From positions 1 to 63,094 of the forward strand of contig JAEELJ010000008.1 of assembly GCA_016288855.1 (NCBI GenBank): a DNA stretch of 63,094 bases, given 5' to 3'. A program made the position numbers and the translations under genes. This stretch comes from Acholeplasmatales bacterium. Lineage in GTDB: Bacteria; Bacillota_I; Bacilli_A; Acholeplasmatales; Anaeroplasmataceae. The notes beneath the pieces are model-generated. The model had not been told where the DNA came from and ran no database searches. It saw nothing but the letters and a program-made list of their open reading frames with translations. Each line of letters begins with the position of its first letter. Position 1 is the first letter of the stretch. Positions 1-63,094 of this stretch are shown here, piece after piece.

Positions 1-304
1 AAATTTCATCGAGATCAAATAATATTTTTGATTCACAAACATCATCTGTAGAATAATGCTCTGGCTCATATCCTAAAATAGATCCATCATCATGTACATA
101 ATAGTCTGTGAACTTCTTAACGAAATCAATATATTTCTTTTCTCCAGTTAATTTATATAATTCAATTAATGAAGTCATCATACAGCCATCAATATAATTC
201 CATCTAGTTGGTTTTCCTAACTTAATAGATTCAATATTCCATAAAGGACGTGCTGGATCTGATGTCATTAACTTATCGATATACTTATCAATAATCTCGT
301 ACAT
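1..304 (-). CDS. Unsaturated glucuronyl/rhamnogalacturonyl hydrolase family (GH88/GH105), N-terminal part, cut by the window edge
   Basis: The minus strand is open from an ATG at 304 to the window edge, giving 101 residues. An AGGAGAGG ribosome-binding site lies just upstream. The segment WNYIDGCMMTSLIELYKLTG, followed by a YYVHDDGSI stretch and a late DLDEI, resembles the first helical hairpins of the YteR/YesR (GH105) family, which hydrolyses unsaturated galacturonyl or rhamnogalacturonyl disaccharides in pectin breakdown. The catalytic aspartate and the alpha/alpha barrel core lie outside the window, so the substrate cannot be assigned. The family call is from memory of the motif. No promoter was identified. 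Confidence 0.65.
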   Translation of the reverse strand, partial: MYEIIDKYIDKLMTSDPARPLWNIESIKLGKPTRWNYIDGCMMTSLIELYKLTGEKKYIDFVKKFTDYYVHDDGSILGYEPEHYSTDDVCESKILFDLDEI

Positions 305-364
305 AATATCACCTCTCCTGCGTAGTTATGATTATTATACAATAAATAATCCATTTTAATCAAG

Positions 365-913
365 TTAGATATTTTTTAATACCTCATTTATTTGAGAAAG
401 TGTAATCTCACCTTCTCTTAACACTTTAATATTATCTCCTGTTAATAATACAACAGTTGATGCAATATTACTTGAATTTGTATTAGTATTATAAATCTTA
501 TCTACTAAATCTTTATACTTTTCATTTATTTCGTCATATTCATTAAGCGGAACAGCTCCACTTTCATTTACTGATGTAGTAAGCATTGGACCATTTTCTT
601 CTAATATAGATAACGCTATTTTATTATTTGGTATTCTAACACCAATAGTTTTATAACCTATTTCTTTAATTACATTATCTTTTGCATTTAAAATTACAGT
701 TAAAGCACCTGGTAGGAACTTATTAATTAAAGCTTCTGCTTCCTTAGTTACAATTGCAATATTCTTAATTTGTTGTAAAGATGCACAAAGACACGCAAGA
801 GGCTTATCAAGTGGTCTATTTTTTATTTCATAGATTCTTTTTATACCATCTTTATCAAATATCTTAGTACCAATACCATATACTGTATCTGTTGGAAATA
901 TAATTACACTCAT
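365..913 (-). CDS. tsaC: Threonylcarbamoyl-AMP synthase (TsaC/YrdC/Sua5 family)
   Basis: This 182-residue protein matches the YrdC fold throughout. It has the N-terminal PTDTVYGIG, the KNRPLDKPL substrate-binding segment, LPGALTVIL, GVRIPNN and a late TTSVNESG segment. The enzyme makes threonylcarbamoyl-AMP from threonine, bicarbonate and ATP for the t6A modification of ANN-decoding tRNAs. The length fits the short TsaC form; the extra C-terminal Sua5 domain seen in B. subtilis YwlC is absent. It follows prmC by one base, an order (prmC then tsaC/ywlC) common in Firmicutes, and is probably co-transcribed with prmC and the Nudix gene. Confidence 0.88.
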   Translation of the reverse strand: MSVIIFPTDTVYGIGTKIFDKDGIKRIYEIKNRPLDKPLACLCASLQQIKNIAIVTKEAEALINKFLPGALTVILNAKDNVIKEIGYKTIGVRIPNNKIALSILEENGPMLTTSVNESGAVPLNEYDEINEKYKDLVDKIYNTNTNSSNIASTVVLLTGDNIKVLREGEITLSQINEVLKNI

Positions 914-914
914 A

Positions 915-1763
915 TTAATCTAGATTGACATAAATAAATGTCATTCTGTCCCTTCCTTCTAAATCCTTTTTAGTTTCAATTCTAGCATTAGGGAAATATT
1001 CTTTCGCAATTGCTTCAATCTCTAATTTCTTATCATAACCATGTTCAAATGCAACTAAAGCTTTATCGTTTAAGTGCTTCTTTAAATCACGTAATATAAT
1101 TCTATAAAATTTTAATCCATCGCTACCACCGAATAATGCAACATTAGGTTCATTGTCTTTTACTAATGGATCTACTATTTCATTATCAGGAATATATGGT
1201 GGATTAGATACAAATATATCAAACTTTAAATCGCCTAAAGGAGCTAGCATATCTCCTTCTTTGAAATCAACATCAACCTCCATCTTTTTCGCATTAGATT
1301 TTGCAATTTCTAGTGCGTTATGAGAAATATCAGTTGCAGTTAATCTCATATTAGGCTCTTCTTTAGCTAGGGTTACTGCAATACATCCAGATCCTGTTGC
1401 TAAATCACAAACATTAACATTTTTACCTTTAAAATATTTATCATACTTTAATAAGACATTTTCAACTAATTCTTCTGTTTCAGGTCTTGGAATTAATACA
1501 TCATTTGTAACATTAAAATCATAACCATAAAAGCATGCATAACCAATTAGATATTGAACTGGTTCATTATGATTTAAATATCTATCATATTTCTTCATGA
1601 ACTTATCTATGACATCACTTGGTATTTCATCCTCTAAAGCTAAGAAAAGCTTAGTATTAGATAAACCAGATGCATCTTCTAATAGCATTAATACTGCAGC
1701 ATCCTCTTTATTATGTTCTATTGCCTCATTTGCATATTTATCAATAAAATCTTTATATTTCAT
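915..1763 (-). CDS. prmC: Release factor glutamine N5-methyltransferase PrmC (HemK)
   Basis: PrmC methylates the GGQ glutamine of peptide-chain release factors. The 282-residue product shows the N-terminal helical domain, the PVQYLIG and LIPRPETEELVE signature, an S-adenosylmethionine motif DLATGSGCIAV, and the catalytic NPPYIP motif. I chose ATG 1763 over an in-frame ATG at 1775 because the AAAGGATG ribosome-binding site overlaps the upstream codon and is well spaced for 1763. This start overlaps the stop of the Nudix gene (ATGA-type overlap), which suggests translational coupling. tsaC follows immediately. prfA, the usual upstream neighbour, is not in the window. Confidence 0.93.
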   Translation of the reverse strand: MKYKDFIDKYANEAIEHNKEDAAVLMLLEDASGLSNTKLFLALEDEIPSDVIDKFMKKYDRYLNHNEPVQYLIGYACFYGYDFNVTNDVLIPRPETEELVENVLLKYDKYFKGKNVNVCDLATGSGCIAVTLAKEEPNMRLTATDISHNALEIAKSNAKKMEVDVDFKEGDMLAPLGDLKFDIFVSNPPYIPDNEIVDPLVKDNEPNVALFGGSDGLKFYRIILRDLKKHLNDKALVAFEHGYDKKLEIEAIAKEYFPNARIETKKDLEGRDRMTFIYVNLD

Positions 1764-2209
1764 ATATAATCCCATCCTTTAAATTCATCATTACTGTAAT
1801 TAAGTTTTATTTTGAAGAAAGGCTCATCAAGTAATAGCATTTTTAAAAACACCTTATCGCCTTCCCATAAATTAAGATTTAATATATCATCAATAGATAC
1901 CCAGACTAAATCACCTTCATCACATTTAATCTCTTTACCAAAGAATGTATTAGATGTATAAAGGTGCATATATTCACTATATTCATCATTTTGGAATAAT
2001 ATCTCACCACGCTTAGTAAATCCATTAAGAAAATATCCAGTTTCTTCTCTTACCTCACATATAAGTGCAACCTCTGGTGTTTCTCCATCTTCAATTTTTC
2101 CACCTACACCAATATATTTACCTTGGTTTAGGTCATTTTCTTTTTTGTTTCTATATAGCATTAAGCATTTATCTTCTTTAAATAAGTAACATAAAACTGT
2201 TTCATTCAT
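1760..2209 (-). CDS. Nudix hydrolase, 8-oxo-dGTP diphosphatase-like
   Basis: A full Nudix box is visible: GGKIEDGETPEVAL, then REETGY (pattern Gx5Ex7REUxEExGU). It is embedded in a 149-residue protein starting MNETVLCYLFKEDKCLMLYRN. That N-terminus and the GKYIGVGGKIE context resemble the MutT/YtkD-like 8-oxo-(d)GTP diphosphatases of Firmicutes, but substrate cannot be read from the box. ATG 2209 was preferred to two upstream ATGs because TGGTGAATCTT provides the only reasonable ribosome-binding site. Its stop overlaps the start of prmC. Confidence 0.82.
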   Translation of the reverse strand: MNETVLCYLFKEDKCLMLYRNKKENDLNQGKYIGVGGKIEDGETPEVALICEVREETGYFLNGFTKRGEILFQNDEYSEYMHLYTSNTFFGKEIKCDEGDLVWVSIDDILNLNLWEGDKVFLKMLLLDEPFFKIKLNYSNDEFKGWDYI

Positions 2210-2260
2210 AAGATTCACCATAAAAATTGTAGCACACTTGTTATTATTTTTAAACAAAAT

Positions 2261-2284
2261 AAAAAGGAGGTCATATTAACCTCC
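2261..2284 (-). terminator. Rho-independent terminator after the FakA-like domain gene
   Basis: GGAGGT and ACCTCC arms (2266-2284) flank a 7-base loop. On the minus strand they are followed by a run of Ts. It lies 9 bases past the stop of the 87-residue gene and also separates it from the Nudix-prmC-tsaC unit. Confidence 0.75.
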
Positions 2285-2292
2285 CAAATATC

Positions 2293-2556
2293 TTAGCCCT
2301 TTAAGCCTCTTGCTTGTCTATCCATATCTTCAATAACGATATCATAGATTTCGCCTAATGTTCTACAATATTTTAATACTTCCCATGGTTCATTTGTATG
2401 GAAATGAATTTTAACTAAATCTTCATCACCAACTATTAATGTACAATCACCTTTAAAGTTTTCTTCAAAATATTCAGTCATTTTATCAGGATCTAGGTTT
2501 TCTCCCTCTACTAATAACTGTGTATCATATCTAAATTCAATTGACTGTTCTGCCAT
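2293..2556 (-). CDS. Orphan FakA/YloV-type DAK domain ('kinase to dihydroxyacetone kinase'-like), 87 aa
   Basis: The small protein contains IEFRYDTQLLVEG, GDCTLIVGDEDLVKIHFHTN and IVIEDMDRQ. These match the domain that follows the DhaL kinase domain in fatty-acid kinase subunit FakA (YloV), where the equivalent reads roughly YCTEFM...GDSLVVVGDDDLVKVHVHT...IENMREQ. No kinase domain is attached and no frame continues into one on either side, so it is a complete stand-alone protein. Its start is supported by GGAGGATTTAGT before ATG, and a terminator follows. Function unknown. It might act with a FakA/FakB system, since a DegV/FakB protein is encoded at 26079-26930. That link is inference. Confidence 0.6.
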   Translation of the reverse strand: MAEQSIEFRYDTQLLVEGENLDPDKMTEYFEENFKGDCTLIVGDEDLVKIHFHTNEPWEVLKYCRTLGEIYDIVIEDMDRQARGLKG

Positions 2557-2674
2557 ACTAAATCCTCCAAAATTATAAACTAATTATATACTAGCATTTT
2601 GAATAATTCAAGACAATAAATGATATTTATTAGTCATAACTAACTAATTTAGATAACATTATATAACTGAGTCC

Positions 2675-2713
2675 AAAAAAATGAGCCGATATATCAATAA
2701 TCTGGCTCATTTT
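2675..2713 (-). terminator. Terminator of the DUF2130 gene
   Basis: AAATGAGCC and GGCTCATTTT arms enclose an AT-rich loop directly after the stop of the DUF2130 gene. They are followed on the minus strand by a T-run (2675-2680 on the plus strand reads As). Confidence 0.75.
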
Positions 2714-2720
2714 CTAATAA

Positions 2721-4292
2721 TTAGTCTAATTTTTCAATCTTTTTTATATCTCTATTTAATTTTATTTCGAATGTATTTATCTTTTCTTCTATCTTTTGGA
2801 TATAAGATATTGCAATATGATCACAGGTTTGACTTATCTTTTCTGATGCATCTTTAATAGCTTGATTATTTTTGATTATATCAGATAAATCTTTTTCTAA
2901 TAATATTAATTGCTTATCTAAATATGTATTCTTTATTGATTGGAAATCAGATAATATATCTAATTTATCCTTTAAATCAATTTCTTCCTTTGCTTTCTTT
3001 AATATTAAATCACTATATCTTTTAGATAAAGATGTAATAATATTTAAGAATGTCATTAAATATGCAGGTCTTACAACATACATATCAGGATATTCTCTAA
3101 CCTTCCACATTGGCAATGCATTTGGCTTATCCATTTCTAGGTTAGATACTAATACTGCATATTTACATGTTTTCTTATTTCTATTCTTATCAAGCTTCTT
3201 ATAATAGCTTTCATTAGTCTTCTTATTTACGGAATCTGGATTCTCATCCTTCATATCCATACAAATAGATGTTATTTCTTCATAATCATTATGACTAGGA
3301 GTTGCGTAACAACGGAAAATATAATCCGCCTTAGAGCCATTATTTTCTCCTTCTTCTTTAATAACATCATTATCCTTAGTCCATGTACAGCATTCAAATC
3401 CATTTTGGAATGCTTCTTTTACAGTATTATCACACCAAGCTTCTAAATCCTCACCTGTTTGTTTAACATTAAGTGATGCTTTTTGACGTTGTAATAAATT
3501 TATTTCATCATCCTTTTTTCTAAGCTCAACATTAAATTCTTCTTTTAATTCATTAGTTTTCTTTTCTATTTCTAATAAATGAGCAGCTTTAGTTTTTTCA
3601 AGCTCACGCTCATTATTATTCAAAGAATTAATATATTCTTGTTCTCTTTTTGAAATAATAGAATCATATCTATTAGTAAGTTCTAATTCTTTTTCTTTTA
3701 TTTTAGCTTCAAATAATTTATTATTAGATTCCATTTGATGTATTAAATCATAAATTCTTTTTTCAAATGTTGCCTTTTGTTCCTGAAGTAGCATTTCTTG
3801 CTTATTCTTTTCAAAAGTTTTTATATTATCTAATTCATTTTTTAAATTATTTAATTCCTCATCAAATCTATTCTTTTGCTCTTGTAATAATAAATCAGTT
3901 CTAGATTTTTCTGTTTGTCTATTAATATCTAATTCATTCTTTAATTTATTAATTTCATCTTTATGAACTGCATTAAGCTTATTAATTTCTTCATTTAATT
4001 TCTCTTTTGACCTATCATTTTGGCTTTCTATTTGATTTTTTAGATCTTTTATTTGTAATTCATAATCGCTTCTATTTTTATCAATTATAGCCTTATTTTG
4101 GATATCTAAGACGTTTTTGTATTCTTCTAGCTTCTTTTTATATACTAAATCAGTACCTTTAGATATTGCTTCTTCTAAGGCAACTGTATCAAATTCCTTT
4201 AATTCTCTTAAATCAATTATATCTCCTTTAATACCATCTGATTCAAGTACTAATGTATTCTTATCTCTTACTGAAACTTCTAGCTTTTTCAT
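2721..4292 (-). CDS. DUF2130 family protein: long coiled coil plus PD-(D/E)xK nuclease-like C-terminal domain
   Basis: The 523-residue product has a short N-terminal region, a charged, heptad-rich coiled coil from about residue 55 to 270, and a compact domain from about 280 to 420. The last contains GEDLEAW, GSKADYIF and CMDMKDEN, the order expected for the DUF2130 family. That family is proposed to carry a restriction-endonuclease-like fold; the acidic residue D323 and the D346-x-K348 pair are candidate active-site positions. A second helical stretch follows to the C-terminus. No membrane segment is seen. GGAGG precedes the ATG. It stands alone between two terminators, directly downstream of two tandem small RNAs. 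Its biological role is unknown. Confidence 0.75.
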   Translation of the reverse strand: MKKLEVSVRDKNTLVLESDGIKGDIIDLRELKEFDTVALEEAISKGTDLVYKKKLEEYKNVLDIQNKAIIDKNRSDYELQIKDLKNQIESQNDRSKEKLNEEINKLNAVHKDEINKLKNELDINRQTEKSRTDLLLQEQKNRFDEELNNLKNELDNIKTFEKNKQEMLLQEQKATFEKRIYDLIHQMESNNKLFEAKIKEKELELTNRYDSIISKREQEYINSLNNNERELEKTKAAHLLEIEKKTNELKEEFNVELRKKDDEINLLQRQKASLNVKQTGEDLEAWCDNTVKEAFQNGFECCTWTKDNDVIKEEGENNGSKADYIFRCYATPSHNDYEEITSICMDMKDENPDSVNKKTNESYYKKLDKNRNKKTCKYAVLVSNLEMDKPNALPMWKVREYPDMYVVRPAYLMTFLNIITSLSKRYSDLILKKAKEEIDLKDKLDILSDFQSIKNTYLDKQLILLEKDLSDIIKNNQAIKDASEKISQTCDHIAISYIQKIEEKINTFEIKLNRDIKKIEKLD

Positions 4293-4365
4293 TTAAATAA
4301 CCTCCTCGATATATAAATATTATAGTTAAAAAAATATATTATCGCTAATTATATTTAAATATTTT

Positions 4366-4504
4366 TATATAAAAACAGAAGCACCCGAAATCCGGGTGCT
4401 TCCTTTCCAGTGTGTTTTAAGTCTTTCCGACTTTTATAGAGATGTTAATAGTGTCCATAGCGATTGCTACTTTGGAGGCACTCAGGCACTCCCTCACTAT
4501 CTTC
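4366..4504 (-). ncRNA. Small structured RNA, copy A of a tandem pair (unassigned family)
   Basis: The transcript should start near 4504, 7 bases after a TATAAT box (4511-4516). It ends at a strong GC-rich hairpin (arms 4378-4387 and 4393-4402) followed by Ts. Visible stems are ATAGTG/CACTAT (4495-4500 with 4448-4453), TAGC/GCTA (4466-4469 with 4458-4461) and AAGTC/GACTT (4429-4433 with 4419-4423). No coding frame with a ribosome-binding site is present. Copy B, 190 bases upstream, has the same architecture with compensatory changes. The family is not one I recognise. A riboswitch acting on the DUF2130 gene was considered, but each copy has its own promoter and terminator. Confidence 0.7.
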
Positions 4505-4510
4505 ACCTGT

Positions 4511-4516
4511 ATTATA
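4511..4516 (-). promoter_or_regulatory. -10 box of small RNA copy A
   Basis: TATAAT on the minus strand sits exactly 11 bases before the conserved TAGTGAGG of the RNA, the same distance as in copy B. A convincing -35 at 17 bases is not seen; a weak TACATT lies there. Confidence 0.55.
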
Positions 4517-4564
4517 AACTATGAATGTAGACAAATGTAGGACAAAATAAAAAAATTGTTATAT

Positions 4565-4694
4565 AAACAGAAAGCACCCGATATTCGGGTGCTTCCTTTT
4601 CCAGTGTTTTATAGTCTTTACGACTTTTGTTAATTGATTAGTGTCCATGACCTCTGTCATTTCTCTGGCACTCAGGCTCAGCCTCACTAATTGC
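4565..4694 (-). ncRNA. Small structured RNA, copy B of a tandem pair (unassigned family)
   Basis: The transcript is predicted from about 4694 to 4565. An outer stem TTAGTG/CACTAA (4685-4690 with 4638-4643) encloses an AGGC/GCCT hairpin and a stem ATGAC/GTCAT (4656-4660 with 4647-4651). A small AGTC/GACT hairpin (4622-4625 with 4613-4616) follows, and then a terminator hairpin (4572-4580 with 4586-4594). Shared with copy A are TAGTGAGG, GCCTGAGTGCC, ATGGACACTA, AAAAGTC, AAAGACT and ACTGGAAA, plus the GAAGCACCCG-type terminator arm. The differing positions in the outer and ATGAC stems keep pairing, which supports a selected RNA structure. Confidence 0.75.
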
Positions 4695-4700
4695 AACTAC

Positions 4701-4729
4701 ATAATAAGATATTTTTTCTCATTTGTAAA
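4701..4729 (-). promoter_or_regulatory. Sigma-A-type promoter of small RNA copy B
   Basis: On the minus strand TTTACA (4724-4729) and TATTAT (4701-4706) are separated by exactly 17 bases. The conserved RNA begins 11 bases after the -10 box. Confidence 0.75.
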
Positions 4730-4744
4730 GCACTAATTTTTTAA

Positions 4745-4769
4745 TAAAAAATCTTGTACTATGTACAAG
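4745..4769 (-). terminator. Terminator after the GNAT pair
   Basis: CTTGTAC and GTACAAG (4753-4769) form a 7-bp stem with a 3-base loop. T-runs lie on both sides, so it could act in both directions; on the minus strand it ends the acetyltransferase unit. Confidence 0.65.
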
Positions 4770-4897
4770 TTTTTTTATTATATCTTTTATTTATATATTG
4801 ACTACATAAAAATGCATATTTTATTGCTAATTCGATAACTTTTATGTTTCTATTATACCATATTATCATATCTAATAAAATATATTTTATTAGGAAT

Positions 4898-5341
4898 TTA
4901 AATTTTTAATTCCATTGTAAAATGTGGTATTCCATCCTCTAAAAATTCATTACCTATAGTCTTAAATCCTACTTTATTGTAAAAGGGGATAGCATAAGTT
5001 TGTGCATGTATTGTAATAGTATTATCAAGCTTTAAATCAGTAATTAATTTTATTGCTTCCTTAAGTAAAATTAATCCTATATTTTTACCTCTATATTCTT
5101 TTTTAACTATAACCCTTCCTATAGAAGATGTATTTAAATACATATTCTTAGGAATTACTCTTAAATAAGCTATTATTTCATCATTATTTTTATAGAACAT
5201 GTGATAACTATTTTTATCCACATCATCTATATCTAAATATGGGCAATTTTGTTCAACAATAAATACCTCACATCTTAATTTATATATAGAATATAATTCA
5301 TCTAATGATAATTTATAAAATTCTTTACAAACAAGTTCCAT
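4898..5341 (-). CDS. elaA: GNAT acetyltransferase, ElaA-like
   Basis: The N-terminus LYSIYKLRCEVFIVEQNCPY, followed by DIDDVDKNSYH, is the ElaA signature (LYxLLxLRxxVFxVEQxCPYxDxDxxDxxxxH). The GNAT core IGRVIVKKEYRGKNIGLILL holds the acetyl-CoA-binding R/QxxGxG/A-type loop, here RGKNIG. At 147 residues the length is normal. The in vivo substrate of ElaA proteins is unknown. The start overlaps the stop of the second GNAT gene upstream, so the two are probably translated from one message. Confidence 0.82.
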   Translation of the reverse strand: MELVCKEFYKLSLDELYSIYKLRCEVFIVEQNCPYLDIDDVDKNSYHMFYKNNDEIIAYLRVIPKNMYLNTSSIGRVIVKKEYRGKNIGLILLKEAIKLITDLKLDNTITIHAQTYAIPFYNKVGFKTIGNEFLEDGIPHFTMELKI

Positions 5342-5808
5342 TAATCTAATATTATCTCCATTTGAGTTTCTTTAACCTTAAATCCCATATTGTTATAGAA
5401 TTTCTTAGCATTATCATTGCCTTCCCAAACATTTAGGGTTACTTCATAGCATCCAATCTTTTTGGCATAAGCTTTAACATAATCAATTAATGAAGATCCA
5501 ATATGTAATCCTCTCATTCCTTCTTTAACACATAAATCATCTATATATAAGATTTTATGCTTTTGCATATTAATAGATGTTGTGACCTTTATTTGACAGA
5601 ATGCATAGCCTAATACTTCATCTTTAGAATCAACATATACAAATATGGGTGTTGCATCATTAGATATTATTTCTTTTAAATCATTATCATCATATTTAGT
5701 TGTGCCTTTAGCAAAAATATCTGGTCTTATATTATAATGTAGATTTAATACTTCACTTAATAGCTCTTTTAATGTATTTATATCTTTTTCTTTTGCACGT
5801 CTTATCAT
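5341..5808 (-). CDS. GNAT family N-acetyltransferase
   Basis: The 155-residue protein begins MIRRAKEKDINTLKELLSEV. It contains a YIDDLCVKEGMRGLHIGSSL segment with the acetyl-CoA loop RGLHIG, then a LNVWEGNDNAKKFYNNMGFK segment. That is the complete GNAT fold from strand beta-1 to the FYxxxGF C-terminal motif. It is closest in style to RimI/PhnO-like acetyltransferases, but the substrate cannot be assigned. It heads a two-gene unit with the ElaA-like gene. A perfect 18-bp palindrome lies in its promoter region (5837-5854). Confidence 0.8.
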   Translation of the reverse strand: MIRRAKEKDINTLKELLSEVLNLHYNIRPDIFAKGTTKYDDNDLKEIISNDATPIFVYVDSKDEVLGYAFCQIKVTTSINMQKHKILYIDDLCVKEGMRGLHIGSSLIDYVKAYAKKIGCYEVTLNVWEGNDNAKKFYNNMGFKVKETQMEIILD

Positions 5809-5836
5809 TATATCACCAAGTCTTATTATATCATAA

Positions 5837-5854
5837 AAGATACTTAAGTATCTT
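5837..5854. promoter_or_regulatory. 18-bp perfect palindrome in the GNAT promoter region
   Basis: AAGATACTTAAGTATCTT reads identically on both strands. It lies just upstream of a TATAAT-type -10 box for the minus-strand acetyltransferase genes, about where a -35 element would be, so it is a plausible repressor operator. Confidence 0.45.
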
Positions 5855-5907
5855 ATATTATATATAGGAATAAAATGAAGCTATATATTATATATAATAG
5901 GATAGGA

Positions 5908-6834
5908 TTAATCGAACAATGTATGAACATCATTTATATATGATTCCATTTTTGCTTCTTTTATAATATCATCTTCTTCTATATCTCCTATTAATAAAGG
6001 AGAATATTTATTATGATTTTTATAATTCTTTTTTACTAAATCATATGAATAATTTGCATAACAATATCTACAATTATGTAGACATGTATTATATTGACCT
6101 ATATCATTTGTAATTAAGCAATTACAGCCTTTTCTAAATCCTTTAATGTTTTTATTTAATGATATTTGAAGTGCTTCTTCTATAATCTCTTTTGTCATAC
6201 ATCCATTTGTTGTAATTCCATATTTTTGGTATTTACTATTTTCTAAGCATAATCTTAATACCATTCCATTCTCTTTTGCGATAGGAATGAATGCTTGAAT
6301 TAAAGATTCTTCTTCACTTGGGCTTGGGGCTTTTAGGTCTTTAGCATTCTTTTTCACTTTATCATAAATATCTAAAAAAGATATTGTAACTGAAGTTGTA
6401 TACCCTCTTAAGAGGGTAAGAAGGCGCCTGAATGCTCTAATATGCTTTTCTACTGTCCATTCATCATTAATTATTACAGGATCATATCTTAAATGAATTT
6501 TTTCTTTTCCTATGATGCAAGAAAGTTTTTTAAATGATTCAATTATTTCCTTTTTATCAGGAACATTTACTTCTATGTCTTTACCATATGGTGTAATTGT
6601 TACAAACCAAAACATTCTAAATTTTTTTAGTTTATCAATATATTTAAGCATAGGTGTAGGATTTTTTGTACAAAAAACTAATACATCTACTACACTAGGA
6701 TCTAATATGTATTTTGTTACTTGTTTAGGAAAATATGGGTTTCTAACGTAACAAAAGCCCTCATTTATTCTATTCATAAACCATTCTGAATAGAATGCAG
6801 GAATATCGGTTCTTTGACCTGTGTTTATAATCAT
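5908..6834 (-). CDS. DUF1848 family protein with C-terminal radical-SAM-like cysteine motif
   Basis: The 308-residue protein follows DUF1848 closely: GQRTDIPAFYSEWFMNR near the start, VRNPYFPKQV, VFCTKNPTPML, WFVTITPYGK, and HLRYDPVII. Near the C-terminus CLHNCRYCYANY gives CxxxCxxC, the spacing of a radical-SAM [4Fe-4S] site, preceded by further cysteines (GCNCL). The reaction is unknown. ATG 6834 is chosen over ATG 6855 because GGAGGTG lies between them and is correctly spaced only for 6834. It appears monocistronic, with guaA and its terminator upstream. Confidence 0.8.
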   Translation of the reverse strand: MIINTGQRTDIPAFYSEWFMNRINEGFCYVRNPYFPKQVTKYILDPSVVDVLVFCTKNPTPMLKYIDKLKKFRMFWFVTITPYGKDIEVNVPDKKEIIESFKKLSCIIGKEKIHLRYDPVIINDEWTVEKHIRAFRRLLTLLRGYTTSVTISFLDIYDKVKKNAKDLKAPSPSEEESLIQAFIPIAKENGMVLRLCLENSKYQKYGITTNGCMTKEIIEEALQISLNKNIKGFRKGCNCLITNDIGQYNTCLHNCRYCYANYSYDLVKKNYKNHNKYSPLLIGDIEEDDIIKEAKMESYINDVHTLFD

Positions 6835-6919
6835 AGTAAATGCACCTCCATTCAATTTTAATTATAGCTTAATTTTTTATTTTTATGATTTATCATTATT
6901 ATTTTATTTATAAATAATT

Positions 6920-6957
6920 AAAAAGCCGTAAATTTGCAAATTTATGCAAATTACGGC
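6920..6957 (-). terminator. Terminator of the purK-guaA operon
   Basis: A long stem, GCCGTAA-TTTGC paired with GCAAA-TTACGGC with one bulged base (6925-6957), follows the guaA stop by 8 bases. It is followed by TTTT on the minus strand. Confidence 0.85.
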
Positions 6958-6964
6958 ATATTTA

Positions 6965-8506
6965 TTATTCGAATTCGATTGTTGCAGGTGGTTTAGAAGT
7001 ACAATCATAAAGTACTCTATTAACACCCTTTACTTCGTTTACGATTCTTCTTGATACCTTATCTAATACATCATAAGGAATTCTTGCCCAGTCAGCAGTC
7101 ATGAAATCTGATGTCATAACAGCACGTAACGCGATAGCATAATCATATGTTCTACCATCACCCATAACACCAACAGATTGCATATTAGTTAATGCAGCAA
7201 AGTATTGACCAATACCCTTAATTCCAGCATTTGCAATTTCTTCACGATAGATTGCATCAGCTTCCTGTACAATCTTAACCTTTTCAGCAGTTACTGCACC
7301 AATAATACGGATTCCAAGTCCTGGACCTGGGAATGGTTGACGATATACTAGATAATCAGGAATTCCTAATTCTAGACCAACCTTTCTAACTTCATCCTTA
7401 AATAATAATCTTAATGGTTCAACGATTTCCTTGAAATCAACAACATCAGGTAAGCCACCTACATTATGATGTGACTTAATAGTTGCAGATTTACCTAAGC
7501 CTGATTCAATAACATCTGGGTAAATAGTACCTTGTGCTAAGAAATCAACCTTACCAATCTTCTTTGCTTCATCTTCGAATACTCTAATGAATTCTTCACC
7601 AATGATCTTTCTCTTACGTTCAGGTTCAGTAACACCTTCAAGCTTCTTATAGAATCTTTCTTGTGCATTAACTCTAACGAAATTTAATTCATAATTTCCA
7701 TTAGGGCCAAATACTGATTCAACCTCATCGCCTTCATTCTTTCTTAAAAGACCATGATCAACGAATACACATGTTAATTGTTTACCTACTGCCTTTGATA
7801 ATAATACTGCAGCAACAGATGAATCAACTCCGCCTGATAGTGCACATAATACCTTACCATTACCAATTTTCTTTCTTAATTCTTCAACAGTAGTCTTAAC
7901 AAAATCATCCATCTTCCATAAGCCATGGCAGCCACATACCTTTAATACAAAGTTAGAAATCATCTTCATACCTTCATCTGTATGCATTACTTCTGGATGG
8001 TATTGTACACCATAAATCTTATTCTTTGTATCTTCCATTGCAGCAATAGGACAAGTCTTTGATTTTGCAGTAATTTCAAAGCCTTGTGGTGCTTTAGATA
8101 CATAGTCAGTATGGCTCATCCAAACATTAGTATTAGCTGATACTCCATCAAATAATAAAGAATTTGTCTTAGTTACTTCAATTGCTGTTTTACCATATTC
8201 ACTCTTAGGTGCATGAGTAACACTACCACCTAATGCATGACCAATTGTCTGACATCCATAGCAAATACCTAAAATTGGATATCCTAATTTAAATACCTCA
8301 GGATTAATATGTGGAGAATCTTCTTCAAATACTGAATTAGGTCCACCTGTGAAAATAATACCCTTTGGATTAAATTCTTTTATTTTTTCAATGCTCATAT
8401 TGTAAGGATGTACCTCACAATAAACATTACACTCTCTTACACGTCTTGCGATAAGCTGGTTATATTGACCACCAAAATCTAAGACTAATACCTTTTCGTC
8501 CTTCAA
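6965..8506 (-). CDS. guaA: GMP synthase (glutamine-hydrolysing)
   Basis: GuaA converts XMP to GMP using glutamine and ATP. The 513-residue product has the class I amidotransferase domain first, with FTGGPNSV, the nucleophile-bearing GICYGCQ and the YHPEV histidine. The ATP pyrophosphatase P-loop LSGGVDSSV follows, and the C-terminal dimerisation domain ends [11 protein letters not shown]. The start is a TTG at 8506, preceded by AAGGAGGAATTACAC; no better ATG exists. It is the last gene of the purine operon, 44 bases after purB. guaB, the preceding enzyme, is not in the window. Confidence 0.97.
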
Positions 8507-8550
8507 GTGTAATTCCTCCTTTTTATATTTTTATATATTATACAACATTA

Positions 8551-9861
8551 TTACTTATCTGTATCAGTTTTTAATCCACATCTAGAATAAATGAAATCTA
8601 AATTCTTGAAATAGTATTCTAATGTGAAGCATGAAGCAAGTTCATCCTTAGTTAATTTAGACATAACCTTATCAGATTCTGAAAGTAATGTTTGATAATC
8701 CTTACCTTCATTATATGCAACCATTGCGATAGGCTGAACTGTATCATAAGCTTCTTCTCTAGATAATCCCTTTTCAATTAATGCCATCATAACTCTTTGT
8801 GCGAAAATAACACCATTAGTCATATAGATATCATCAATCATCTTCTTTGGATATACAACAAGCTTATCTAAAATACCCATAAAACGATTTAACATATAAT
8901 CTAATAACATAGTTGAATCAGGTAAGATAATTCTTTCTGTTGCTGAATGAGAGATATCTCTTTCGTGCCATAAAGCAACATTTTCATTAAATGTCACCAT
9001 ATATCCACGAATAACTCTAGCACAACCACAAATATTTTCTGAAGAAATAGGATTTCTCTTATGTGGCATAGCTGAAGAACCCTTCTGTCCTGGAGTGAAA
9101 TATTCTTCTGCCTCATGAACTTCAGTTCTTTGTAGGTTTCTTACTTCAAATGCCATTTGCTCTAATGTATCAGCAATACATGCAAGTGTTGACATATAGA
9201 AAGCATGTCTATCACGTTGTAATACCTGTGTTGAAATATTTGCAGAATCAATTCCTAGATGCTCGCAAACATAATCTTGAATAGATGTTGGAATATTTGC
9301 AAAATTACCAACAGCACCACTCATCTTACCACATTCAACACCTTTTCTTGCAAAGTCGAATCTTTCTAGGTTTCTCTTCATTTCTTCATGCCATAAAACC
9401 CACTTTAGGCCAAATGAAGTAATATCAGCATGAATACCATGAGTACGTCCGATGCAAGGAGTCTTCTTGAATTCATATGCTCTTCTTTCTAATACTTCCA
9501 TGAATTTTACAATATCTTCACGAATAATATCATTAGCTTGCTTAATTAAATAACCATTTGCTGTATCAACAACATCTGTTGAAGTTAAGCCATAGTGAAC
9601 CCACTTCTTTTCATCACCTAGTGATTCAGATACACATCTTGTGAATGCAACAACGTCATGCTTAGTCTTCTTTTCGATTTCCTTAATACGTTCTACATCA
9701 AATTTAGCATTTGCTCTAATTTTATCTACATCACTCTTAGGAACTACGCCAAGTTCACACCAAGCCTCATCAGATAAAATTTCAACCTCAAGATAAGCAT
9801 TGAACTTATTCTCTTCAGTCCAGATTTTTCTCATTTCAGGTCTTGAATATCTTTCAATCAT
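8551..9861 (-). CDS. purB: Adenylosuccinate lyase
   Basis: PurB cleaves SAICAR and adenylosuccinate. The 436-residue protein begins [10 protein letters not shown]. It carries the fumarase/aspartase superfamily signature [11 protein letters not shown], the TSTDVVDTA segment and the catalytic-histidine region IGRTHGIHA. Length fits the Bacillus-type enzyme. I chose ATG 9861, supported by GGAGGAAAAGTAAA, over the longer ORF start at 9879, which lies inside folD. It begins 2 bases beyond the folD stop and is followed by guaA. Confidence 0.96.
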
Positions 9862-9862
9862 T

Positions 9863-10726
9863 TTACTTTTCCTCCACATGCTTTAAATAGCATTCTAATG
9901 TATTTTCCATAAGACAAGTAATTGTCATAGGACCGATACCACCAGGTACCTTTGTAATATATGATGCGTGACCAAATACATCGTCAAAATCAACATCACC
10001 ACATAATTTTCCAGTTTCTAAATCTCTATTAACACCAACATCAATTACAACTGCGCCTTCCTTAACGCCTTCCTTTTTAATGAATTTAGGACGTCCTATA
10101 GCAACAATTAAGATATCAGCTTCTTTAGTAACTTCTATTAAATTTTCAGTCTTTGAATGGGCAATTGTAACTGTGGCATTCTTATCAGTCATAAGCTTAG
10201 CAACAGGAAGACCAACAATATTACTTCTTCCTACAACACAGGCTCTTTTACCCTGAATTTTAATTCCTGCAGATTCAATTACTTGAATAATACCCTTTGG
10301 TGTACATGGAATAATTCCTGGTTGCTTTAAATATAGAGAAGCAACATTTTGTGGATGGAATCCATCTACATCCTTTGTAGGTGCAATTGAATTAATAACA
10401 TATGTCTCATTAATATGCTTTGGTAATGGTAATTGAACTAAAATACCATCTACTAATGGATCGTTATTTAAATCATTAATAATTGCAAGTAATTCATCTT
10501 GTGTAATAGTTGCAGGCTTTTTTATTGTTAAATTTTCAATTCCTACGTTAATACAAGCTTTTTCTTTGCCTTTTACGTAAGATACTGAGCCAGCATCATC
10601 TCCAACTAAAATAACGGCTAATTTGGGCTTTCTGCCATATTTATTATAAAGCATTTCAACCCTATCCTTCATTTGTAGCTGATGAAGTTGAGCAAGCTCT
10701 TTTCCACTTATAACCTTAGTCTCCAC
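9863..10726 (-). CDS. folD: Bifunctional methylene-THF dehydrogenase / methenyl-THF cyclohydrolase
   Basis: FolD interconverts 5,10-methylene-, methenyl- and 10-formyl-tetrahydrofolate. The 287-residue product shows the catalytic YVKGKEKAC (Y-K pair), [10 protein letters not shown], the Rossmann motif [11 protein letters not shown] and the C-terminal PGGIGPMT. The start is GTG at 10726, preceded by GGGTG; the first in-frame ATG is 19 codons later and would remove conserved sequence. It sits between purD and purB, supplying formyl donors for PurN and PurH together with fhs in the neighbouring unit. Confidence 0.96.
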
Positions 10727-10744
10727 CTTTAATCACCCTACTAA

Positions 10745-11992
10745 TTAAAACTTTTTATGTGCCTTAGCACCAATATCTGTTCTATGGAATAAGTTATCAC
10801 ACTTAATCTCATTAACAATCTTTAAAGCATTTTTATTTGCTTCTTCTAATGTCTTACCCTTACCAACGCAGAATAAAACTCTACCTCCGTTAGTAACTAG
10901 GTTTCCATTATCATCAATCTTTGTACCCATATGATAAATATCATCAGAATCAGCACCTAAAATAACAGCGCCCTTCTTATAGCTTCCTGGGTAACCATTA
11001 GATGCTAATACTACACCAATTGTATAGCAATCATCCCATGTTAATAAAGGAGTCTTACCATCAACAATTGCTAAGAAAGCATCATATATATCAGATGTTA
11101 ATCTAGGTAATACAACCTCAGTTTCAGGATCACCGAAACGAGAATTGAATTCAATTACCTTGATTCCATTCTTTGTCTTCATTAAACCACCATATAAGAC
11201 ACCCTTAAATGGATGGCCTTCTTTTACCATAGCCTTAGCTGTTGGTATCATAATATTATTTAATGCATATAAATAATCTTCATTAGTTATGAATGGTAAT
11301 GGTGAATAAGCACCCATACCACCTGTATTAGGTCCCTTATCTCCATCATATGCACGCTTATGATCTTGAGCCATTTCTAATGGATATACATTTTCATTAT
11401 CAACTAGACACATGAATGAGAATTCAGGTCCTTCAAGATATTCTTCAATAACAACCTTTGGAGAACCAAATTTGTCATCAATAAGCATATCCTTTAATGC
11501 AAGATCAGCTTCTTCTAAATTTTGTGGTATTACAACACCCTTACCTGCAGCAAGTCCATCGTACTTAATTACAGTTGGGAATGAATGAGCTTTTACATAT
11601 TCTAATGCTTTATCATAATCTGTAAATGTTTCATATGCAGCAGTTGGAATATTATACTTAGCCATTAATTCCTTAGCGAAATTCTTTGAAGATTCAATTT
11701 GAGCTGCATCCTTTGTTGGACCAAATGCTTTAATACCAGCCTTAGTTAATTCATCAACAACTCCAACTGATAAAGATGCTTCAGGACCAACAACAACTAA
11801 ATCAATTCCTTCATCTTTTGCAAAAGCTACAATGTTTTCTACATCTGTATCTTTAATATTTACACATACTGCAAGCTTTGCAATACCAGCATTACCTGGA
11901 GCAGCATAAATTTCAGTTACCTTATTTGATTTTGATAATGCGTGAACGATGGCATGTTCTCTTCCACCGCCACCAACTACTAAAACCTTCAT
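10745..11992 (-). CDS. purD: Phosphoribosylamine-glycine ligase (GAR synthetase)
   Basis: PurD joins glycine to phosphoribosylamine using ATP. The protein is 415 residues, normal for the family. It starts MKVLVVGGGGREHAI and includes the GPEA segment, the ATP-grasp region IKYDGLAAGKGV, DHKRAYDGDKGPNTGGMGAY and FNSRFGDPE. It is read after purH with a 15-base gap and followed by folD. AGGTATAACC precedes the ATG, a weak ribosome-binding site. Confidence 0.97.
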   Translation of the reverse strand: MKVLVVGGGGREHAIVHALSKSNKVTEIYAAPGNAGIAKLAVCVNIKDTDVENIVAFAKDEGIDLVVVGPEASLSVGVVDELTKAGIKAFGPTKDAAQIESSKNFAKELMAKYNIPTAAYETFTDYDKALEYVKAHSFPTVIKYDGLAAGKGVVIPQNLEEADLALKDMLIDDKFGSPKVVIEEYLEGPEFSFMCLVDNENVYPLEMAQDHKRAYDGDKGPNTGGMGAYSPLPFITNEDYLYALNNIMIPTAKAMVKEGHPFKGVLYGGLMKTKNGIKVIEFNSRFGDPETEVVLPRLTSDIYDAFLAIVDGKTPLLTWDDCYTIGVVLASNGYPGSYKKGAVILGADSDDIYHMGTKIDDNGNLVTNGGRVLFCVGKGKTLEEANKNALKIVNEIKCDNLFHRTDIGAKAHKKF

Positions 11993-12007
11993 GGTTATAC
12001 CTCCAAA

Positions 12008-13561
12008 TTAGTGCTTGAAATGACGCATTCCAGTGAATGTCATAGGAACATTCTTTTCATTTGCTAAATCAATTGAATCCTGGTCACGCTTTGATCCGCC
12101 TGGCTGTACTACTGCAACAACACCATTTGCGATACCATATTCTAATGTATCAGAGAATGGGAAGAATGCATCAGAAGCAAGAACTAAACCATCCTTAACT
12201 CCTCTTGAATGAGCTTCTTCAATTGCAATCTTTGCAGCACCAACACGGTTCATTTGTCCTGCACCAACACCGCATGTTGTACCATTCTTAACAACAACAA
12301 TTGCGTTAGACTTAACGTGCTTAACGATCTTCCAACCAAAGTTCATATCACTTAATTGTTCTAAAGTTGGCTTTGTATTTGTAACTGCCATATCAGCAGT
12401 AATATTCTTAATCTCTGTATCCTGATCTTGAACTAATAATCCACCATTAACAGTAACATACTGCTTTTCTTTTGGATATTCACCTAATTTATATTGAATA
12501 ACTCTTAGGTCAGGACGCTTTGCGAAAGCTTCTAAAGCTTCATCAGTAAATCCTGGTGCAAGAATTAACTCTAAGAAAATAGATTTACCCTTTTCACCAT
12601 GATCAAATTTAATTAAATTAGCAGCTTCACCATCAATTACTTGGTTAGTTGCAACAATTCCACCGAAGATTGAAACTGGGTCAGATTCATAAGCCTTTAA
12701 CCAAGCTTCCTTTAAATCCTTACCAATTGCTGCTCCACATGGATTCATATGCTTTAATCCTAAAGCAAATGGAGTATTACCGAATTCTCTTACAATATTT
12801 AATGCTGCATTTGCATCTTGAATATTGTTATAAGATAATTCCTTACCCTGAATTTGCTTTGCATTAGCTAATGAATAAGGCAAGTTAGTATCAGTTGCAT
12901 AGAATTTAGCATTTTGATGTGGATTTTCACCATATCTTAAACCTTGAACTAAATCAGCTTCTAAGAATAGCTTTTCATTTAGGCCAGCTTTTTCTCTCAT
13001 ATATCTAGCAATCATAGTATCATACTCAGCTGTTAGAGTATAAACCTTTGCAGCAAGCTCTAATCTAGTTTGGTAAGTTGTATCACCATTTTCTTCGATT
13101 TCCTTGATTACTCTATCATAATCATTAATATCAGAAACTACTGTAACGAACTTATGGTTCTTTGCAGCACTTCTTAACATAGAAGGTCCTCCGATATCAA
13201 TGTTTTCAACTGCTTCATCAAATGAAGCACCTCTATCGATAGTCTTCTTAAATGCATATAGGTTAACGCAAACTAAATCAATATATTCAATATTGTGTTC
13301 ATTCACTTCTTTAACATGCTCAGCATTATCTCTAACTGCAAGTAATCCACCATGTACCATTGGATGTAGAGTCTTTACTCTTCCTGATAGAATTTCTGGG
13401 AATCCAGTTACATCAGAAATATCAATTGCTTTTACTCCACCTTCAAGTAATACCTTCTTAGTACCACCAGTTGATACAATTTCATAGCCTAATTTTTCAA
13501 GTTTCTTACAGAAATCAACTACGCCAGTCTTATCTGTAACACTAACTAATGCTCTTTTCAT
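12008..13561 (-). CDS. purH: Bifunctional AICAR formyltransferase / IMP cyclohydrolase
   Basis: PurH performs the last two steps to IMP. The 517-residue chain has the N-terminal IMP cyclohydrolase domain (SVTDKTGVVDFCKKL, STGGTKK, GRVKTLHP, GGLLA) and the C-terminal AICAR transformylase domain (LRYGENPHQ, LSYNNI, LKHMNPCG, FPF). Its 10-formyl-THF donor is made by Fhs and FolD, both encoded nearby. It follows purN by 2 bases, so coupling is likely. Confidence 0.97.
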   Translation of the reverse strand: MKRALVSVTDKTGVVDFCKKLEKLGYEIVSTGGTKKVLLEGGVKAIDISDVTGFPEILSGRVKTLHPMVHGGLLAVRDNAEHVKEVNEHNIEYIDLVCVNLYAFKKTIDRGASFDEAVENIDIGGPSMLRSAAKNHKFVTVVSDINDYDRVIKEIEENGDTTYQTRLELAAKVYTLTAEYDTMIARYMREKAGLNEKLFLEADLVQGLRYGENPHQNAKFYATDTNLPYSLANAKQIQGKELSYNNIQDANAALNIVREFGNTPFALGLKHMNPCGAAIGKDLKEAWLKAYESDPVSIFGGIVATNQVIDGEAANLIKFDHGEKGKSIFLELILAPGFTDEALEAFAKRPDLRVIQYKLGEYPKEKQYVTVNGGLLVQDQDTEIKNITADMAVTNTKPTLEQLSDMNFGWKIVKHVKSNAIVVVKNGTTCGVGAGQMNRVGAAKIAIEEAHSRGVKDGLVLASDAFFPFSDTLEYGIANGVVAVVQPGGSKRDQDSIDLANEKNVPMTFTGMRHFKH

Positions 13562-13563
13562 TT

Positions 13564-14133
13564 TTATTTCTCCTTAAAATATTTGTTAATGGCTTCAATA
13601 TATAACACATGCTCAATTTCATGTATCTTAGCTTCTACTTCATCAATACTAGAGCCATAATATTCAAATCCGCGTTGCATAATAATCTTTCCTGAATCAA
13701 CACCAGAATCAACATAATGCACAGTAACACCAAACACCTTAACTCCATATTCGAAAGCATCCTTAATACCATGAGCTCCCTTAAATGAAGGTAATAATGC
13801 TGGATGAATGTTTATAATTTTTCCTTCATAATTATCAAGCAAAACCTTGCCAATATATCTCATATATCCAGCAAGACAAATTAAATCAACATTTAATTCT
13901 TTTAACTTATTAACTATGATTGTTTCGAATTCTTCCTTTGAAGCATAATCCTTTGCATTAAAGACAAAAGTATTAACATGGTGGTTTTTCGCGCGTGTTA
14001 ATACAAATGCATCCTTTTTATCACAAACAAGGATAGGACAACAAGCATCCTTGATTGTACCATCCTCAATTGCGTTTATAATAGCTTCAAAGTTTGTGCC
14101 TGAACCTGAGGCAAAAACAGCTATATTTTTCAT
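13564..14133 (-). CDS. purN: Phosphoribosylglycinamide formyltransferase (10-formyl-THF dependent)
   Basis: The 189-residue enzyme formylates GAR. Visible motifs are FASGSGTNFEAI, LAGYMRYIG, the catalytic NIHPALLPSFKG with N-x-H, and the conserved D of VHYVDSGVDSGKII. It lies 1 base after purM and 2 bases before purH. The alternative, formate-dependent PurT, is not seen in the window. Confidence 0.95.
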   Translation of the reverse strand: MKNIAVFASGSGTNFEAIINAIEDGTIKDACCPILVCDKKDAFVLTRAKNHHVNTFVFNAKDYASKEEFETIIVNKLKELNVDLICLAGYMRYIGKVLLDNYEGKIINIHPALLPSFKGAHGIKDAFEYGVKVFGVTVHYVDSGVDSGKIIMQRGFEYYGSSIDEVEAKIHEIEHVLYIEAINKYFKEK

Positions 14134-14134
14134 A

Positions 14135-15169
14135 TTACTTATGGATAACTACCTTACCGGCATTATCAGTAACTTTACCAATAACATATGCCTTATCGCC
14201 ATATGTAGCTAAGATGTCAATTGCCTTCTTAGCATCTTCTTCGTTATCTAATGCCATAATCATACCAATACCCATATTATAGATATTGAACATTTCTCTA
14301 TGATCAACCTTACCATACTTTTCTAAGAACTTGAAAACAGGTAGGATTGGCCATGTACCTTCAACAATATCTAAGCCCATTTCATCAGTTAAGATACGTG
14401 GGATATTTTCATCGAATCCACCACCAGTAATGTGAGCAACACCATGAACATCAACGTTCTTAATTACTTCTAATACTTGCTTACAATAGATTCTTGTTGG
14501 AGTTAATAATACTTCACCAACAACTCCACCTAATTCATCAGAATAAGAATGAAGGTCAATATTGTTATCCTTAATAATCTTTCTTACTAATGAGAAACCA
14601 TTAGAATGAACACCAGATGAAGCAATACCAACTAAGATATCTCCAACCTTAACCTTTGAATCATCAATAAGCTTTGACTTTTCAACAACACCTACTGCAA
14701 AACCAGCAATATCATATTCACCATCTGAATACATACCTGGCATTTCAGCAGTTTCACCACCGATTAATGCACAACCAGCTTGTACACAACCATCAGCAAC
14801 GCCTGAAACAATTTGTTCAAGCTTTGCTGGAATAGCATGTCCTAAAGCAACATAATCTAGGAAGTATAAAGGTTCAGCACCTTGTGCTAATACGTCATTA
14901 ACGCACATTGCAACTGCATCAATACCAATTGTATCGTGCTTATCCATTTCAAATGCTAACTTTAACTTAGTACCAACACCATCTGTTCCTGATACTAACA
15001 TTGGTTCCTTATATCCTAAACTTGCTAAGTCGAACATACCACCAAATGAACCGATACCAGAAACACAGCCAGTTCTAGTTGTTCTAGCTACATGCTTCTT
15101 ATATCTTCTAACTGATTCATATCCAGCTTCTAGATCTACACCAGAGCTTCCATATGCCTTTGACCCCAT
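14135..15169 (-). CDS. purM: Phosphoribosylformylglycinamidine cyclo-ligase (AIR synthetase)
   Basis: PurM closes the imidazole ring, giving AIR. The 344-residue product begins with [15 protein letters not shown] and carries [45 protein letters not shown] and the C-terminal [11 protein letters not shown]. All belong to the PurM/SelD family. The order purC-purM-purN-purH-purD continues the operon, with a GGAGGA ribosome-binding site before the ATG. Confidence 0.97.
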
Positions 15170-15188
15170 AATTATATCCTCCTAGTAA

Positions 15189-15905
15189 TTAATCCTTTAA
15201 AGTATTTAAACGCTTTAAGATTTCCTTATATGCGCCCATAACATCACCTAAATCTCTACGGAATCTATCCTTGTCTAGGTGATCATTTGTTTCTGCATCC
15301 CAAAGTCTACAGCAATCTGGTGAAATTTCATCAGCTAATACGATTTCTCCATCAGCTGTTCTACCAAATTCAACCTTGAAATCAATTAGCTTAACACCAA
15401 TTTCACTAAACATCTTTGTTAATTCTTCATTAACCTTTGCAGTTAAAGAATAAATTGTATTTAATTCATCATAAGTTGCTGCACCAATTGCTACTGCATG
15501 ATGATCATTAATTAATGGATCACCTAATGCATCATTCTTATAACAAATTTCAAAAATTACATTAGAAGGCTTTGTTCCTTCAACAATTCCTAATCTCTTT
15601 GCCATAGAACCAGCAATGTAATCACGAACGATTACTTCAAGAGGGAAAATTTTAACCTTCTTACATAACTGATCAGTTTCATTTAATGTCTTAATATAGT
15701 GAGTAGGAATACCTGCCTTAATTAATCTATTATAAATGATTGTTGTAATCTTGTTATTTAATTCACCCTTTTGGTCAAATAATGCATGCTTTGCACCATT
15801 TCCTGCTGTTGCATCATTCTTATAATGCATAACGATAATATTTGGATCTTCTGTTGCGTATACTTGTTTTGCTTTACCTTCGTATAATAATTCTTTCTTT
15901 TCCAT
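15189..15905 (-). CDS. purC: SAICAR synthetase
   Basis: PurC couples aspartate to CAIR. From ATG 15905 the protein is 238 residues, the usual size. It has [13 protein letters not shown], the [10 protein letters not shown] segment, [17 protein letters not shown] and LIDFKVEFG, and ends with the [12 protein letters not shown] segment. An upstream in-frame extension to 15956 would overlap purL and is rejected, because AAAGGA is correctly placed for 15905. It immediately follows purL. Confidence 0.96.
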
Positions 15906-15942
15906 TTCATTTTTCCTTTCAGAATTCTCTAAATCCTTAATT

Positions 15943-18900
15943 TTACTTTTTACCAAAGAAGCTCTTCTTTTGTTTAGATTGCTTCTTGAAATAATTTACT
16001 GCGTTTTGGAATATATCTTGTTGCTTATTTCCGCTGATATTCTTGAATAGATTTTCTTCATATCTTTCGCTATGACCCATCTTACCAAGAATTAATCCAT
16101 CTGGTGAAATAATACCTTCAATTGCGTAATTAGAACCATTTGGATTATATGGAGCTTCATCTGTAATCTGTCCTGTAATAGGATTTGCATAACAGAATGC
16201 AACTTGACCATTCTTAACTAATTCTTGAGCCATTTCACGAGAAACAACAAACTTACCTTCACCATGTGAAACTGCAATTGAATGTAATTCACCTGTCTTA
16301 TATGATGATAACCAAGGTGACTTATTAGTCATAATCTTTGTTGTAACCATTTGAGATACGTGACGGTTAATATCATTTCTAAATAATGTAGGTGAATCCT
16401 TTGTAACTTCACCAATCTTGCCATATGGTAATAAACCAGACTTAACTAAAGCTTGGAAACCATTACAAATACCTAATACTAATCCCTTACGAGCTAGTAA
16501 ACGTTCAATAGCTTCTTTTACCTTAACTTGGTTTAATACGTTAGCAATAAATTTACCTGAACCATCTGGTTCATCTCCACTTGAGAAACCACCAGATAAT
16601 ACAAATATATCAGCTTTATCAATATTATTAGCCATTTCATCGATTGAATCGAATACATCCTGGCTTGTTAAATTCTTAAATACAGTAGTAACTGTCTTAG
16701 CACCTGCCTTTTCAAATGCACGTGTTGTATCATAATCACAGTTAGTACCAGGGAATACAGGGAAGTATGCAACAACCTCTTCCTTAGCTTCTTGATAACT
16801 ATATTGAGCTTTAACCTTTGTAGGCTTAATTGCCATCATTTCACAATTGTTATCGCCCTTATCTTTATAAATCTTATTATACTTTTCAGTATTTGCCTTA
16901 TATAATTCTTCTAGTGTGAATTGAACACCATTGAATTTACCAACCTTAGCCTTAATTGTTTTACCTAAAAGAATTGCATTCTTATAATGTAATGGCTTAG
17001 TTGATTCAACTAAAATAGAACCATAATTATATGCATCAAGTAATGCTTCATCGTACTTAATATCAAATCCGATTTCATTACCAAATGACATCTTAGCTGC
17101 TGCTTCAACAACACCACCAAATCCTAGTGCATATGCTGCAACAATCTTCTTGTTTTCAATTTCAGATGATACGAATTCAAAGTTATCCTTTAATTCGTTT
17201 GTATTTGGAGTATAATCCTTATTCTCAGTATGCTTAATTAAATATAAAGAGTGATGAGAAGATTTAAATTCTGGTGAAATTACATTGTTTGCATCAACAA
17301 CTGTAATACCAAATGCCATTAGCATTGGAGGTACGTGGATATCATTAAATGTACCAGACATTGAATCCTTACCACCGATTGATGGAAGACCTAATTCTGT
17401 TTGCATCTTTAACGCACCAAGTAATGCTGCTAAAGGCTTACCCCAAGATTCCTTAGAATGCATATGCTCAAAATATTCTTGATAAGAAAATCTCATCTTA
17501 TCATATCTTGCACCTGCTGCAACAACCTTAGCACATGCTTCAATTACTGAATATTCAGCTCCATGATATGGGCTCCAAGAAGCAATATATGGGTTATAAC
17601 CATATGCCATAATTGATGAAGCATTTGTATATCCACCCTTTGTAGGAAGCTTTTCAACAGAAACCTGAGTTTCAGTTCTTTGTAATTTACCACCAAATGG
17701 CATTAATACTGTAGATGCACCAATTGTAGCATCGAACATTTCAATTAAGCCCTTTTGTGATACAACATTTGAATCAGATAATGTATCTAATACTCTATCC
17801 TTTAATTCTTTATTTTCTTTTACGAAAGGATTCTTTTCTTCAACTGCACCAATTTCTGCTTCAGCAAAATGATCAGCTCCTGCAGAATCAATGAACTCTC
17901 TTGAAATATCAACTATTGTTCTTCCTCTATAGTGCATTACTAATCTATTAGTATCAGTTACAGTTGCAACCTTTGTAAATTCAATATTTTCTTCATGACA
18001 ATATTTGCAGAATTCTTCAACATCCTTAGCTTCAACAACAACACTCATTCTTTCCTGAGATTCAGAAATAGCAACTTCTGTTGCATTTAAGCCAGAATAC
18101 TTAGTAGGTACTGCATCAAGATTAATATCAAGTCCTGGAGCAAGCTCACCAATTGCTACTGAAACACCACCAGCACCGAAGTCATTTGACTTCTTAATTA
18201 ATCTATCTACTTCAGGTCTTCTGAATAAATGACAAATCTTTCTTTCTTCAGGAGCATTACCCTTTTGTACTTCACTTGAGCATACTTCAATTGATTTTAC
18301 ATTATGCTCCTTTGATGAACCAGTAGCTCCACCAATACCGTCTCTACCTGTTCTTCCGCCAAACATTAAAATTACATCGCCAGGAGCTGGTGATTCTCTT
18401 CTAACGTTTTCTGCTTTAACAGCACCAACAACTGCACCAACCTCTAGTCTCTTAGCTACATAATCATCATGGTAGATTTCTCTTACATGAGTAGTTGCTA
18501 AACCAATTTGGTTACCATATGAAGAATAACCAGCTGCTGCCTTAGTAGAAATAACTCTTTGAGGAAGCTTACCCTTCATAGTATCTTTTACATCTAAATA
18601 AATGTTACCAGCACCTGTAACTCTCATTGCTTGGTAAACATATGCTCTACCTGATAGAGGGTCACGGATTGCTCCACCAATACATGTTGATGCACCACCG
18701 AATGGTTCAATTTCTGTTGGGTGGTTATGAGTTTCATTCTTGAATTGTAATAACCACTTTTCAGGCTTTCCATCAACATCGATTGTAACGAAAATTGAAC
18801 AAGCATTATTTTCTTCTGATTCTTCTAAATCATCAAGCTTTCCAATCTTTCTTAAGTATCTAGCACCAATAGTTGCTAAATCCATTAAGCAAACCTTCTT

Positions 18901-19683
18901 GCCTTCTCTTTGTAAATCTTTACGAATATTATTATATAAATCAAGCGACTCTTCTAATTCAGCCTTCATAAATGATTCATCAATCTTAATATCAGTTAAA
19001 ATTGTACCGAATGTTGTATGACGGCAGTGATCAGACCAGTATGTATCAAGGATTCTTAATTCAGTTTCCCAAGGATCTCTTCCTTCCTTCTTAAAGTATT
19101 CAACAACACACTTTAAGTCATCCTTGTTCATTGCAAGCTCCATCTTCTTGCAGTAAGCTTCAAGCTCACTATCTTCCATCTTAATGAAGCCATCTAAAAC
19201 CTGAACAGGCTTAATTGGAGCTTTTTCAATATCAGTAAGCTTAGTTAAATCCTTTTCTCTTGCTTCAACAGCATTGATTTCATATTTCTTAACTCTTTCT
19301 AAATCTTCATCAGTTGTATCATCATCTAAAATGATAATTCTTCCTGAACGAATATTAATTTCACAATTTGGATCAATTAACTTTACGCAGTCAATTGCTG
19401 ATGAAGCTCTTTGATCGAACTGTCCTGGTAAGAATTCAATTGCAACATACTTCTTACCTTCTAAGTCTAAGCTATCAAAAACTGTATCTGTAACAATTTC
19501 ACCAAATACCTGATATCTTGACTTTTCTAGTAAATCAGCATTGAATCCAAATAAGTCATATACATTAACTAATCTTAGATTCTTTTGGTTTAATCCTAAG
19601 TTTAGGTTTAAATCAGCTTGTATTGATTTAGCTTCAACCTGAAACTGTGGTAACTTTTCTACATATATTCTATAATCACTCAT
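15943..19683 (-). CDS. purL: Single-chain phosphoribosylformylglycinamidine synthase
   Basis: At 1246 residues this is the long, fused form of FGAM synthase. It carries the glutaminase domain of PurQ in the same chain, unlike the three-subunit PurS-PurQ-PurL enzyme usual in Bacilli. The N-terminal two-thirds has [34 protein letters not shown] and [10 protein letters not shown]. The C-terminal amidotransferase part has [19 protein letters not shown], the nucleophile segment [12 protein letters not shown] near residue 1070, and SHGEGKF. Its ATG overlaps the purK stop (TAATG). No purS, purQ or separate purL is in the window, consistent with the fused type. Confidence 0.96.
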
Positions 19684-20768
19684 TATTCTTCCCTCGCAAA
19701 TAAATTCTCATATTTTTCTTTATACATCGCTTCTGTTGTATTTGTAAAAGTGATGTGCGCCATTTTTCTCTTTTCACGAATGTCCTTCTTGTTATAATCA
19801 TGAATATGAACATCGCTACTATCATTCAATTTTTTCATATTCTCATAATCAAATCCTAAAATGTTTTTCATAACAGTAGGACCTAATAGCTTTGGTTCTT
19901 CTAATCTCTTTCCAAGTAGGAATCTTGCAAGCTCTCTATATTGGTTAGTATTGCATCCTTCAATTGTGTAGTGACCACTATTGTGTGGACGAGGTGCCAT
20001 TTCATTGAAATAGAAATCATCACCCTTTACAAATATTTCTACACATAAGATTCCTAAATATCCACAGTTTTCCATAAACTTCTTTGCTGCATCTTGAATC
20101 TTATTAAATATTTCTGTTTGCTTATCAACTATACATAAATCTAAAATTCCATGCTTATGCTTATTAACACCCATTGGGAAAGATATTATTTGATCCTTAC
20201 TTCTAACCATGATAACAGATGTTTCAAAATCGAATTTAATAAATTCTTCTAATATACCTTCACCCTTTAAGTAAGGAAATACCATTGAAATATCTTCATC
20301 ACTTTTTAGCATAACCTGACCATGACCATCATATCCCATAGTTGTTGTTTTATATACACAAGGAAAACCAATTTCTTTGATTCCCTTATATAAATCATCT
20401 AAAGAGTTAATTGCCATAAATTTAGGTGTCTTTAAACCATTATTATTAGCATTCATTTTCTCTCTTATTCTATTTTGTGAATCAAATAGTGGTTGAATAC
20501 CTTGTGGGATATTATAAGTATCAAGTAAATACTTTAATTGCTCAGATGGAACATTTTCAAATTCATATGTTAAAACATCTGACATATCTCCAAGCTTCTT
20601 TAGACCTTCGATATCACTATATTCAGATACAACAATATCGTCGCATACATATGATGCAGGGCACTTTGGATTTGGGTCTAAGCAAATAGCTCTTCCGCCC
20701 TCATTATGAATTTCTTCTGCAAGCATCATACCTAATTGACCGCCACCAATAATACCTACGGTTTTCAT
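19683..20768 (-). CDS. purK: 5-(carboxyamino)imidazole ribonucleotide synthase
   Basis: PurK makes N5-CAIR from AIR, bicarbonate and ATP. The 361-residue ATP-grasp protein starts MKTVGIIGGGQLGMML and includes YEFENVP, YKTTTMGYDGHGQ, GILEEFI, NEMAPRPHNSGH and YRELARFLLG. ATG 20768 with GAGGTG upstream is preferred over the longer frame to 20801. It is the first gene of the long purine operon, reading from the promoter at 20972-21000. PurE, its partner, sits in the adjacent upstream unit rather than beside it in the same transcript. Confidence 0.95.
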   Translation of the reverse strand: MKTVGIIGGGQLGMMLAEEIHNEGGRAICLDPNPKCPASYVCDDIVVSEYSDIEGLKKLGDMSDVLTYEFENVPSEQLKYLLDTYNIPQGIQPLFDSQNRIREKMNANNNGLKTPKFMAINSLDDLYKGIKEIGFPCVYKTTTMGYDGHGQVMLKSDEDISMVFPYLKGEGILEEFIKFDFETSVIMVRSKDQIISFPMGVNKHKHGILDLCIVDKQTEIFNKIQDAAKKFMENCGYLGILCVEIFVKGDDFYFNEMAPRPHNSGHYTIEGCNTNQYRELARFLLGKRLEEPKLLGPTVMKNILGFDYENMKKLNDSSDVHIHDYNKKDIREKRKMAHITFTNTTEAMYKEKYENLFAREE

Positions 20769-20938
20769 AATAACACCTCTAAAAATAAAAAATGCACGCA
20801 AAAATTGCGTTGCAAAACTACACTAAAAAATAAGCCATAAACAAATGACTTTTATTATTTTTATTAACCTGTATCTTTGCAATATTCATAATCATAATAA
20901 AACTCCGATCCAAGCAGGCCTTATATCATAAAGCCACA

Positions 20939-20954
20939 ACTTACTTTAGTAAGT
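20939..20954. promoter_or_regulatory. Operator-like dyad, downstream site of the purK leader
   Basis: ACTTACT-TT-AGTAAGT: 7-base arms are perfectly complementary around a central TT. It lies about 11-26 bases after the predicted transcription start and 47 bases centre-to-centre from a matching dyad over the -35 box. Confidence 0.5.
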
Positions 20955-20971
20955 ATTTTTATACATTGACT

Positions 20972-21000
20972 ATTTTAACACAAGTATTTACTTTAGTAAA
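20972..21000 (-). promoter_or_regulatory. Promoter of the purK-guaA operon
   Basis: On the minus strand TTTACT (20995-21000) and TAAAAT (20972-20977) are separated by exactly 17 bases. It lies between the purE terminator and purK, and the leader is about 200 bases. No known purine or ZTP riboswitch consensus is recognised in that leader. Confidence 0.65.
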
Positions 21001-21002
21001 TA
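20985..21002. promoter_or_regulatory. Operator-like dyad over the purK -35 box
   Basis: TATTTACT-TT-AGTAAATA has 8-base complementary arms with central TT and contains the -35 hexamer. The inner ACT-TT-AGT core is the same as in the dyad at 20939-20954, suggesting one regulator binds both. Confidence 0.5.
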
Positions 21003-21017
21003 AAAAAGGAAACATAA

Positions 21018-21047
21018 AAGGGATGAAATTAATCGTTTTCATCCCTT
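21018..21047 (-). terminator. Terminator of the fhs-kinase-purE unit
   Basis: AAGGGATGAAA pairs with TTTTCATCCCTT around a short loop, a few bases past the purE stop. It is followed on the minus strand by TTTT and a second T-run. It separates the two purine transcription units. Confidence 0.8.
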
Positions 21048-21054
21048 ATGTTTA

Positions 21055-21531
21055 CTATAATTCTATATTTAGTACTTTATTTGTCTGGTTGTTTCTAAAT
21101 TCTTCTAGCTTATTTGATAATCCTTTATCAGATAGAGCTAAAATTGAAACCGCAGAAAGACCAGCATTTTTAGCACCATTTATAGCAACAGTTAGAACTG
21201 GAACTCCACCAGGCATTTGAACTATAGATAATAATGAATCTAAGCCATTTAACGCTCTAGACTTAACTGGTACACCAATTACAGGTAGGGTTGTCATTGC
21301 AGCAACCATGCCAGGTAAATGTGCAGCTCCACCAGCACCAGCAATAATAACCTTTAATCCACGTTCCTTAGCACTATGAGCATATTCAAACATTAAATCT
21401 GGAGTTCTATGTGCAGAAACTACTTTCTTTTCATATGGAACACTAAATTCATCTAAAACCTTGCAAGCATCCTGCATAACTTCAAAGTCAGAATCAGAGC
21501 CCATAATAATTCCTACAATTGGCTTTTCCAT
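21055..21531 (-). CDS. purE: N5-carboxyaminoimidazole ribonucleotide mutase
   Basis: PurE moves the carboxylate of N5-CAIR to give CAIR. The 158-residue product shows the class I signature: [13 protein letters not shown], the SAHRTPD loop, [13 protein letters not shown] and GVPVKS. ATG 21531 is chosen over the frame start at 21588, which lies inside the preceding gene. It is one base beyond the stop of the PEPCK/HprK-like gene and must be co-transcribed with it. A terminator follows. Confidence 0.96.
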
Positions 21532-21532
21532 C

Positions 21533-23266
21533 TTACTTATGCTCCAAAATCTTGAATAATTGAGCAGCTGCCTTAGCTGGACCTTCATGTTCCATTCCAG
21601 GTACTGCTAATCTTGTATGTAATACACCAATCTTAACGCCTTCATTATATAATTGTGAGAAATATGAATCAATTAAAGGTCTTGTCATGCTTTCTCTTTG
21701 AACTGGTCCGAATGGGTTAGCGAAGAATGTTTCAGATAAACCAATTTCTTGAGTTGTACCCTTAGCAAATCTTGCACCACGGATGAAGTCCTTTTCAGCG
21801 TCTTTTACATTATCAAAGAATTCAACTTCTTGACCAGGCTTTACATCCTGTTCATAGTTATTTGCATATAATACCATATCAGGCTTATAACCTAACATAA
21901 TTTGTGGATATGTTGCAACAGGGATAACTAAACGAGAGTTAACCTTGTCTGGATTCATGAAAATTGCACGGTCCATTTCCTTATAAGCATATCCTGATGT
22001 CATATCATCAAGACGAACGAATGCGCCAATTTCAGTACCGAATGCTAAAATTTCACCATTAGGCATTCTCTTGAATGTACCCATATCGTCAAATACAGTT
22101 AACTGTGCAGAGATATTATCTCCAGCCATTTCAGATAAAGCTTCTAATGATTCAGACTTACCAGCACCAGAGTCACCGATGATGATAATGTTCTTTGTTT
22201 CACCTGATCTCATTGTGATATGTACACATGCACCATGTAGAGGTAAGTTACCTTGTTCAATCATAGATACATTGTATAAAGTTAATAACATCTTCTTCAT
22301 GTATCCGAAATAATCAATTGAATCATTATGTGGTGCAACACCTACATAGATTTGATTTTCTTTATCATGATAGAATACTGAGTCACCTTCAATATCACAA
22401 CCGAAAATATAAATACAATCTGGCTTCTTACCCTTCACTTCTGAAAGTGGTACGAATTCAAATAAGTTACAAATTGTAATACCATGAGCTAAATAATCTC
22501 TATGGAAATATACATAAGTTAATGCTGAACCAACCATTGCAGCATAGCAATAATATTCAGATGCCTTAAACTTATCCTTAATTGCATCACAAGGGTTAGT
22601 AAATACTTCTTGGTAAGTACCAGTTCTCTTGTTCTTTGCAGAATAAGAAATAAATGGTGGTCTAATAACAATTTGTTCAATAGCTTCAGACTTAGATAAG
22701 AATGAATAATAAGAATTTTCACCCATCCATGCATTCTTAGATAATAATAATGCAGCATTTACACCAGCTGGTAGCTGACGATAAATAGGGAACTTTGCAC
22801 CATATAACTTTTCACAAATTGTACGATATGTCTTTAAAACAACATTATTGAATGCTGTTTGTGCTTCAATGAATGCATCTGATTCAACAGAGTTCATACG
22901 AGCCTTAGTTGAAATAACTGCATATCTTTCAATTCTTCTCCAGTTATCATAGAAAGCTTGAACTAAATCATATAATACTTCTTGCTTTTCTAATGCTTGG
23001 CAGAAGAAAGGATCTTGTTCCTTAACTTCTTCTACTGAGAAAACTAATAAGTGCTTTAATAAATCAATTGTAGCCTTCTTAACCTTCTTCTTAGGGAAGA
23101 TATTTAAAACTCCTAAGAAAGCCTGATTTTCAGTCTTATATAAGTGATCAATAAATTTTCCCCAAACATCAGCAAAGCAACTTGAATTAATTACTTCAAT
23201 TTCAGTTTTACAGAACTTTTCAGAAAAGTTCATAACTAATTGTTTATCATTTAATACGTATTCCAT
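21533..23266 (-). CDS. PEPCK/HprK-fold P-loop kinase-like protein of unknown function
   Basis: The 577-residue protein has a long, mainly helical N-terminal half without a recognised motif. A nucleotide-binding core follows: [10 protein letters not shown] (about residues 341-350), a P-loop [10 protein letters not shown] (364-373), an acidic FDDMGTF (392-398) and GTEIGAF (410-416). The histidine before the P-loop and the GDSGAGKSE form resemble HPr kinase/phosphorylase, and the overall arrangement resembles phosphoenolpyruvate carboxykinases. Relatives may be annotated as PEPCK, but it lacks the standard PckA P-loop wording (GLSGTGKTT), so catalysis is uncertain. It lies between fhs (30-base gap) and purE (1-base gap), tying it to purine/one-carbon metabolism. 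No transmembrane segment. Confidence 0.65.
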
Positions 23267-23296
23267 TCTATTTTCTCCTCATAAAATTTATCTATT

Positions 23297-24961
23297 TTAG
23301 AATAATCCCTTAGTCTTGCCATCTATAACATCCATATTATTAGCAGCAGGAACCTTTGGTAAGCCTGGCATTGTCATAATATCTCCTGTTAATGCAACTA
23401 AGAATCCAGCACCAATTGATGGTTTTAATTCACGAATTGTAATAGTGAATCCTGTAGGACGTCCTAATAATGTTGGATCATCTGATAAAGAATATTGTGT
23501 CTTAGCCATACAAATAGGTAGCTTATCCCAACCATTCTCAACAAATGTCTTAATTTGTGTTTTTGCCTTTGATAAGAATTCAACATTTGCAGCACCATAA
23601 ATTTCTTTACAAATTGTTGTAATCTTATCTTCAATTGATAAATCAAGATTATATAATGGGGCAAATGTCTTTGCGCCATCATTATCCTTAATCTTCTTAA
23701 CAACCTTATTAGCTAAATCAACAGCACCTTCACCACCCTTAGTAAATACTTCTGATAATGAAATTTCATGGTTGTTATCACGAGCCCAGTCTAATAAAGC
23801 ATCAATTTCAGCTTCAGTATCTGTAGCGAAACGGTTAATTGCAATAACATATGGTAAGTTAAATTTCTTAACATTTTCGATATGCTTTGCTAAATTAGCA
23901 ATACCGCTTCTTAATGCTGGAACATTCTCTTCAGCTAAATTAGCCTTTAATACTCCACCATTCATCTTTAATGCACGAATTGTTGCAACAATTACAACAG
24001 CACTTGGCTTAATATCTGCTTGACGGCATTTAATATCAAAGAACTTTTCAGCACCTAAGTCAGCACCAAATCCTGCCTCAGTAACAACATAATCAGCTAA
24101 TTTCATAGCAGTCTTAGTTGCTAATACTGAATTGCATCCATGAGCGATATTTGCAAAAGGCCCACCATGAATAAATGCAGGTGTGTGTTCTAATGTTTGA
24201 ACTAGATTTGGCTTTAATGCATCCTTCATAATTAATGCAATAGCACCTGTTGCATTAATATCTTGAACTGTAACTGGCTTCTTATTATAGTTATATGCAA
24301 TAACCATCTTAGAAACTCTTGTCTTAAAATCATCCATAGATGTTGCAAGGCACATTGCAGCCATAATTTCAGATGCAACTGTAATATCGAAATGATCTTC
24401 ACGTGGAACACCATTTGTTGGTCCACCTAAGCCTACGATTACATTACGTAATGCTCTATCATTCATATCTAAGCATCTATGCCAAATAATTCTTCTTGGG
24501 TCGATACCTAAAGTATTACCTTGTTGAATATGATTATCTAACATAGCAGCAATTGCATTATTTGCAGTGGTAATAGCATGTAGGTCGCCAGTAAAATGAA
24601 GATTAATATCTTCCATTGGGATAACTTGTGCATATCCACCACCAGCAGCTCCACCCTTAACACCCATAACAGGTCCAAATGATGGTTCTCTTAATGCAAC
24701 CATTGTCTTATAATTTAATCTATTTAATCCGTCTGCAAGACCAATTGTAGTTGTAGACTTACCTTCTCCAGCTGGAGTTGGATTGATTGCAGTAACAAGA
24801 ATTACTTTACCTTCTTTTTTACTATTTACTTTAGTAGGATCAATTTTTGCCTTATATTTTCCATAAAATTCTAGATCATCTTCTTCTAATCCAATTGAAG
24901 ATGCAATCTCTTTAATAGGCTTAATTTCTGCCTGTTGAGCAATTTCTAAATCAGATAACAT
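23297..24961 (-). CDS. fhs: Formate-tetrahydrofolate ligase
   Basis: Fhs makes 10-formyl-THF from formate, THF and ATP. The 554-residue sequence contains the signature [65 protein letters not shown] and, at the C-terminus, [13 protein letters not shown]. It is the first gene of the fhs-kinase-purE unit and provides the formyl donor for PurN and PurH. A LacI-type operator-like sequence lies about 120 bases upstream, and a partial copy of the purK dyad lies within codons 42-47. Confidence 0.97.
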
Positions 24962-25079
24962 ATTTTTATTTCATCCTTTCTTTAGTGATTGTCATATGCA
25001 AACACTTGTTTTTTGACAGTATACACAAATAATATCATAAATTGTCACTAAATTAAACAAATAATTTTATTAAATACTA

Positions 25080-25095
25080 ACGAAAGCGTTTACTT
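25080..25095. promoter_or_regulatory. LacI-family operator-like site (cre / PurR-box-like) upstream of fhs
   Basis: ACGAAAGCGTTTACTT matches the CcpA cre consensus WTGNNARCGNWWWCAW at 14 of 16 positions. It matches the E. coli PurR box ANGCAANCGNTTNCNT at 15 of 16. The central CG and flanking A/T arms are typical of LacI-family operators. In Firmicutes CcpA is the more likely protein. The fhs promoter itself is not clear. Confidence 0.45.
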
Positions 25096-25135
25096 TTGAC
25101 ATATATCTTTATTTGTTTATATAAGAAAAACAAAA

Positions 25136-25158
25136 GGGACATTTTTAATTAATGTCCC
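25136..25158 (-). terminator. Terminator of the yebC-like gene
   Basis: GGGACATT and AATGTCCC arms with a 7-base loop lie 30 bases past the stop and are followed on the minus strand by TTTTGTTTTT. Confidence 0.8.
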
Positions 25159-25187
25159 ATTGCTTTTATAGAAAATATACTCTCTAA

Positions 25188-25928
25188 TTATTCTTCGTCT
25201 TCTGCATCTTCAGGTAAATTTGCGTTGTGGATTACTTCTTCAATGTCATCATATTCAGCTAACATTTCTAATAATCTCTTGAACTTACCTAAATGATCTT
25301 CATCAAGATCTACTGTAGTTGAAGGAACCATCTTAGTTTCGCAAGTATCGAAATCGATATCTTCCTTAGCAGCTTCTAATGCAGCCTTAATTCCATCATA
25401 TGATTCAGGATCAGCAATAATCTTAACTTCGCCATCTTCAGCAACAGTTAAATCTTCATAATCTGCATTTTCGCCCATCATTAATGCTTCTAATACTTCA
25501 TCTTCAGACATTCCAGAGAATTCGAAGATTGCCTTCTTAGCGAATAAATATGATACAGCTGAACCAATAGTTCCGCCTGTCTTGTTGAATGCAGTTCTAA
25601 CTTCAGTGAATGTACGGTTATCATTGTCAGTTAAGCAGTTAACGATAACAGCAACATTACCTGGACCCATACCTTCATAAGACTTTTCCTTTGTAGCACC
25701 AGACTTAACGCCCTTAGCCTTTTCAATAGCACGCTTAATAACGTCTGCAGGAACCTGATCCTTCTTAGCTCTTGCGATAACGTTCTTTAAGTTTTGGTTC
25801 ATTTCTGGATCTGGATCTCCAGCCTTAGCAGCAGCGAAAATTTCTTTTCCCCACTTACCATATTTACTTGACTTCATAGCAGCTGTCTTAGCCATAGATG
25901 CTGCACGAACTTCATGAGCACGTCCCAT
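25188..25928 (-). CDS. YebC/PmpR family protein (TACO1-like)
   Basis: The 246-residue protein starts MGRAHEVRAASMAKTAA. It contains SKYGKWGKEIFAAAKAG, the YEGMGPGNVAVIVNCLTDN segment, RTFTEVRTAFNKTGG and the VSYLF motif, the full YebC fold. Family members act either as DNA-binding regulators or, as shown for some, as translation factors that help ribosomes through proline stretches. Which applies here cannot be read from sequence. ATG 25928 is preferred to an upstream GTG at 25940, which is too close to GGAAGG. It is monocistronic with its own promoter and terminator. Confidence 0.9.
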   Translation of the reverse strand: MGRAHEVRAASMAKTAAMKSSKYGKWGKEIFAAAKAGDPDPEMNQNLKNVIARAKKDQVPADVIKRAIEKAKGVKSGATKEKSYEGMGPGNVAVIVNCLTDNDNRTFTEVRTAFNKTGGTIGSAVSYLFAKKAIFEFSGMSEDEVLEALMMGENADYEDLTVAEDGEVKIIADPESYDGIKAALEAAKEDIDFDTCETKMVPSTTVDLDEDHLGKFKRLLEMLAEYDDIEEVIHNANLPEDAEDEE

Positions 25929-25972
25929 ATAATTACACAACCTTCCGTTTTTTTAGTTTTTAATACTCGTTT

Positions 25973-26001
25973 ATTATATATAAAAAATATTTTTGTTGCA
26001 A
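25973..26001 (-). promoter_or_regulatory. Promoter of the yebC-like gene
   Basis: TTGCAA (25996-26001) and TATAAT (25973-25978) on the minus strand, 17-base spacer, about 40 bases before the start codon. Confidence 0.7.
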
Positions 26002-26078
26002 CTACTTTTTTACAAATATCTACACAATAAAGTCTCTTTTTTTGTTTTTTATTTTAAAAATATGTCTATATTTTATAA

Positions 26079-26930
26079 TTAATTCCCTTTTACCATGTAT
26101 AAGATACCAATTGTACCAGGTCCACAATGTGATGAAATAACACAACCAGCATTAGTTTCTATCACATCTACATTAGGGAATTCATTTCTAATTTTTTCTA
26201 ATAAATATTTAGCTGATTCATCAGCTTTAGAATGCGTAACTAGGATATGATCTAAATCTAATCTATCCTTATCAGATACTAATTGATTAAACATTCTATC
26301 AAGCGCAACCTTAATCTTTCCTATAGGCTTTGCTTGAACATCCATCTTACCGCCTCTTACTTCAATAATAGGTTTAATTCTTAATAATGTTGCTGCAAAT
26401 CTTGCAACACCACTACATCTACCACCCTTATGCAAATAATCCATTTGCTCTATTGCAAATTGTGATAAAACATTATCAGTATTCTTTTCCATTCTTTCAG
26501 CTATTTCTCTTGCAGTAAGTCCATTATCTCTATCCTTTGCAGCTTTTAGTAATAAAAGGCCAATACCTGTTGATAGGTTTTTAGAATCAATTGCAAAAGC
26601 GCGTGCACTTGCATCTAGATCATCTATTGCAATTAAAGCATTATTTAGGGTAGATGACATTACACCTGAAATTCCTGTATAAACAATATCATATCCCTTA
26701 TCAAGATATTCTTTAAATTTAGTTTCAAAATCTCCAACTGTAACTCCAGCTGTTTTAGGTAATTTACCATTCTTTTTTACAATATCATATAATTCATCTG
26801 TTGTAATATCTATTCCATCCTTATATGACTTATCCTCAAAATTTACATATAAAGGCATTACATCAATATCTAATTTTTCTAATAATTCCTTAGGTAAATC
26901 GTTTGTTGAATCTGTTATAATTTTTACCAT
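26079..26930 (-). CDS. DegV family fatty-acid-binding protein (FakB-like)
   Basis: DegV proteins bind a fatty acid and, as FakB, present it to the kinase FakA to make acyl-phosphate for phospholipid synthesis. The 283-residue protein begins KIITDSTNDLPKELL and has the TAGVTVGDF segment (TSxPs-like loop), SGVMSSTLNNA, DSKNLSTGIGLL and a late THSKADE, with SSHCGPGTIGI at the C-terminus. This is a full-length family member. It is transcribed alone, divergently from hflX, from the TTGAAT/TATAAT promoter at 26966-26994. The FakA kinase itself is not in the window. Confidence 0.88.
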   Translation of the reverse strand: MVKIITDSTNDLPKELLEKLDIDVMPLYVNFEDKSYKDGIDITTDELYDIVKKNGKLPKTAGVTVGDFETKFKEYLDKGYDIVYTGISGVMSSTLNNALIAIDDLDASARAFAIDSKNLSTGIGLLLLKAAKDRDNGLTAREIAERMEKNTDNVLSQFAIEQMDYLHKGGRCSGVARFAATLLRIKPIIEVRGGKMDVQAKPIGKIKVALDRMFNQLVSDKDRLDLDHILVTHSKADESAKYLLEKIRNEFPNVDVIETNAGCVISSHCGPGTIGILYMVKGN

Positions 26931-26965
26931 AGCAAGCCTCCTTATTAATAGTAGATACCAAACTT

Positions 26966-26994
26966 ATTATATGATATAGTATAAAATAATTCAA
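26966..26994 (-). promoter_or_regulatory. Promoter of the degV gene
   Basis: TTGAAT (26989-26994) and TATAAT (26966-26971) on the minus strand with a 17-base spacer. Confidence 0.65.
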
Positions 26995-27049
26995 TTTTGT
27001 TTTATCAATAATAGTGCTATAATATCTATGATTTATGGAGGTGGATTAT

Positions 27050-28309
27050 ATGAATGCTATTTTAGTCGGAATAGAAACTAAAAATGATAGATATGATATC
27101 ACATATTCACTAGATGAATTAAGAGCATTAGCCCAAGTTTTAGATATCCACACAATTTATACAGTTCAACAAAAGCTAGATAAGCCTTCTCCTTCTACTT
27201 ATGTAGGTGCAGGAAAGCTTACTGAAATTGCAGCTGCAGTCTTAGCTTATAATGCTGATTTAGTTATTTTTAATGATGAATTATCACCAGCACAGCTAGA
27301 AAATTGTAAGGACGCTTTAGGCTGTGAGGTAATGGATAGATCATTTTTAATACTTAAAATATTTGAAGAGCATGCACAAACAAAGGAAGCAAAAATCCAA
27401 GTAAAGCTAGCTAAGAATATGTATTTACTTCCAAGGGTACAATTCATGAACCCTGGAGAAAAAAGAGTTTCAGGAGCCTCTGGTATAACAAGAGGTAAAG
27501 GTGAAACATCTAAAGAATTAAATAGACGCTTTATTGAAGGAGAAATCAATAGATTAAATAAAGAATTAAAAGATATTCAATCAATGAAGGATACACAAAT
27601 AGATAAAAGAAAAAGAAATGAAATACCTATTGTTGCATTAGTAGGATATACTAACGCAGGTAAATCATCTACTATGAATTCAATTCTTAAGCATACAGGT
27701 GTTACAGTTGATAAGGAAGTTTTAGAAAAAGACCAGCTTTTCGCAACATTATCAACATTTAACCGTAAAATAACCTATAAAAAGCAAGACTTTATGCTAG
27801 TAGATACAGTAGGATTTGTTTCTAAATTACCACATAATTTAGTTGCATCATTCTATAATACATTAGCTGAAATTAGAGGTGCTGATTTAATAATACATGT
27901 AATTGATACATCATCAGATTATATCAATGAGCAATTAAATGTAGTTATGGAGGTATTAAACCAGCTTGGGGCAATTAGAATACCTCAAATAATGCTTTTA
28001 AATAAGTGGGATGAAACAAAGAGTCAATACTTATCAGTTCCTGGCTTTAAATCCTTAAGTTTCTCAAATAAAACAGGTTTAAATATAGATTCCTTACTAG
28101 ATATGATATTAGATGAAATAAAACCATCATCAATTCATGCAAGAATACTTATTCCATATAGTAAGGGCGACTTATCTAACCTACTAGAAGAAAAGGCAGA
28201 AATAATTGCAAAGGATTATAGAGATGATGGTATTTACTATGAAGTAGAAATACCAAAGAAGCTATATTCTAAGGTCAAAGATTATGATTTAGATATGCTA
28301 GTATCATAA
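27050..28309 (+). CDS. hflX: Ribosome-associated GTPase HflX
   Basis: HflX binds and splits stalled or idle ribosomes. The 419-residue protein shows the HflX N-terminal domain (YVGAGKLTEI, FNDELSPAQLEN), the linker GITRGKGE, and a GTPase domain with the P-loop ALVGYTNAGKSS, switch II LVDTVGFVSKLPHNLVASF, and an NKxD-type LLNKWDE. ATG 27050 follows GGAGGTGG with good spacing; the ATG at 27035 overlaps that site. It is one of only two plus-strand genes here and is divergent from degV, with a TATAAT at 27020 as the likely -10. Confidence 0.95.
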   Translation: MNAILVGIETKNDRYDITYSLDELRALAQVLDIHTIYTVQQKLDKPSPSTYVGAGKLTEIAAAVLAYNADLVIFNDELSPAQLENCKDALGCEVMDRSFLILKIFEEHAQTKEAKIQVKLAKNMYLLPRVQFMNPGEKRVSGASGITRGKGETSKELNRRFIEGEINRLNKELKDIQSMKDTQIDKRKRNEIPIVALVGYTNAGKSSTMNSILKHTGVTVDKEVLEKDQLFATLSTFNRKITYKKQDFMLVDTVGFVSKLPHNLVASFYNTLAEIRGADLIIHVIDTSSDYINEQLNVVMEVLNQLGAIRIPQIMLLNKWDETKSQYLSVPGFKSLSFSNKTGLNIDSLLDMILDEIKPSSIHARILIPYSKGDLSNLLEEKAEIIAKDYRDDGIYYEVEIPKKLYSKVKDYDLDMLVS

Positions 28310-28337
28310 AAAGGGTGAAACAATTTCACCCTTTTTA
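28308..28337. terminator. Bidirectional terminator between hflX and metG
   Basis: AAAAGGGTGAAA and TTTCACCCTTTTT form a strong stem with a CAA loop. It has A- and T-rich flanks, so it can end both converging genes. Confidence 0.85.
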
Positions 28338-28340
28338 TTA

Positions 28341-30281
28341 TTATCTAACAGTATCTCCTGGCTTACATGCACTAATATTAACTAATTCTAAATATGTATC
28401 AGCATCATCAGATCCGCATAATAACATACCCTTAGATTCTTCACCTCTAAGCTTAATAGGCTTTAGGTTCTTAACAACTATAACCTTCTTACCAATAAGC
28501 TTTTCAGGCTCAGTATAGAATTTAGCAATACCAGATACAATCTGTCTTACTTCTGTTCCAATATTTACTTTAAATACTAAAAGCTTATCAGCCTTAGGAT
28601 GACGCTTAGCCTCAAGGATTTCTCCTACAACTAATTCCAGCTTTTCAAAATCATCAATTGTAATTTCAGGCTTTGCTGTAACTTCTGTTACTTCTTCTTT
28701 AGCCTTAGCTTGTGCTTCTTCCTTTGCTATAACATTCTTCATTATTTCATTAATATCTAATCTAGCAAATACTACATCAATATCATTTACCTTATATGAA
28801 GAATTTGTATTATAAGCTAATGTTTCAAAATCAGTATTATTAGTATTTAATGCCTTAAATACCTTTTCTGCAGTATCTGGAATTGCAGGCTGTAATAAAA
28901 TAGTAATAATACGAATTGCTTCTAATAAATTATATAATACAGTTCTTAGCTTAGGAGCATTTACCTCATCCTTAGCTAAAGCCCAAGGCATTGTTAAATC
29001 AATATACTTGTTTGCAGCTCTTGCAGCAACCATAGCCTCTTCTAATGCATCACCAACTCTAAATTGATCCATTAAAGCTTTATACTTTTCTACACAAGAA
29101 TTAACTGTATCAAATAATTCCTTATCATATTCAGTGCCTTCTACATAAGAAATAGAAGATTTACCAAAATACTTTAATACCATTGAAATAGTTCTTTTAA
29201 CTAAATTACCATAGGTATTAGCTAAATCCGTATTTGTTCTTTCACCAACTAATTCATAAGTTAGATTACCATCCTGTGCAAATGGGATTTCATGTAAGCA
29301 ATAATATCTTACTGCATCAACACCAAATACATTTACTAAATCATCTGCATAAATAACATTACCCTTTGATTTAGACATCTTATTGTGGTTAGTTAAAACC
29401 CAAGGATGACCAAATACCTGCTTAGGTAATTCAATATCTAAAGCCATTAAAATAATAGGCCAATAAATAGTATGGAATCTTAAGATATCCTTACCAATTA
29501 AATGAACATTTGCAGGCCAGAATTTCTTAAATAATTCACCATTATTACCATTAACATCATATCCAATTCCAGTAATATAGTTCATTAATGCATCAATCCA
29601 AACATAAATAACATGCTTAGGATCAGAATTAACAGGAATACCCCATTTATATGAAGTTCTTGATACACATAAATCAGGTAATGGATTCTTTAAGAAATTA
29701 TTAAGCATTTCATTCTTTCTAGATTCAGGCTGAATGAAATCAGGATTATCATTAATATAATTTAATAATCTTCCTCTATATGGTTCAAGCTTTAAGAAAT
29801 AGCATTCTTCACTATTCTTTGTAACCTTTGCACCACAATCAGGACAGCATCCTTCAACTAAATCCTTTTCTGTCCAATATGTTTCACAATCAACACAGTA
29901 ATATCCTTCATACTTACCCTTATAAATATCACCCTTTGCTAATAGCTTTTCAAAAGCATCAGCAACAACCTTTTCATGGTAAGCATCAGTTGTACGAATG
30001 AAATGATCATATTTAACATTCATCATATCATAAGTATCTCTTAATTCCTTAGATACCTTATCAACATGTTCCTTTGGTGTAACACCAGCCTTAATAGCCT
30101 TCTGTTCAATCTTTTGTCCGTGTTCATCTGTACCAGTCATGAAATAAGTATCATAACCATCTTTCTTCTTATATCTTACAATGCAGTCTGCAAGAATTGC
30201 TTCATAAACATTTCCAATATGTGGCTTAGATGAAGTATATGCGATTGCAGTAGTTAAATAAAATTTCTTTTTATCTGCCAT
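28341..30281 (-). CDS. metG: Methionyl-tRNA synthetase
   Basis: The 646-residue class I synthetase has the HIGH motif as KPHIGNVY, a zinc knuckle (CVDCETYW...CCPDCG), KMSKSKG and, from about residue 545, the C-terminal EMAP/Trbp111-type tRNA-binding domain (FEKLELVVGEILEAKRHP...LLCGS). This is the Bacillus MetS type. It is placed downstream of the rsmI cluster as in B. subtilis but has its own promoter. No T-box leader fits in the 90-base gap upstream. Confidence 0.97.
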   Translation of the reverse strand: MADKKKFYLTTAIAYTSSKPHIGNVYEAILADCIVRYKKKDGYDTYFMTGTDEHGQKIEQKAIKAGVTPKEHVDKVSKELRDTYDMMNVKYDHFIRTTDAYHEKVVADAFEKLLAKGDIYKGKYEGYYCVDCETYWTEKDLVEGCCPDCGAKVTKNSEECYFLKLEPYRGRLLNYINDNPDFIQPESRKNEMLNNFLKNPLPDLCVSRTSYKWGIPVNSDPKHVIYVWIDALMNYITGIGYDVNGNNGELFKKFWPANVHLIGKDILRFHTIYWPIILMALDIELPKQVFGHPWVLTNHNKMSKSKGNVIYADDLVNVFGVDAVRYYCLHEIPFAQDGNLTYELVGERTNTDLANTYGNLVKRTISMVLKYFGKSSISYVEGTEYDKELFDTVNSCVEKYKALMDQFRVGDALEEAMVAARAANKYIDLTMPWALAKDEVNAPKLRTVLYNLLEAIRIITILLQPAIPDTAEKVFKALNTNNTDFETLAYNTNSSYKVNDIDVVFARLDINEIMKNVIAKEEAQAKAKEEVTEVTAKPEITIDDFEKLELVVGEILEAKRHPKADKLLVFKVNIGTEVRQIVSGIAKFYTEPEKLIGKKVIVVKNLKPIKLRGEESKGMLLCGSDDADTYLELVNISACKPGDTVR

Positions 30282-30320
30282 AAAATGCGCCCTCTTTCGG
30301 TCAAAATAAATTCAATAGTA

Positions 30321-30349
30321 ATTATAACAAAATAAGTAAAAATATTCAA
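30321..30349 (-). promoter_or_regulatory. Promoter of metG
   Basis: TTGAAT (30344-30349) and TATAAT (30321-30326) on the minus strand are separated by 17 bases. The leader is only about 35 bases. Confidence 0.7.
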
Positions 30350-30359
30350 TAAAACAAAA

Positions 30360-30389
30360 ATAGCCAAATCTATTTTAAGATTTAGCTAT
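30360..30389 (-). terminator. Terminator overlapping the end of the 276-aa membrane protein gene
   Basis: ATAGCTAAATCT pairs with AGATTTGGCTAT (one G-T pair). The 5' arm lies inside the last codons and stop of the gene, and a TTTTTG run follows. Confidence 0.75.
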
Positions 30390-31205
30390 CTTCTTATAAT
30401 TTATTACATAAGTTTCTGGAGTTAAATTAGTAATAATAAATGAATATAGTAATAAAGGTAACGCAATTATTAACGCAAAAACACCAATTAGATAAGCTAA
30501 TAATAAATATATTATAAAAGCTAGTGATGTAATAAGTATAGACATTATTAAAGATATAGGGATAGTCTTATGATTTATTACATTATATACTTTAATATTA
30601 TCATTCTTTTGATGCTGTGATAAATATGCTAAGAATAATGTTAGAATAGTATTTAATATTAAAGAAACTATAAAAGATATTATCGCAATTACATCATATT
30701 TAGTCATTAATAAGGCAATACTATTAATAACAACTAAATCTATTATTCTTTTCACAATTAAAACAATAATAAATCTTTTTATACTTCTTGGGCAAAGCTT
30801 CTTTCTTAATAAAGAATTAGTAATTAAATAAGCTAAAATAATATGCAATATAATTATAGACATAGCTATATAATTCCAAATAACCATTGTTTTAGAATAT
30901 ACATTTGCTTCTTCTTCAGTAATAGATAGGTTATCTATTACAATATCTTTTATTGCATCTATATTTAATACATGCTTTACTATTTCCTTAGGATTTGAAA
31001 AATAGAAATCAAATATATCCTTAGTTAAATTATTAAGCTTACCTGCTTCAACATTAATACCATCTATTTTAGTATTTGTAATAATAGATGTAGAAACACT
31101 TATAGATACACCTGCTAATATTACACCTATTGAAATAATTGCTAATATTAATAATATATAGGGAAATATATTTAATATCCAATTTTTTAAATATAATTTA
31201 ATCAT
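30375..31205 (-). CDS. Polytopic membrane protein, DUF1189-like, function unknown
   Basis: The 276-residue protein has an N-terminal membrane segment (about residues 10-35) and an extracytoplasmic stretch to about 105. At least four further hydrophobic segments follow (about 110-130, 145-200 in two or three passes, and 215-262). The overall plan of one helix, an exposed domain and a C-terminal helical bundle ending in a polar tail recalls DUF1189 proteins, but I cannot confirm the family. It is the last gene of the tmk-rsmI cluster, 43 bases after the 176-residue gene, and is ended by a terminator that overlaps its stop. Confidence 0.5.
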   Translation of the reverse strand: MIKLYLKNWILNIFPYILLILAIISIGVILAGVSISVSTSIITNTKIDGINVEAGKLNNLTKDIFDFYFSNPKEIVKHVLNIDAIKDIVIDNLSITEEEANVYSKTMVIWNYIAMSIIILHIILAYLITNSLLRKKLCPRSIKRFIIVLIVKRIIDLVVINSIALLMTKYDVIAIISFIVSLILNTILTLFLAYLSQHQKNDNIKVYNVINHKTIPISLIMSILITSLAFIIYLLLAYLIGVFALIIALPLLLYSFIITNLTPETYVINYKKIAKS

Positions 31206-31248
31206 ATTTATTCCTCAAATATAAAGGAGCACATCTTGTGCTCCCTAA

Positions 31249-31779
31249 TTATAATAATTGATCTCTTGAAACATCTGTTTTTGCGATTAAATCAATTAAA
31301 TCTGAAACAAATTCAATTGTTTGATCTTCTTTTTCACCAGGGATAAATACTTGATTCATCCACTTAGCATATCTTGGATTTAAAACACCAGTAATAGAAC
31401 CATATTTAATACCAAAAATTAATGGTAACTCAATCTTAGGTATTAATGTATCTTTAACTAATGTATTAGACTTAAAGCCAATTTTTTCAACTAACGCATA
31501 ATAATCCATTTTAGATTCTAATGTTTTACAAGCTCTAACATCTTCTATAGTTCCAAGCTTTGTTTCATATGTTGCATCATAAAAATAGATTTGTTTAACA
31601 TTTCTTTTAATTGCAGTTCTGTTTAATAGGTCTAATATAGCACATGTATATTTATCTTTTATGTTACCCATAATTACAAGACCACTTTTAAGATTAGTAA
31701 ACATATCCATAACGCCTTTATAATTTATTTCTTCAAAGATATTATTATTAAGGCCTTTAATTCTTTTAGGAAATTTCAT
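31249..31779 (-). CDS. Unknown protein, possible thioredoxin-like fold
   Basis: I do not recognise this 176-residue protein with certainty. The stretch SGLVIMGNIKDKYTCAILDL, followed by VKQIYFYDATYE, has the strand-turn-helix-strand pattern of a thioredoxin-like domain with a single cysteine. Later PLIFGIKYGSITGV could be the strand after the cis-proline position. No signal peptide or membrane segment is present. It lies 2 bases after rsmI and before the membrane protein gene, so it is part of the same message. Confidence 0.5.
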   Translation of the reverse strand: MKFPKRIKGLNNNIFEEINYKGVMDMFTNLKSGLVIMGNIKDKYTCAILDLLNRTAIKRNVKQIYFYDATYETKLGTIEDVRACKTLESKMDYYALVEKIGFKSNTLVKDTLIPKIELPLIFGIKYGSITGVLNPRYAKWMNQVFIPGEKEDQTIEFVSDLIDLIAKTDVSRDQLL

Positions 31780-31781
31780 TT

Positions 31782-32633
31782 TTACTCACCTTTATTGTTC
31801 TTATATAAAGTGTAATTTTTATATAATTCTTTTCTGTCTAAATTAAACATTTTTGCAACTTCTTTTATTGCATCATTTGGTTTATATCCTAAAGAAATCA
31901 TTTCATCTATTTTTTGGTTAGGGTCACCTAGAGTAGTATCTTCTTCCTTATAGCCTGATACAATAACAACCATTTCACCCTTATATTCTTCTTTATTAAC
32001 CTCACTAATACTACCTGTTATAAATTCTTCAAATGTCTTAGTAAGCTCTCTTGCTAAGCAGCAATATCTATCACCTAAAACCTCTTCCATATCAGATAGT
32101 GTTTCATGAATTCTATGAGGTGCCTCATAGAATATTAAAGTAGACTTAAGATATTTTAATTCCTTTAGTTCTTCTTTTCTTTTTGTGGTTTTTGCATCTA
32201 AGAAGCCATAGAAGGTATATGGCATAGGTGCAATACCTGATGCGATTAAAGCGGAAATACCTGCAGAGGCACCTGGAATAGTAGATACTCTTAGTCCCTC
32301 TTGTCTTGCACGATATACTATTTTATATCCAGGATCTGATATTACTGGTAAGCCAGCATCACTAATTAATGCAATATTCATGCCACCTCTTATTTCATCA
32401 ATGACACTTTCTGTTTTTTCCTCTTGATTAAAATTATGATAGCTTTCAACCTTAGTTTTAATATCATAGTGTTGAAGTAAGACACCAGATGTTCTAGTAT
32501 CCTCTGCATAAATTTTATCAACAGATTTTAATATTTCTATTGCTCTTAATGTAATATCACTTAAATTTCCAATAGGAGTTGCTACAAGATATAATATTCC
32601 ACCATTTTCATCTTTAAAGCTTCTAGTTCTCAT
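31782..32633 (-). CDS. rsmI: 16S rRNA (cytidine1402-2'-O)-methyltransferase
   Basis: RsmI methylates the ribose of C1402 in the decoding centre. The 283-residue protein starts with LYLVATPIGNLSDITLRAIE and continues with YAEDTRTSGVLL, ISDAGLPVISDPGY, PGASAGISALIASG and FYEAPHRIHETL, all diagnostic of the tetrapyrrole-methylase-fold RsmI family. It sits between a TerB-like gene and an unknown gene in the same order as the B. subtilis yabB-yazA-yabC region, with 1-2 base gaps. Confidence 0.96.
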   Translation of the reverse strand: MRTRSFKDENGGILYLVATPIGNLSDITLRAIEILKSVDKIYAEDTRTSGVLLQHYDIKTKVESYHNFNQEEKTESVIDEIRGGMNIALISDAGLPVISDPGYKIVYRARQEGLRVSTIPGASAGISALIASGIAPMPYTFYGFLDAKTTKRKEELKELKYLKSTLIFYEAPHRIHETLSDMEEVLGDRYCCLARELTKTFEEFITGSISEVNKEEYKGEMVVIVSGYKEEDTTLGDPNQKIDEMISLGYKPNDAIKEVAKMFNLDRKELYKNYTLYKNNKGE

Positions 32634-32634
32634 A

Positions 32635-33042
32635 TTAATTCTTTAAGATTCTAATTGTCTTTTCTCTTAAATCACGTTCAGCATAGACAACAGAAATTAA
32701 CTCTCTTCTCTTTTCTGATGTAATCTTTAAAGCCTTCTGAATCTTTTCTAGGAATAATAATTCACTAGTGTTATATAAGTCATCCTGCATAGTAATAAAG
32801 ACTAAATTTAGATAAACTACATTCTTAACTACCGGATTACAATCACTAAAGAATTTAATAGTATTTTCTGCAGTATCAGTTAGGCGGAATGAATATTCAT
32901 CCTTAATCTGATCTAATTCTGCCATCATCTTAGTTAATACACGCTTTTCAACGTCTGTAGCTTCTCCATCGATATCTACCATATAGATAGCTAAGTCTAA
33001 AAACTTAAGCATTTCCTTTCTATTTAATAAACTTAAAAACAT
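32635..33042 (-). CDS. Small helical protein, possibly TerB-like
   Basis: The 135-residue product has an acidic DIDGEATDVEKRVLTKMMAE segment and a second LYNTSELLFLEKIQKALKI segment. These resemble the two half-repeats of TerB-like all-helical domains, where aDGevxxxE precedes the helices. The match is weak and no function is known. ATG 33042, 8 bases after GAGAGG, is chosen over an upstream GTG. It overlaps the trmN6 stop by a few bases on one side and abuts rsmI on the other, which ties it to the tRNA/rRNA modification cluster. Confidence 0.5.
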   Translation of the reverse strand: MFLSLLNRKEMLKFLDLAIYMVDIDGEATDVEKRVLTKMMAELDQIKDEYSFRLTDTAENTIKFFSDCNPVVKNVVYLNLVFITMQDDLYNTSELLFLEKIQKALKITSEKRRELISVVYAERDLREKTIRILKN

Positions 33043-33047
33043 AAACA

Positions 33048-33773
33048 TCACCTCTCGAAATTATATATTTTTAAAACTTCATCTGTCCACTTACCATCTT
33101 CTTTATAGATATAAAGTGGATCTAGTATTCTTAAGGATGGGGCTCCATCCTTAACGCCCTCAATTAATATATTATTACATTCACTACCTAATTTAGGATA
33201 GCAAAGACGTAATCTTTTTGGTTCTATCTTATATTTTCTCATACAGTCTAGAATTTCTAATAATCTATCAGGACGATGCACCATCGCAAATACACCCTTA
33301 GAATTTAGTAGACTTGATGATTCTTTTATAATATCATCTAGGGTTGCTAAAACCTCATGCCTTGCGATAGCCTTTCTATCGTTTGGGTTAATGTTATTAG
33401 CACCAACCTTAAAATAAGGTGGATTAACAGTAACTAAATCAAAATTATGTCCTAATACCTTAGATATTCCAACTAAATTGGCATTAACCATTTTAATTCT
33501 ATTATCTAGATTGTTTTTTTCTATACTTTTTATAGCAAGATTATATGATTCTTCTTGTACCTCAACACCAATAATATTTGCATTACATCTTAAAGATAAA
33601 TACATAGGTATTGGTGCATTACCACTACATAGATCACATATGTTTTCTACTCTTTTAGTAATAGATGCAAAATCAGCAAGAAGCATTGAATCAAGTGAGA
33701 ATGAGAATGCTTCTGAATCTTGATATATTTTTAATAAAGGTCTACCTAATAATTCATGCTCTAATAAAGCCAC
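33048..33773 (-). CDS. trmN6: tRNA1(Val) (adenine37-N6)-methyltransferase family
   Basis: This 241-residue SAM-dependent methyltransferase begins MALLEHELLGRPLLKIYQDSE-type sequence. It has the SAM-binding DLCSGNAPIP and the catalytic NPPYF followed by NPNDRKAIARHE, typical of TrmN6/YfiC (B. subtilis YabB). The C-terminal LRLCYPKLGSECNNILIEG is also in keeping. It follows ricT by two bases, the Bacillus order ricT-(yabA)-yabB-rsmI without yabA. Confidence 0.9.
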   Translation of the reverse strand: MALLEHELLGRPLLKIYQDSEAFSFSLDSMLLADFASITKRVENICDLCSGNAPIPMYLSLRCNANIIGVEVQEESYNLAIKSIEKNNLDNRIKMVNANLVGISKVLGHNFDLVTVNPPYFKVGANNINPNDRKAIARHEVLATLDDIIKESSSLLNSKGVFAMVHRPDRLLEILDCMRKYKIEPKRLRLCYPKLGSECNNILIEGVKDGAPSLRILDPLYIYKEDGKWTDEVLKIYNFER

Positions 33774-33775
33774 AA

Positions 33776-34603
33776 TTAATCACCTTTATAAGTACCCTTT
33801 TTAGCTTTGAACTTAACATCATCAATTTTATAATATCCATAAACCTGATCTTCAGTTAAATATTTAACCTTAAGATTTCTATTTAAGACATCACAAGTAA
33901 TGACTTTAGCATTACCTTTTTCTGTTTCAACAATGTCACCAACGTTTGGTGCATTTTGATGTAGCTCAGTATACAGGTCATTTTCATAATTAATACAGCA
34001 TAATAATTTACCGCAATTACCACTTATATTTGCTGGATTAAGTGATAGATTTTGGTTCTTAGCCATTTTGATTGATACATTTGCAAATTCCGTAATAAAT
34101 GTTTTACAGCATACAATTAAGCCACAAGGTCCAATACCACCAAATACCTTCGCACCATCACGGCTACCAACCTGTCTTAATTCAATTCTAGTATGGTATA
34201 CTTCAGCAATATCCTTAACTAATTCACGGAAATCTACTCTTTCTTCTGATTCGAAATAAATAATTAATTTTCCTCTATCTAAGGTATATTCGCTTTCTAA
34301 TACCTTCATATCAAGCTTACGGTCTTTTACTAATTTCTTAACTTTATTAGTAACCTCTAATGCACTTTCTAGATTCTTATTATAATTTTCTAGATCCTGA
34401 TCATTTGCTAATCTAACAACATCCTTTAATTCAGATGTTAAATCCTTCATATCAAGCTCAAATGGTTCAGAAAAAACTTTACCTAATTCAGTACCACGGA
34501 TAGTATCAACAATGACATTATCACCTTTATTAAGTTTTAATTTCCCAACGCCAAAGTAATATTTTTTACCTAAGCGTTTAAATTCAACCATTACTGCCTT
34601 CAT
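33776..34603 (-). CDS. ricT: RicT/YaaT (PSP1 domain) protein
   Basis: RicT is a subunit of the Ric (Y-) complex, which in B. subtilis promotes RNase Y mRNA processing, competence and sporulation. The 275-residue protein has the PSP1 domain with conserved GPCGLIVCC and GNCGKLLCC cysteine clusters, likely ligands of an Fe-S cluster, and RQVGSRDGAKVFGGIG. RicA and RicF are not encoded in the window. It lies between holB and trmN6 as in Bacillus. Confidence 0.92.
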   Translation of the reverse strand: MKAVMVEFKRLGKKYYFGVGKLKLNKGDNVIVDTIRGTELGKVFSEPFELDMKDLTSELKDVVRLANDQDLENYNKNLESALEVTNKVKKLVKDRKLDMKVLESEYTLDRGKLIIYFESEERVDFRELVKDIAEVYHTRIELRQVGSRDGAKVFGGIGPCGLIVCCKTFITEFANVSIKMAKNQNLSLNPANISGNCGKLLCCINYENDLYTELHQNAPNVGDIVETEKGNAKVITCDVLNRNLKVKYLTEDQVYGYYKIDDVKFKAKKGTYKGD

Positions 34604-34610
34604 ATATCCT

Positions 34611-35573
34611 CTATTTCAAATATTTCAATATTAATTCATGAAATACATTTTTCGCTAATACATTATATTTTAACATATCAAATAATTCTAATATCAATTC
34701 TATTTTATCTTCTATTTTATTAGAATATTTCAAGCTATATGTTTTAATTTTATCATACAATGGGGTTAAAATCAAATTGCTTTGGTCCTCTTTATAATGA
34801 GCAACCTGCTGTAAAAATAGCAATATAAATTTTAATAACATAACTAAATTATTGCTATCCTGAAAAACCTTTAGGGTATTAATATAAAACAATACTAATT
34901 CCTTATCAGTTTCTAAAGATAAAAATTCTAAGAATAATTCCTTTACTTCCTTATAGCTCTCACTTGCAATAATATTTTTTGCTTCATCAATATTATTAGT
35001 TAGGTTAACAACTAAAGCACTATCTAATTCATCTAAGCCATCATTTCTTAGCATTTCAATTGATTTTTCTTCTGGAATAGGAAGAAATGGAATTAATATA
35101 CATCTAGATATGATTGTTGATACAACCATAGACTTTTCATTCGCAATAAAAATACCTAATGTCTTAGTTTTATTTTGTGGGTCTTCAATAAATTTTAATA
35201 AGGAGTTTTGTGCAGATAATGATGCTGTATCTATACCATCTATAATATAAATTCTAATACCTTCTACTAAGCTTGTTTTAGAAAAATCCTCTTGTAGTGC
35301 TTCAATCTGCTCCTTAGAAATCATCTTTTTCCCTTCTAAAACTCCAATATATGTAACATTAATAAAATTATTATTTAATATATTCTTAGAAGTCTCTTTA
35401 GAAAATGAATCATCACCATAAAGAAGGCATGATAAAGCATATGCCATTTCCTTTTTCCCAGTACCTTCTTCCCCATAAAATAAATATGCGTGAGAAAGTC
35501 TATCTTCTTTAATGGTATTTTTTAACATGTTATATATTTTTTCTTGGTTTTTTATAACATTTCTAACGTCCAT
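34611..35573 (-). CDS. holB: DNA polymerase III delta' subunit
   Basis: The 320-residue clamp-loader subunit has a degenerate P-loop LFYGEEGTGKKEMAYAL, a SQxSQ/IDGIDTASLSAQNSLLK-type sensor region, and SAQNSLLKFIEDPQ. ISRC is present near ILIPF. The zinc module of some delta' proteins is not apparent. It overlaps the end of tmk by about 10 bases and precedes ricT, the conserved tmk-holB-ricT order. Confidence 0.9.
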   Translation of the reverse strand: MDVRNVIKNQEKIYNMLKNTIKEDRLSHAYLFYGEEGTGKKEMAYALSCLLYGDDSFSKETSKNILNNNFINVTYIGVLEGKKMISKEQIEALQEDFSKTSLVEGIRIYIIDGIDTASLSAQNSLLKFIEDPQNKTKTLGIFIANEKSMVVSTIISRCILIPFLPIPEEKSIEMLRNDGLDELDSALVVNLTNNIDEAKNIIASESYKEVKELFLEFLSLETDKELVLFYINTLKVFQDSNNLVMLLKFILLFLQQVAHYKEDQSNLILTPLYDKIKTYSLKYSNKIEDKIELILELFDMLKYNVLAKNVFHELILKYLK

Positions 35574-36213
35574 TCATTCCCTCTAAATAATCATTAATAA
35601 TTTTCTTAACATCATATATTACATCAGAAAGGCTTTGATTACCATCAACAACCATTATCCTATCAGGATACATTTTTATAACCTCTTGATACCCCTTATA
35701 TACCATTTCATGGAATTTAATACCTTCAGAATCTAATCTATCCTTCTTACCTAATCTATCAAGATTTTCCATTCTTTTTAATGCAACCTTAGGCTCAACA
35801 TCAATATAAATTGTTAAATCAGGTAGATAATCTAAGGCAAAGCTATTAGCTTTTAATACAGCATCCATACCAAGGCCTCTTGCATATCCTTGATATGCCA
35901 AAGATGAATCAAGATATCTATCACATAAAATAATCTTACCTTCATTTACTGCAGGTATAACTCTCTCCTTTAAATGCTGCATTCTAGATGCTGCATAAAG
36001 TAAAGCTTCAACCTCAGGAGCCATCATAGTGTTATTAACATCTAAGATTATATTTCTAATCTCTTCACTAATTTTAATGCCACCTGGTTCTCTTGTTGTA
36101 ATAAAATCGATACCCTTCTTTTCAAATTCCTTTGCAAGCTCTTTAATAATTGTAGTCTTACCACTACATTCTCCACCTTCAAAAGTAATAAACCCCTTCA
36201 TTCTCATAGTCAT
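35563..36213 (-). CDS. tmk: Thymidylate kinase
   Basis: Tmk phosphorylates dTMP. The 216-residue protein shows FITFEGGECSGKTT (P-loop), TREPGG, DRYLDSSLAYQGYARGLG and the lid region RMENLDRLGKKDRLD. Three in-frame ATGs lie near the start (36213, 36207, 36201). GTGAGG allows 36213 or 36207; the choice changes only two residues. It heads the cluster tmk-holB-ricT-trmN6-(TerB-like)-rsmI-(unknown)-(membrane protein). Confidence 0.95.
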   Translation of the reverse strand: MTMRMKGFITFEGGECSGKTTIIKELAKEFEKKGIDFITTREPGGIKISEEIRNIILDVNNTMMAPEVEALLYAASRMQHLKERVIPAVNEGKIILCDRYLDSSLAYQGYARGLGMDAVLKANSFALDYLPDLTIYIDVEPKVALKRMENLDRLGKKDRLDSEGIKFHEMVYKGYQEVIKMYPDRIMVVDGNQSLSDVIYDVKKIINDYLEGMNGR

Positions 36214-36276
36214 AAAACCTCACATATATAATCTATTTTTATTATACAACATTATATATTTTTATAAAAATAAAAA

Positions 36277-36305
36277 AGGATAAAACTATGAAAAAGTTTT
36301 ATCCT
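36277..36305 (-). terminator. Terminator after the ecf-truA operon
   Basis: AGGATAAAAC and GTTTTATCCT (36277-36305) form a 10-bp stem followed by TTTTTT on the minus strand. The 5' arm starts in the last codons and stop of the 152-residue gene. Confidence 0.8.
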
Positions 36306-36757
36306 AAATTAACTAATACAATAATTAATGCAACTATTGCAATAATAAATATCAATGAAGATATTATTGCATAAGGCAATAAAGCCTTAAATGATTTATA
36401 AGTAACATTTATATCCTTAAACGCAGTTATACTCATATCTGGATTAATATCTATTACAAATTCATTTAAATCATCTGTTGCTTTAAAGGTAGTTACTGAA
36501 TACACGTGAAAATTCTTATTGATATAAGAATATAAAAATACAAAATAGCCAAAGAATATTAATAATATCTTAAAGCCTAATGTAGTAAACAATCTAGAAT
36601 ATACATGTAGTATAGCTTTACCATCAAATGTATTAATAATCACCTGATCATGAGATTTAATTTTTTCTTTTCTTTGAAGCTTTTTCAAATCATCAGAACC
36701 GATTTGATAAAGCTTATATTTTACTTTCTTTTCATCATTATTATTTAATACTAACAT
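36299..36757 (-). CDS. Unknown membrane protein, two transmembrane segments
   Basis: The 152-residue protein has a charged N-terminal region of about 55 residues, one hydrophobic segment (about residues 60-80), a polar loop, and a strong C-terminal segment (about 125-150). I do not recognise a family. It is 17 bases after truA on the same strand and ends at the operon terminator, so it is probably co-expressed with the ECF transporter and truA. Confidence 0.5.
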   Translation of the reverse strand: MLVLNNNDEKKVKYKLYQIGSDDLKKLQRKEKIKSHDQVIINTFDGKAILHVYSRLFTTLGFKILLIFFGYFVFLYSYINKNFHVYSVTTFKATDDLNEFVIDINPDMSITAFKDINVTYKSFKALLPYAIISSLIFIIAIVALIIVLVNLG

Positions 36758-36773
36758 AATGCTAACCTTTGGA

Positions 36774-37505
36774 TTAATAATTTACCTTATATAAATAAAG
36801 ACCATGTCCATCTAAAACCTTATGGCTTATTTTAGGATCCTTCTTTTCTAAGACTAAAGATATAAAGGATGAATCCTTCTTACCTCTACCAACCTCAACT
36901 AAAGCACCCATCATACGTCTTATTTGGTATTTTAAAAATCCTGTCCCAATAAATATAAATTCTAATTTTTTATCACTTAATCTATTTATTTTCGCTTCAA
37001 ATACAGTTTTAACTGTATCCTTTCTTTCATCAATTTGTGCAGAAGCAAATCCCCTAAAATCATGTGTACCTATAAATAATTTAATTGCTTCATCCATTTT
37101 ACCAATATCTAAATTATTTATATAAGATACATATCTAGAATCAAATGGGTTCTCTTCTCCTAAATCAATATAATATCTATATTCCTTTGATTTAGCACTA
37201 AATCTAGCATGAAAGCTTTCATCAACAATTTCTACTAAATTAACATGAATATCATTAGGTAAAATATTATTAATTGCACGCTTAAATCTAGATGGTGGAA
37301 TATCTTCTTCTAAATCAAAATGAATTACCTGACCTAAGGCATGAACATATCTATCAGTTCTTCCTGATGGATATATTTTTATATCCTTAGATGTCATTAC
37401 CTTTAATGCGTTCTTTATTTCTAATTCTACAGTTCTTTCATCATTTTGAATTTGAAAGCCCATAAAACAAGAGCCATCATAGGATAAAGTAAGCTTATAT
37501 CTCAT
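36774..37505 (-). CDS. truA: tRNA pseudouridine38-40 synthase
   Basis: The 243-residue protein begins LTLSYDGSCFMGFQIQ. It has the catalytic-aspartate motif SGRTDRYVHALGQVIHF, the FHARFSAKSKEYRY segment, and FLKYQIRRMMGALVEVGRGK, all typical of TruA. Its start overlaps the ecfT stop. ecfA1-ecfA2-ecfT-truA is the usual Firmicutes order. Confidence 0.96.
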   Translation of the reverse strand: MRYKLTLSYDGSCFMGFQIQNDERTVELEIKNALKVMTSKDIKIYPSGRTDRYVHALGQVIHFDLEEDIPPSRFKRAINNILPNDIHVNLVEIVDESFHARFSAKSKEYRYYIDLGEENPFDSRYVSYINNLDIGKMDEAIKLFIGTHDFRGFASAQIDERKDTVKTVFEAKINRLSDKKLEFIFIGTGFLKYQIRRMMGALVEVGRGKKDSSFISLVLEKKDPKISHKVLDGHGLYLYKVNY

Positions 37506-38542
37506 TACTTTACCCCCTCAAGCATCACAGTAAAATCTATTGTAGGTATTACCTTTGTAATACTTAAAATGATAACTACAAGAATTATTATTGTAAATGT
37601 GATTGCAACAAAATCAATTAAATGGAATTTTAATTCATCAAGCTTTGTTCTCTTACCACCAACAATATAGCCCCTTGCTTCCATCGCATTAGATAATTCA
37701 TCAGCACGCTTAAATGAAACAACAAACATAGGTATTAGTAAAGAAATAATTTGTCTTGCTTTAGAATATAGATTACCACTCTTATAATCAACACCACGTG
37801 ATGCTTGTGCATTCATAATCTTTCTTGTTTCTAAAATTAATGTTGGAATGAAACGTAATGTTAAAGATATTAGCATCGCGAATATACTAACAGGTATATG
37901 AATTAATTTTAATGGTGATAATAACCATTCAAGACCATTGTTAATATCTGTAGACATTGTTGATAGTGTTAGAATAGATGTTATTAAAATCATCAATATA
38001 ATTCTTATAAATATAAATGAAGCTTTAGTAACACCAACTGAATATATATTCCATTTCCAAGATAAGAAATTTAGGCTAAAATTCCAATTAAATTGATTAA
38101 ATGGATTATCCCACATAAATATAAAGCATATAAATAAAACAATTAAAAATAACGTTGTTTTAAACTTTATAAATTTCTTCAAAAAGAAATAAATAACAAT
38201 TGATGCTGTCATTAATAATATAGGGAATAAACCTAAAGACATATTAACAACTGCAAGTGGTGTTGTTGTCTCATCAACTGTATATATTAGCTGTAATATT
38301 AATGTAAACATTAAAAGGAAAACAATTCCTTTTAATCCATTTAATACTTTAAATACTGGAATTCTTGTAGTTAAAAATAATACAAAGAATAATCCTAATG
38401 CAATAAGCATTCCAAATAAATCAGGAATTAAAAACAATAATATAATATATGAAATTGTTAATAATATTTTAATTCTTGGATCTATCTTATATATCCATGA
38501 ATTACCTGGATAATATTGACCAAATGAAATATTATTATTCAT
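37505..38542 (-). CDS. ecfT: Energy-coupling factor transporter transmembrane protein EcfT, with extra insertion
   Basis: EcfT couples the EcfA ATPases to vitamin-binding S components. The 345-residue protein has an N-terminal YYPGNSWIYKIDPRIKIL motif and the two coupling motifs ASRG (about residue 250) and EARG (about 290). Common EcfT proteins are about 265 residues. Here roughly 80 extra residues with two more hydrophobic segments lie between the LQLIY helix and the IYSVGVTKASFIFIRI helix. ATG 38542 follows GGAGGTGATT. No S component is encoded nearby, so this is probably the shared group II module. Confidence 0.92.
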   Translation of the reverse strand: MNNNISFGQYYPGNSWIYKIDPRIKILLTISYIILLFLIPDLFGMLIALGLFFVLFLTTRIPVFKVLNGLKGIVFLLMFTLILQLIYTVDETTTPLAVVNMSLGLFPILLMTASIVIYFFLKKFIKFKTTLFLIVLFICFIFMWDNPFNQFNWNFSLNFLSWKWNIYSVGVTKASFIFIRIILMILITSILTLSTMSTDINNGLEWLLSPLKLIHIPVSIFAMLISLTLRFIPTLILETRKIMNAQASRGVDYKSGNLYSKARQIISLLIPMFVVSFKRADELSNAMEARGYIVGGKRTKLDELKFHLIDFVAITFTIIILVVIILSITKVIPTIDFTVMLEGVK

Positions 38543-39401
38543 TAGAATCACCTCCACCTTCTAATTTGGTGATTAAATCTTCTAATGAATAAGTATCATA
38601 TCCAATATTATAATTACCCTTTTCATTTAGATAATCTATTAAAGATAATACATTTGGCTTAACCAAATTGCATTCTTTATATTTATCACTCTTAAATAAA
38701 TCAATTTTATTACCATCATAAATGATTTTAGCATCCTTCATTGCAACAACTCTTGTTGCATATTTGTATACTAAATCCATATCATGACTAATCATAATAA
38801 TAGTCTTATTTGTTTCTTCTTGGATTCTTTTAAATAATTCCATTATTTCAAGTTGCCCCTTAGGATCAAGACCACGAGTAGGTTCATCAAGTAATAATAT
38901 ATCAGGGTCGTATGATAATATACCTGCGATAGCAACCTTTCTCATTTGTCCACCGGATAGATTAAATGGAGATTTATTTAATAAATCCTCAATATGTAGC
39001 TTTTTTGCAACATCAATTGAACGTACTTTAGCCTCATCAATTGACATACCAAAGTTTCTTGGTGCAAACATAATATCTTTTATTACTGTTTCTTCAAAAA
39101 GCTGATATTCAGGGAATTGGAATACAAATCCAATTCTTTTTCTTATTTTATTTAATTTAGGGTTCTTCCTTTCCTTAGGTGTAATGACATAATCAAATAC
39201 ACCAACAGTACCACTAGTTGGTAAAATTAAGCCATTCATATGCTCAATTAAAGTTGATTTACCACTACCAGTCTTGCCAACTATTGCAACAAATTCATTC
39301 TTATCGCTTATATCTAGATTAATATTATCTAAAGCAATAGTGAATTGTTTTCTTTTAACTCCAGGATACTTATGAGTTACTTCTTTAAATGATATTCCCA
39401 T
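38535..39401 (-). CDS. ecfA2: Energy-coupling factor ATPase EcfA2
   Basis: The 288-residue ABC ATPase has Walker A GKTGSGKSTL, the Q-loop FQFPEYQLFE (typical of EcfA2), signature LSGGQMRKVAI, Walker B LLLDEPT and the switch histidine ISHD. It begins with ITHKYPG-like TSYKY equivalents and follows ecfA1 with a short overlap. It pairs with EcfA1 to energise EcfT. Confidence 0.93.
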   Translation of the reverse strand: MGISFKEVTHKYPGVKRKQFTIALDNINLDISDKNEFVAIVGKTGSGKSTLIEHMNGLILPTSGTVGVFDYVITPKERKNPKLNKIRKRIGFVFQFPEYQLFEETVIKDIMFAPRNFGMSIDEAKVRSIDVAKKLHIEDLLNKSPFNLSGGQMRKVAIAGILSYDPDILLLDEPTRGLDPKGQLEIMELFKRIQEETNKTIIMISHDMDLVYKYATRVVAMKDAKIIYDGNKIDLFKSDKYKECNLVKPNVLSLIDYLNEKGNYNIGYDTYSLEDLITKLEGGGDSNE

Positions 39402-40186
39402 AATAAATCATGTAACTCCTTATTATCTTTAAGCTTTTCACTTGATTGAGCTAAATATAATGCTTTTAAAGAAAAAGGCATATCAAGGTTAGATGATAAT
39501 AATAAATCTCTTTCCTTAAAAGCATCAGAAGGCTTAGCGTCAAGTAAAATCTTACCTTCTCTTAATAAAACTACTCTATCTGATTTCATGGCAAGTCCTA
39601 AATCATGAGTAATTGTTATTATTGTTTTATTATATTTTTCTTTAAGCTCAATAATAAGCTTAGTTATTTCCTCAGTACCCTGAGGGTCTAACATGCTTGT
39701 TGCTTCATCTAGAATAATAATATCGCAATTTAAAGCTAAAATACCTGCAATCGCAACACGTTGCTTTTGTCCACCAGATAATGATTCTGGCTCACGAGAT
39801 AAATAATCCTTCATATCAACCTTACCAGACCATAAATCTATAAGCTTAATCATTTCATCTCTTGGTATTTGATGGTTTTCTAGTCCAAATGCAATATCAT
39901 ATTTTACATTATAACCAACAAACTGATTATCTGGATTTTGGAATACGATACCAACTCTTTGTCTAATATTATCTACAGTTTCAGGAGATAATTTTACCCC
40001 ATCATATAATATTTCACCTTTTGATGGCGCAATAAGTCCATCTAAAAGCTTTGCAAGAGTAGATTTACCACTTCCATTGTGACCAATGATTGAAACCCAT
40101 TCATGGTCATGAATATCTAGTGATATTCCACGTAAAGCTATATCTGTTTTATTATATCTAAAATATAAATCTTTAATTTCAATCAT
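39377..40186 (-). CDS. ecfA1: Energy-coupling factor ATPase EcfA1
   Basis: From ATG 40186 (GGAGGTGATTTG upstream) the protein has 269 residues. It carries Walker A GHNGSGKSTLA, the EcfA1-type Q-loop FQNPDNQFVG, signature LSGGQKQRVAI, Walker B IIILDEATSMLDP and ITHD. The frame upstream to 40222 is cysteine-rich and lacks a ribosome-binding site, so it is not used. It is the first gene of the ecf-truA operon. Confidence 0.94.
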   Translation of the reverse strand: MIEIKDLYFRYNKTDIALRGISLDIHDHEWVSIIGHNGSGKSTLAKLLDGLIAPSKGEILYDGVKLSPETVDNIRQRVGIVFQNPDNQFVGYNVKYDIAFGLENHQIPRDEMIKLIDLWSGKVDMKDYLSREPESLSGGQKQRVAIAGILALNCDIIILDEATSMLDPQGTEEITKLIIELKEKYNKTIITITHDLGLAMKSDRVVLLREGKILLDAKPSDAFKERDLLLSSNLDMPFSLKALYLAQSSEKLKDNKELHDLLWEYHLKK

Positions 40187-40210
40187 CAAATCACCTCCAT
40201 AACAGCAACA

Positions 40211-40240
40211 ATTATAACACAAATATATTTATAATGTTAA
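40211..40240 (-). promoter_or_regulatory. Promoter of the ecfA1-truA operon
   Basis: TTAACA (40235-40240) and TATAAT (40211-40216) on the minus strand, 18-base spacer, 25 bases before the ecfA1 start. Confidence 0.65.
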
Positions 40241-40275
40241 CAAAATAAGGTATGAAAGCTCTACCAATAAGAAAA

Positions 40276-40301
40276 AGGCTTGATACAAGTGTATCAAACC
40301 T
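40276..40301 (-). terminator. Terminator after the broken acetyltransferase
   Basis: AGGTTTGATAC pairs with GTATCAAGCCT (11 bp with one G-T pair) followed by TTTTTC on the minus strand. Confidence 0.75.
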
Positions 40302-40316
40302 AATTATATTATTACA

Positions 40317-40488
40317 TTATAATGCAATGTTCATTTTATAATTATTTAAATATTCATCTATATCTTTTTCGGGTAAAACTTGTTCTTCTTTTTGTTTAGT
40401 ATATGTTTCAAATCCATATTGAAATGCTTCTTGCATTAGTTTTTTTTAATTCAGATACATCTTCTTTTCTTAATTCTTTAAGTGTCAT
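40317..40488 (-). pseudogene. Truncated and frameshifted GNAT acetyltransferase fragment
   Basis: From ATG 40488 the frame reads MTLKELRKEDVSELKK and then runs out of frame at a run of eight As. With seven As it would continue LMQEAFQYGFETY and on to EQVLPEKDIDEYL, stopping at 40317 (about 56 residues). The sequence resembles the N-terminal strand-helix region of GNAT acetyltransferases. The acetyl-CoA-binding half is absent, so both a frameshift and a C-terminal truncation are present. It has a TATAAT -10 region and a terminator. A genuine short peptide or programmed slippage on the A-run is less likely. Confidence 0.6.
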
Positions 40489-40511
40489 AGTATCACCAAC
40501 CGATTATATTA

Positions 40512-40587
40512 TATCATTTTGGCACTTATTTTTAATAGAAAAGTGCCATTTTGGCATTTGAGCAATTATTAAGGTGCCATTTTGACA
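40512..40587. repeat. Three phased 13-bp palindromic repeats upstream of the acetyltransferase fragment
   Basis: Copies at 40512-40524 (TATCATTTTGGCA), 40544-40556 (TGCCATTTTGGCA, perfect arms) and 40575-40587 (TGCCATTTTGACA) are spaced 32 and 31 bases apart, close to three helical turns. The first lies near the -35 region of the fragment's promoter. They look like repressor operators whose regulator is not in the window. Confidence 0.55.
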
Positions 40588-40612
40588 TATTTAAAATTCA
40601 TATAAAGAAAAA

Positions 40613-40640
40613 AGGCTTAATACCAAATTGTATTAAACCT
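40613..40640 (-). terminator. Terminator after tRNA-Gly
   Basis: AGGTTTAATAC pairs with GTATTAAGCCT, 14 bases past the tRNA CCA end, followed by TTTTTTC. The stem resembles the terminator at 40276-40301. Confidence 0.75.
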
Positions 40641-40653
40641 GCTTGTTCTTTAA

Positions 40654-40728
40654 TGGAGCCACAGAACGGAATCGAACCGTCATCATATGCATGGCAAGCA
40701 TAGGTACTAACCGTTGTACTACTGCGGC
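40654..40728 (-). tRNA. tRNA-Gly(GCC)
   Basis: The 75-base RNA folds as a normal cloverleaf: acceptor GCCGCAG/CTGTGGC, D arm GTAC/GTAC, anticodon stem TATGC/GCATA with loop TTGCCAT (anticodon GCC), T arm GACGG-TTCGATT-CCGTT (one G-T pair), and an encoded 3' TCCA end. It has its own consensus promoter and a terminator. Confidence 0.93.
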
Positions 40729-40747
40729 AAAATTTGAATGCAACGTT

Positions 40748-40776
40748 ATTATAGCAAACTACAAATTCTTTGTCAA
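40748..40776 (-). promoter_or_regulatory. Consensus promoter of tRNA-Gly
   Basis: Perfect TTGACA (40771-40776) and TATAAT (40748-40753) on the minus strand are separated by 17 bases, 20 bases before the mature tRNA 5' end. Confidence 0.85.
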
Positions 40777-40831
40777 CAACAAATTTATATATTTTTCACC
40801 ATTTCTATTATTATTTTTAAAATATAGAAAA

Positions 40832-40852
40832 AGAGAATGAATATCATTCTCT
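40832..40852 (-). terminator. Terminator overlapping the end of the msmX-like gene
   Basis: AGAGAATGA and TCATTCTCT pair with a 3-base loop, starting at the stop codon and followed by TTTTTC on the minus strand. Confidence 0.75.
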
Positions 40853-41925
40853 TATATATCTATTCTTTCTTCTGTTTTATCATTAAAGATAAATATTTTA
40901 TTAGGATTTATATCAAATCTAATTTTATCTTCTATATTCATCTTTGTATCAGAATTAACAATAATTCTAATCTTTTCGCCAATAAAAGAATCATGCTTTG
41001 CAATAATACTCTTATCTCTTCCCATAACCTCTATATGGTCTAAAGATAGACTAAATCTACCATTTTCATTATAGATAAATCCTTCTGGTCTTATAGAAAC
41101 AAAAACTTCTTGATCTAATATATTTAAATCAAATACATCTTCATTTCCTATATAAAGCTTACCTTCTTTAACAATACCTTTAAATACATTTATTTGAGGT
41201 GTTCCTAAGAATGATGCAACAAATAGATTTCTTGGATTATCATAGATTTCTTGAGGATTCCCAATTTGTTGTACAACACCTTCCTTCATTACAATCATTT
41301 CATCACAAATAGACATTGCTTCTTCTTGATCGTGTGTAACAAAGACAGTTGTAACACCAGTTTCTCTTTGTATCTTTTTTATTTCTTCTCTTGTTTGTAA
41401 TCTTAATCTTGCATCAAGATTAGATAAAGGTTCATCTAATAGCAATACATTAGGTTTTTTAACTAATGCACGCGCTATCGCAACTCTTTGTTGCTGTCCA
41501 CCTGATAATTCATTTGGTTTTCTATTTAATAAACCCTCAATTTGCACAAGCTTAGATGCTTCATAAGCTCTTTCCTTTGCTTCAGTTTTAGAAACCTTCA
41601 TATTAGTTAAAGGAAACATTATATTTTGTTCAACAGTCATATGAGGATATAATGCATAATTTTGAAATACTAAGCCTATACCTCTTTTTTCTGGTGGTAG
41701 CTTTGTAACATTATCATTTCCAAAGAAAATATTTCCTTCTGTTGGACTCTCAAGACCAGATAACATATATAAAGTTGTAGATTTACCACATCCTGAAGGT
41801 CCTAATAATCCAATTAGTTTTCCTGAAGGTATAGTTAAATTCATGTTGTTTACTGCAACAACATCTTTATCACCTTTTTTTCTTGAAGGGAATGTTTTAG
41901 TTAAATTTTCTAATTTTATTTCCAT
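40852..41925 (-). CDS. msmX: Sugar ABC transporter ATPase, MsmX/UgpC type
   Basis: The 357-residue ATPase has Walker A GPSGCGKSTTL, Q-loop FQNYALYPHM, signature LSGGQQQRVAIARAL, Walker B LLLDEPLSNLDA and the switch histidine VTHDQ. A C-terminal TOBE-type regulatory domain begins near residue 240. MsmX-like proteins are shared energisers of several carbohydrate importers. No permease or binding protein is nearby, consistent with such a shared role. Its promoter carries a 20-bp perfect palindrome. Confidence 0.88.
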   Translation of the reverse strand: MEIKLENLTKTFPSRKKGDKDVVAVNNMNLTIPSGKLIGLLGPSGCGKSTTLYMLSGLESPTEGNIFFGNDNVTKLPPEKRGIGLVFQNYALYPHMTVEQNIMFPLTNMKVSKTEAKERAYEASKLVQIEGLLNRKPNELSGGQQQRVAIARALVKKPNVLLLDEPLSNLDARLRLQTREEIKKIQRETGVTTVFVTHDQEEAMSICDEMIVMKEGVVQQIGNPQEIYDNPRNLFVASFLGTPQINVFKGIVKEGKLYIGNEDVFDLNILDQEVFVSIRPEGFIYNENGRFSLSLDHIEVMGRDKSIIAKHDSFIGEKIRIIVNSDTKMNIEDKIRFDINPNKIFIFNDKTEERIDI

Positions 41926-41940
41926 AACTCCACCTCTAAA

Positions 41941-41980
41941 ATCTATAATATATTATAGATTATAGATAATAATAAAACAA
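41941..41980 (-). promoter_or_regulatory. msmX promoter with an overlapping 20-bp palindrome
   Basis: TTGTTT (41975-41980) and TATAAT (41952-41957) on the minus strand are spaced 17 bases apart. ATCTATAATATATTATAGAT (41941-41960) is a perfect palindrome covering the -10 box and the likely start site, a plausible repressor operator. Confidence 0.6.
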
Positions 41981-42100
41981 GTTTATTTAAGTTATTTGAA
42001 TACACAATATGATTAACTTTTAATAAAATCTTATTGATTAACTTTTGATTAGTTCCGAAAGGGTATGGGGAATGTGTCCCCATATAAATAAAAGAAAAAA

Positions 42101-42124
42101 AGAAGATGGGTTATTCCATCTTCT
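42101..42124 (-). terminator. Terminator of the surface-protein/exporter operon
   Basis: AGAAGATGG and CCATCTTCT pair with a 6-base loop, beginning at the stop of the exporter gene and followed by TTTTTTTC on the minus strand. Confidence 0.8.
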
Positions 42125-44621
42125 AAATACTTCTTATTATTTCAACTGGAGGTTTCTTACTAATCTTTCTTACAGGTATAAATGTAGATAAAATCATTAC
42201 AATAAAGCTTACTAAAGGTACAATTATTAAATTCAATAAATTAAACATAATTATAGTTGTACCAGGTAGTAGGCCTTTAATTAATATTGCATTAAATATT
42301 AAAGTAAAGGCAAATGAAAATAATAAGCCAAATACAGATACTATAGCACAATATACTAAACCTTCTACAAAGAATAATTTAAATATATTATTTTTACTTC
42401 CACCAACAGCTCTTATAATACCTATATCCTTTTTTCTATTCATAATTGTTGCACCCATGAAGTTTGCAAAAGTAACAATCGCAAATATCATTAATAAGAA
42501 TGAAACAACTAAGAAAACCTGTATATAAATAATATTTGTAAGTTCAAAATTATAAACATCTAATGAGAAATAAGTTTTAGTAACAATAAAATTCTTTCTC
42601 ATATCTTTTAATTTATTTTGTAAGTAAAAAGGACTTCTTATAACTCTATAATCAATCATAGAGCATCCTTTAATGCCTTTTAATAATGCTTCATATGAAA
42701 TATCATCAACTATTGGCGTTTCACTTGTATAATAATCTTTATCTTTTGTAACATAAACACCAACAACCTCTACTTCACCTAGATTAACTAAATCTTCATA
42801 CATTCTTTTATTATATACTCTTAGATTAATCTTTTCTCCAATATGCTCTGGATATTCTAATACTTCTAATTCAGTATTACTAGTAAATGTACAATATTCA
42901 GTTTTTTCTTTAGTAACATTAAAGCAATTATTATATAATTCATAAGGTAATATTACTTGATTCTTTTCTAATTTTATATTTGTAATATCAGTAGTATAAG
43001 AATCCTTAAATAAAACCGCAGCCCCGCTTTCATTTGTTCTACTGGCTATTTTATGAATATCAGTACATATTTCATAATCATTAAAACAAATTATTTCGCT
43101 ACTATAAGTATTTATTTCATTAAATGTAGAATAATAAAAATCTAGGTTAGAATATATAGACATATAAATATATTCAGCAAAATATTCATATTTTAAATAA
43201 TCGTAACTATCTTTATTATATTCTAAAATGATATCATTATATCTTTCGTAATCAGTATTAATAATACCTGCAATCTTATATTTTACATTAGAAATATATA
43301 ATGTTTTTCCAACAAATTCATATATTGAATCAGAAGAATTTAATCTTTTTAATCTATTCTTAGAATCATAATACATTATATTACCTTTAATACATACATT
43401 AGCAAAATAATCAGTAATATAACAATTAGTACCATCAAGTGGTAAATAACCACTTGCAAGATTATATCCATATACTTCTTCAATATCATCAATAGACTTT
43501 ATAACACTCATATAATCAGAGCTTGTCTTATATCCTGGATATTCATTATAATCCAGCCTGATATTCATTGGATAATAATATTTATATACATGTGGTTCCA
43601 TACCATATTTAGTCTCTAAAAGATTAAATCTAGAAGGCATGAATTTTGTGTAAGTTGGAGTAATTAAAGGGTGTTCTACATGATTATCAAAATAATTAGC
43701 TGCAAAAACAGAATAATTAGTTTCATTATTATTTAATAATGTTTTTGCGATAGATACTTCTGGGTTAAATGTTACAAAAGAAACAAATAATCCAACAAGT
43801 GCTAAAGAAATAAAGCACAATAATGATGCGACTATAAATCTAATTTTTGCATGAATTATATCCTTCCATGCAAACTTTAATGCATATAAGAAAGGGAAGC
43901 TATGTCCTTTATTTGGAATAACATATTCTTCCTTATTATCTGAAATATCATTTAATACTTTATGATCAACTACTTTACCATCAACAACTGTAATTACTTC
44001 ATCAGCATAATTCATTGAAGATTCTAAATCATGACTTGCAACAATTACTAAAGTATCTTTTGATAATTTCTTTAAAACATCAAAAACATTTTTACTATTC
44101 TCGCTATCAAGTGAACCAGTAGGCTCATCAGCAATAATTACCTTAGAGCCTTTCGCAAGCTGTCTTGCGATAGAAATTCTTTGTCTTTGTCCACCTGATA
44201 ATTCATTGGGATATCTATTTTCATATCCTTCTAAATCTACTTTCTTTAAGCATTCTGAGATAATATCTTTATTATCATTTTTACCTTGAAGTCTTAAAGG
44301 TAAATCTATATTTTCATAGACAGTCATTGTATCAATTAAATTGAATTCTTGAAAAATGACTCCAGCGTAATAGTTTCTATAATTATCATAATCAATATCC
44401 TTAAAATCATGGACAGATTTATTATCAATAATCATATCTCCATCTTGGATTCTATCTATTCCACTTAATATATTTAATAAAGTAGATTTACCACATCCAC
44501 TTTTACCATTAATAAAATAAAGACCATTATTTTTAAATGTAAAACTAAAATCATTTAACGCAGTTACATCATAACTCTTCTTTGCTTTATATTTAAAAGT
44601 TAAATTCTTTAATTCAATCAT
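42123..44621 (-). CDS. ABC exporter with fused ATPase and FtsX-type permease (MacB-like)
   Basis: The 832-residue protein starts with an ATPase domain of about 225 residues: Walker A NGKSGCGKSTLL, signature LSGGQRQRISIARQL, Walker B VIIADEPTGSLD, switch SHD. One membrane helix follows near residue 255-277, then an extracellular region of over 400 residues. At the C-terminus are three helices with the FtsX-type MNRKKDIGIIRAVGGSKNNI segment. This is the MacB/FtsX (LolCDE-like) topology of exporters or mechanotransmission complexes. It begins inside the last codons of the GLUG protein gene, so it is coupled to the two surface proteins. Transported substrate unknown. Confidence 0.85.
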   Translation of the reverse strand: MIELKNLTFKYKAKKSYDVTALNDFSFTFKNNGLYFINGKSGCGKSTLLNILSGIDRIQDGDMIIDNKSVHDFKDIDYDNYRNYYAGVIFQEFNLIDTMTVYENIDLPLRLQGKNDNKDIISECLKKVDLEGYENRYPNELSGGQRQRISIARQLAKGSKVIIADEPTGSLDSENSKNVFDVLKKLSKDTLVIVASHDLESSMNYADEVITVVDGKVVDHKVLNDISDNKEEYVIPNKGHSFPFLYALKFAWKDIIHAKIRFIVASLLCFISLALVGLFVSFVTFNPEVSIAKTLLNNNETNYSVFAANYFDNHVEHPLITPTYTKFMPSRFNLLETKYGMEPHVYKYYYPMNIRLDYNEYPGYKTSSDYMSVIKSIDDIEEVYGYNLASGYLPLDGTNCYITDYFANVCIKGNIMYYDSKNRLKRLNSSDSIYEFVGKTLYISNVKYKIAGIINTDYERYNDIILEYNKDSYDYLKYEYFAEYIYMSIYSNLDFYYSTFNEINTYSSEIICFNDYEICTDIHKIASRTNESGAAVLFKDSYTTDITNIKLEKNQVILPYELYNNCFNVTKEKTEYCTFTSNTELEVLEYPEHIGEKINLRVYNKRMYEDLVNLGEVEVVGVYVTKDKDYYTSETPIVDDISYEALLKGIKGCSMIDYRVIRSPFYLQNKLKDMRKNFIVTKTYFSLDVYNFELTNIIYIQVFLVVSFLLMIFAIVTFANFMGATIMNRKKDIGIIRAVGGSKNNIFKLFFVEGLVYCAIVSVFGLLFSFAFTLIFNAILIKGLLPGTTIIMFNLLNLIIVPLVSFIVMILSTFIPVRKISKKPPVEIIRSI

Positions 44622-44623
44622 AT

Positions 44624-45148
44624 TTAACCTCTTTTACCAATCTCTCTAGCTTTTGCATATTTTAGTTGATCAAAGAAACCAATTCCAGGAATAAATCCTG
44701 GTTGGAACGCAAGACCACTTGTATCGACATTACCAGCAGATTTAGAACCAATTACATCTCCCTGACTATGTCCTACTATTTGTCCCATATTAGGTTGTAT
44801 AACTTTAGATTTTCCAGCATCAATTTCAAAAGAAATAATTGTGTCATCTACATTTTCACAATTCAAAATAGTGCCACTTTCTTGATATCCAACAATTCCA
44901 CCAACTGATCTATTGCTATCTTTCCAGTAATAATATACACTACCTTTATTTATACAATTAGAAATTAATGCGACCTGAGAATCATTATTAGCGGATGCGC
45001 CAGCAATTCCACCCATATCTCCACTTCCAAATAAAGTTGTACCTTCATTGACACATTCATCAATTATACCTTTATTATATCCAGTTATACCACCAATTCT
45101 AATATTACTCTTAGATGTAATAAAGAAATCAACGTTGGTCTCAGTTGC
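44624..45148 (-). pseudogene. In-frame continuation of the GLUG surface protein beyond a TAA stop
   Basis: After the stop at 45149-45151 the same reading frame stays open for another 174 codons to 44624. It encodes further GLUG-type repeats (RIGGITGYNKGIIDECVNEG, MGGIAGAS, SVGGIVGYQESGTILNCEN). There is no good ribosome-binding site before the ATG at 45016. The repeats match those at the end of the upstream frame, so the two pieces were one protein of about 1217 residues. The stop could be a true nonsense mutation, a sequencing error or a phase-variable state. Confidence 0.65.
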
Positions 45149-48100
45149 TTAAACATCCGGAGCCTTTGTATATCGATTATATGATAATAATCTACAATTC
45201 TTAATTGTTCCTTGGTTAACACTACAAATTCCACCTATATTTTGCCAAGAATCACTTTCAGAAGTTAATACAATTTTCATTTGTAAATTAAGATTTTTAA
45301 TAGTACCAGTATTTAATGTAAATAATCCAACATCACCAGTATATTTTTCTACATTGATATCAACAGTTAAAGTCTTGTCATTTCCATCTAATGTACCAGA
45401 AAACATATTAAAACATTTCCAATTCTTAACATCGATACCTTTTGATAATTTAAAATACTTATTATGATTATATTGAATATTTTCTAAATGTCTCTTATAG
45501 CTTATCTTATATGGATTTGCCTCATTTCCATTCCCTGATTCATATAAATTATTTGTAGTTTTTTCGTATGTCCAATCATTTTCTAGTGTATATGGCCTTG
45601 TTAGTGCATCAACATAATAAATTTTTAATATTCTAATTGTGATATCTTTAGAATTTGTTTCTTCTAAATCCCTAAAATCTTCAAGTATGCTAATATATCC
45701 TCTACTTTCTTTAATACTTGCAGTAAATACTCTATCATAAGGATATATTTGATAGTCAAATTTATATACATATCCTGGCATATTATAATTAAACCCTAAT
45801 TCTTCAGTATTGGTTAATGATTTTACTAAATTAGAATAATAATCATCTATTTTAGGAATAATTTTTATACTACTTAATTTTACATTATCGTCATTTTTAG
45901 CTTCAACCACTATTCCGTCTCCACCAACAGGACAATCACCATGAAAATATAGATAATGCTTACCATAAATTTTACTAAATTTATAAGCATACTCTCCAAA
46001 TGAAGTCGAATTTGGGGTATCTCCATACGTCACATTATTTACTACTTCACCATTATATAATAATTCAAAATAACAGTCTTTTTTTCTATTTATAAAATAT
46101 TTACTTTCTGGCGCTATTTCTTCTACCTTATCATCATAGGAAATTCTCCATTTATACTCACTAATAATCTTTTTCAATTTAATTTTCAAAGTATTACTTG
46201 AACTTTTTATTCCTATATAAATATATGAATTAGCACTAAATTGATAATATGAATCGAACCAATAAGTACCATAAGTAGTAGAATAATTATCCTCATTTAT
46301 AATTTTAAAATTTATTTCATCATATAAATCACATGTAAGCATATATTCACTACTATCAATTGAATTAAACTTAACATAAGTAAAATTATTAAAGTTTGTA
46401 TTTATTGTTAACTCTTTATCTAAATCAATACTTATAATATCATTTTTAGAAAATTTTATAGATTTATTCTTTGATGAAGTATTTCTTATTTTTACATAAT
46501 AAGTTCCTAAATCAAATGGATAATCAATAGTATAATATGATTTTATTCCAAAAGAACGATTCTCATCAAACTTTGAATTTATAAATATGTTATCAATTAC
46601 AACATCCTTATCGCCTGTTGATAGACTATACATATTATGTTTAGTATTAAGCTTAACTAAAAATTCTTCGTTTTCTTCTAAGGAAACATCTAAGTAATCA
46701 TCTATATCTAGGCATAAAGGACTTATTGTAATTGATGAAATAACAGAATCTCTATTATTACCAATAATTTTTATTATATGTTCACCTTTTGATAATTTAA
46801 TCTTATCAAATTCATTTGGATCATATAAAATATCATCTACTAATAGACTCATTTGATAAAAAGTTGAAATATTAATACTATAATAGCTTGAATATTTTGC
46901 GTCAAACTTAAAACTATATAAGCCTTCTGGTAATAGTCTAAAATTATAAGTATTATCTATTTCTATATTCTTTCCATTATTAGATCTTAGATAATTCTTT
47001 GTTTGTCTATAACCAGTTTTAATTACATTACATGAATGATCTACAATATCAAATTTAATACTATCATATGCACGAGTAAGCCAATCTTCAGTCATTCCTA
47101 ATGTAAAAAATGCTTTTACATAATTATTCTTGTTTTCAGTACTAAAAAATAAAGGCTTTTTATTATCAGAATGTAAACTTACATATCCTGCTTTAGATAA
47201 ATTTACATAATGATCAAGTTGTTCTTCTTTTGTAGTATACATAGAAGATTCATACATATCTTCATATGAAACGTTTGTATTGGTATATTCATATATATCA
47301 CTACAAAAGGTTGCTATAGTATCAACTGCTGAATAAACATCTCCAACATAAGGTATAAATCCAACACCAAGTCCAATTGTTGTATGACATAATGAGCCTA
47401 TACTGCCATTTGTTTCACCATTATAATTAATATTAGTTCTTACAATGAATGAACCATTATCTTTATTTTTATCATAATTAATATCACCAATATTTGCTTC
47501 TTGCTCATTATATAATGATAATCCGAATTCTATATTCTTAATACAATAAGATTTTGCATTAGAAGCATACTTTAATGGAAAGTCAGTAATTATAAATTTA
47601 TTACAATAAAAATATTCATTATTTATTATTTGATTTGTTTCATAAATAAATAAAGGTGTAATTACATTATCGTTTGATACGTTCAATAATATATTTAATT
47701 CATTTTTATTTATTTTCAAACTTTTTATATACTCTGATGATTCAGTTAGTAATAAAAAATAACTGTATTGAAATAATGGTTTTACTTCTATTACATATTG
47801 GCTAGGATACTTAGGATTATCTAGTTGATGCTTTGTTATATCAAAAACAAATACATCTATAAGATTCTCATTAGTTGTTAATTCGCTTGTTTTAACATAA
47901 AATCCATATTCTCTGCCAATATGCAAATATTCTCCTCTCTTTTCAAATAATTCTCTTGGAATAATATTTATTATTGGATCATCACCATTAATAACAAATT
48001 CATAGTTTTTGGCAAATCCATCTTTAATATCTTTAGCTATATTATTAATGCCATATTTATCTTCGTAATCATTAATAGTAATATTTTTATATTCATCAAA

Positions 48101-48280
48101 ATAAAAATTATCACTATCTGTATAAGTATCAAAATATTCCTCATCAGTAGAATATTTATCATTAACAAAATTTACTTTGCTACTACCTGCATAAGTATTA
48201 AAAATTGTTAAATTAACTAATACTAAAAACACAAAAAATCCAAAAATTACTTTACTGATTTTATTTAAATACTTCTTCAT
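45149..48280 (-). CDS. Large secreted protein with C-terminal GLUG-type repeats, interrupted by an in-frame stop
   Basis: The 1043-residue frame opens with a signal peptide (KKYLNKISKVIFGFFVFLVL, then a small-residue cleavage region near NTYAG). A long region with no recognised domain follows, with a hydrophobic stretch near 300-320 (IGLGVGFIPYVGDVYSAVDT). It ends with a DVGLFTLNTGTIKNLNLQ stretch and then IGGICSVNQGTIKNCRLL, a GLUG-like repeat. The stop TAA at 45149 cuts the repeat series; 174 more in-frame codons follow. It is 38 bases after the leucine-rich-repeat gene and precedes the exporter. Codon use is as AT-rich as the neighbours. Confidence 0.65.
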   Translation of the reverse strand: MKKYLNKISKVIFGFFVFLVLVNLTIFNTYAGSSKVNFVNDKYSTDEEYFDTYTDSDNFYFDEYKNITINDYEDKYGINNIAKDIKDGFAKNYEFVINGDDPIINIIPRELFEKRGEYLHIGREYGFYVKTSELTTNENLIDVFVFDITKHQLDNPKYPSQYVIEVKPLFQYSYFLLLTESSEYIKSLKINKNELNILLNVSNDNVITPLFIYETNQIINNEYFYCNKFIITDFPLKYASNAKSYCIKNIEFGLSLYNEQEANIGDINYDKNKDNGSFIVRTNINYNGETNGSIGSLCHTTIGLGVGFIPYVGDVYSAVDTIATFCSDIYEYTNTNVSYEDMYESSMYTTKEEQLDHYVNLSKAGYVSLHSDNKKPLFFSTENKNNYVKAFFTLGMTEDWLTRAYDSIKFDIVDHSCNVIKTGYRQTKNYLRSNNGKNIEIDNTYNFRLLPEGLYSFKFDAKYSSYYSINISTFYQMSLLVDDILYDPNEFDKIKLSKGEHIIKIIGNNRDSVISSITISPLCLDIDDYLDVSLEENEEFLVKLNTKHNMYSLSTGDKDVVIDNIFINSKFDENRSFGIKSYYTIDYPFDLGTYYVKIRNTSSKNKSIKFSKNDIISIDLDKELTINTNFNNFTYVKFNSIDSSEYMLTCDLYDEINFKIINEDNYSTTYGTYWFDSYYQFSANSYIYIGIKSSSNTLKIKLKKIISEYKWRISYDDKVEEIAPESKYFINRKKDCYFELLYNGEVVNNVTYGDTPNSTSFGEYAYKFSKIYGKHYLYFHGDCPVGGDGIVVEAKNDDNVKLSSIKIIPKIDDYYSNLVKSLTNTEELGFNYNMPGYVYKFDYQIYPYDRVFTASIKESRGYISILEDFRDLEETNSKDITIRILKIYYVDALTRPYTLENDWTYEKTTNNLYESGNGNEANPYKISYKRHLENIQYNHNKYFKLSKGIDVKNWKCFNMFSGTLDGNDKTLTVDINVEKYTGDVGLFTLNTGTIKNLNLQMKIVLTSESDSWQNIGGICSVNQGTIKNCRLLSYNRYTKAPDV

Positions 48281-48318
48281 AAAATCTTTACTAAACCTCT
48301 ATTACTACATTTATTTTT

Positions 48319-50127
48319 TTATTCTTCTATTACTGAAAAATTTATTTCAGGAAATTTTTCTCTATATTGTTCTATTAATTCGCTCTTTACACATACAGAA
48401 CAAGTTGATGGTATCACACTAAAATACCAATTTCTAGATTCGTACTCATATTCTTCCTTAGGAAGATGATAATTATTTCCCTTATCTAAGCCTAACACTT
48501 CAGGAATAACATCACTATATAAAACAATTTTCTTTAAGTTATTTGAATACGCAAAACATTCATAACCTAAACTTTTTACTTTATCATATAATATTATTTC
48601 TTCCAATGAATTACAGTTATTGAAAGCACGTAAATCAACTATCTCAATATTTTCGGACATAACTACTTTTTTTAACGATTTACATTTTGAAAAAGCATAT
48701 TCTCCAATTGATGTGACAGAGTTAGGTATTATTATTTCTTTTAATTTTACACATTCATAAAATATATATTTAGCTATATTTTCTATTCCATCAGGAATAT
48801 TTACACTTTCAAGTTGTTCACAATAACCAAAAGCATCATATTGTATCTCTTTGACTGTATTTGGTATTTTTATATCTTTTATTCTTTTACAAGAGTTAAA
48901 AGCGTAAAATTCTATCACTTCTAAAGTATTAGGTAATTCTATATCTTCAAGAGTGCTCATATAAAAACAACCACGTCCAAGTATCTTGATTGAATCACAC
49001 AACATAACTTTCTTTATTACATTACAATCCGCAAAAGCGAAATTTGCTAATTCCTCACAATCAACTACCTCAACTAAATTTATCATTTCTAAATCTAATT
49101 TGTTTAGTTCAAATGGTATTGTTAATGTTAGCTTTTCTAATATAAAATCATTTTTAAAACAATTATTTAATATATTAGTTATTTCTGATTTTACAATTAA
49201 TTCTTTTAATCCATTACAATTATAAAAACATTTATTATCTAATGTATTTATATCTTTATCTATTATTATTGTTTCTATATTCTCTTGTCCTTCAAAGAAT
49301 GATTCTTCTAATATATTAATATCACTACTATATACTTCTACACATTTTATAGTTTTAGATAAATTAATACCTTTTAATACTTGATTAGAATATAGATTTA
49401 ATTTAGATACTAATACATTATTTAACGCATCTTCTTCAATTCTTTCTAAGCTTTTTGGTAATGTTAATTCATCTAGTCCCATTAAGTTACCAAATATATT
49501 ATTTGATAATACTTCTATTTCATCTATAAATTCTATATTTAAATTAGATGGATAAATACCATCTAATAACATAGTTTTTTCATTTATATATAAATAATTA
49601 ATATTAGAATCGATAATCGAATTAGGATTAAATTTAAAATTATTTTTAGGTAATGTAATTGAATTTATATCCTTATTAGTAAACATATTATCTTCTATTT
49701 CTATAATATCTTTATTTTGATATTTAGAAGGTAAGATAACATCTTTATTATTACCTTTATAAGATATAAATTTAGTACCTGTATTATCTAATTCAAATGG
49801 TAGGGTAATTGAAAGATCCGCTTTAACCTCACCATTCTTTTTTCCATCATAGCTTTTGAATGTCGCAACAACTAAATATTCACCTGGTTCACTAGGCTCT
49901 AATGAATTATGATAATCATTATCCTTACCTATATAGTCGTAATATATTCTTCCTTCATAATTAGCTTTGGCTTCTAATTTATGTTTTTCTCCATCATATT
50001 CTAAAACCAAGCTGTCCATTGATAAAACTAACTTATTTGATGTTAATACTATAATTGATATAATACCACCTAAAACTATTAAAAAAGAAATTATAGATGT
50101 TATAATTATTATTTTTTTCTTACTCAT
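48319..50127 (-). CDS. BspA-like leucine-rich-repeat surface protein, N-terminally anchored
   Basis: The 602-residue protein has a single hydrophobic segment at residues 5-30 without a clear cleavage site. An MBG-like segment (LVLEYDGEKHKLEAKANYEG, then PGEYLVVATF) follows. The rest is a long series of about 23-residue LRR_5 repeats such as IKIPNTVKEIQYDAFGYC, LESVNIPDGIENIAKYIF and LKEIIIPNSVTSIGEYAF. BspA-type repeats are common in adhesins of gut, oral and protozoan surfaces. It has its own promoter and is followed by the GLUG protein and exporter genes. Confidence 0.85.
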   Translation of the reverse strand: MSKKKIIIITSIISFLIVLGGIISIIVLTSNKLVLSMDSLVLEYDGEKHKLEAKANYEGRIYYDYIGKDNDYHNSLEPSEPGEYLVVATFKSYDGKKNGEVKADLSITLPFELDNTGTKFISYKGNNKDVILPSKYQNKDIIEIEDNMFTNKDINSITLPKNNFKFNPNSIIDSNINYLYINEKTMLLDGIYPSNLNIEFIDEIEVLSNNIFGNLMGLDELTLPKSLERIEEDALNNVLVSKLNLYSNQVLKGINLSKTIKCVEVYSSDINILEESFFEGQENIETIIIDKDINTLDNKCFYNCNGLKELIVKSEITNILNNCFKNDFILEKLTLTIPFELNKLDLEMINLVEVVDCEELANFAFADCNVIKKVMLCDSIKILGRGCFYMSTLEDIELPNTLEVIEFYAFNSCKRIKDIKIPNTVKEIQYDAFGYCEQLESVNIPDGIENIAKYIFYECVKLKEIIIPNSVTSIGEYAFSKCKSLKKVVMSENIEIVDLRAFNNCNSLEEIILYDKVKSLGYECFAYSNNLKKIVLYSDVIPEVLGLDKGNNYHLPKEEYEYESRNWYFSVIPSTCSVCVKSELIEQYREKFPEINFSVIEE

Positions 50128-50199
50128 AATACCACCCTAACAAAAAACAAAAATAGTCGCTAAAAAAATAAACTCATTTCTAAAAAACAACCGGATTAA

Positions 50200-50228
50200 A
50201 TTTTATCAAAAGTGATATTTAATTGCAA
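50200..50228 (-). promoter_or_regulatory. Promoter of the LRR-GLUG-exporter operon
   Basis: TTGCAA (50223-50228) and TAAAAT (50200-50205) on the minus strand are separated by 17 bases, about 75 bases upstream of the LRR start. Confidence 0.6.
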
Positions 50229-50265
50229 GAAAAATAATACCTAAAATAATATTTTAAGCATTAAA

Positions 50266-50289
50266 AAAAGTCTACCTAAGTAGACTTTT
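50266..50289 (-). terminator. Terminator of the 242-aa membrane-anchored protein gene
   Basis: AAAAGTCTAC and GTAGACTTTT pair with a 4-base loop, followed by a T-run on the minus strand. Confidence 0.8.
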
Positions 50290-50301
50290 AATTAATTATT
50301 T

Positions 50302-51030
50302 TTACTTCTTTGTTACAGAACCAGAAACTGATTTAACAGTGAAGTTATTATTGAATGAAGCAGTAATATTGAATTCATTAATTACAACTTCTCCATAACC
50401 CTTCTTATCAACTGAAACAGTTAAATCCTTAGTTCTTGTTGCATTACCATCAGTATCTTTTTCAACAGCGAATTGTAATGAGAATTCAATGTTATTGAAA
50501 GAGCTTGGCCAGAATGCTGGAGATTCAGCAGGAGAAATAGATATAGTTGTTGTAGGCTTAGATGTAACAGCATTTGTCTTAACAGTATAAATTGTACCGA
50601 ATACATCCTTTTGAGCCCATGTTGTTGCATCAATATCAATTAAATAATAATTCTGTGAACCTGTAGAATAATACTTAGTATTTGAATCAAATGAAACCTC
50701 ACCATTAGATCTTTGATCAAATGAAATAGTTTCAACAGTTAAATTCTTATAATCTGTATAATTCTTGTCAGTTACACCTGATGAAACATACATGAAATTT
50801 GTTCCGTCAACTGTATAATATTTATCATAATTTAAAGTAATAGATGCAGATAAGAACTTGTTCCAAGCTTGAACACCTTCTTCAGATGCACCCTCTACTG
50901 TAGATAATTCAATCTTTGTGCTATAAAAACCTGTACCGATTGCAATAACAACGAGCCAAACAACTAATGCAATAACGCCAGCTGCTGCGCCTATTAAACC
51001 TAATACAAGTGCCTTTGTATTCTTCTTCAT
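50302..51030 (-). CDS. Membrane-anchored extracellular protein of unknown function
   Basis: The 242-residue protein has a lysine-rich start and one long hydrophobic segment (about residues 8-33, rich in Gly, Ala, Val). The remainder is a soluble, Ser/Thr/Tyr-rich beta-type domain without cysteines. No lipobox, sortase motif or known family is recognised. The gene is monocistronic and driven by the best consensus promoter among the protein genes here, so it may be highly expressed. Confidence 0.6.
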   Translation of the reverse strand: MKKNTKALVLGLIGAAAGVIALVVWLVVIAIGTGFYSTKIELSTVEGASEEGVQAWNKFLSASITLNYDKYYTVDGTNFMYVSSGVTDKNYTDYKNLTVETISFDQRSNGEVSFDSNTKYYSTGSQNYYLIDIDATTWAQKDVFGTIYTVKTNAVTSKPTTTISISPAESPAFWPSSFNNIEFSLQFAVEKDTDGNATRTKDLTVSVDKKGYGEVVINEFNITASFNNNFTVKSVSGSVTKK

Positions 51031-51068
51031 AACGAAAAAACCTCCATAAAAAACTTAATTCTATGTAC

Positions 51069-51098
51069 ATTATACAACTAATAAAACGTTTTTGTCAA
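51069..51098 (-). promoter_or_regulatory. Consensus promoter of the 242-aa membrane-anchored protein gene
   Basis: Perfect TTGACA (51093-51098) and TATAAT (51069-51074) on the minus strand, 18-base spacer. Confidence 0.8.
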
Positions 51099-51143
51099 CA
51101 AGAATTAAGTGTTTATTAAAGCCCTTATTGACTGGATTTTAGT

Positions 51144-52382
51144 CTAGATTGCCCATGTACCATTTTCAAAAATAGTTACATTCTTTCCATCATATGTTTC
51201 TGCTTCAATTTTAAGATCAGCTGAGCCAATCATAAAATCAACATGGATTACTGAATGATTTAAATTAATCTTTTCTTTTTCTTCCTTAGAAAGCTTATCA
51301 TAATTTCTAATGCATTCATCAAATGACTCACCTAATGCAATGTGGCAGCATGCATTTTCATCATATAAAGTATTATAGAATAAAATACCTGTTTCATTAA
51401 TTGGAGAATCAAATGGAACAAGCGCAACCTCTCCTAAGCGAGATGCACCTTCATCAGTTGAAATTAGATTTTCTAAAATCTTTTTCTCTTTTTCTGTTTT
51501 AGCGATTACTTCAACAGCCTTACCGCCCTTAAATCTAAATCCAAAATCAGAAACAACATTACCATTAACGCTTAATGGCTTTGTTGCATAAACAACACCT
51601 TCTGCAGTGTCCTTATCTGGAGATGTGAAGCATTCCTCAGTTGGAATATTTGCTTCATATTCAATTCCTTCAACTGTAAATGAAGAACCACCTTCAAATT
51701 GCATTTCCTTTGGTAAAGAAATTCTAAAGTCTGTACCATTCTTTGATGTATAATGAAGATTCTTTATACTTAAATCATTTAATAGCTTGCACTTCTTATG
51801 TAGATTATCAGAATGATGTTGCCAGTTTACTAATGGATCACCACTTAATCTAGCTGTATGAATAATTGCTTCCATAAGCTTATTCATTGCATCATTAACT
51901 TTAAGCTTTGGGAAAACCTTCTTTGCCCATTCCTCACCAGGTAAGCCAACAATAGTCCATTGATAGTGTCCATCCATTTCTTTTCTATATTTCTTAACAA
52001 GTGGACCTCTCTTCTTTTGAATATATGCAATCTTATCAGGGTCTGCTAAAGATAATGCATCAGGGTCTGATGATTCAACAAATATTCTTGCAGGAAGATT
52101 TTTTAAATCATATTTTAGTTTTTCTTCCTCATAGCTTCTTAATTCAGCCATAGAATCCTTATCTTCATTTTGATATCTAATGCTATCATAAATATCAGAA
52201 TACCATTCCATTCTAACAAATCTAGCACCAGCCTTATAAGCTTCTTCTACTAAATACTTAACAAAGTATTCATCACGTACATTAGCTGTAATAGTTAGAT
52301 TTTGTCCCTTTTGTACATTAGCACCACGTCTAACTGTTAGCTTTGCATAAGCTTTTAATAAATTTTCATCAATATTTAACAT
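51144..52382 (-). CDS. ampS: Aminopeptidase, peptidase family M29
   Basis: The 412-residue product has the AmpS/PepS/AmpT layout: LLKAYAKLTVRRGANVQKGQ at the start, the ARFVRMEWYSD segment, NIPTEECFTSPD (likely metal-ligand glutamate), and the C-terminal NHSVIHVDFMIGSADL that carries the H-x-D metal ligands. M29 enzymes are cytosolic metallo-aminopeptidases. It overlaps the end of the M24 peptidase gene, so both are made together. Confidence 0.93.
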   Translation of the reverse strand: MLNIDENLLKAYAKLTVRRGANVQKGQNLTITANVRDEYFVKYLVEEAYKAGARFVRMEWYSDIYDSIRYQNEDKDSMAELRSYEEEKLKYDLKNLPARIFVESSDPDALSLADPDKIAYIQKKRGPLVKKYRKEMDGHYQWTIVGLPGEEWAKKVFPKLKVNDAMNKLMEAIIHTARLSGDPLVNWQHHSDNLHKKCKLLNDLSIKNLHYTSKNGTDFRISLPKEMQFEGGSSFTVEGIEYEANIPTEECFTSPDKDTAEGVVYATKPLSVNGNVVSDFGFRFKGGKAVEVIAKTEKEKKILENLISTDEGASRLGEVALVPFDSPINETGILFYNTLYDENACCHIALGESFDECIRNYDKLSKEEKEKINLNHSVIHVDFMIGSADLKIEAETYDGKNVTIFENGTWAI

Positions 52383-53614
52383 TTCTTGTTCTCCTTAATA
52401 AATCTTTCTATTTCATTTGGATCTTTAATTATATCTTTAGATAATAATATTGCTCCATTATTAGTAATTAACATGTCATCTTCAATTCTAATACCAATTT
52501 CTTCTTCAGGAATATAAAGACCTGGTTCATTAGAAATTAATGAATTAGGACGTAAGCCATCATATAAAGCTAAATCATGACAATCAAGTCCAATATGATG
52601 TGATACACCATGATAATAATACTTTAATACCTCATCATCCTTCTTTATCTTGCCAATTCTTTTTAATTCTTTAGCATAAAATTGAATTAATCTATTATTT
52701 AAATCCTTAGTTGTAAGACCAGGTCTAGCATAATCTAATACTACATTCTGTCCTCTTAATACAATATCATATATCTCCTTTTGACGAGGAGTATATTTAC
52801 CATTAATTGGGAATGTTCTTGATATATCTGCACAATACATATTATATGATGCACCTAAATCAAATAATATTAAATCCCCATCACATGCTTTTCTATTGTT
52901 TTCCATATAATGTAAGCATGTAGAATTAATTCCTGATGCTGCAATAGTTGGGAAGGAATAACCTGTTGCCCCATTAAATTTAACTGCTTGATCAAAATAG
53001 CTTTCAAGCTGATATTCATACATAGGACCAATGTTCTTTAATATATTTTCAATTCCTATTCTTGTAATATTTATCGCATGCTTAATATATTCTAATTCAC
53101 AATCATATTTAACCGTTCTTAGCTTTTCAAATATCTTTGATGCATCTAAAGCCTCAATATGTGGATATTTCTTTTGATATTTTAATGAAGCATTAATTGC
53201 TTCCTTTCTTGTTGGAGACATACCTTCTTTACCAATATCAAAATATAAATATTTGGCTAATTTAATTAATTCATCAATATCCTTATTAAAATTATCTACA
53301 TATTTTATATCAATAATACCTGATATAGATGTAACCTCATCTTTAGTTAAAGGAGCACCTATCCACTTAGCTAATTCAACGTCTAATCTTTTAATATATA
53401 TTCTTTCTATTATCTTACCATCAATATGCCCTAAAACTAAGATATTACCATATTCAAATAAACCTGTTGAATAATAATAATTTCTAGACTCATCATATTT
53501 ATCATTAAATATTCCTTCATCCTGATGGAATCCTGCATATATTATCATTAATGAATTATCCTTCATTTCTGATAAAACATTTTTTCTATTATTTATAAAA
53601 AATTCTTTATTCAT
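52376..53614 (-). CDS. pepP: Xaa-Pro aminopeptidase, peptidase family M24B
   Basis: The protein of about 412 residues has the creatinase-like N-terminal domain and the pita-bread catalytic domain. Metal-ligand motifs are LFDLGASYNMYCADISRTF (two aspartates), HHIGLDCHD (histidine), SNEPGLYIPEEE and GIRIEDDMLI (two glutamates). It removes N-terminal residues before proline. ATG 53614 fits AGGGGGATATATG best. It is followed by the M29 gene and lies downstream of an Lrp-type regulator. Confidence 0.92.
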   Translation of the reverse strand: MNKEFFINNRKNVLSEMKDNSLMIIYAGFHQDEGIFNDKYDESRNYYYSTGLFEYGNILVLGHIDGKIIERIYIKRLDVELAKWIGAPLTKDEVTSISGIIDIKYVDNFNKDIDELIKLAKYLYFDIGKEGMSPTRKEAINASLKYQKKYPHIEALDASKIFEKLRTVKYDCELEYIKHAINITRIGIENILKNIGPMYEYQLESYFDQAVKFNGATGYSFPTIAASGINSTCLHYMENNRKACDGDLILFDLGASYNMYCADISRTFPINGKYTPRQKEIYDIVLRGQNVVLDYARPGLTTKDLNNRLIQFYAKELKRIGKIKKDDEVLKYYYHGVSHHIGLDCHDLALYDGLRPNSLISNEPGLYIPEEEIGIRIEDDMLITNNGAILLSKDIIKDPNEIERFIKENKKC

Positions 53615-53641
53615 CATATATCCCCCTTAAAGAGAAAAACG

Positions 53642-53667
53642 AAAAGGAAGCTATTTTGCTCCCTTTT
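53642..53667 (-). terminator. Terminator after the Lrp-type regulator gene
   Basis: AAAAGGGAGC pairs with GCTTCCTTTT (one mismatch), followed by a T-rich stretch on the minus strand; it lies between the regulator and pepP. Confidence 0.65.
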
Positions 53668-53678
53668 CTCCCCTTATC

Positions 53679-54155
53679 TTATTCAAGTGGTAAAACACTT
53701 GTTTTCTTTTCTGTTGAAACTACCATAGATGTTTCGATGTTTGAAACATTAGGTATTGCAAGTAATCTATCGAAAATAAAGTCACGATAGTATTGGAAGC
53801 TTTTTGCAACAATCTTTAATAAGAATGCAGCTTCACCAGTAATTGTATAGCATTCAATTACTTCTGGTAATAACATTGCTTCATCAATAAATTTTGTAGA
53901 TGATTCACGGTTTAATGGTGATAAAGATATTTTACAGAAGCATGTAACCTCATATCCTAACATCTTCTCATCTATTACAGCAGTGAATTGTCTTAAAATT
54001 TTAGATTCTTTTAAATTTTTAACTCTAAGTAAACAAGATGAAGGCGCTAAACCTATCTTTTTAGATAAATCAATATTTGAAATTGAAGAATCTTCTTGAA
54101 GGTATTTTAAAATCTTTTTATCATAATCATCTAGTTTGATGCTCATATTTGACAT
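53679..54155 (-). CDS. Lrp/AsnC family transcriptional regulator
   Basis: The 158-residue protein has the N-terminal winged helix (LDDYDKKILKYLQED, then NIDLSKKIGLAPSSCLLRVKNL) and the C-terminal RAM ligand-binding domain (VIECYTITGEAAFLLKI). Members sense amino acids and regulate amino-acid or peptide metabolism. The two peptidase genes immediately downstream are natural targets, but this is inference. A TATAC-TC-GTATA dyad lies in its leader. Confidence 0.9.
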   Translation of the reverse strand: MSNMSIKLDDYDKKILKYLQEDSSISNIDLSKKIGLAPSSCLLRVKNLKESKILRQFTAVIDEKMLGYEVTCFCKISLSPLNRESSTKFIDEAMLLPEVIECYTITGEAAFLLKIVAKSFQYYRDFIFDRLLAIPNVSNIETSMVVSTEKKTSVLPLE

Positions 54156-54195
54156 AAATACTCACTCCTTTTTAAAATTCTATACTCGTATACTA

Positions 54196-54224
54196 ATTTT
54201 AACACTATGATAATTTTATGTCAA
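54196..54224 (-). promoter_or_regulatory. Promoter of the Lrp-type regulator
   Basis: TTGACA (54219-54224) and TAAAAT (54196-54201) on the minus strand with a 17-base spacer. A dyad TATAC-TC-GTATA (54181-54192) follows just downstream and could be an autoregulatory site. Confidence 0.7.
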
Positions 54225-54268
54225 ATAAAATTCGAAGTTTTTGTAATTTTATAAACAATTATACAAGT

Positions 54269-54967
54269 TTAAAACTTTAAATATGAAATAAACTTTGTGT
54301 TTTTTGGAGAAATTTCCTTTAAAACTGGTACAAATTTAGACACGTAACCCCTTACTGATACAATTAATTCAATATTTTCATTATTAAAGTATGGAGTTAA
54401 TATTTCAGTAAACTTAGGATCATCTAAGCCATCAAATATCCAAATAGCTAATATTTCTCCCTTATAATAATCATAGAATAGAACATAACACTTTTCTTTA
54501 ATAGTTATAAGGTCAATAGAAATTCTAATCTTACCATATTCATTTAATAATCTATTATAATAGTCTTTTATTAATTCATCATATGGTGCATCAATATAGC
54601 TTCTAATCTTTTTATGTAATACATCAACATTTCTATCTGATATAAATATTCCCTTTTGAGTTAATATATCACATATTGCATCACGGCCTAATCCTTGATT
54701 CTTATAATAGTCAATCATACAAACAGTTTTTGCTGAATAAGTATATCCTTTAAAGCAAAGCTTAGTTGCAGTTTGAGAAAAATATACATTATCATCATTG
54801 CAATCCTTGCATGAATATCCCATATTCTTAATTCTAAATGCCTTACCTGAAGTAAATTGTACAACCTTATTTGAAACAGTGTAATTATACTTTAGCTGTT
54901 GACCACACTTAGGGCAAACTAAAATCTCAGGCTTATAAATTTTTACGGCTCTAGGCTCAATTTTCAT
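54269..54967 (-). CDS. Transposase-like protein, probably inactive or domesticated
   Basis: From ATG 54967 the protein has 232 residues. It shows two CxxC pairs (C18/C21 and C53/C56) forming a likely zinc ribbon, a helix-turn-helix-like stretch near 78-122 (MIDYYKNQGLGRDAICDILT), and then IRISIDLITIKEKCYVLFYD and KGEILAIWIFDGLDD, as in the RNase H fold of DDE transposases. The position expected for the second acidic residue reads SVRGYV, and the chain stops soon after, so the catalytic set is incomplete. No terminal inverted repeats were found. It overlaps the end of the glucokinase gene, so it is stably placed in an operon. Confidence 0.5.
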   Translation of the reverse strand: MKIEPRAVKIYKPEILVCPKCGQQLKYNYTVSNKVVQFTSGKAFRIKNMGYSCKDCNDDNVYFSQTATKLCFKGYTYSAKTVCMIDYYKNQGLGRDAICDILTQKGIFISDRNVDVLHKKIRSYIDAPYDELIKDYYNRLLNEYGKIRISIDLITIKEKCYVLFYDYYKGEILAIWIFDGLDDPKFTEILTPYFNNENIELIVSVRGYVSKFVPVLKEISPKNTKFISYLKF

Positions 54968-54971
54968 ACAA

Positions 54972-55838
54972 TCACCATAAATACGCGCTACCAAGCATAC
55001 CAGCCTTTTCCTTTAAAGTTGATATTTCAATTGGAGTATCCTTTACTCCATAATGCGCATATTCCTTATAATACTTTCTAACCTTATTTAATAATATATC
55101 TCCTGCAAGGCTAACTCCACCTGCAAGATAAAAAACATCTACATCACATGTAACTTGAATGTTTGCTAAAGCATGTGCTAAAGCCTTTGATACAGTATCT
55201 ATGACATGTAATGCAATATCATCATTTGATTTTGCTAAATCAAATACTTCTTTTGCAGTAATATCTTCTTTACTATTACTAAAAAGCTTATATAATCTAG
55301 TAACACCTGTTGCAGAGGCAATAGTTTCTAAGCAATTAGTAAGTCCACATGTACATTTGAAATTAAATTCACTTCCAATAAACATATGTCCTACTTCACC
55401 CGTACAGCAGTTTGCTCCAATAACAAGCTTATCATTATAAATATATCCACCACCTAAACCAGTACCTAGTGTTAATAAATATGATGAATGATATTTAGGA
55501 TTATTTAAATGCTCTCCTAATGCGGCACAGTTAGCATCATTTGTTGAATATAAATTAATATCTTTAAAGTATTTATTATGAATTTCTTTTAAATCAATAT
55601 CATATAATCCAACATTAGGTAATGCCTTAATATAATTATTATTAACACTACCAGGTAGACCAAAGCCTATACCAGAAACATTAATATTATTCTTACTAAT
55701 ATATTCCTTAATTGATTTATAAATATCATCAAATAAAGAATCCTTATTAGTTTTTATAGAATAACAATCTAAAATTTTATAATTATCTACGATGCCAATT
55801 TTAACTGTAGTCCCACCTACATCAACACCAATTCTCAC
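54972..55838 (-). CDS. glcK: ROK family sugar kinase, probable glucokinase
   Basis: The 288-residue kinase has the phosphate-binding GVDVGGTTVKIGIVD, LPGSV, STNDANCAALGE (catalytic aspartate), LGTGLGGGYI, GEVGHM and the ROK zinc site CTCGLTNCLE. A GTG at 55838 is the likely start: it falls 2 bases after the LRAT gene stop, with GGGGTTG upstream and no ATG nearby. Glucose is the usual substrate of this size class, but related hexoses are possible. Confidence 0.87.
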   Translation of the reverse strand: MRIGVDVGGTTVKIGIVDNYKILDCYSIKTNKDSLFDDIYKSIKEYISKNNINVSGIGFGLPGSVNNNYIKALPNVGLYDIDLKEIHNKYFKDINLYSTNDANCAALGEHLNNPKYHSSYLLTLGTGLGGGYIYNDKLVIGANCCTGEVGHMFIGSEFNFKCTCGLTNCLETIASATGVTRLYKLFSNSKEDITAKEVFDLAKSNDDIALHVIDTVSKALAHALANIQVTCDVDVFYLAGGVSLAGDILLNKVRKYYKEYAHYGVKDTPIEISTLKEKAGMLGSAYLW

Positions 55839-55839
55839 T

Positions 55840-56244
55840 CTACTCAACCCCAAACATATTCTTAAGCATTTTAATCGCATCTTCTACTTGACTAGATTCA
55901 CTCTTCCCAAAAACACATCTATTAGAAAAATGCTCACAATTATTAGTAATAACATTATATCCCTTTTCACCTAAATGAGATTTAGCATATTCTATTATTT
56001 CATCTGGAGTTCTTTTAGTTTTTAATTCAGAATCTGTATATGTTCTAACCTCAAGTACTCCACCATTTAAAAACTGTTTTAATGTAGTAATACATACCTC
56101 TGCAGTTTCAGAAGATATCTCACTACCTATAGGAGAAGCAAATTGATATATCTCATCATCTGATGCATATATACCATGATGATAATATAATCCTCTAGAT
56201 ACTCTTATTTGATCTCCTCTTTTAGCATCCTTAGTAACCCACAT
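55840..56244 (-). CDS. LRAT-domain (NlpC/P60-superfamily) protein
   Basis: The 134-residue protein contains GDQIRVSRGLYYHHGIYASD, giving the catalytic histidine region HHGIY, and TNNCEHFSNRC, the NCEHF motif bearing the catalytic cysteine. Both are hallmarks of LRAT-like permuted papain folds. Bacterial members are thought to be acyltransferases or amidohydrolases; the substrate is unknown. No signal peptide is present. It is 1 base before the glucokinase start. Confidence 0.82.
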   Translation of the reverse strand: MWVTKDAKRGDQIRVSRGLYYHHGIYASDDEIYQFASPIGSEISSETAEVCITTLKQFLNGGVLEVRTYTDSELKTKRTPDEIIEYAKSHLGEKGYNVITNNCEHFSNRCVFGKSESSQVEDAIKMLKNMFGVE

Positions 56245-56330
56245 AAAAATACTCCTTTAAGAAAAGTACTATTATTATATCTCAATTAAAAAAAATTTAA
56301 ATAGGAAAAAATAACTTTTTACCAAAAGAA

Positions 56331-56350
56331 AAATGGTCATATGACCATTT
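56331..56350 (-). terminator. Palindromic terminator of the 215-aa gene
   Basis: AAATGGTCATATGACCATTT is a perfect 20-bp palindrome at the gene's stop, followed by TTTCTTTT on the minus strand. Confidence 0.65.
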
Positions 56351-56996
56351 ATTCATTTATTTCCTTAAATTTTAATGTTTCTAGTAAGAAATTCATCATT
56401 TCTCTTATTTCTAAATCATTAATTTCTTCATAATTCATCAAAGTAAATACTCCATCCTTATAAACTAATGCAATATAAGAGAATGTTTTAGTATTAATAG
56501 TAAAATCAGGTGCATGATCTAATACTTCATCTGTTACATCTAAAAATATTTCAATTCCTGCAAGCTTAGTGCAATTAGAAAAATCAACTACAGGCTTCTT
56601 ATTCTTAGAATTATCTTCGCTTACTGGTCTAAAGAAATTAGATGCATTAGTATTTATAGAAACCTTATAAGCGTGCTTACCTTCCTTATAATAATAAGAA
56701 ACTCCACCATCTTCTTTATCAGACTTAAATCCTTTAGAAATTAAAAGATCATTAATATCTTCTTCACCAACATATTTTTTAACAATATAATTAGTTTTCT
56801 TTTTTCTTGAGAATGCTTTATATGTACCACTTTGTATTAAGAAAGTAGATAATAAAAATATTATTACTAAACAAACTACTATTGGTGTTGTGTCACTTAT
56901 TTTTAATACTGGAATTAAAAATATTAAACCAATACCAATTAAAAATAATACACCTGCGGCAATAAATAAATATCTCGCTTTAATATTCTTAAACAA
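56349..56996 (-). CDS. Unknown membrane protein with two N-terminal transmembrane segments
   Basis: The 215-residue protein has two adjacent hydrophobic helices (about residues 8-29 and 36-56). A soluble domain of about 155 residues follows, with SFIALVYKDGVFTLMNYEE-like strands near the end. No family was recognised. It is 8 bases after the 178-residue gene, so the two are probably co-transcribed. The terminator overlaps its end. Confidence 0.5.
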   Translation of the reverse strand: MFKNIKARYLFIAAGVLFLIGIGLIFLIPVLKISDTTPIVVCLVIIFLLSTFLIQSGTYKAFSRKKKTNYIVKKYVGEEDINDLLISKGFKSDKEDGGVSYYYKEGKHAYKVSINTNASNFFRPVSEDNSKNKKPVVDFSNCTKLAGIEIFLDVTDEVLDHAPDFTINTKTFSYIALVYKDGVFTLMNYEEINDLEIREMMNFLLETLKFKEINE

Positions 56997-57004
56997 TATA
57001 TCAC

Positions 57005-57541
57005 CTATCTCTTATCATCATCAATAAATGCTAAATCAAAATATAAAAGTTCACACATATGCTTATTTAATCTTTTATATACAGGGACAGGCATATAATA
57101 ATCCATTTGAACCTCAACTGGATTAAATACTAATCCCTGATGGAAAGATTTATCAGTAGATTTTGCAAATCTTTTACATTCCTTAATAGTAAATTCATTT
57201 CTATGCTGGAAAAGAATTAAAACAATATTTCTTTCAGTTTCTTCTAAACCAGCCTCCATTAATCTAGGAAGTAGCTTCTCATATGTATAATTAGCACAAT
57301 CAAATGTTTCATCTTCCTTATTAACTAATACATTAACAAATGTAGTTCCATTATATATTCTTGCAAAAATCTCAATAGGAAGATCTTCTCCTGCAATAAT
57401 TGGAGTTTCATTTGCATATATTAACGCATATCTAAAATTATGAAAAGGCTTAGAGTTATAATGTCCTATAACATCCTTTGCTTCCTTTGTTTTCGCTTTG
57501 ATTGGAAACATTACCTTAATTAAATCACTAAAAAAGCTCAT
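57005..57541 (-). CDS. Unknown cytoplasmic protein
   Basis: The 178-residue protein has no signal peptide or membrane segment and no motif I recognise. It is mixed alpha/beta with several conserved-looking aromatic patches (HNFRYALIYANETP, GLVFNPVEVQMDYYMP). GGATTAG before the ATG is an acceptable ribosome-binding site. It precedes the two-helix membrane protein gene and is divergent from the S66 peptidase gene. Confidence 0.5.
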   Translation of the reverse strand: MSFFSDLIKVMFPIKAKTKEAKDVIGHYNSKPFHNFRYALIYANETPIIAGEDLPIEIFARIYNGTTFVNVLVNKEDETFDCANYTYEKLLPRLMEAGLEETERNIVLILFQHRNEFTIKECKRFAKSTDKSFHQGLVFNPVEVQMDYYMPVPVYKRLNKHMCELLYFDLAFIDDDKR

Positions 57542-57655
57542 ACTTCTAATCCTTTCAGTAAATACTATGTCTATTATACACTATATTTTATTCATTTTAT
57601 AGAAAAACATTTTAATGATTAATATAAAATATTATATAATTGATGTGGTGATACT

Positions 57656-58630
57656 ATGAAAAATAAAACAATTGGTGTTGTTGCTCCATCATTCGGTGCA
57701 ACAATAAGCCCATATAAAGAAAGATTAGATAAAGCAATTAGTGTATTTAAAGAATTAGGATATAATGTAATATTAGGTCCTAATTGTAGACTAGATTTAG
57801 GATATGCTTCATCTAATACTAAAGAACTTAGAGCTAAAGAAATAATGGATATGTGGGATAAAGCTGATTTGATTATATCTTGTGGCGGTGGTGAGGTTAT
57901 GTGTGAGGTATTAGAAGGCTTAGACTTCAATTACTTCAAAAATAATCCAAAGCTTTTTATTGGATTTTCTGATAACACTAACCTAACATACACTCTTACA
58001 ACTATATCAGGTATTGAATCTATTTACGGTCCTAATTTCCCATCATTTTATTCCTTACCTTTAGAATATGACTTAAAAGATACATTAAGAATATTAAATA
58101 ATGAATTAGAATTTGAAGGATATAAAAAATACCAATATCCTCCTATTAAAGATACCCCATTCCCTAAATATATACTTAATTGTAAAACAAATATAATAAA
58201 TTATGGATTTAATGAAGTAAAAGGCTATATATTAGGTGGATGCCTTGATGTATTAGTTGGACTTGTAGGTACTAGATTTGATAATACATTAAATTATATG
58301 AATTCATTAGATGATGGGGTTATATTCTATATGGAAGCTTGTGATCTAACATCAGTTGGTGTTATTAGAGCTTTATTCCAATTAAAGAATGCTTCTTGGT
58401 TTAATAAGGTTAAAGCATTCCTTATAGGTAGAAGCAATAATATTTTAGATGAATCATTTGGAATTAAAATTTATGATGCTTATTATTATTCATTAAAGGA
58501 ATTAAATAAGCCAATACTTATAAATATTGACCTAGGTCATATATCTCCATCCCTACCTATGATTAATGGTAGACACGCAACAGTCTCATATAAAAATAAT
58601 AATTTAAAAATTATATATGATGAAAAATAA
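57656..58630 (+). CDS. LD-carboxypeptidase-like peptidase S66 (MccF/LdcA family)
   Basis: The 324-residue protein begins KTIGVVAPSFGATISPYKER. It has ISCGGGEVMCEVL, the nucleophile-serine motif FIGFSDNTNLTY, and late segments FYMEACDLTSVGV and IDLGHISPSLPM with the catalytic His/Glu region. The overall pattern is closer to MccF (microcin C7 self-immunity, cleaving acyl-sulfamoyl-adenylates) than to murein LdcA, but both belong to S66. GGTGATACT precedes the ATG. It is one of two plus-strand genes, with a TATAAT near 57632. Confidence 0.85.
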   Translation: MKNKTIGVVAPSFGATISPYKERLDKAISVFKELGYNVILGPNCRLDLGYASSNTKELRAKEIMDMWDKADLIISCGGGEVMCEVLEGLDFNYFKNNPKLFIGFSDNTNLTYTLTTISGIESIYGPNFPSFYSLPLEYDLKDTLRILNNELEFEGYKKYQYPPIKDTPFPKYILNCKTNIINYGFNEVKGYILGGCLDVLVGLVGTRFDNTLNYMNSLDDGVIFYMEACDLTSVGVIRALFQLKNASWFNKVKAFLIGRSNNILDESFGIKIYDAYYYSLKELNKPILINIDLGHISPSLPMINGRHATVSYKNNNLKIIYDEK

Positions 58631-58635
58631 AAACT

Positions 58636-58672
58636 CCGGATATCTACTAGATTTACTCTAGCAAATATCCGG
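58636..58672. terminator. Bidirectional terminator between the S66 gene and mnmE
   Basis: CCGGATAT and ATATCCGG arms enclose an inner CTAG/CTAG element, with A- and T-runs on the two sides. It serves two converging genes. Confidence 0.75.
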
Positions 58673-58679
58673 TTTTATT

Positions 58680-60023
58680 TTATTTACCTAAACAAAATTT
58701 AGTAAATAATGCAGTAATTAATTCCTCAGGATAGCTTTCTCCTGTAATTTCACCTAAAGCCTCAAATGCGTTATTAATATCAATTTCAATTAATGAAATA
58801 TCTAGCATATTATCAATACCATTTTTAGCATCTAATAATGAATTATATGCCTTCTTCATTAAATCTATTTGTCTAACATTATTTAAATATCTATTATCCA
58901 TAGAATAAATAGCATTAATATTAGTTACTTCTTTTATCTTATCAGTTAAAAGATTCATTCCATCACGCTCAAGTGCGGAAATAGATATAGCTAAATCATC
59001 ATTCCATGCAGGCTTAAGATCACTTTTATTTGCAATAAGAATTCTTTTCTTATTCTTAGTCATTTTTAATAGCTCTTGATCATTATCATCTAATGGCTTA
59101 GATTGATCTAAAACTAATAATATTAAATCAGCCTCACTTATAGCCTTCTCACTTCTTTTAATACCTATAGCCTCAACTAAATCATCACTTTCTCTAATAC
59201 CTGCAGTATCAATTAGATGTAGGGTAATATTTCCAATGTTTAATTCGCCCTCAACCATATCTCTTGTTGTACCAGCGATATTAGAAACAATAGCTTTATC
59301 CTCATCAAGTAACATATTAAGTAAGCTTGATTTACCAACATTAGGCTTGCCAATTATTGCAGTTTTAATACCGTGTATTGCAAGAGTAGAAACCTTAGAA
59401 TTCTCTATTATTTCTTCCATCTCTTTTATCATATTATCAACAATTGGCTTCATATATGGATGTGTTACATCAACTGCATCATCATATTCAGGATAATCTA
59501 TATTTACTTCTATTTTAGCCATTAAATCTAGGATAGAATCTCTAAAATTCTTAATTAAATTTCTAGTAGATGATCTTAATGATGATAAACTAGATTGTAA
59601 GGCAATATCATTAGATGCTGAAATTACATCCATTACTGATTCTGCAGAGGTTAAATCCATCTTACCATTTAAGAATGCACGCTTAGAGAATTCTCCTTTT
59701 TCAGCTAAACGGAACCCGTTTTCAAGTAAGGTTTCTAAAACCTTATTTGTAACTAAAATACCACCATGACAGTTAATTTCTACCATGTTTTCTCCATCAA
59801 ATGAATAAGGCGCTCTATATACATTTGCTAAAACCTCATCAACTATATTACCATTCTTATCAATAATATATCCATAGTTTATAGTATAACCATTAACCTT
59901 AGTTAAATCCTTACCCTTAAATATTTTATTTACTAATTCAATTGCTAAAGGGCCTGATGCTCTAACAATTGATATTGCACCAACACCATATGGAGTTGCT
60001 ATTGCACATATATTTTCATGCAT
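58680..60023 (-). CDS. mnmE: tRNA uridine-5-carboxymethylaminomethyl modification GTPase
   Basis: MnmE with MnmG modifies wobble U34. The 447-residue protein has the N-terminal formyl-THF-binding domain (ICAIATPYGVGAISIVRASG), the G domain with IIGKPNVGKSSLLN, IAGTTRD and IDTAGIRES, NKSD, and the C-terminal FCLGK cysteine motif (usually C-I/L-G-K). mnmG is not in the window. The formyl-THF cofactor would come from the fhs/folD genes. Confidence 0.96.
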   Translation of the reverse strand: MHENICAIATPYGVGAISIVRASGPLAIELVNKIFKGKDLTKVNGYTINYGYIIDKNGNIVDEVLANVYRAPYSFDGENMVEINCHGGILVTNKVLETLLENGFRLAEKGEFSKRAFLNGKMDLTSAESVMDVISASNDIALQSSLSSLRSSTRNLIKNFRDSILDLMAKIEVNIDYPEYDDAVDVTHPYMKPIVDNMIKEMEEIIENSKVSTLAIHGIKTAIIGKPNVGKSSLLNMLLDEDKAIVSNIAGTTRDMVEGELNIGNITLHLIDTAGIRESDDLVEAIGIKRSEKAISEADLILLVLDQSKPLDDNDQELLKMTKNKKRILIANKSDLKPAWNDDLAISISALERDGMNLLTDKIKEVTNINAIYSMDNRYLNNVRQIDLMKKAYNSLLDAKNGIDNMLDISLIEIDINNAFEALGEITGESYPEELITALFTKFCLGK

Positions 60024-60062
60024 AAAATCACCTTCGGGTTTTATTATACTATATTTTTTTAA

Positions 60063-61577
60063 TTAATGGCGTTTTTTATAGATTTTAATAGATAAAATAA
60101 CAATTATTCCTACTAAGGATAAAGACGCAATAGAAACAGTTATTATAAGTCCTATGTTGATATTATTAGTATTACTTTCTATCTCCTCTTCTATAGTATC
60201 CTCTTTAACTAAAACACTATACTTATTAGTATTATCACCTTTACTTACCTCAACTACATATGAATCAGAATCAGTTGTCACAGTAACATCACTTGATGAT
60301 GGAATAATATTATATTCCTTTAATATATTAATTATAGATTCTTCTGTTACTCCCTTAGGATTACAGATAATAATTGTTGAATTTTCAATATAAATTACAT
60401 TCTTAACACTTTGAGAACCAACATATATATAGAATGTTGCATGACTGATGTTACCTGAATTATCTATTGCAGTAATATAATATCTATAATCACCTCTAAT
60501 ATTATAATTAGATTTATAATTATCTAAATCCTCAATAGAATAATTGCTAATAATACCATCATATTCATCATATACTTCTATATATTCCTTTATTTCATCT
60601 ATTGAAAGTAATATATAAGGTTCATCCATTTTAATATGTGAGCATATTATATCAGGAGCCTTATTATCTATAACCTTAATTTCAAATTCACATTCTATAT
60701 CATTTATTAGAACAGTTGCTTGATAAGTACCAAGCTTATTATAGCTTTCTTCATATAAGCTTATATCTATAGAATCTATATTATATTCACCAATACCTAA
60801 TAATTCTATTATTTCATCAGTAGTTAATTGATTATAATAATATGCTTCTATTGAATTAACTTTTAAGCTTATATCTGTTACCTCAGTTTGAGATGTTGTT
60901 AAATCAGTTGTTGTATCAGTTGTTATATCAGTTATTGTATCAGTTGTTGTAGTATCTTCTATAACTCCTTCCTTTATAGAATAATATAGCATTCTATAAG
61001 CAAAGCGAGAAAAATATGATAAAACCTGAGATTGACTAATACTTCCTACTAAATTAGCAGTTGTTGTTGTATATGATGATGTTGATTCTAAATATATATC
61101 ATAAAAATCCTTAGTATCCTTATAATCATTAAAGTAATCTATTACATCATTCTTTTCTACTGTATATATACCATTATATATAGCTACATCATAAAAGCAT
61201 GAGTTCTCATCATATCTTTCAGTACTTGATAAATCTGCAGTTATTCTAGATAATTTATAATCACTAAAATAGAATCCATTATATAATTCTAAAGATGCCT
61301 TTTCTTCTCCATTTAGAGTTATTTGTACTCTTTTATAAAACAATATATATCCTGATTCAATAAGTTCTGATTTTTCTAAATTATCAATACCTTGCAGCAA
61401 TACTGCATCACTATTATATTCAGTAGATGTTATACCTCTTAGGCAATTAAATACCTCACTTCCTTTAAACGTCATCCTAGATTCACTAGACTCTGTAACA
61501 GTTAATGCATTTGCTTTTACAGATAATAAAAACATAAATGCAATCATAAAAAACAAATAAAATAATTTTCTTCTCAT
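60063..61577 (-). CDS. Secreted cell-surface protein with Ig-like domain and C-terminal membrane anchor
   Basis: The 504-residue protein has a signal peptide (RRKLFYLFFMIAFMFLLSV then KANA), a region without known domain to about 205, and a Thr/Asp-rich linker (about 210-240, DTTTT-like). A bacterial Ig-like domain opened by DNKAPDIICSHIK and closed by YYITAIDNSGNISHATFYIYV follows. The last residues are one hydrophobic segment (about 475-497) with a KIYKKRH basic tail, so it is membrane-anchored. Ligand unknown. mnmE follows on the same strand. Confidence 0.7.
   Translation of the reverse strand: MRRKLFYLFFMIAFMFLLSVKANALTVTESSESRMTFKGSEVFNCLRGITSTEYNSDAVLLQGIDNLEKSELIESGYILFYKRVQITLNGEEKASLELYNGFYFSDYKLSRITADLSSTERYDENSCFYDVAIYNGIYTVEKNDVIDYFNDYKDTKDFYDIYLESTSSYTTTTANLVGSISQSQVLSYFSRFAYRMLYYSIKEGVIEDTTTTDTITDITTDTTTDLTTSQTEVTDISLKVNSIEAYYYNQLTTDEIIELLGIGEYNIDSIDISLYEESYNKLGTYQATVLINDIECEFEIKVIDNKAPDIICSHIKMDEPYILLSIDEIKEYIEVYDEYDGIISNYSIEDLDNYKSNYNIRGDYRYYITAIDNSGNISHATFYIYVGSQSVKNVIYIENSTIIICNPKGVTEESIINILKEYNIIPSSSDVTVTTDSDSYVVEVSKGDNTNKYSVLVKEDTIEEEIESNTNNINIGLIITVSIASLSLVGIIVILSIKIYKKRH
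60904..60951. repeat. Coding minisatellite, 12-bp unit, four copies
   Basis: Four near-identical 12-base units (TCAGTTGTTGTA and variants) lie in the linker of the secreted Ig-like protein and encode its Thr/Asp/Ile repeats. Copy-number change would keep the frame. Confidence 0.7.
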
Positions 61578-61677
61578 AATTTCACCTTTTATCCCTTCAA
61601 TTAAATAAGAGATGAAAAATAATTAATGTTTTCTACAAATTTTAATAAAAATATTTATTTTTAAAAAAAGTTTAAAA

Positions 61678-61703
61678 GGTGGTGCATATTAAAATGCACC
61701 ACC
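61678..61703 (-). terminator. Terminator of the HAD lipoprotein gene
   Basis: GGTGGTGCAT and ATGCACCACC form a 10-bp stem with a 6-base loop, followed by TTTTAAAC on the minus strand. Confidence 0.8.
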
Positions 61704-61710
61704 ATATACC

Positions 61711-62772
61711 TTAGAATGTAAAATCACATTTAGCTACATTATTTCCATAAATTGTTTTAAAATCATTTTTCATTGAGATAACATGATATCCAGCTTCTCC
61801 CCACTTAACACCTAAAGCTTCTGCCTTACTTACATTTGCATGATCTCTTACATCATCATCTGCAATTAACATAAATGCTTCTGATTTATATTTAGGATTT
61901 GTTAAGCAATAATTATGCATTGATGTATCTCCACCACTATTACCAAATGATAATACTGGCGCTTTACCAATTTCTTGAACTATTTGCTTTACTTTATTTA
62001 TTTGTAGATTTTTAATAATTAAATTATCTGTTCTAATTAATGTATCAGTCTTCTTGTATTCATAATTAACACCGATAACATCACCTTGATTCTTAGATTT
62101 AAGCTCAACATCCATACCAATTACCTTATCAGGCTCAATACCTATTGAATCTACTAAAGCACGACATATAAATCTATCAGAGCCACTTACTATATAATAA
62201 GTAAAATCATTATCTTCTAGATAATCAAATATCTCAAGCATTGGCTTATAGAATGAATCAGCATATGTCATTCCAGTAAATCCATTTGCAGGCTTTTTAG
62301 CATATTCTTTAACATAGCTATCAAATTCATCTAAAGTCATACCACTATACGCCTTTGCAGCCGCATTTGCGTGAACTAAATCAAATTGAGTAGGTAATGC
62401 TTCCCCTTCTCTTACAAAATCTCTTATGGCTTGTGCTGCTTCAATCTCAGATTCTGATGCAACTTGAATGTATTCAGGATCATCTAAGACTCTATATTCT
62501 AGCATATTATATTCAAAATAAGTTGGATAAAGCTCCCCTAGAATTGTTCCATCCATATCAAATGTTACAATTCTATCCTCCTTAGGAATAAAATTACTAG
62601 ACTTTTCGTTTGTTACATCACTAACATATTCCTTTAATGATGTAATTACCTCACAATCATTCCATAATTCAAAATAGTTCTTTTCTTGAGTAGTAGTAGT
62701 ATTGCTATTACTACATCCAGCCATTGTTACTAATAACAATGGAATAATAGAAAGTTTTATTATTTTTTTCAT
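61711..62772 (-). CDS. HAD-superfamily phosphatase lipoprotein
   Basis: The 353-residue protein has a lipoprotein signal with lipobox TMAGC at residues 17-21, so it should be attached to the outer face of the membrane. The HAD core is present: motif I FDMDGT (nucleophile and acid/base aspartates), motif II YYIVSGSD, and motif IV GNSGGDTSM. The size and cap position resemble phosphoserine-phosphatase-type HADs. The substrate is unknown. GGAGGTGGTG-like sequence lies upstream of the ATG. Confidence 0.85.
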   Translation of the reverse strand: MKKIIKLSIIPLLLVTMAGCSNSNTTTTQEKNYFELWNDCEVITSLKEYVSDVTNEKSSNFIPKEDRIVTFDMDGTILGELYPTYFEYNMLEYRVLDDPEYIQVASESEIEAAQAIRDFVREGEALPTQFDLVHANAAAKAYSGMTLDEFDSYVKEYAKKPANGFTGMTYADSFYKPMLEIFDYLEDNDFTYYIVSGSDRFICRALVDSIGIEPDKVIGMDVELKSKNQGDVIGVNYEYKKTDTLIRTDNLIIKNLQINKVKQIVQEIGKAPVLSFGNSGGDTSMHNYCLTNPKYKSEAFMLIADDDVRDHANVSKAEALGVKWGEAGYHVISMKNDFKTIYGNNVAKCDFTF

Positions 62773-62846
62773 TTCTCCACCACCTCATACAACTAAATTT
62801 TACTACATTAGAATTATTAAAGCAATTTATAGAAGCAAAGAAAAGA

Positions 62847-62867
62847 CCTCAAGAATTACTCTTGAGG
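62847..62867 (-). terminator. Terminator overlapping the end of rqcP
   Basis: CCTCAAGA and TCTTGAGG pair around a 5-base loop containing the stop codon. TCTTTTC follows on the minus strand. Confidence 0.75.
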
Positions 62868-63094
62868 CTCTATTTTCTCTTCTGATATGAATTCATACAT
62901 TGATGAAGCATCCGCTTTTTTAGTAGATGTTTCAAGTGATACAACACGAACATGAACTATTTTATTACCAAACATAATAGTAATAACATCACCAATTTTT
63001 AAATCATAGCTTGGCTTTTTTACTATGTCATTTACTAATATTCTTTCTGATTCGGCAACATCTTTCGCAAGTGTTCTTCTTTTTATAAGTCTTG
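62856..63094 (-). CDS. rqcP: RqcP/YabO-like S4-domain protein, N-terminus cut by the window edge
   Basis: The open frame from the window edge to TAA (62856-62858) reads RLIKRRTLAKDVAESERILV, then KKPSYDLKIGDVITIMFG and TKKADASSMYEFISEEK. This matches RqcP (YabO) of B. subtilis, which helps RqcH add C-terminal alanine tails to stalled nascent chains in ribosome-associated quality control. Roughly the first 10 residues are missing. RqcH is not in the window. Its terminator starts within its last codons. Confidence 0.87.
   Translation of the reverse strand, partial: RLIKRRTLAKDVAESERILVNDIVKKPSYDLKIGDVITIMFGNKIVHVRVVSLETSTKKADASSMYEFISEEKIEPQE

Follow-up and report, generated by a model that had tools for sequence, protein, structure and literature searches.

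Two paralogous RNA-like units, here called copy A and copy B, lie on the minus strand of the window, by which we mean the whole analysed stretch of 63,094 nucleotides, and they probably represent (about two chances in three, 0.66) tandem sibling small RNAs (sRNAs) that are separately transcribed and arose by duplication of one sRNA gene. Each unit spans about 130 nt, and the pair is flanked by two GNAT acetyltransferase genes (4898-5808) on one side and by a gene encoding a DUF2130 protein on the other (Table 1). A and B are 74% identical, and their local alignment score reached 109, compared with a maximum of 33 among shuffled sequences. The homologous part extends from the -10 box through the intrinsic terminator, and similarity fades upstream of the -10 boxes; the two starts are 193 bases apart, and these are the only two copies in the host genome. 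The initial annotation, made from the letters of the sequence, had reported two paralogous segments at this place, and this observation is confirmed and is stronger than first stated.

Table 1 Positions in the window of the features of copies A and B and of their immediate context.
Feature	Position	Strand	Basis or remark
Copy B RNA, about 130 nt	4560..4694	-	-10 box to terminator end; 5' end inferred
Copy B -35 box TTTACA	4724..4729	-	consensus match only
Copy B -10 box TATTAT	4701..4706	-	17 nt from -35 box, 11 nt before TAGTGAGG
Copy B three-way junction	4637..4691	-	covariation and RNAalifold
Copy B P1	4690-4685/4643-4638	-	may extend by 4691/4637
Copy B P2	4681-4676/4669-4665	-	one bulged base
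Copy B P3	4660-4656/4651-4647	-	
Copy B hairpin P4 AGTC-GTAAA-GACT	4613..4625	-	folding; pairs invariant between copies
Copy B intrinsic terminator	4569..4597	-	terminator scan
Copy A RNA, about 130 nt	4367..4504	-	-10 box to terminator end; 5' end inferred
Copy A -10 box TATAAT	4511..4516	-	11 nt before TAGTGAGG; no good -35 box
Copy A three-way junction	4447..4501	-	covariation and RNAalifold
Copy A P1	4500-4495/4453-4448	-	may extend by 4501/4447
Copy A P2	4491-4486/4479-4475	-	extendable by 4492/4474
Copy A P3	4470-4466/4461-4457	-	
Copy A hairpin P4 AGTC-GGAAA-GACT	4420..4432	-	folding; pairs invariant between copies
Copy A intrinsic terminator	4377..4403	-	terminator scan
Bidirectional terminator between upstream GNAT genes and copy B	4753..4769	.	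terminator scan
DUF2130 gene, next downstream	2721..4292	-	domain match; context, not part of the unit

The two copies are predicted to share a common fold, in which a three-way junction of helices P1, P2 and P3 is followed by hairpin P4 and then by the terminator. In the alignment of the copies (A3), P1 occupies columns 4-9/51-56, P2 columns 13-15 and 17-18/25-29 with one bulged base, and P3 columns 34-38/43-47. Of the first 60 columns 21 vary, and 11 of these lie in stems. Pairing is kept at all six variable pairs, five of which changed on both sides (columns 4-56, 13-29, 14-28, 36-45 and 37-44), and the remaining one, 34-47, went from A-U to G-U. RNAalifold gave the same fold unprompted, with P1 one pair longer. 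At least five double-change pairs arose in 2 of 2000 mutation simulations, in which the same number of random substitutions was introduced and each partner was scored in its own best consensus fold, and in none of 2000 column-shuffle simulations; the consensus energy was equalled by no simulation of either type. A second shuffle control gave 16/500, which is weak since two sequences permit few shuffles. Sliding the partners abolished the covariation signal, and the folding z-scores, with the terminator included, were -4.3 for A and -5.7 for B. The loops and junctions AGG, CUGAGU (the P2 loop) and GGA are fixed in both copies, as is the GNAAA form of the P4 loop. The covariation, drawn from two sequences of one genome, indicates that the shared fold is under selection. 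Compensatory change between two paralogues of a single genome can suffice to prove an RNA fold when no orthologue is available. The compensation that the initial annotation had described in an outer stem (TTAGTG/CACTAA versus ATAGTG/CACTAT) and an inner stem (ATGAC/GTCAT versus TAGC/GCTA) is real. P2, which holds two of the five double changes, was absent from that account.

Copy A carries CCTCC where copy B has CCAGA, and the initial annotation had put forward CCTCC as able to pair with Shine-Dalgarno sequences, and the difference as a sign that the copies may have different targets. In the covarying fold, CCTCC forms the 3' strand of P2 with an unpaired probability of at most 0.08, and even in the unconstrained ensemble 3 of the 5 bases remain paired, so a role of CCTCC as an exposed anti-Shine-Dalgarno seed is not supported. 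The difference between the copies is mostly one side of compensated P2 pairs (columns 28 and 29) and therefore speaks for structure rather than for divergent targets. The CUGAGU loop, in the same fold, is unpaired with a probability of 0.82-1.0 in A and is less exposed in B (0.24-1.0).

The minimum-energy fold of the full RNAs is a different one, in which TAGTG pairs with a CACTG immediately preceding the terminator, joined in B by AGTGCC/GGACACT. The three-way junction is costlier than this fold by 0.8 (A) and 3.8 (B) kcal/mol. However, the variable pairs of the competing fold are confined to P3 and no covariation is gained beyond it, so it is without comparative support. In the nascent RNA, before CACTGG has been made, the junction is the minimum-energy fold in A and not in B. 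On these folding models, the competing fold may be an alternative state of the RNAs.

As for transcription, the initial annotation had placed the -10 box exactly 11 bases from TAGTGAGG in both copies, which is borne out, and had credited each copy with its own promoter. As a prediction from sequence, the latter holds well for B (TTTACA-17-TATTAT) and is weaker for A, where no -35 box is convincing and the case consists of a -10 box plus the fixed spacing. Promoter-like matches were not above chance in this AT-rich region (22 found, 27.9 expected); because such patterns are common in the DNA of the region, the promoter argument rests on the fixed 11-nt spacing. Terminator-like sites numbered 4 in 3.4 kb against 0.6 expected, including one per copy and a bidirectional one. 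The terminators of A and B, whose stems had been noted before, are not due to chance, and the bidirectional terminator is predicted to insulate the RNA genes from upstream transcription. From this arrangement we infer that A and B are transcribed as two separate RNAs. The proposal of independently transcribed sRNAs thus stands as regards the paralogous RNA-like units, the compensated stems, the terminators and the lack of an Rfam family, and is less firm as regards the promoter of A.

The main alternative is that A and B are tandem complete riboswitches or attenuators, with the junction as aptamer and the terminators as expression platforms, controlling DUF2130 or reading a cell metabolite. 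Complete riboswitches in tandem are on record, among them the triple c-di-GMP riboswitch (PMC4759541) and further cases (PMC9481103), and like A and B they consist of repeated structured units, each followed by a terminator. The two copies lie directly upstream of DUF2130 on the same strand, with 85 nt between the copy A terminator and the DUF2130 start; the compact junction, with its fixed loops and covarying stems, resembles an aptamer, and the competing fold available to these strands hints at a switch. In copy A, the 3' strand of P2, GTGCCTCC, can also pair with GGAAGCAC of the terminator. However, the pairing of this strand with the 5' arm of the terminator was computed at -5.8 (B) and -11.0 (A) kcal/mol, compared with -19.7 and -20.4 kcal/mol for the terminators, which leaves the antiterminator weaker by about 9 (A) and 14 (B) kcal/mol. 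Comparison of A with B revealed no conserved antiterminator, and hence no mutually exclusive terminator/antiterminator pair of the kind expected of a riboswitch. Unlike tandem riboswitches, A and B have a -10 box before each unit, at equal offset, and they show no consistent linkage to a gene of any known ligand pathway. DUF2130 is preceded by a TATAAT-like box and a strong Shine-Dalgarno sequence of its own, both located after the copy A terminator, the last of the two, and its relatives in the family, including those at 45-51% identity, occur without the RNA, so that an association of the RNA with DUF2130 was dropped. Since each copy has a terminator, no antiterminator is conserved and a bidirectional terminator insulates the pair, independent tandem sibling sRNAs are favoured over tandem riboswitches of DUF2130, which we regard as unlikely.

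We then consider known RNA families. None of the Rfam 15 families matched A or B above its gathering score, and the sub-threshold matches at E values up to 10 were AT-rich noise, partly on the opposite strand; the initial annotation had not recognised a family, and indeed none fits. It is very improbable that A and B are derived members of a known family, such as 6S RNA, too diverged for Rfam to detect. 6S RNA is a rod with a central bubble, which the compact 130-nt three-way junction does not resemble, and the Rfam model of 6S RNA (RF00013) did not match A or B. On the other side, this model detected no 6S RNA anywhere in the host genome, although positive controls were detected, and some Bacilli carry a pair of 6S RNAs, B. 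subtilis being listed among them (PMC4211561).

Homologues outside the host genome were sought at several depths. In 55 genomes of the family, neither blastn nor two covariance models, R1 on the minimum-energy fold and its replacement R2 on the covarying fold, found anything beyond chance. R1 gave no homologue in 160 genomes of the order, nor in 395 genomes of the class, and R2 gave none in 392 genomes of the phylum, the best 10 candidate stretches per genome being scored in the class and phylum searches. The best R1 matches lacked the conserved motifs once aligned and were judged to be chance, as were the weak R2 matches, one of which in the phylum (E 0.009) had broken stems. Phage and plasmid records yielded no blastn match. 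Exact-pattern scans returned 0 and then 2 unrelated matches in GTDB species genomes, and in IMG/VR 9 chance matches that the covariance model rejected, then 0 and 0. Because ten stretches per genome were scored and the genus mates are distant (PrmC identity at most 65%), these searches may have overlooked homologues that are diverged or very close. The sequence family of A and B is apparently new and has so far been seen in one species only. A lack of homologues had been named as an argument against independent sRNAs; none was found in the genomes searched outside the host genome, yet the paralogue pair itself supplies comparative evidence.

With only two copies and no orthologues found, a chance resemblance or a recent functionless duplication comes into consideration, but neutral drift that altered about a quarter of a duplicate would have broken some of the variable pairs (2/2000 and 0/2000 in the two simulations), and we rate this reading as still less probable than a derived known family. 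The least probable reading is a small protein gene duplicated in tandem: although a frame from GTG 4506 and TTG 4696 stays open for 29 codons in each copy and is preserved by a 3-nt gap, it was rejected, as this only shared frame has 15 nonsynonymous and 0 synonymous codon changes with first positions changing most, its supposed start codon coincides with or precedes the expected transcription start and lacks a Shine-Dalgarno sequence, and RNA pairing accounts for the sequence changes.

Under the favoured reading of sibling sRNAs, tandem duplication of one small RNA gene would have produced two siblings of about 130 nt, each transcribed from a separate -10 promoter and ended by a separate intrinsic terminator. 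The conserved core would comprise P1, placed at the extreme 5' end, P2 with its CUGAGU loop, and P3, with stems that change in matched pairs. With less certainty, the siblings may regulate in trans, with partial redundancy, by means of the fixed loops and junction, being recognised by shape and by these loops, either by a protein partner or by mRNAs that pair with the exposed CUGAGU loop. No other locus of the host genome is complementary to the copies over more than 14 bases, apart from the copies' own terminators, so this genome has no long antisense target. The Pfam models of Hfq and CsrA found no match in the host genome, whereas positive controls were detected, and the regulation would proceed without Hfq or CsrA.

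Sibling sRNAs are an already known kind, and by sequence A and B appear to belong to none of their families. The nearest analogue is the pair NmsRA/NmsRB of Neisseria meningitidis, sibling sRNAs encoded in tandem within a single intergenic region, with about 70% identity, near-identical predicted structures and their own promoters, one of them weaker (PMC5362039); tandem layout, level of similarity and common structure recur in A and B, as does, on prediction, a weaker promoter for one copy. However, NmsRA/NmsRB fold into a row of three stem-loops whose anti-Shine-Dalgarno stretches are exposed, whereas A and B form a three-way junction in which the only anti-SD-like stretch is paired; the sequences are unrelated, and A and B are known here from their sequence. 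OmrA/OmrB, PrrF1/PrrF2, AbcR1/AbcR2 and the csRNAs are likewise tandem paralogous sRNAs thought to derive from duplication (PMC4211561), and A and B share this tandem paralogy, though no sequence relation was found. Most of the Gram-negative ones among them use Hfq, whose gene was not detected in the host genome of A and B. Protein-titrating sRNAs of the CsrB/RsmZ type contain several GGA motifs, as A and B do, but in A and B these motifs are unconserved in number and position, and the idea of a CsrA-binding sRNA was dropped because CsrA was not found in the host genome while the controls were.

If the sibling-sRNA reading is true, A and B would be the first members of a structured sRNA family, found in a Bacilli-like lineage without detected Hfq, CsrA or 6S RNA. 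To our knowledge, regulatory RNA has been little studied in this lineage. A more far-reaching reading, which we consider doubtful, is that the junction with AGG, CUGAGU and GGA is the recognition core of a new RNA class, serving either as an aptamer for a ligand or as partner to a new RNA-binding protein, with the TAGTG/CACTG alternative fold as a switch.

The neighbourhood of the pair was also surveyed. The interval from guaA to nudix-prmC-sua5 (window 2257-6965) is variable, and in the genus mate L077 the same interval contains a CobW-like GTPase gene and two ABC transporter genes, with DUF2130, the RNAs and the acetyltransferases absent. A second DUF2130 paralogue in the host genome (contig C55, L087 7681-9324) is about 45-49% identical and has no RNAs upstream. 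In genome G029 (L083) a DUF2130 gene directly follows a tRNA-Ser-like gene, recognised by eye within 300 bases upstream, which suggests that DUF2130 genes may ride in integration hotspots. Elsewhere in the window, an 87-aa ORF (2293-2556, minus strand) contains only the FakA-like middle domain (PF21645) and is probably a small stand-alone or remnant protein. An ORF at 54269-54994 (minus strand) resembles a piece of a transposase, with a zinc-ribbon start and a DDE-like stretch recognised by eye.
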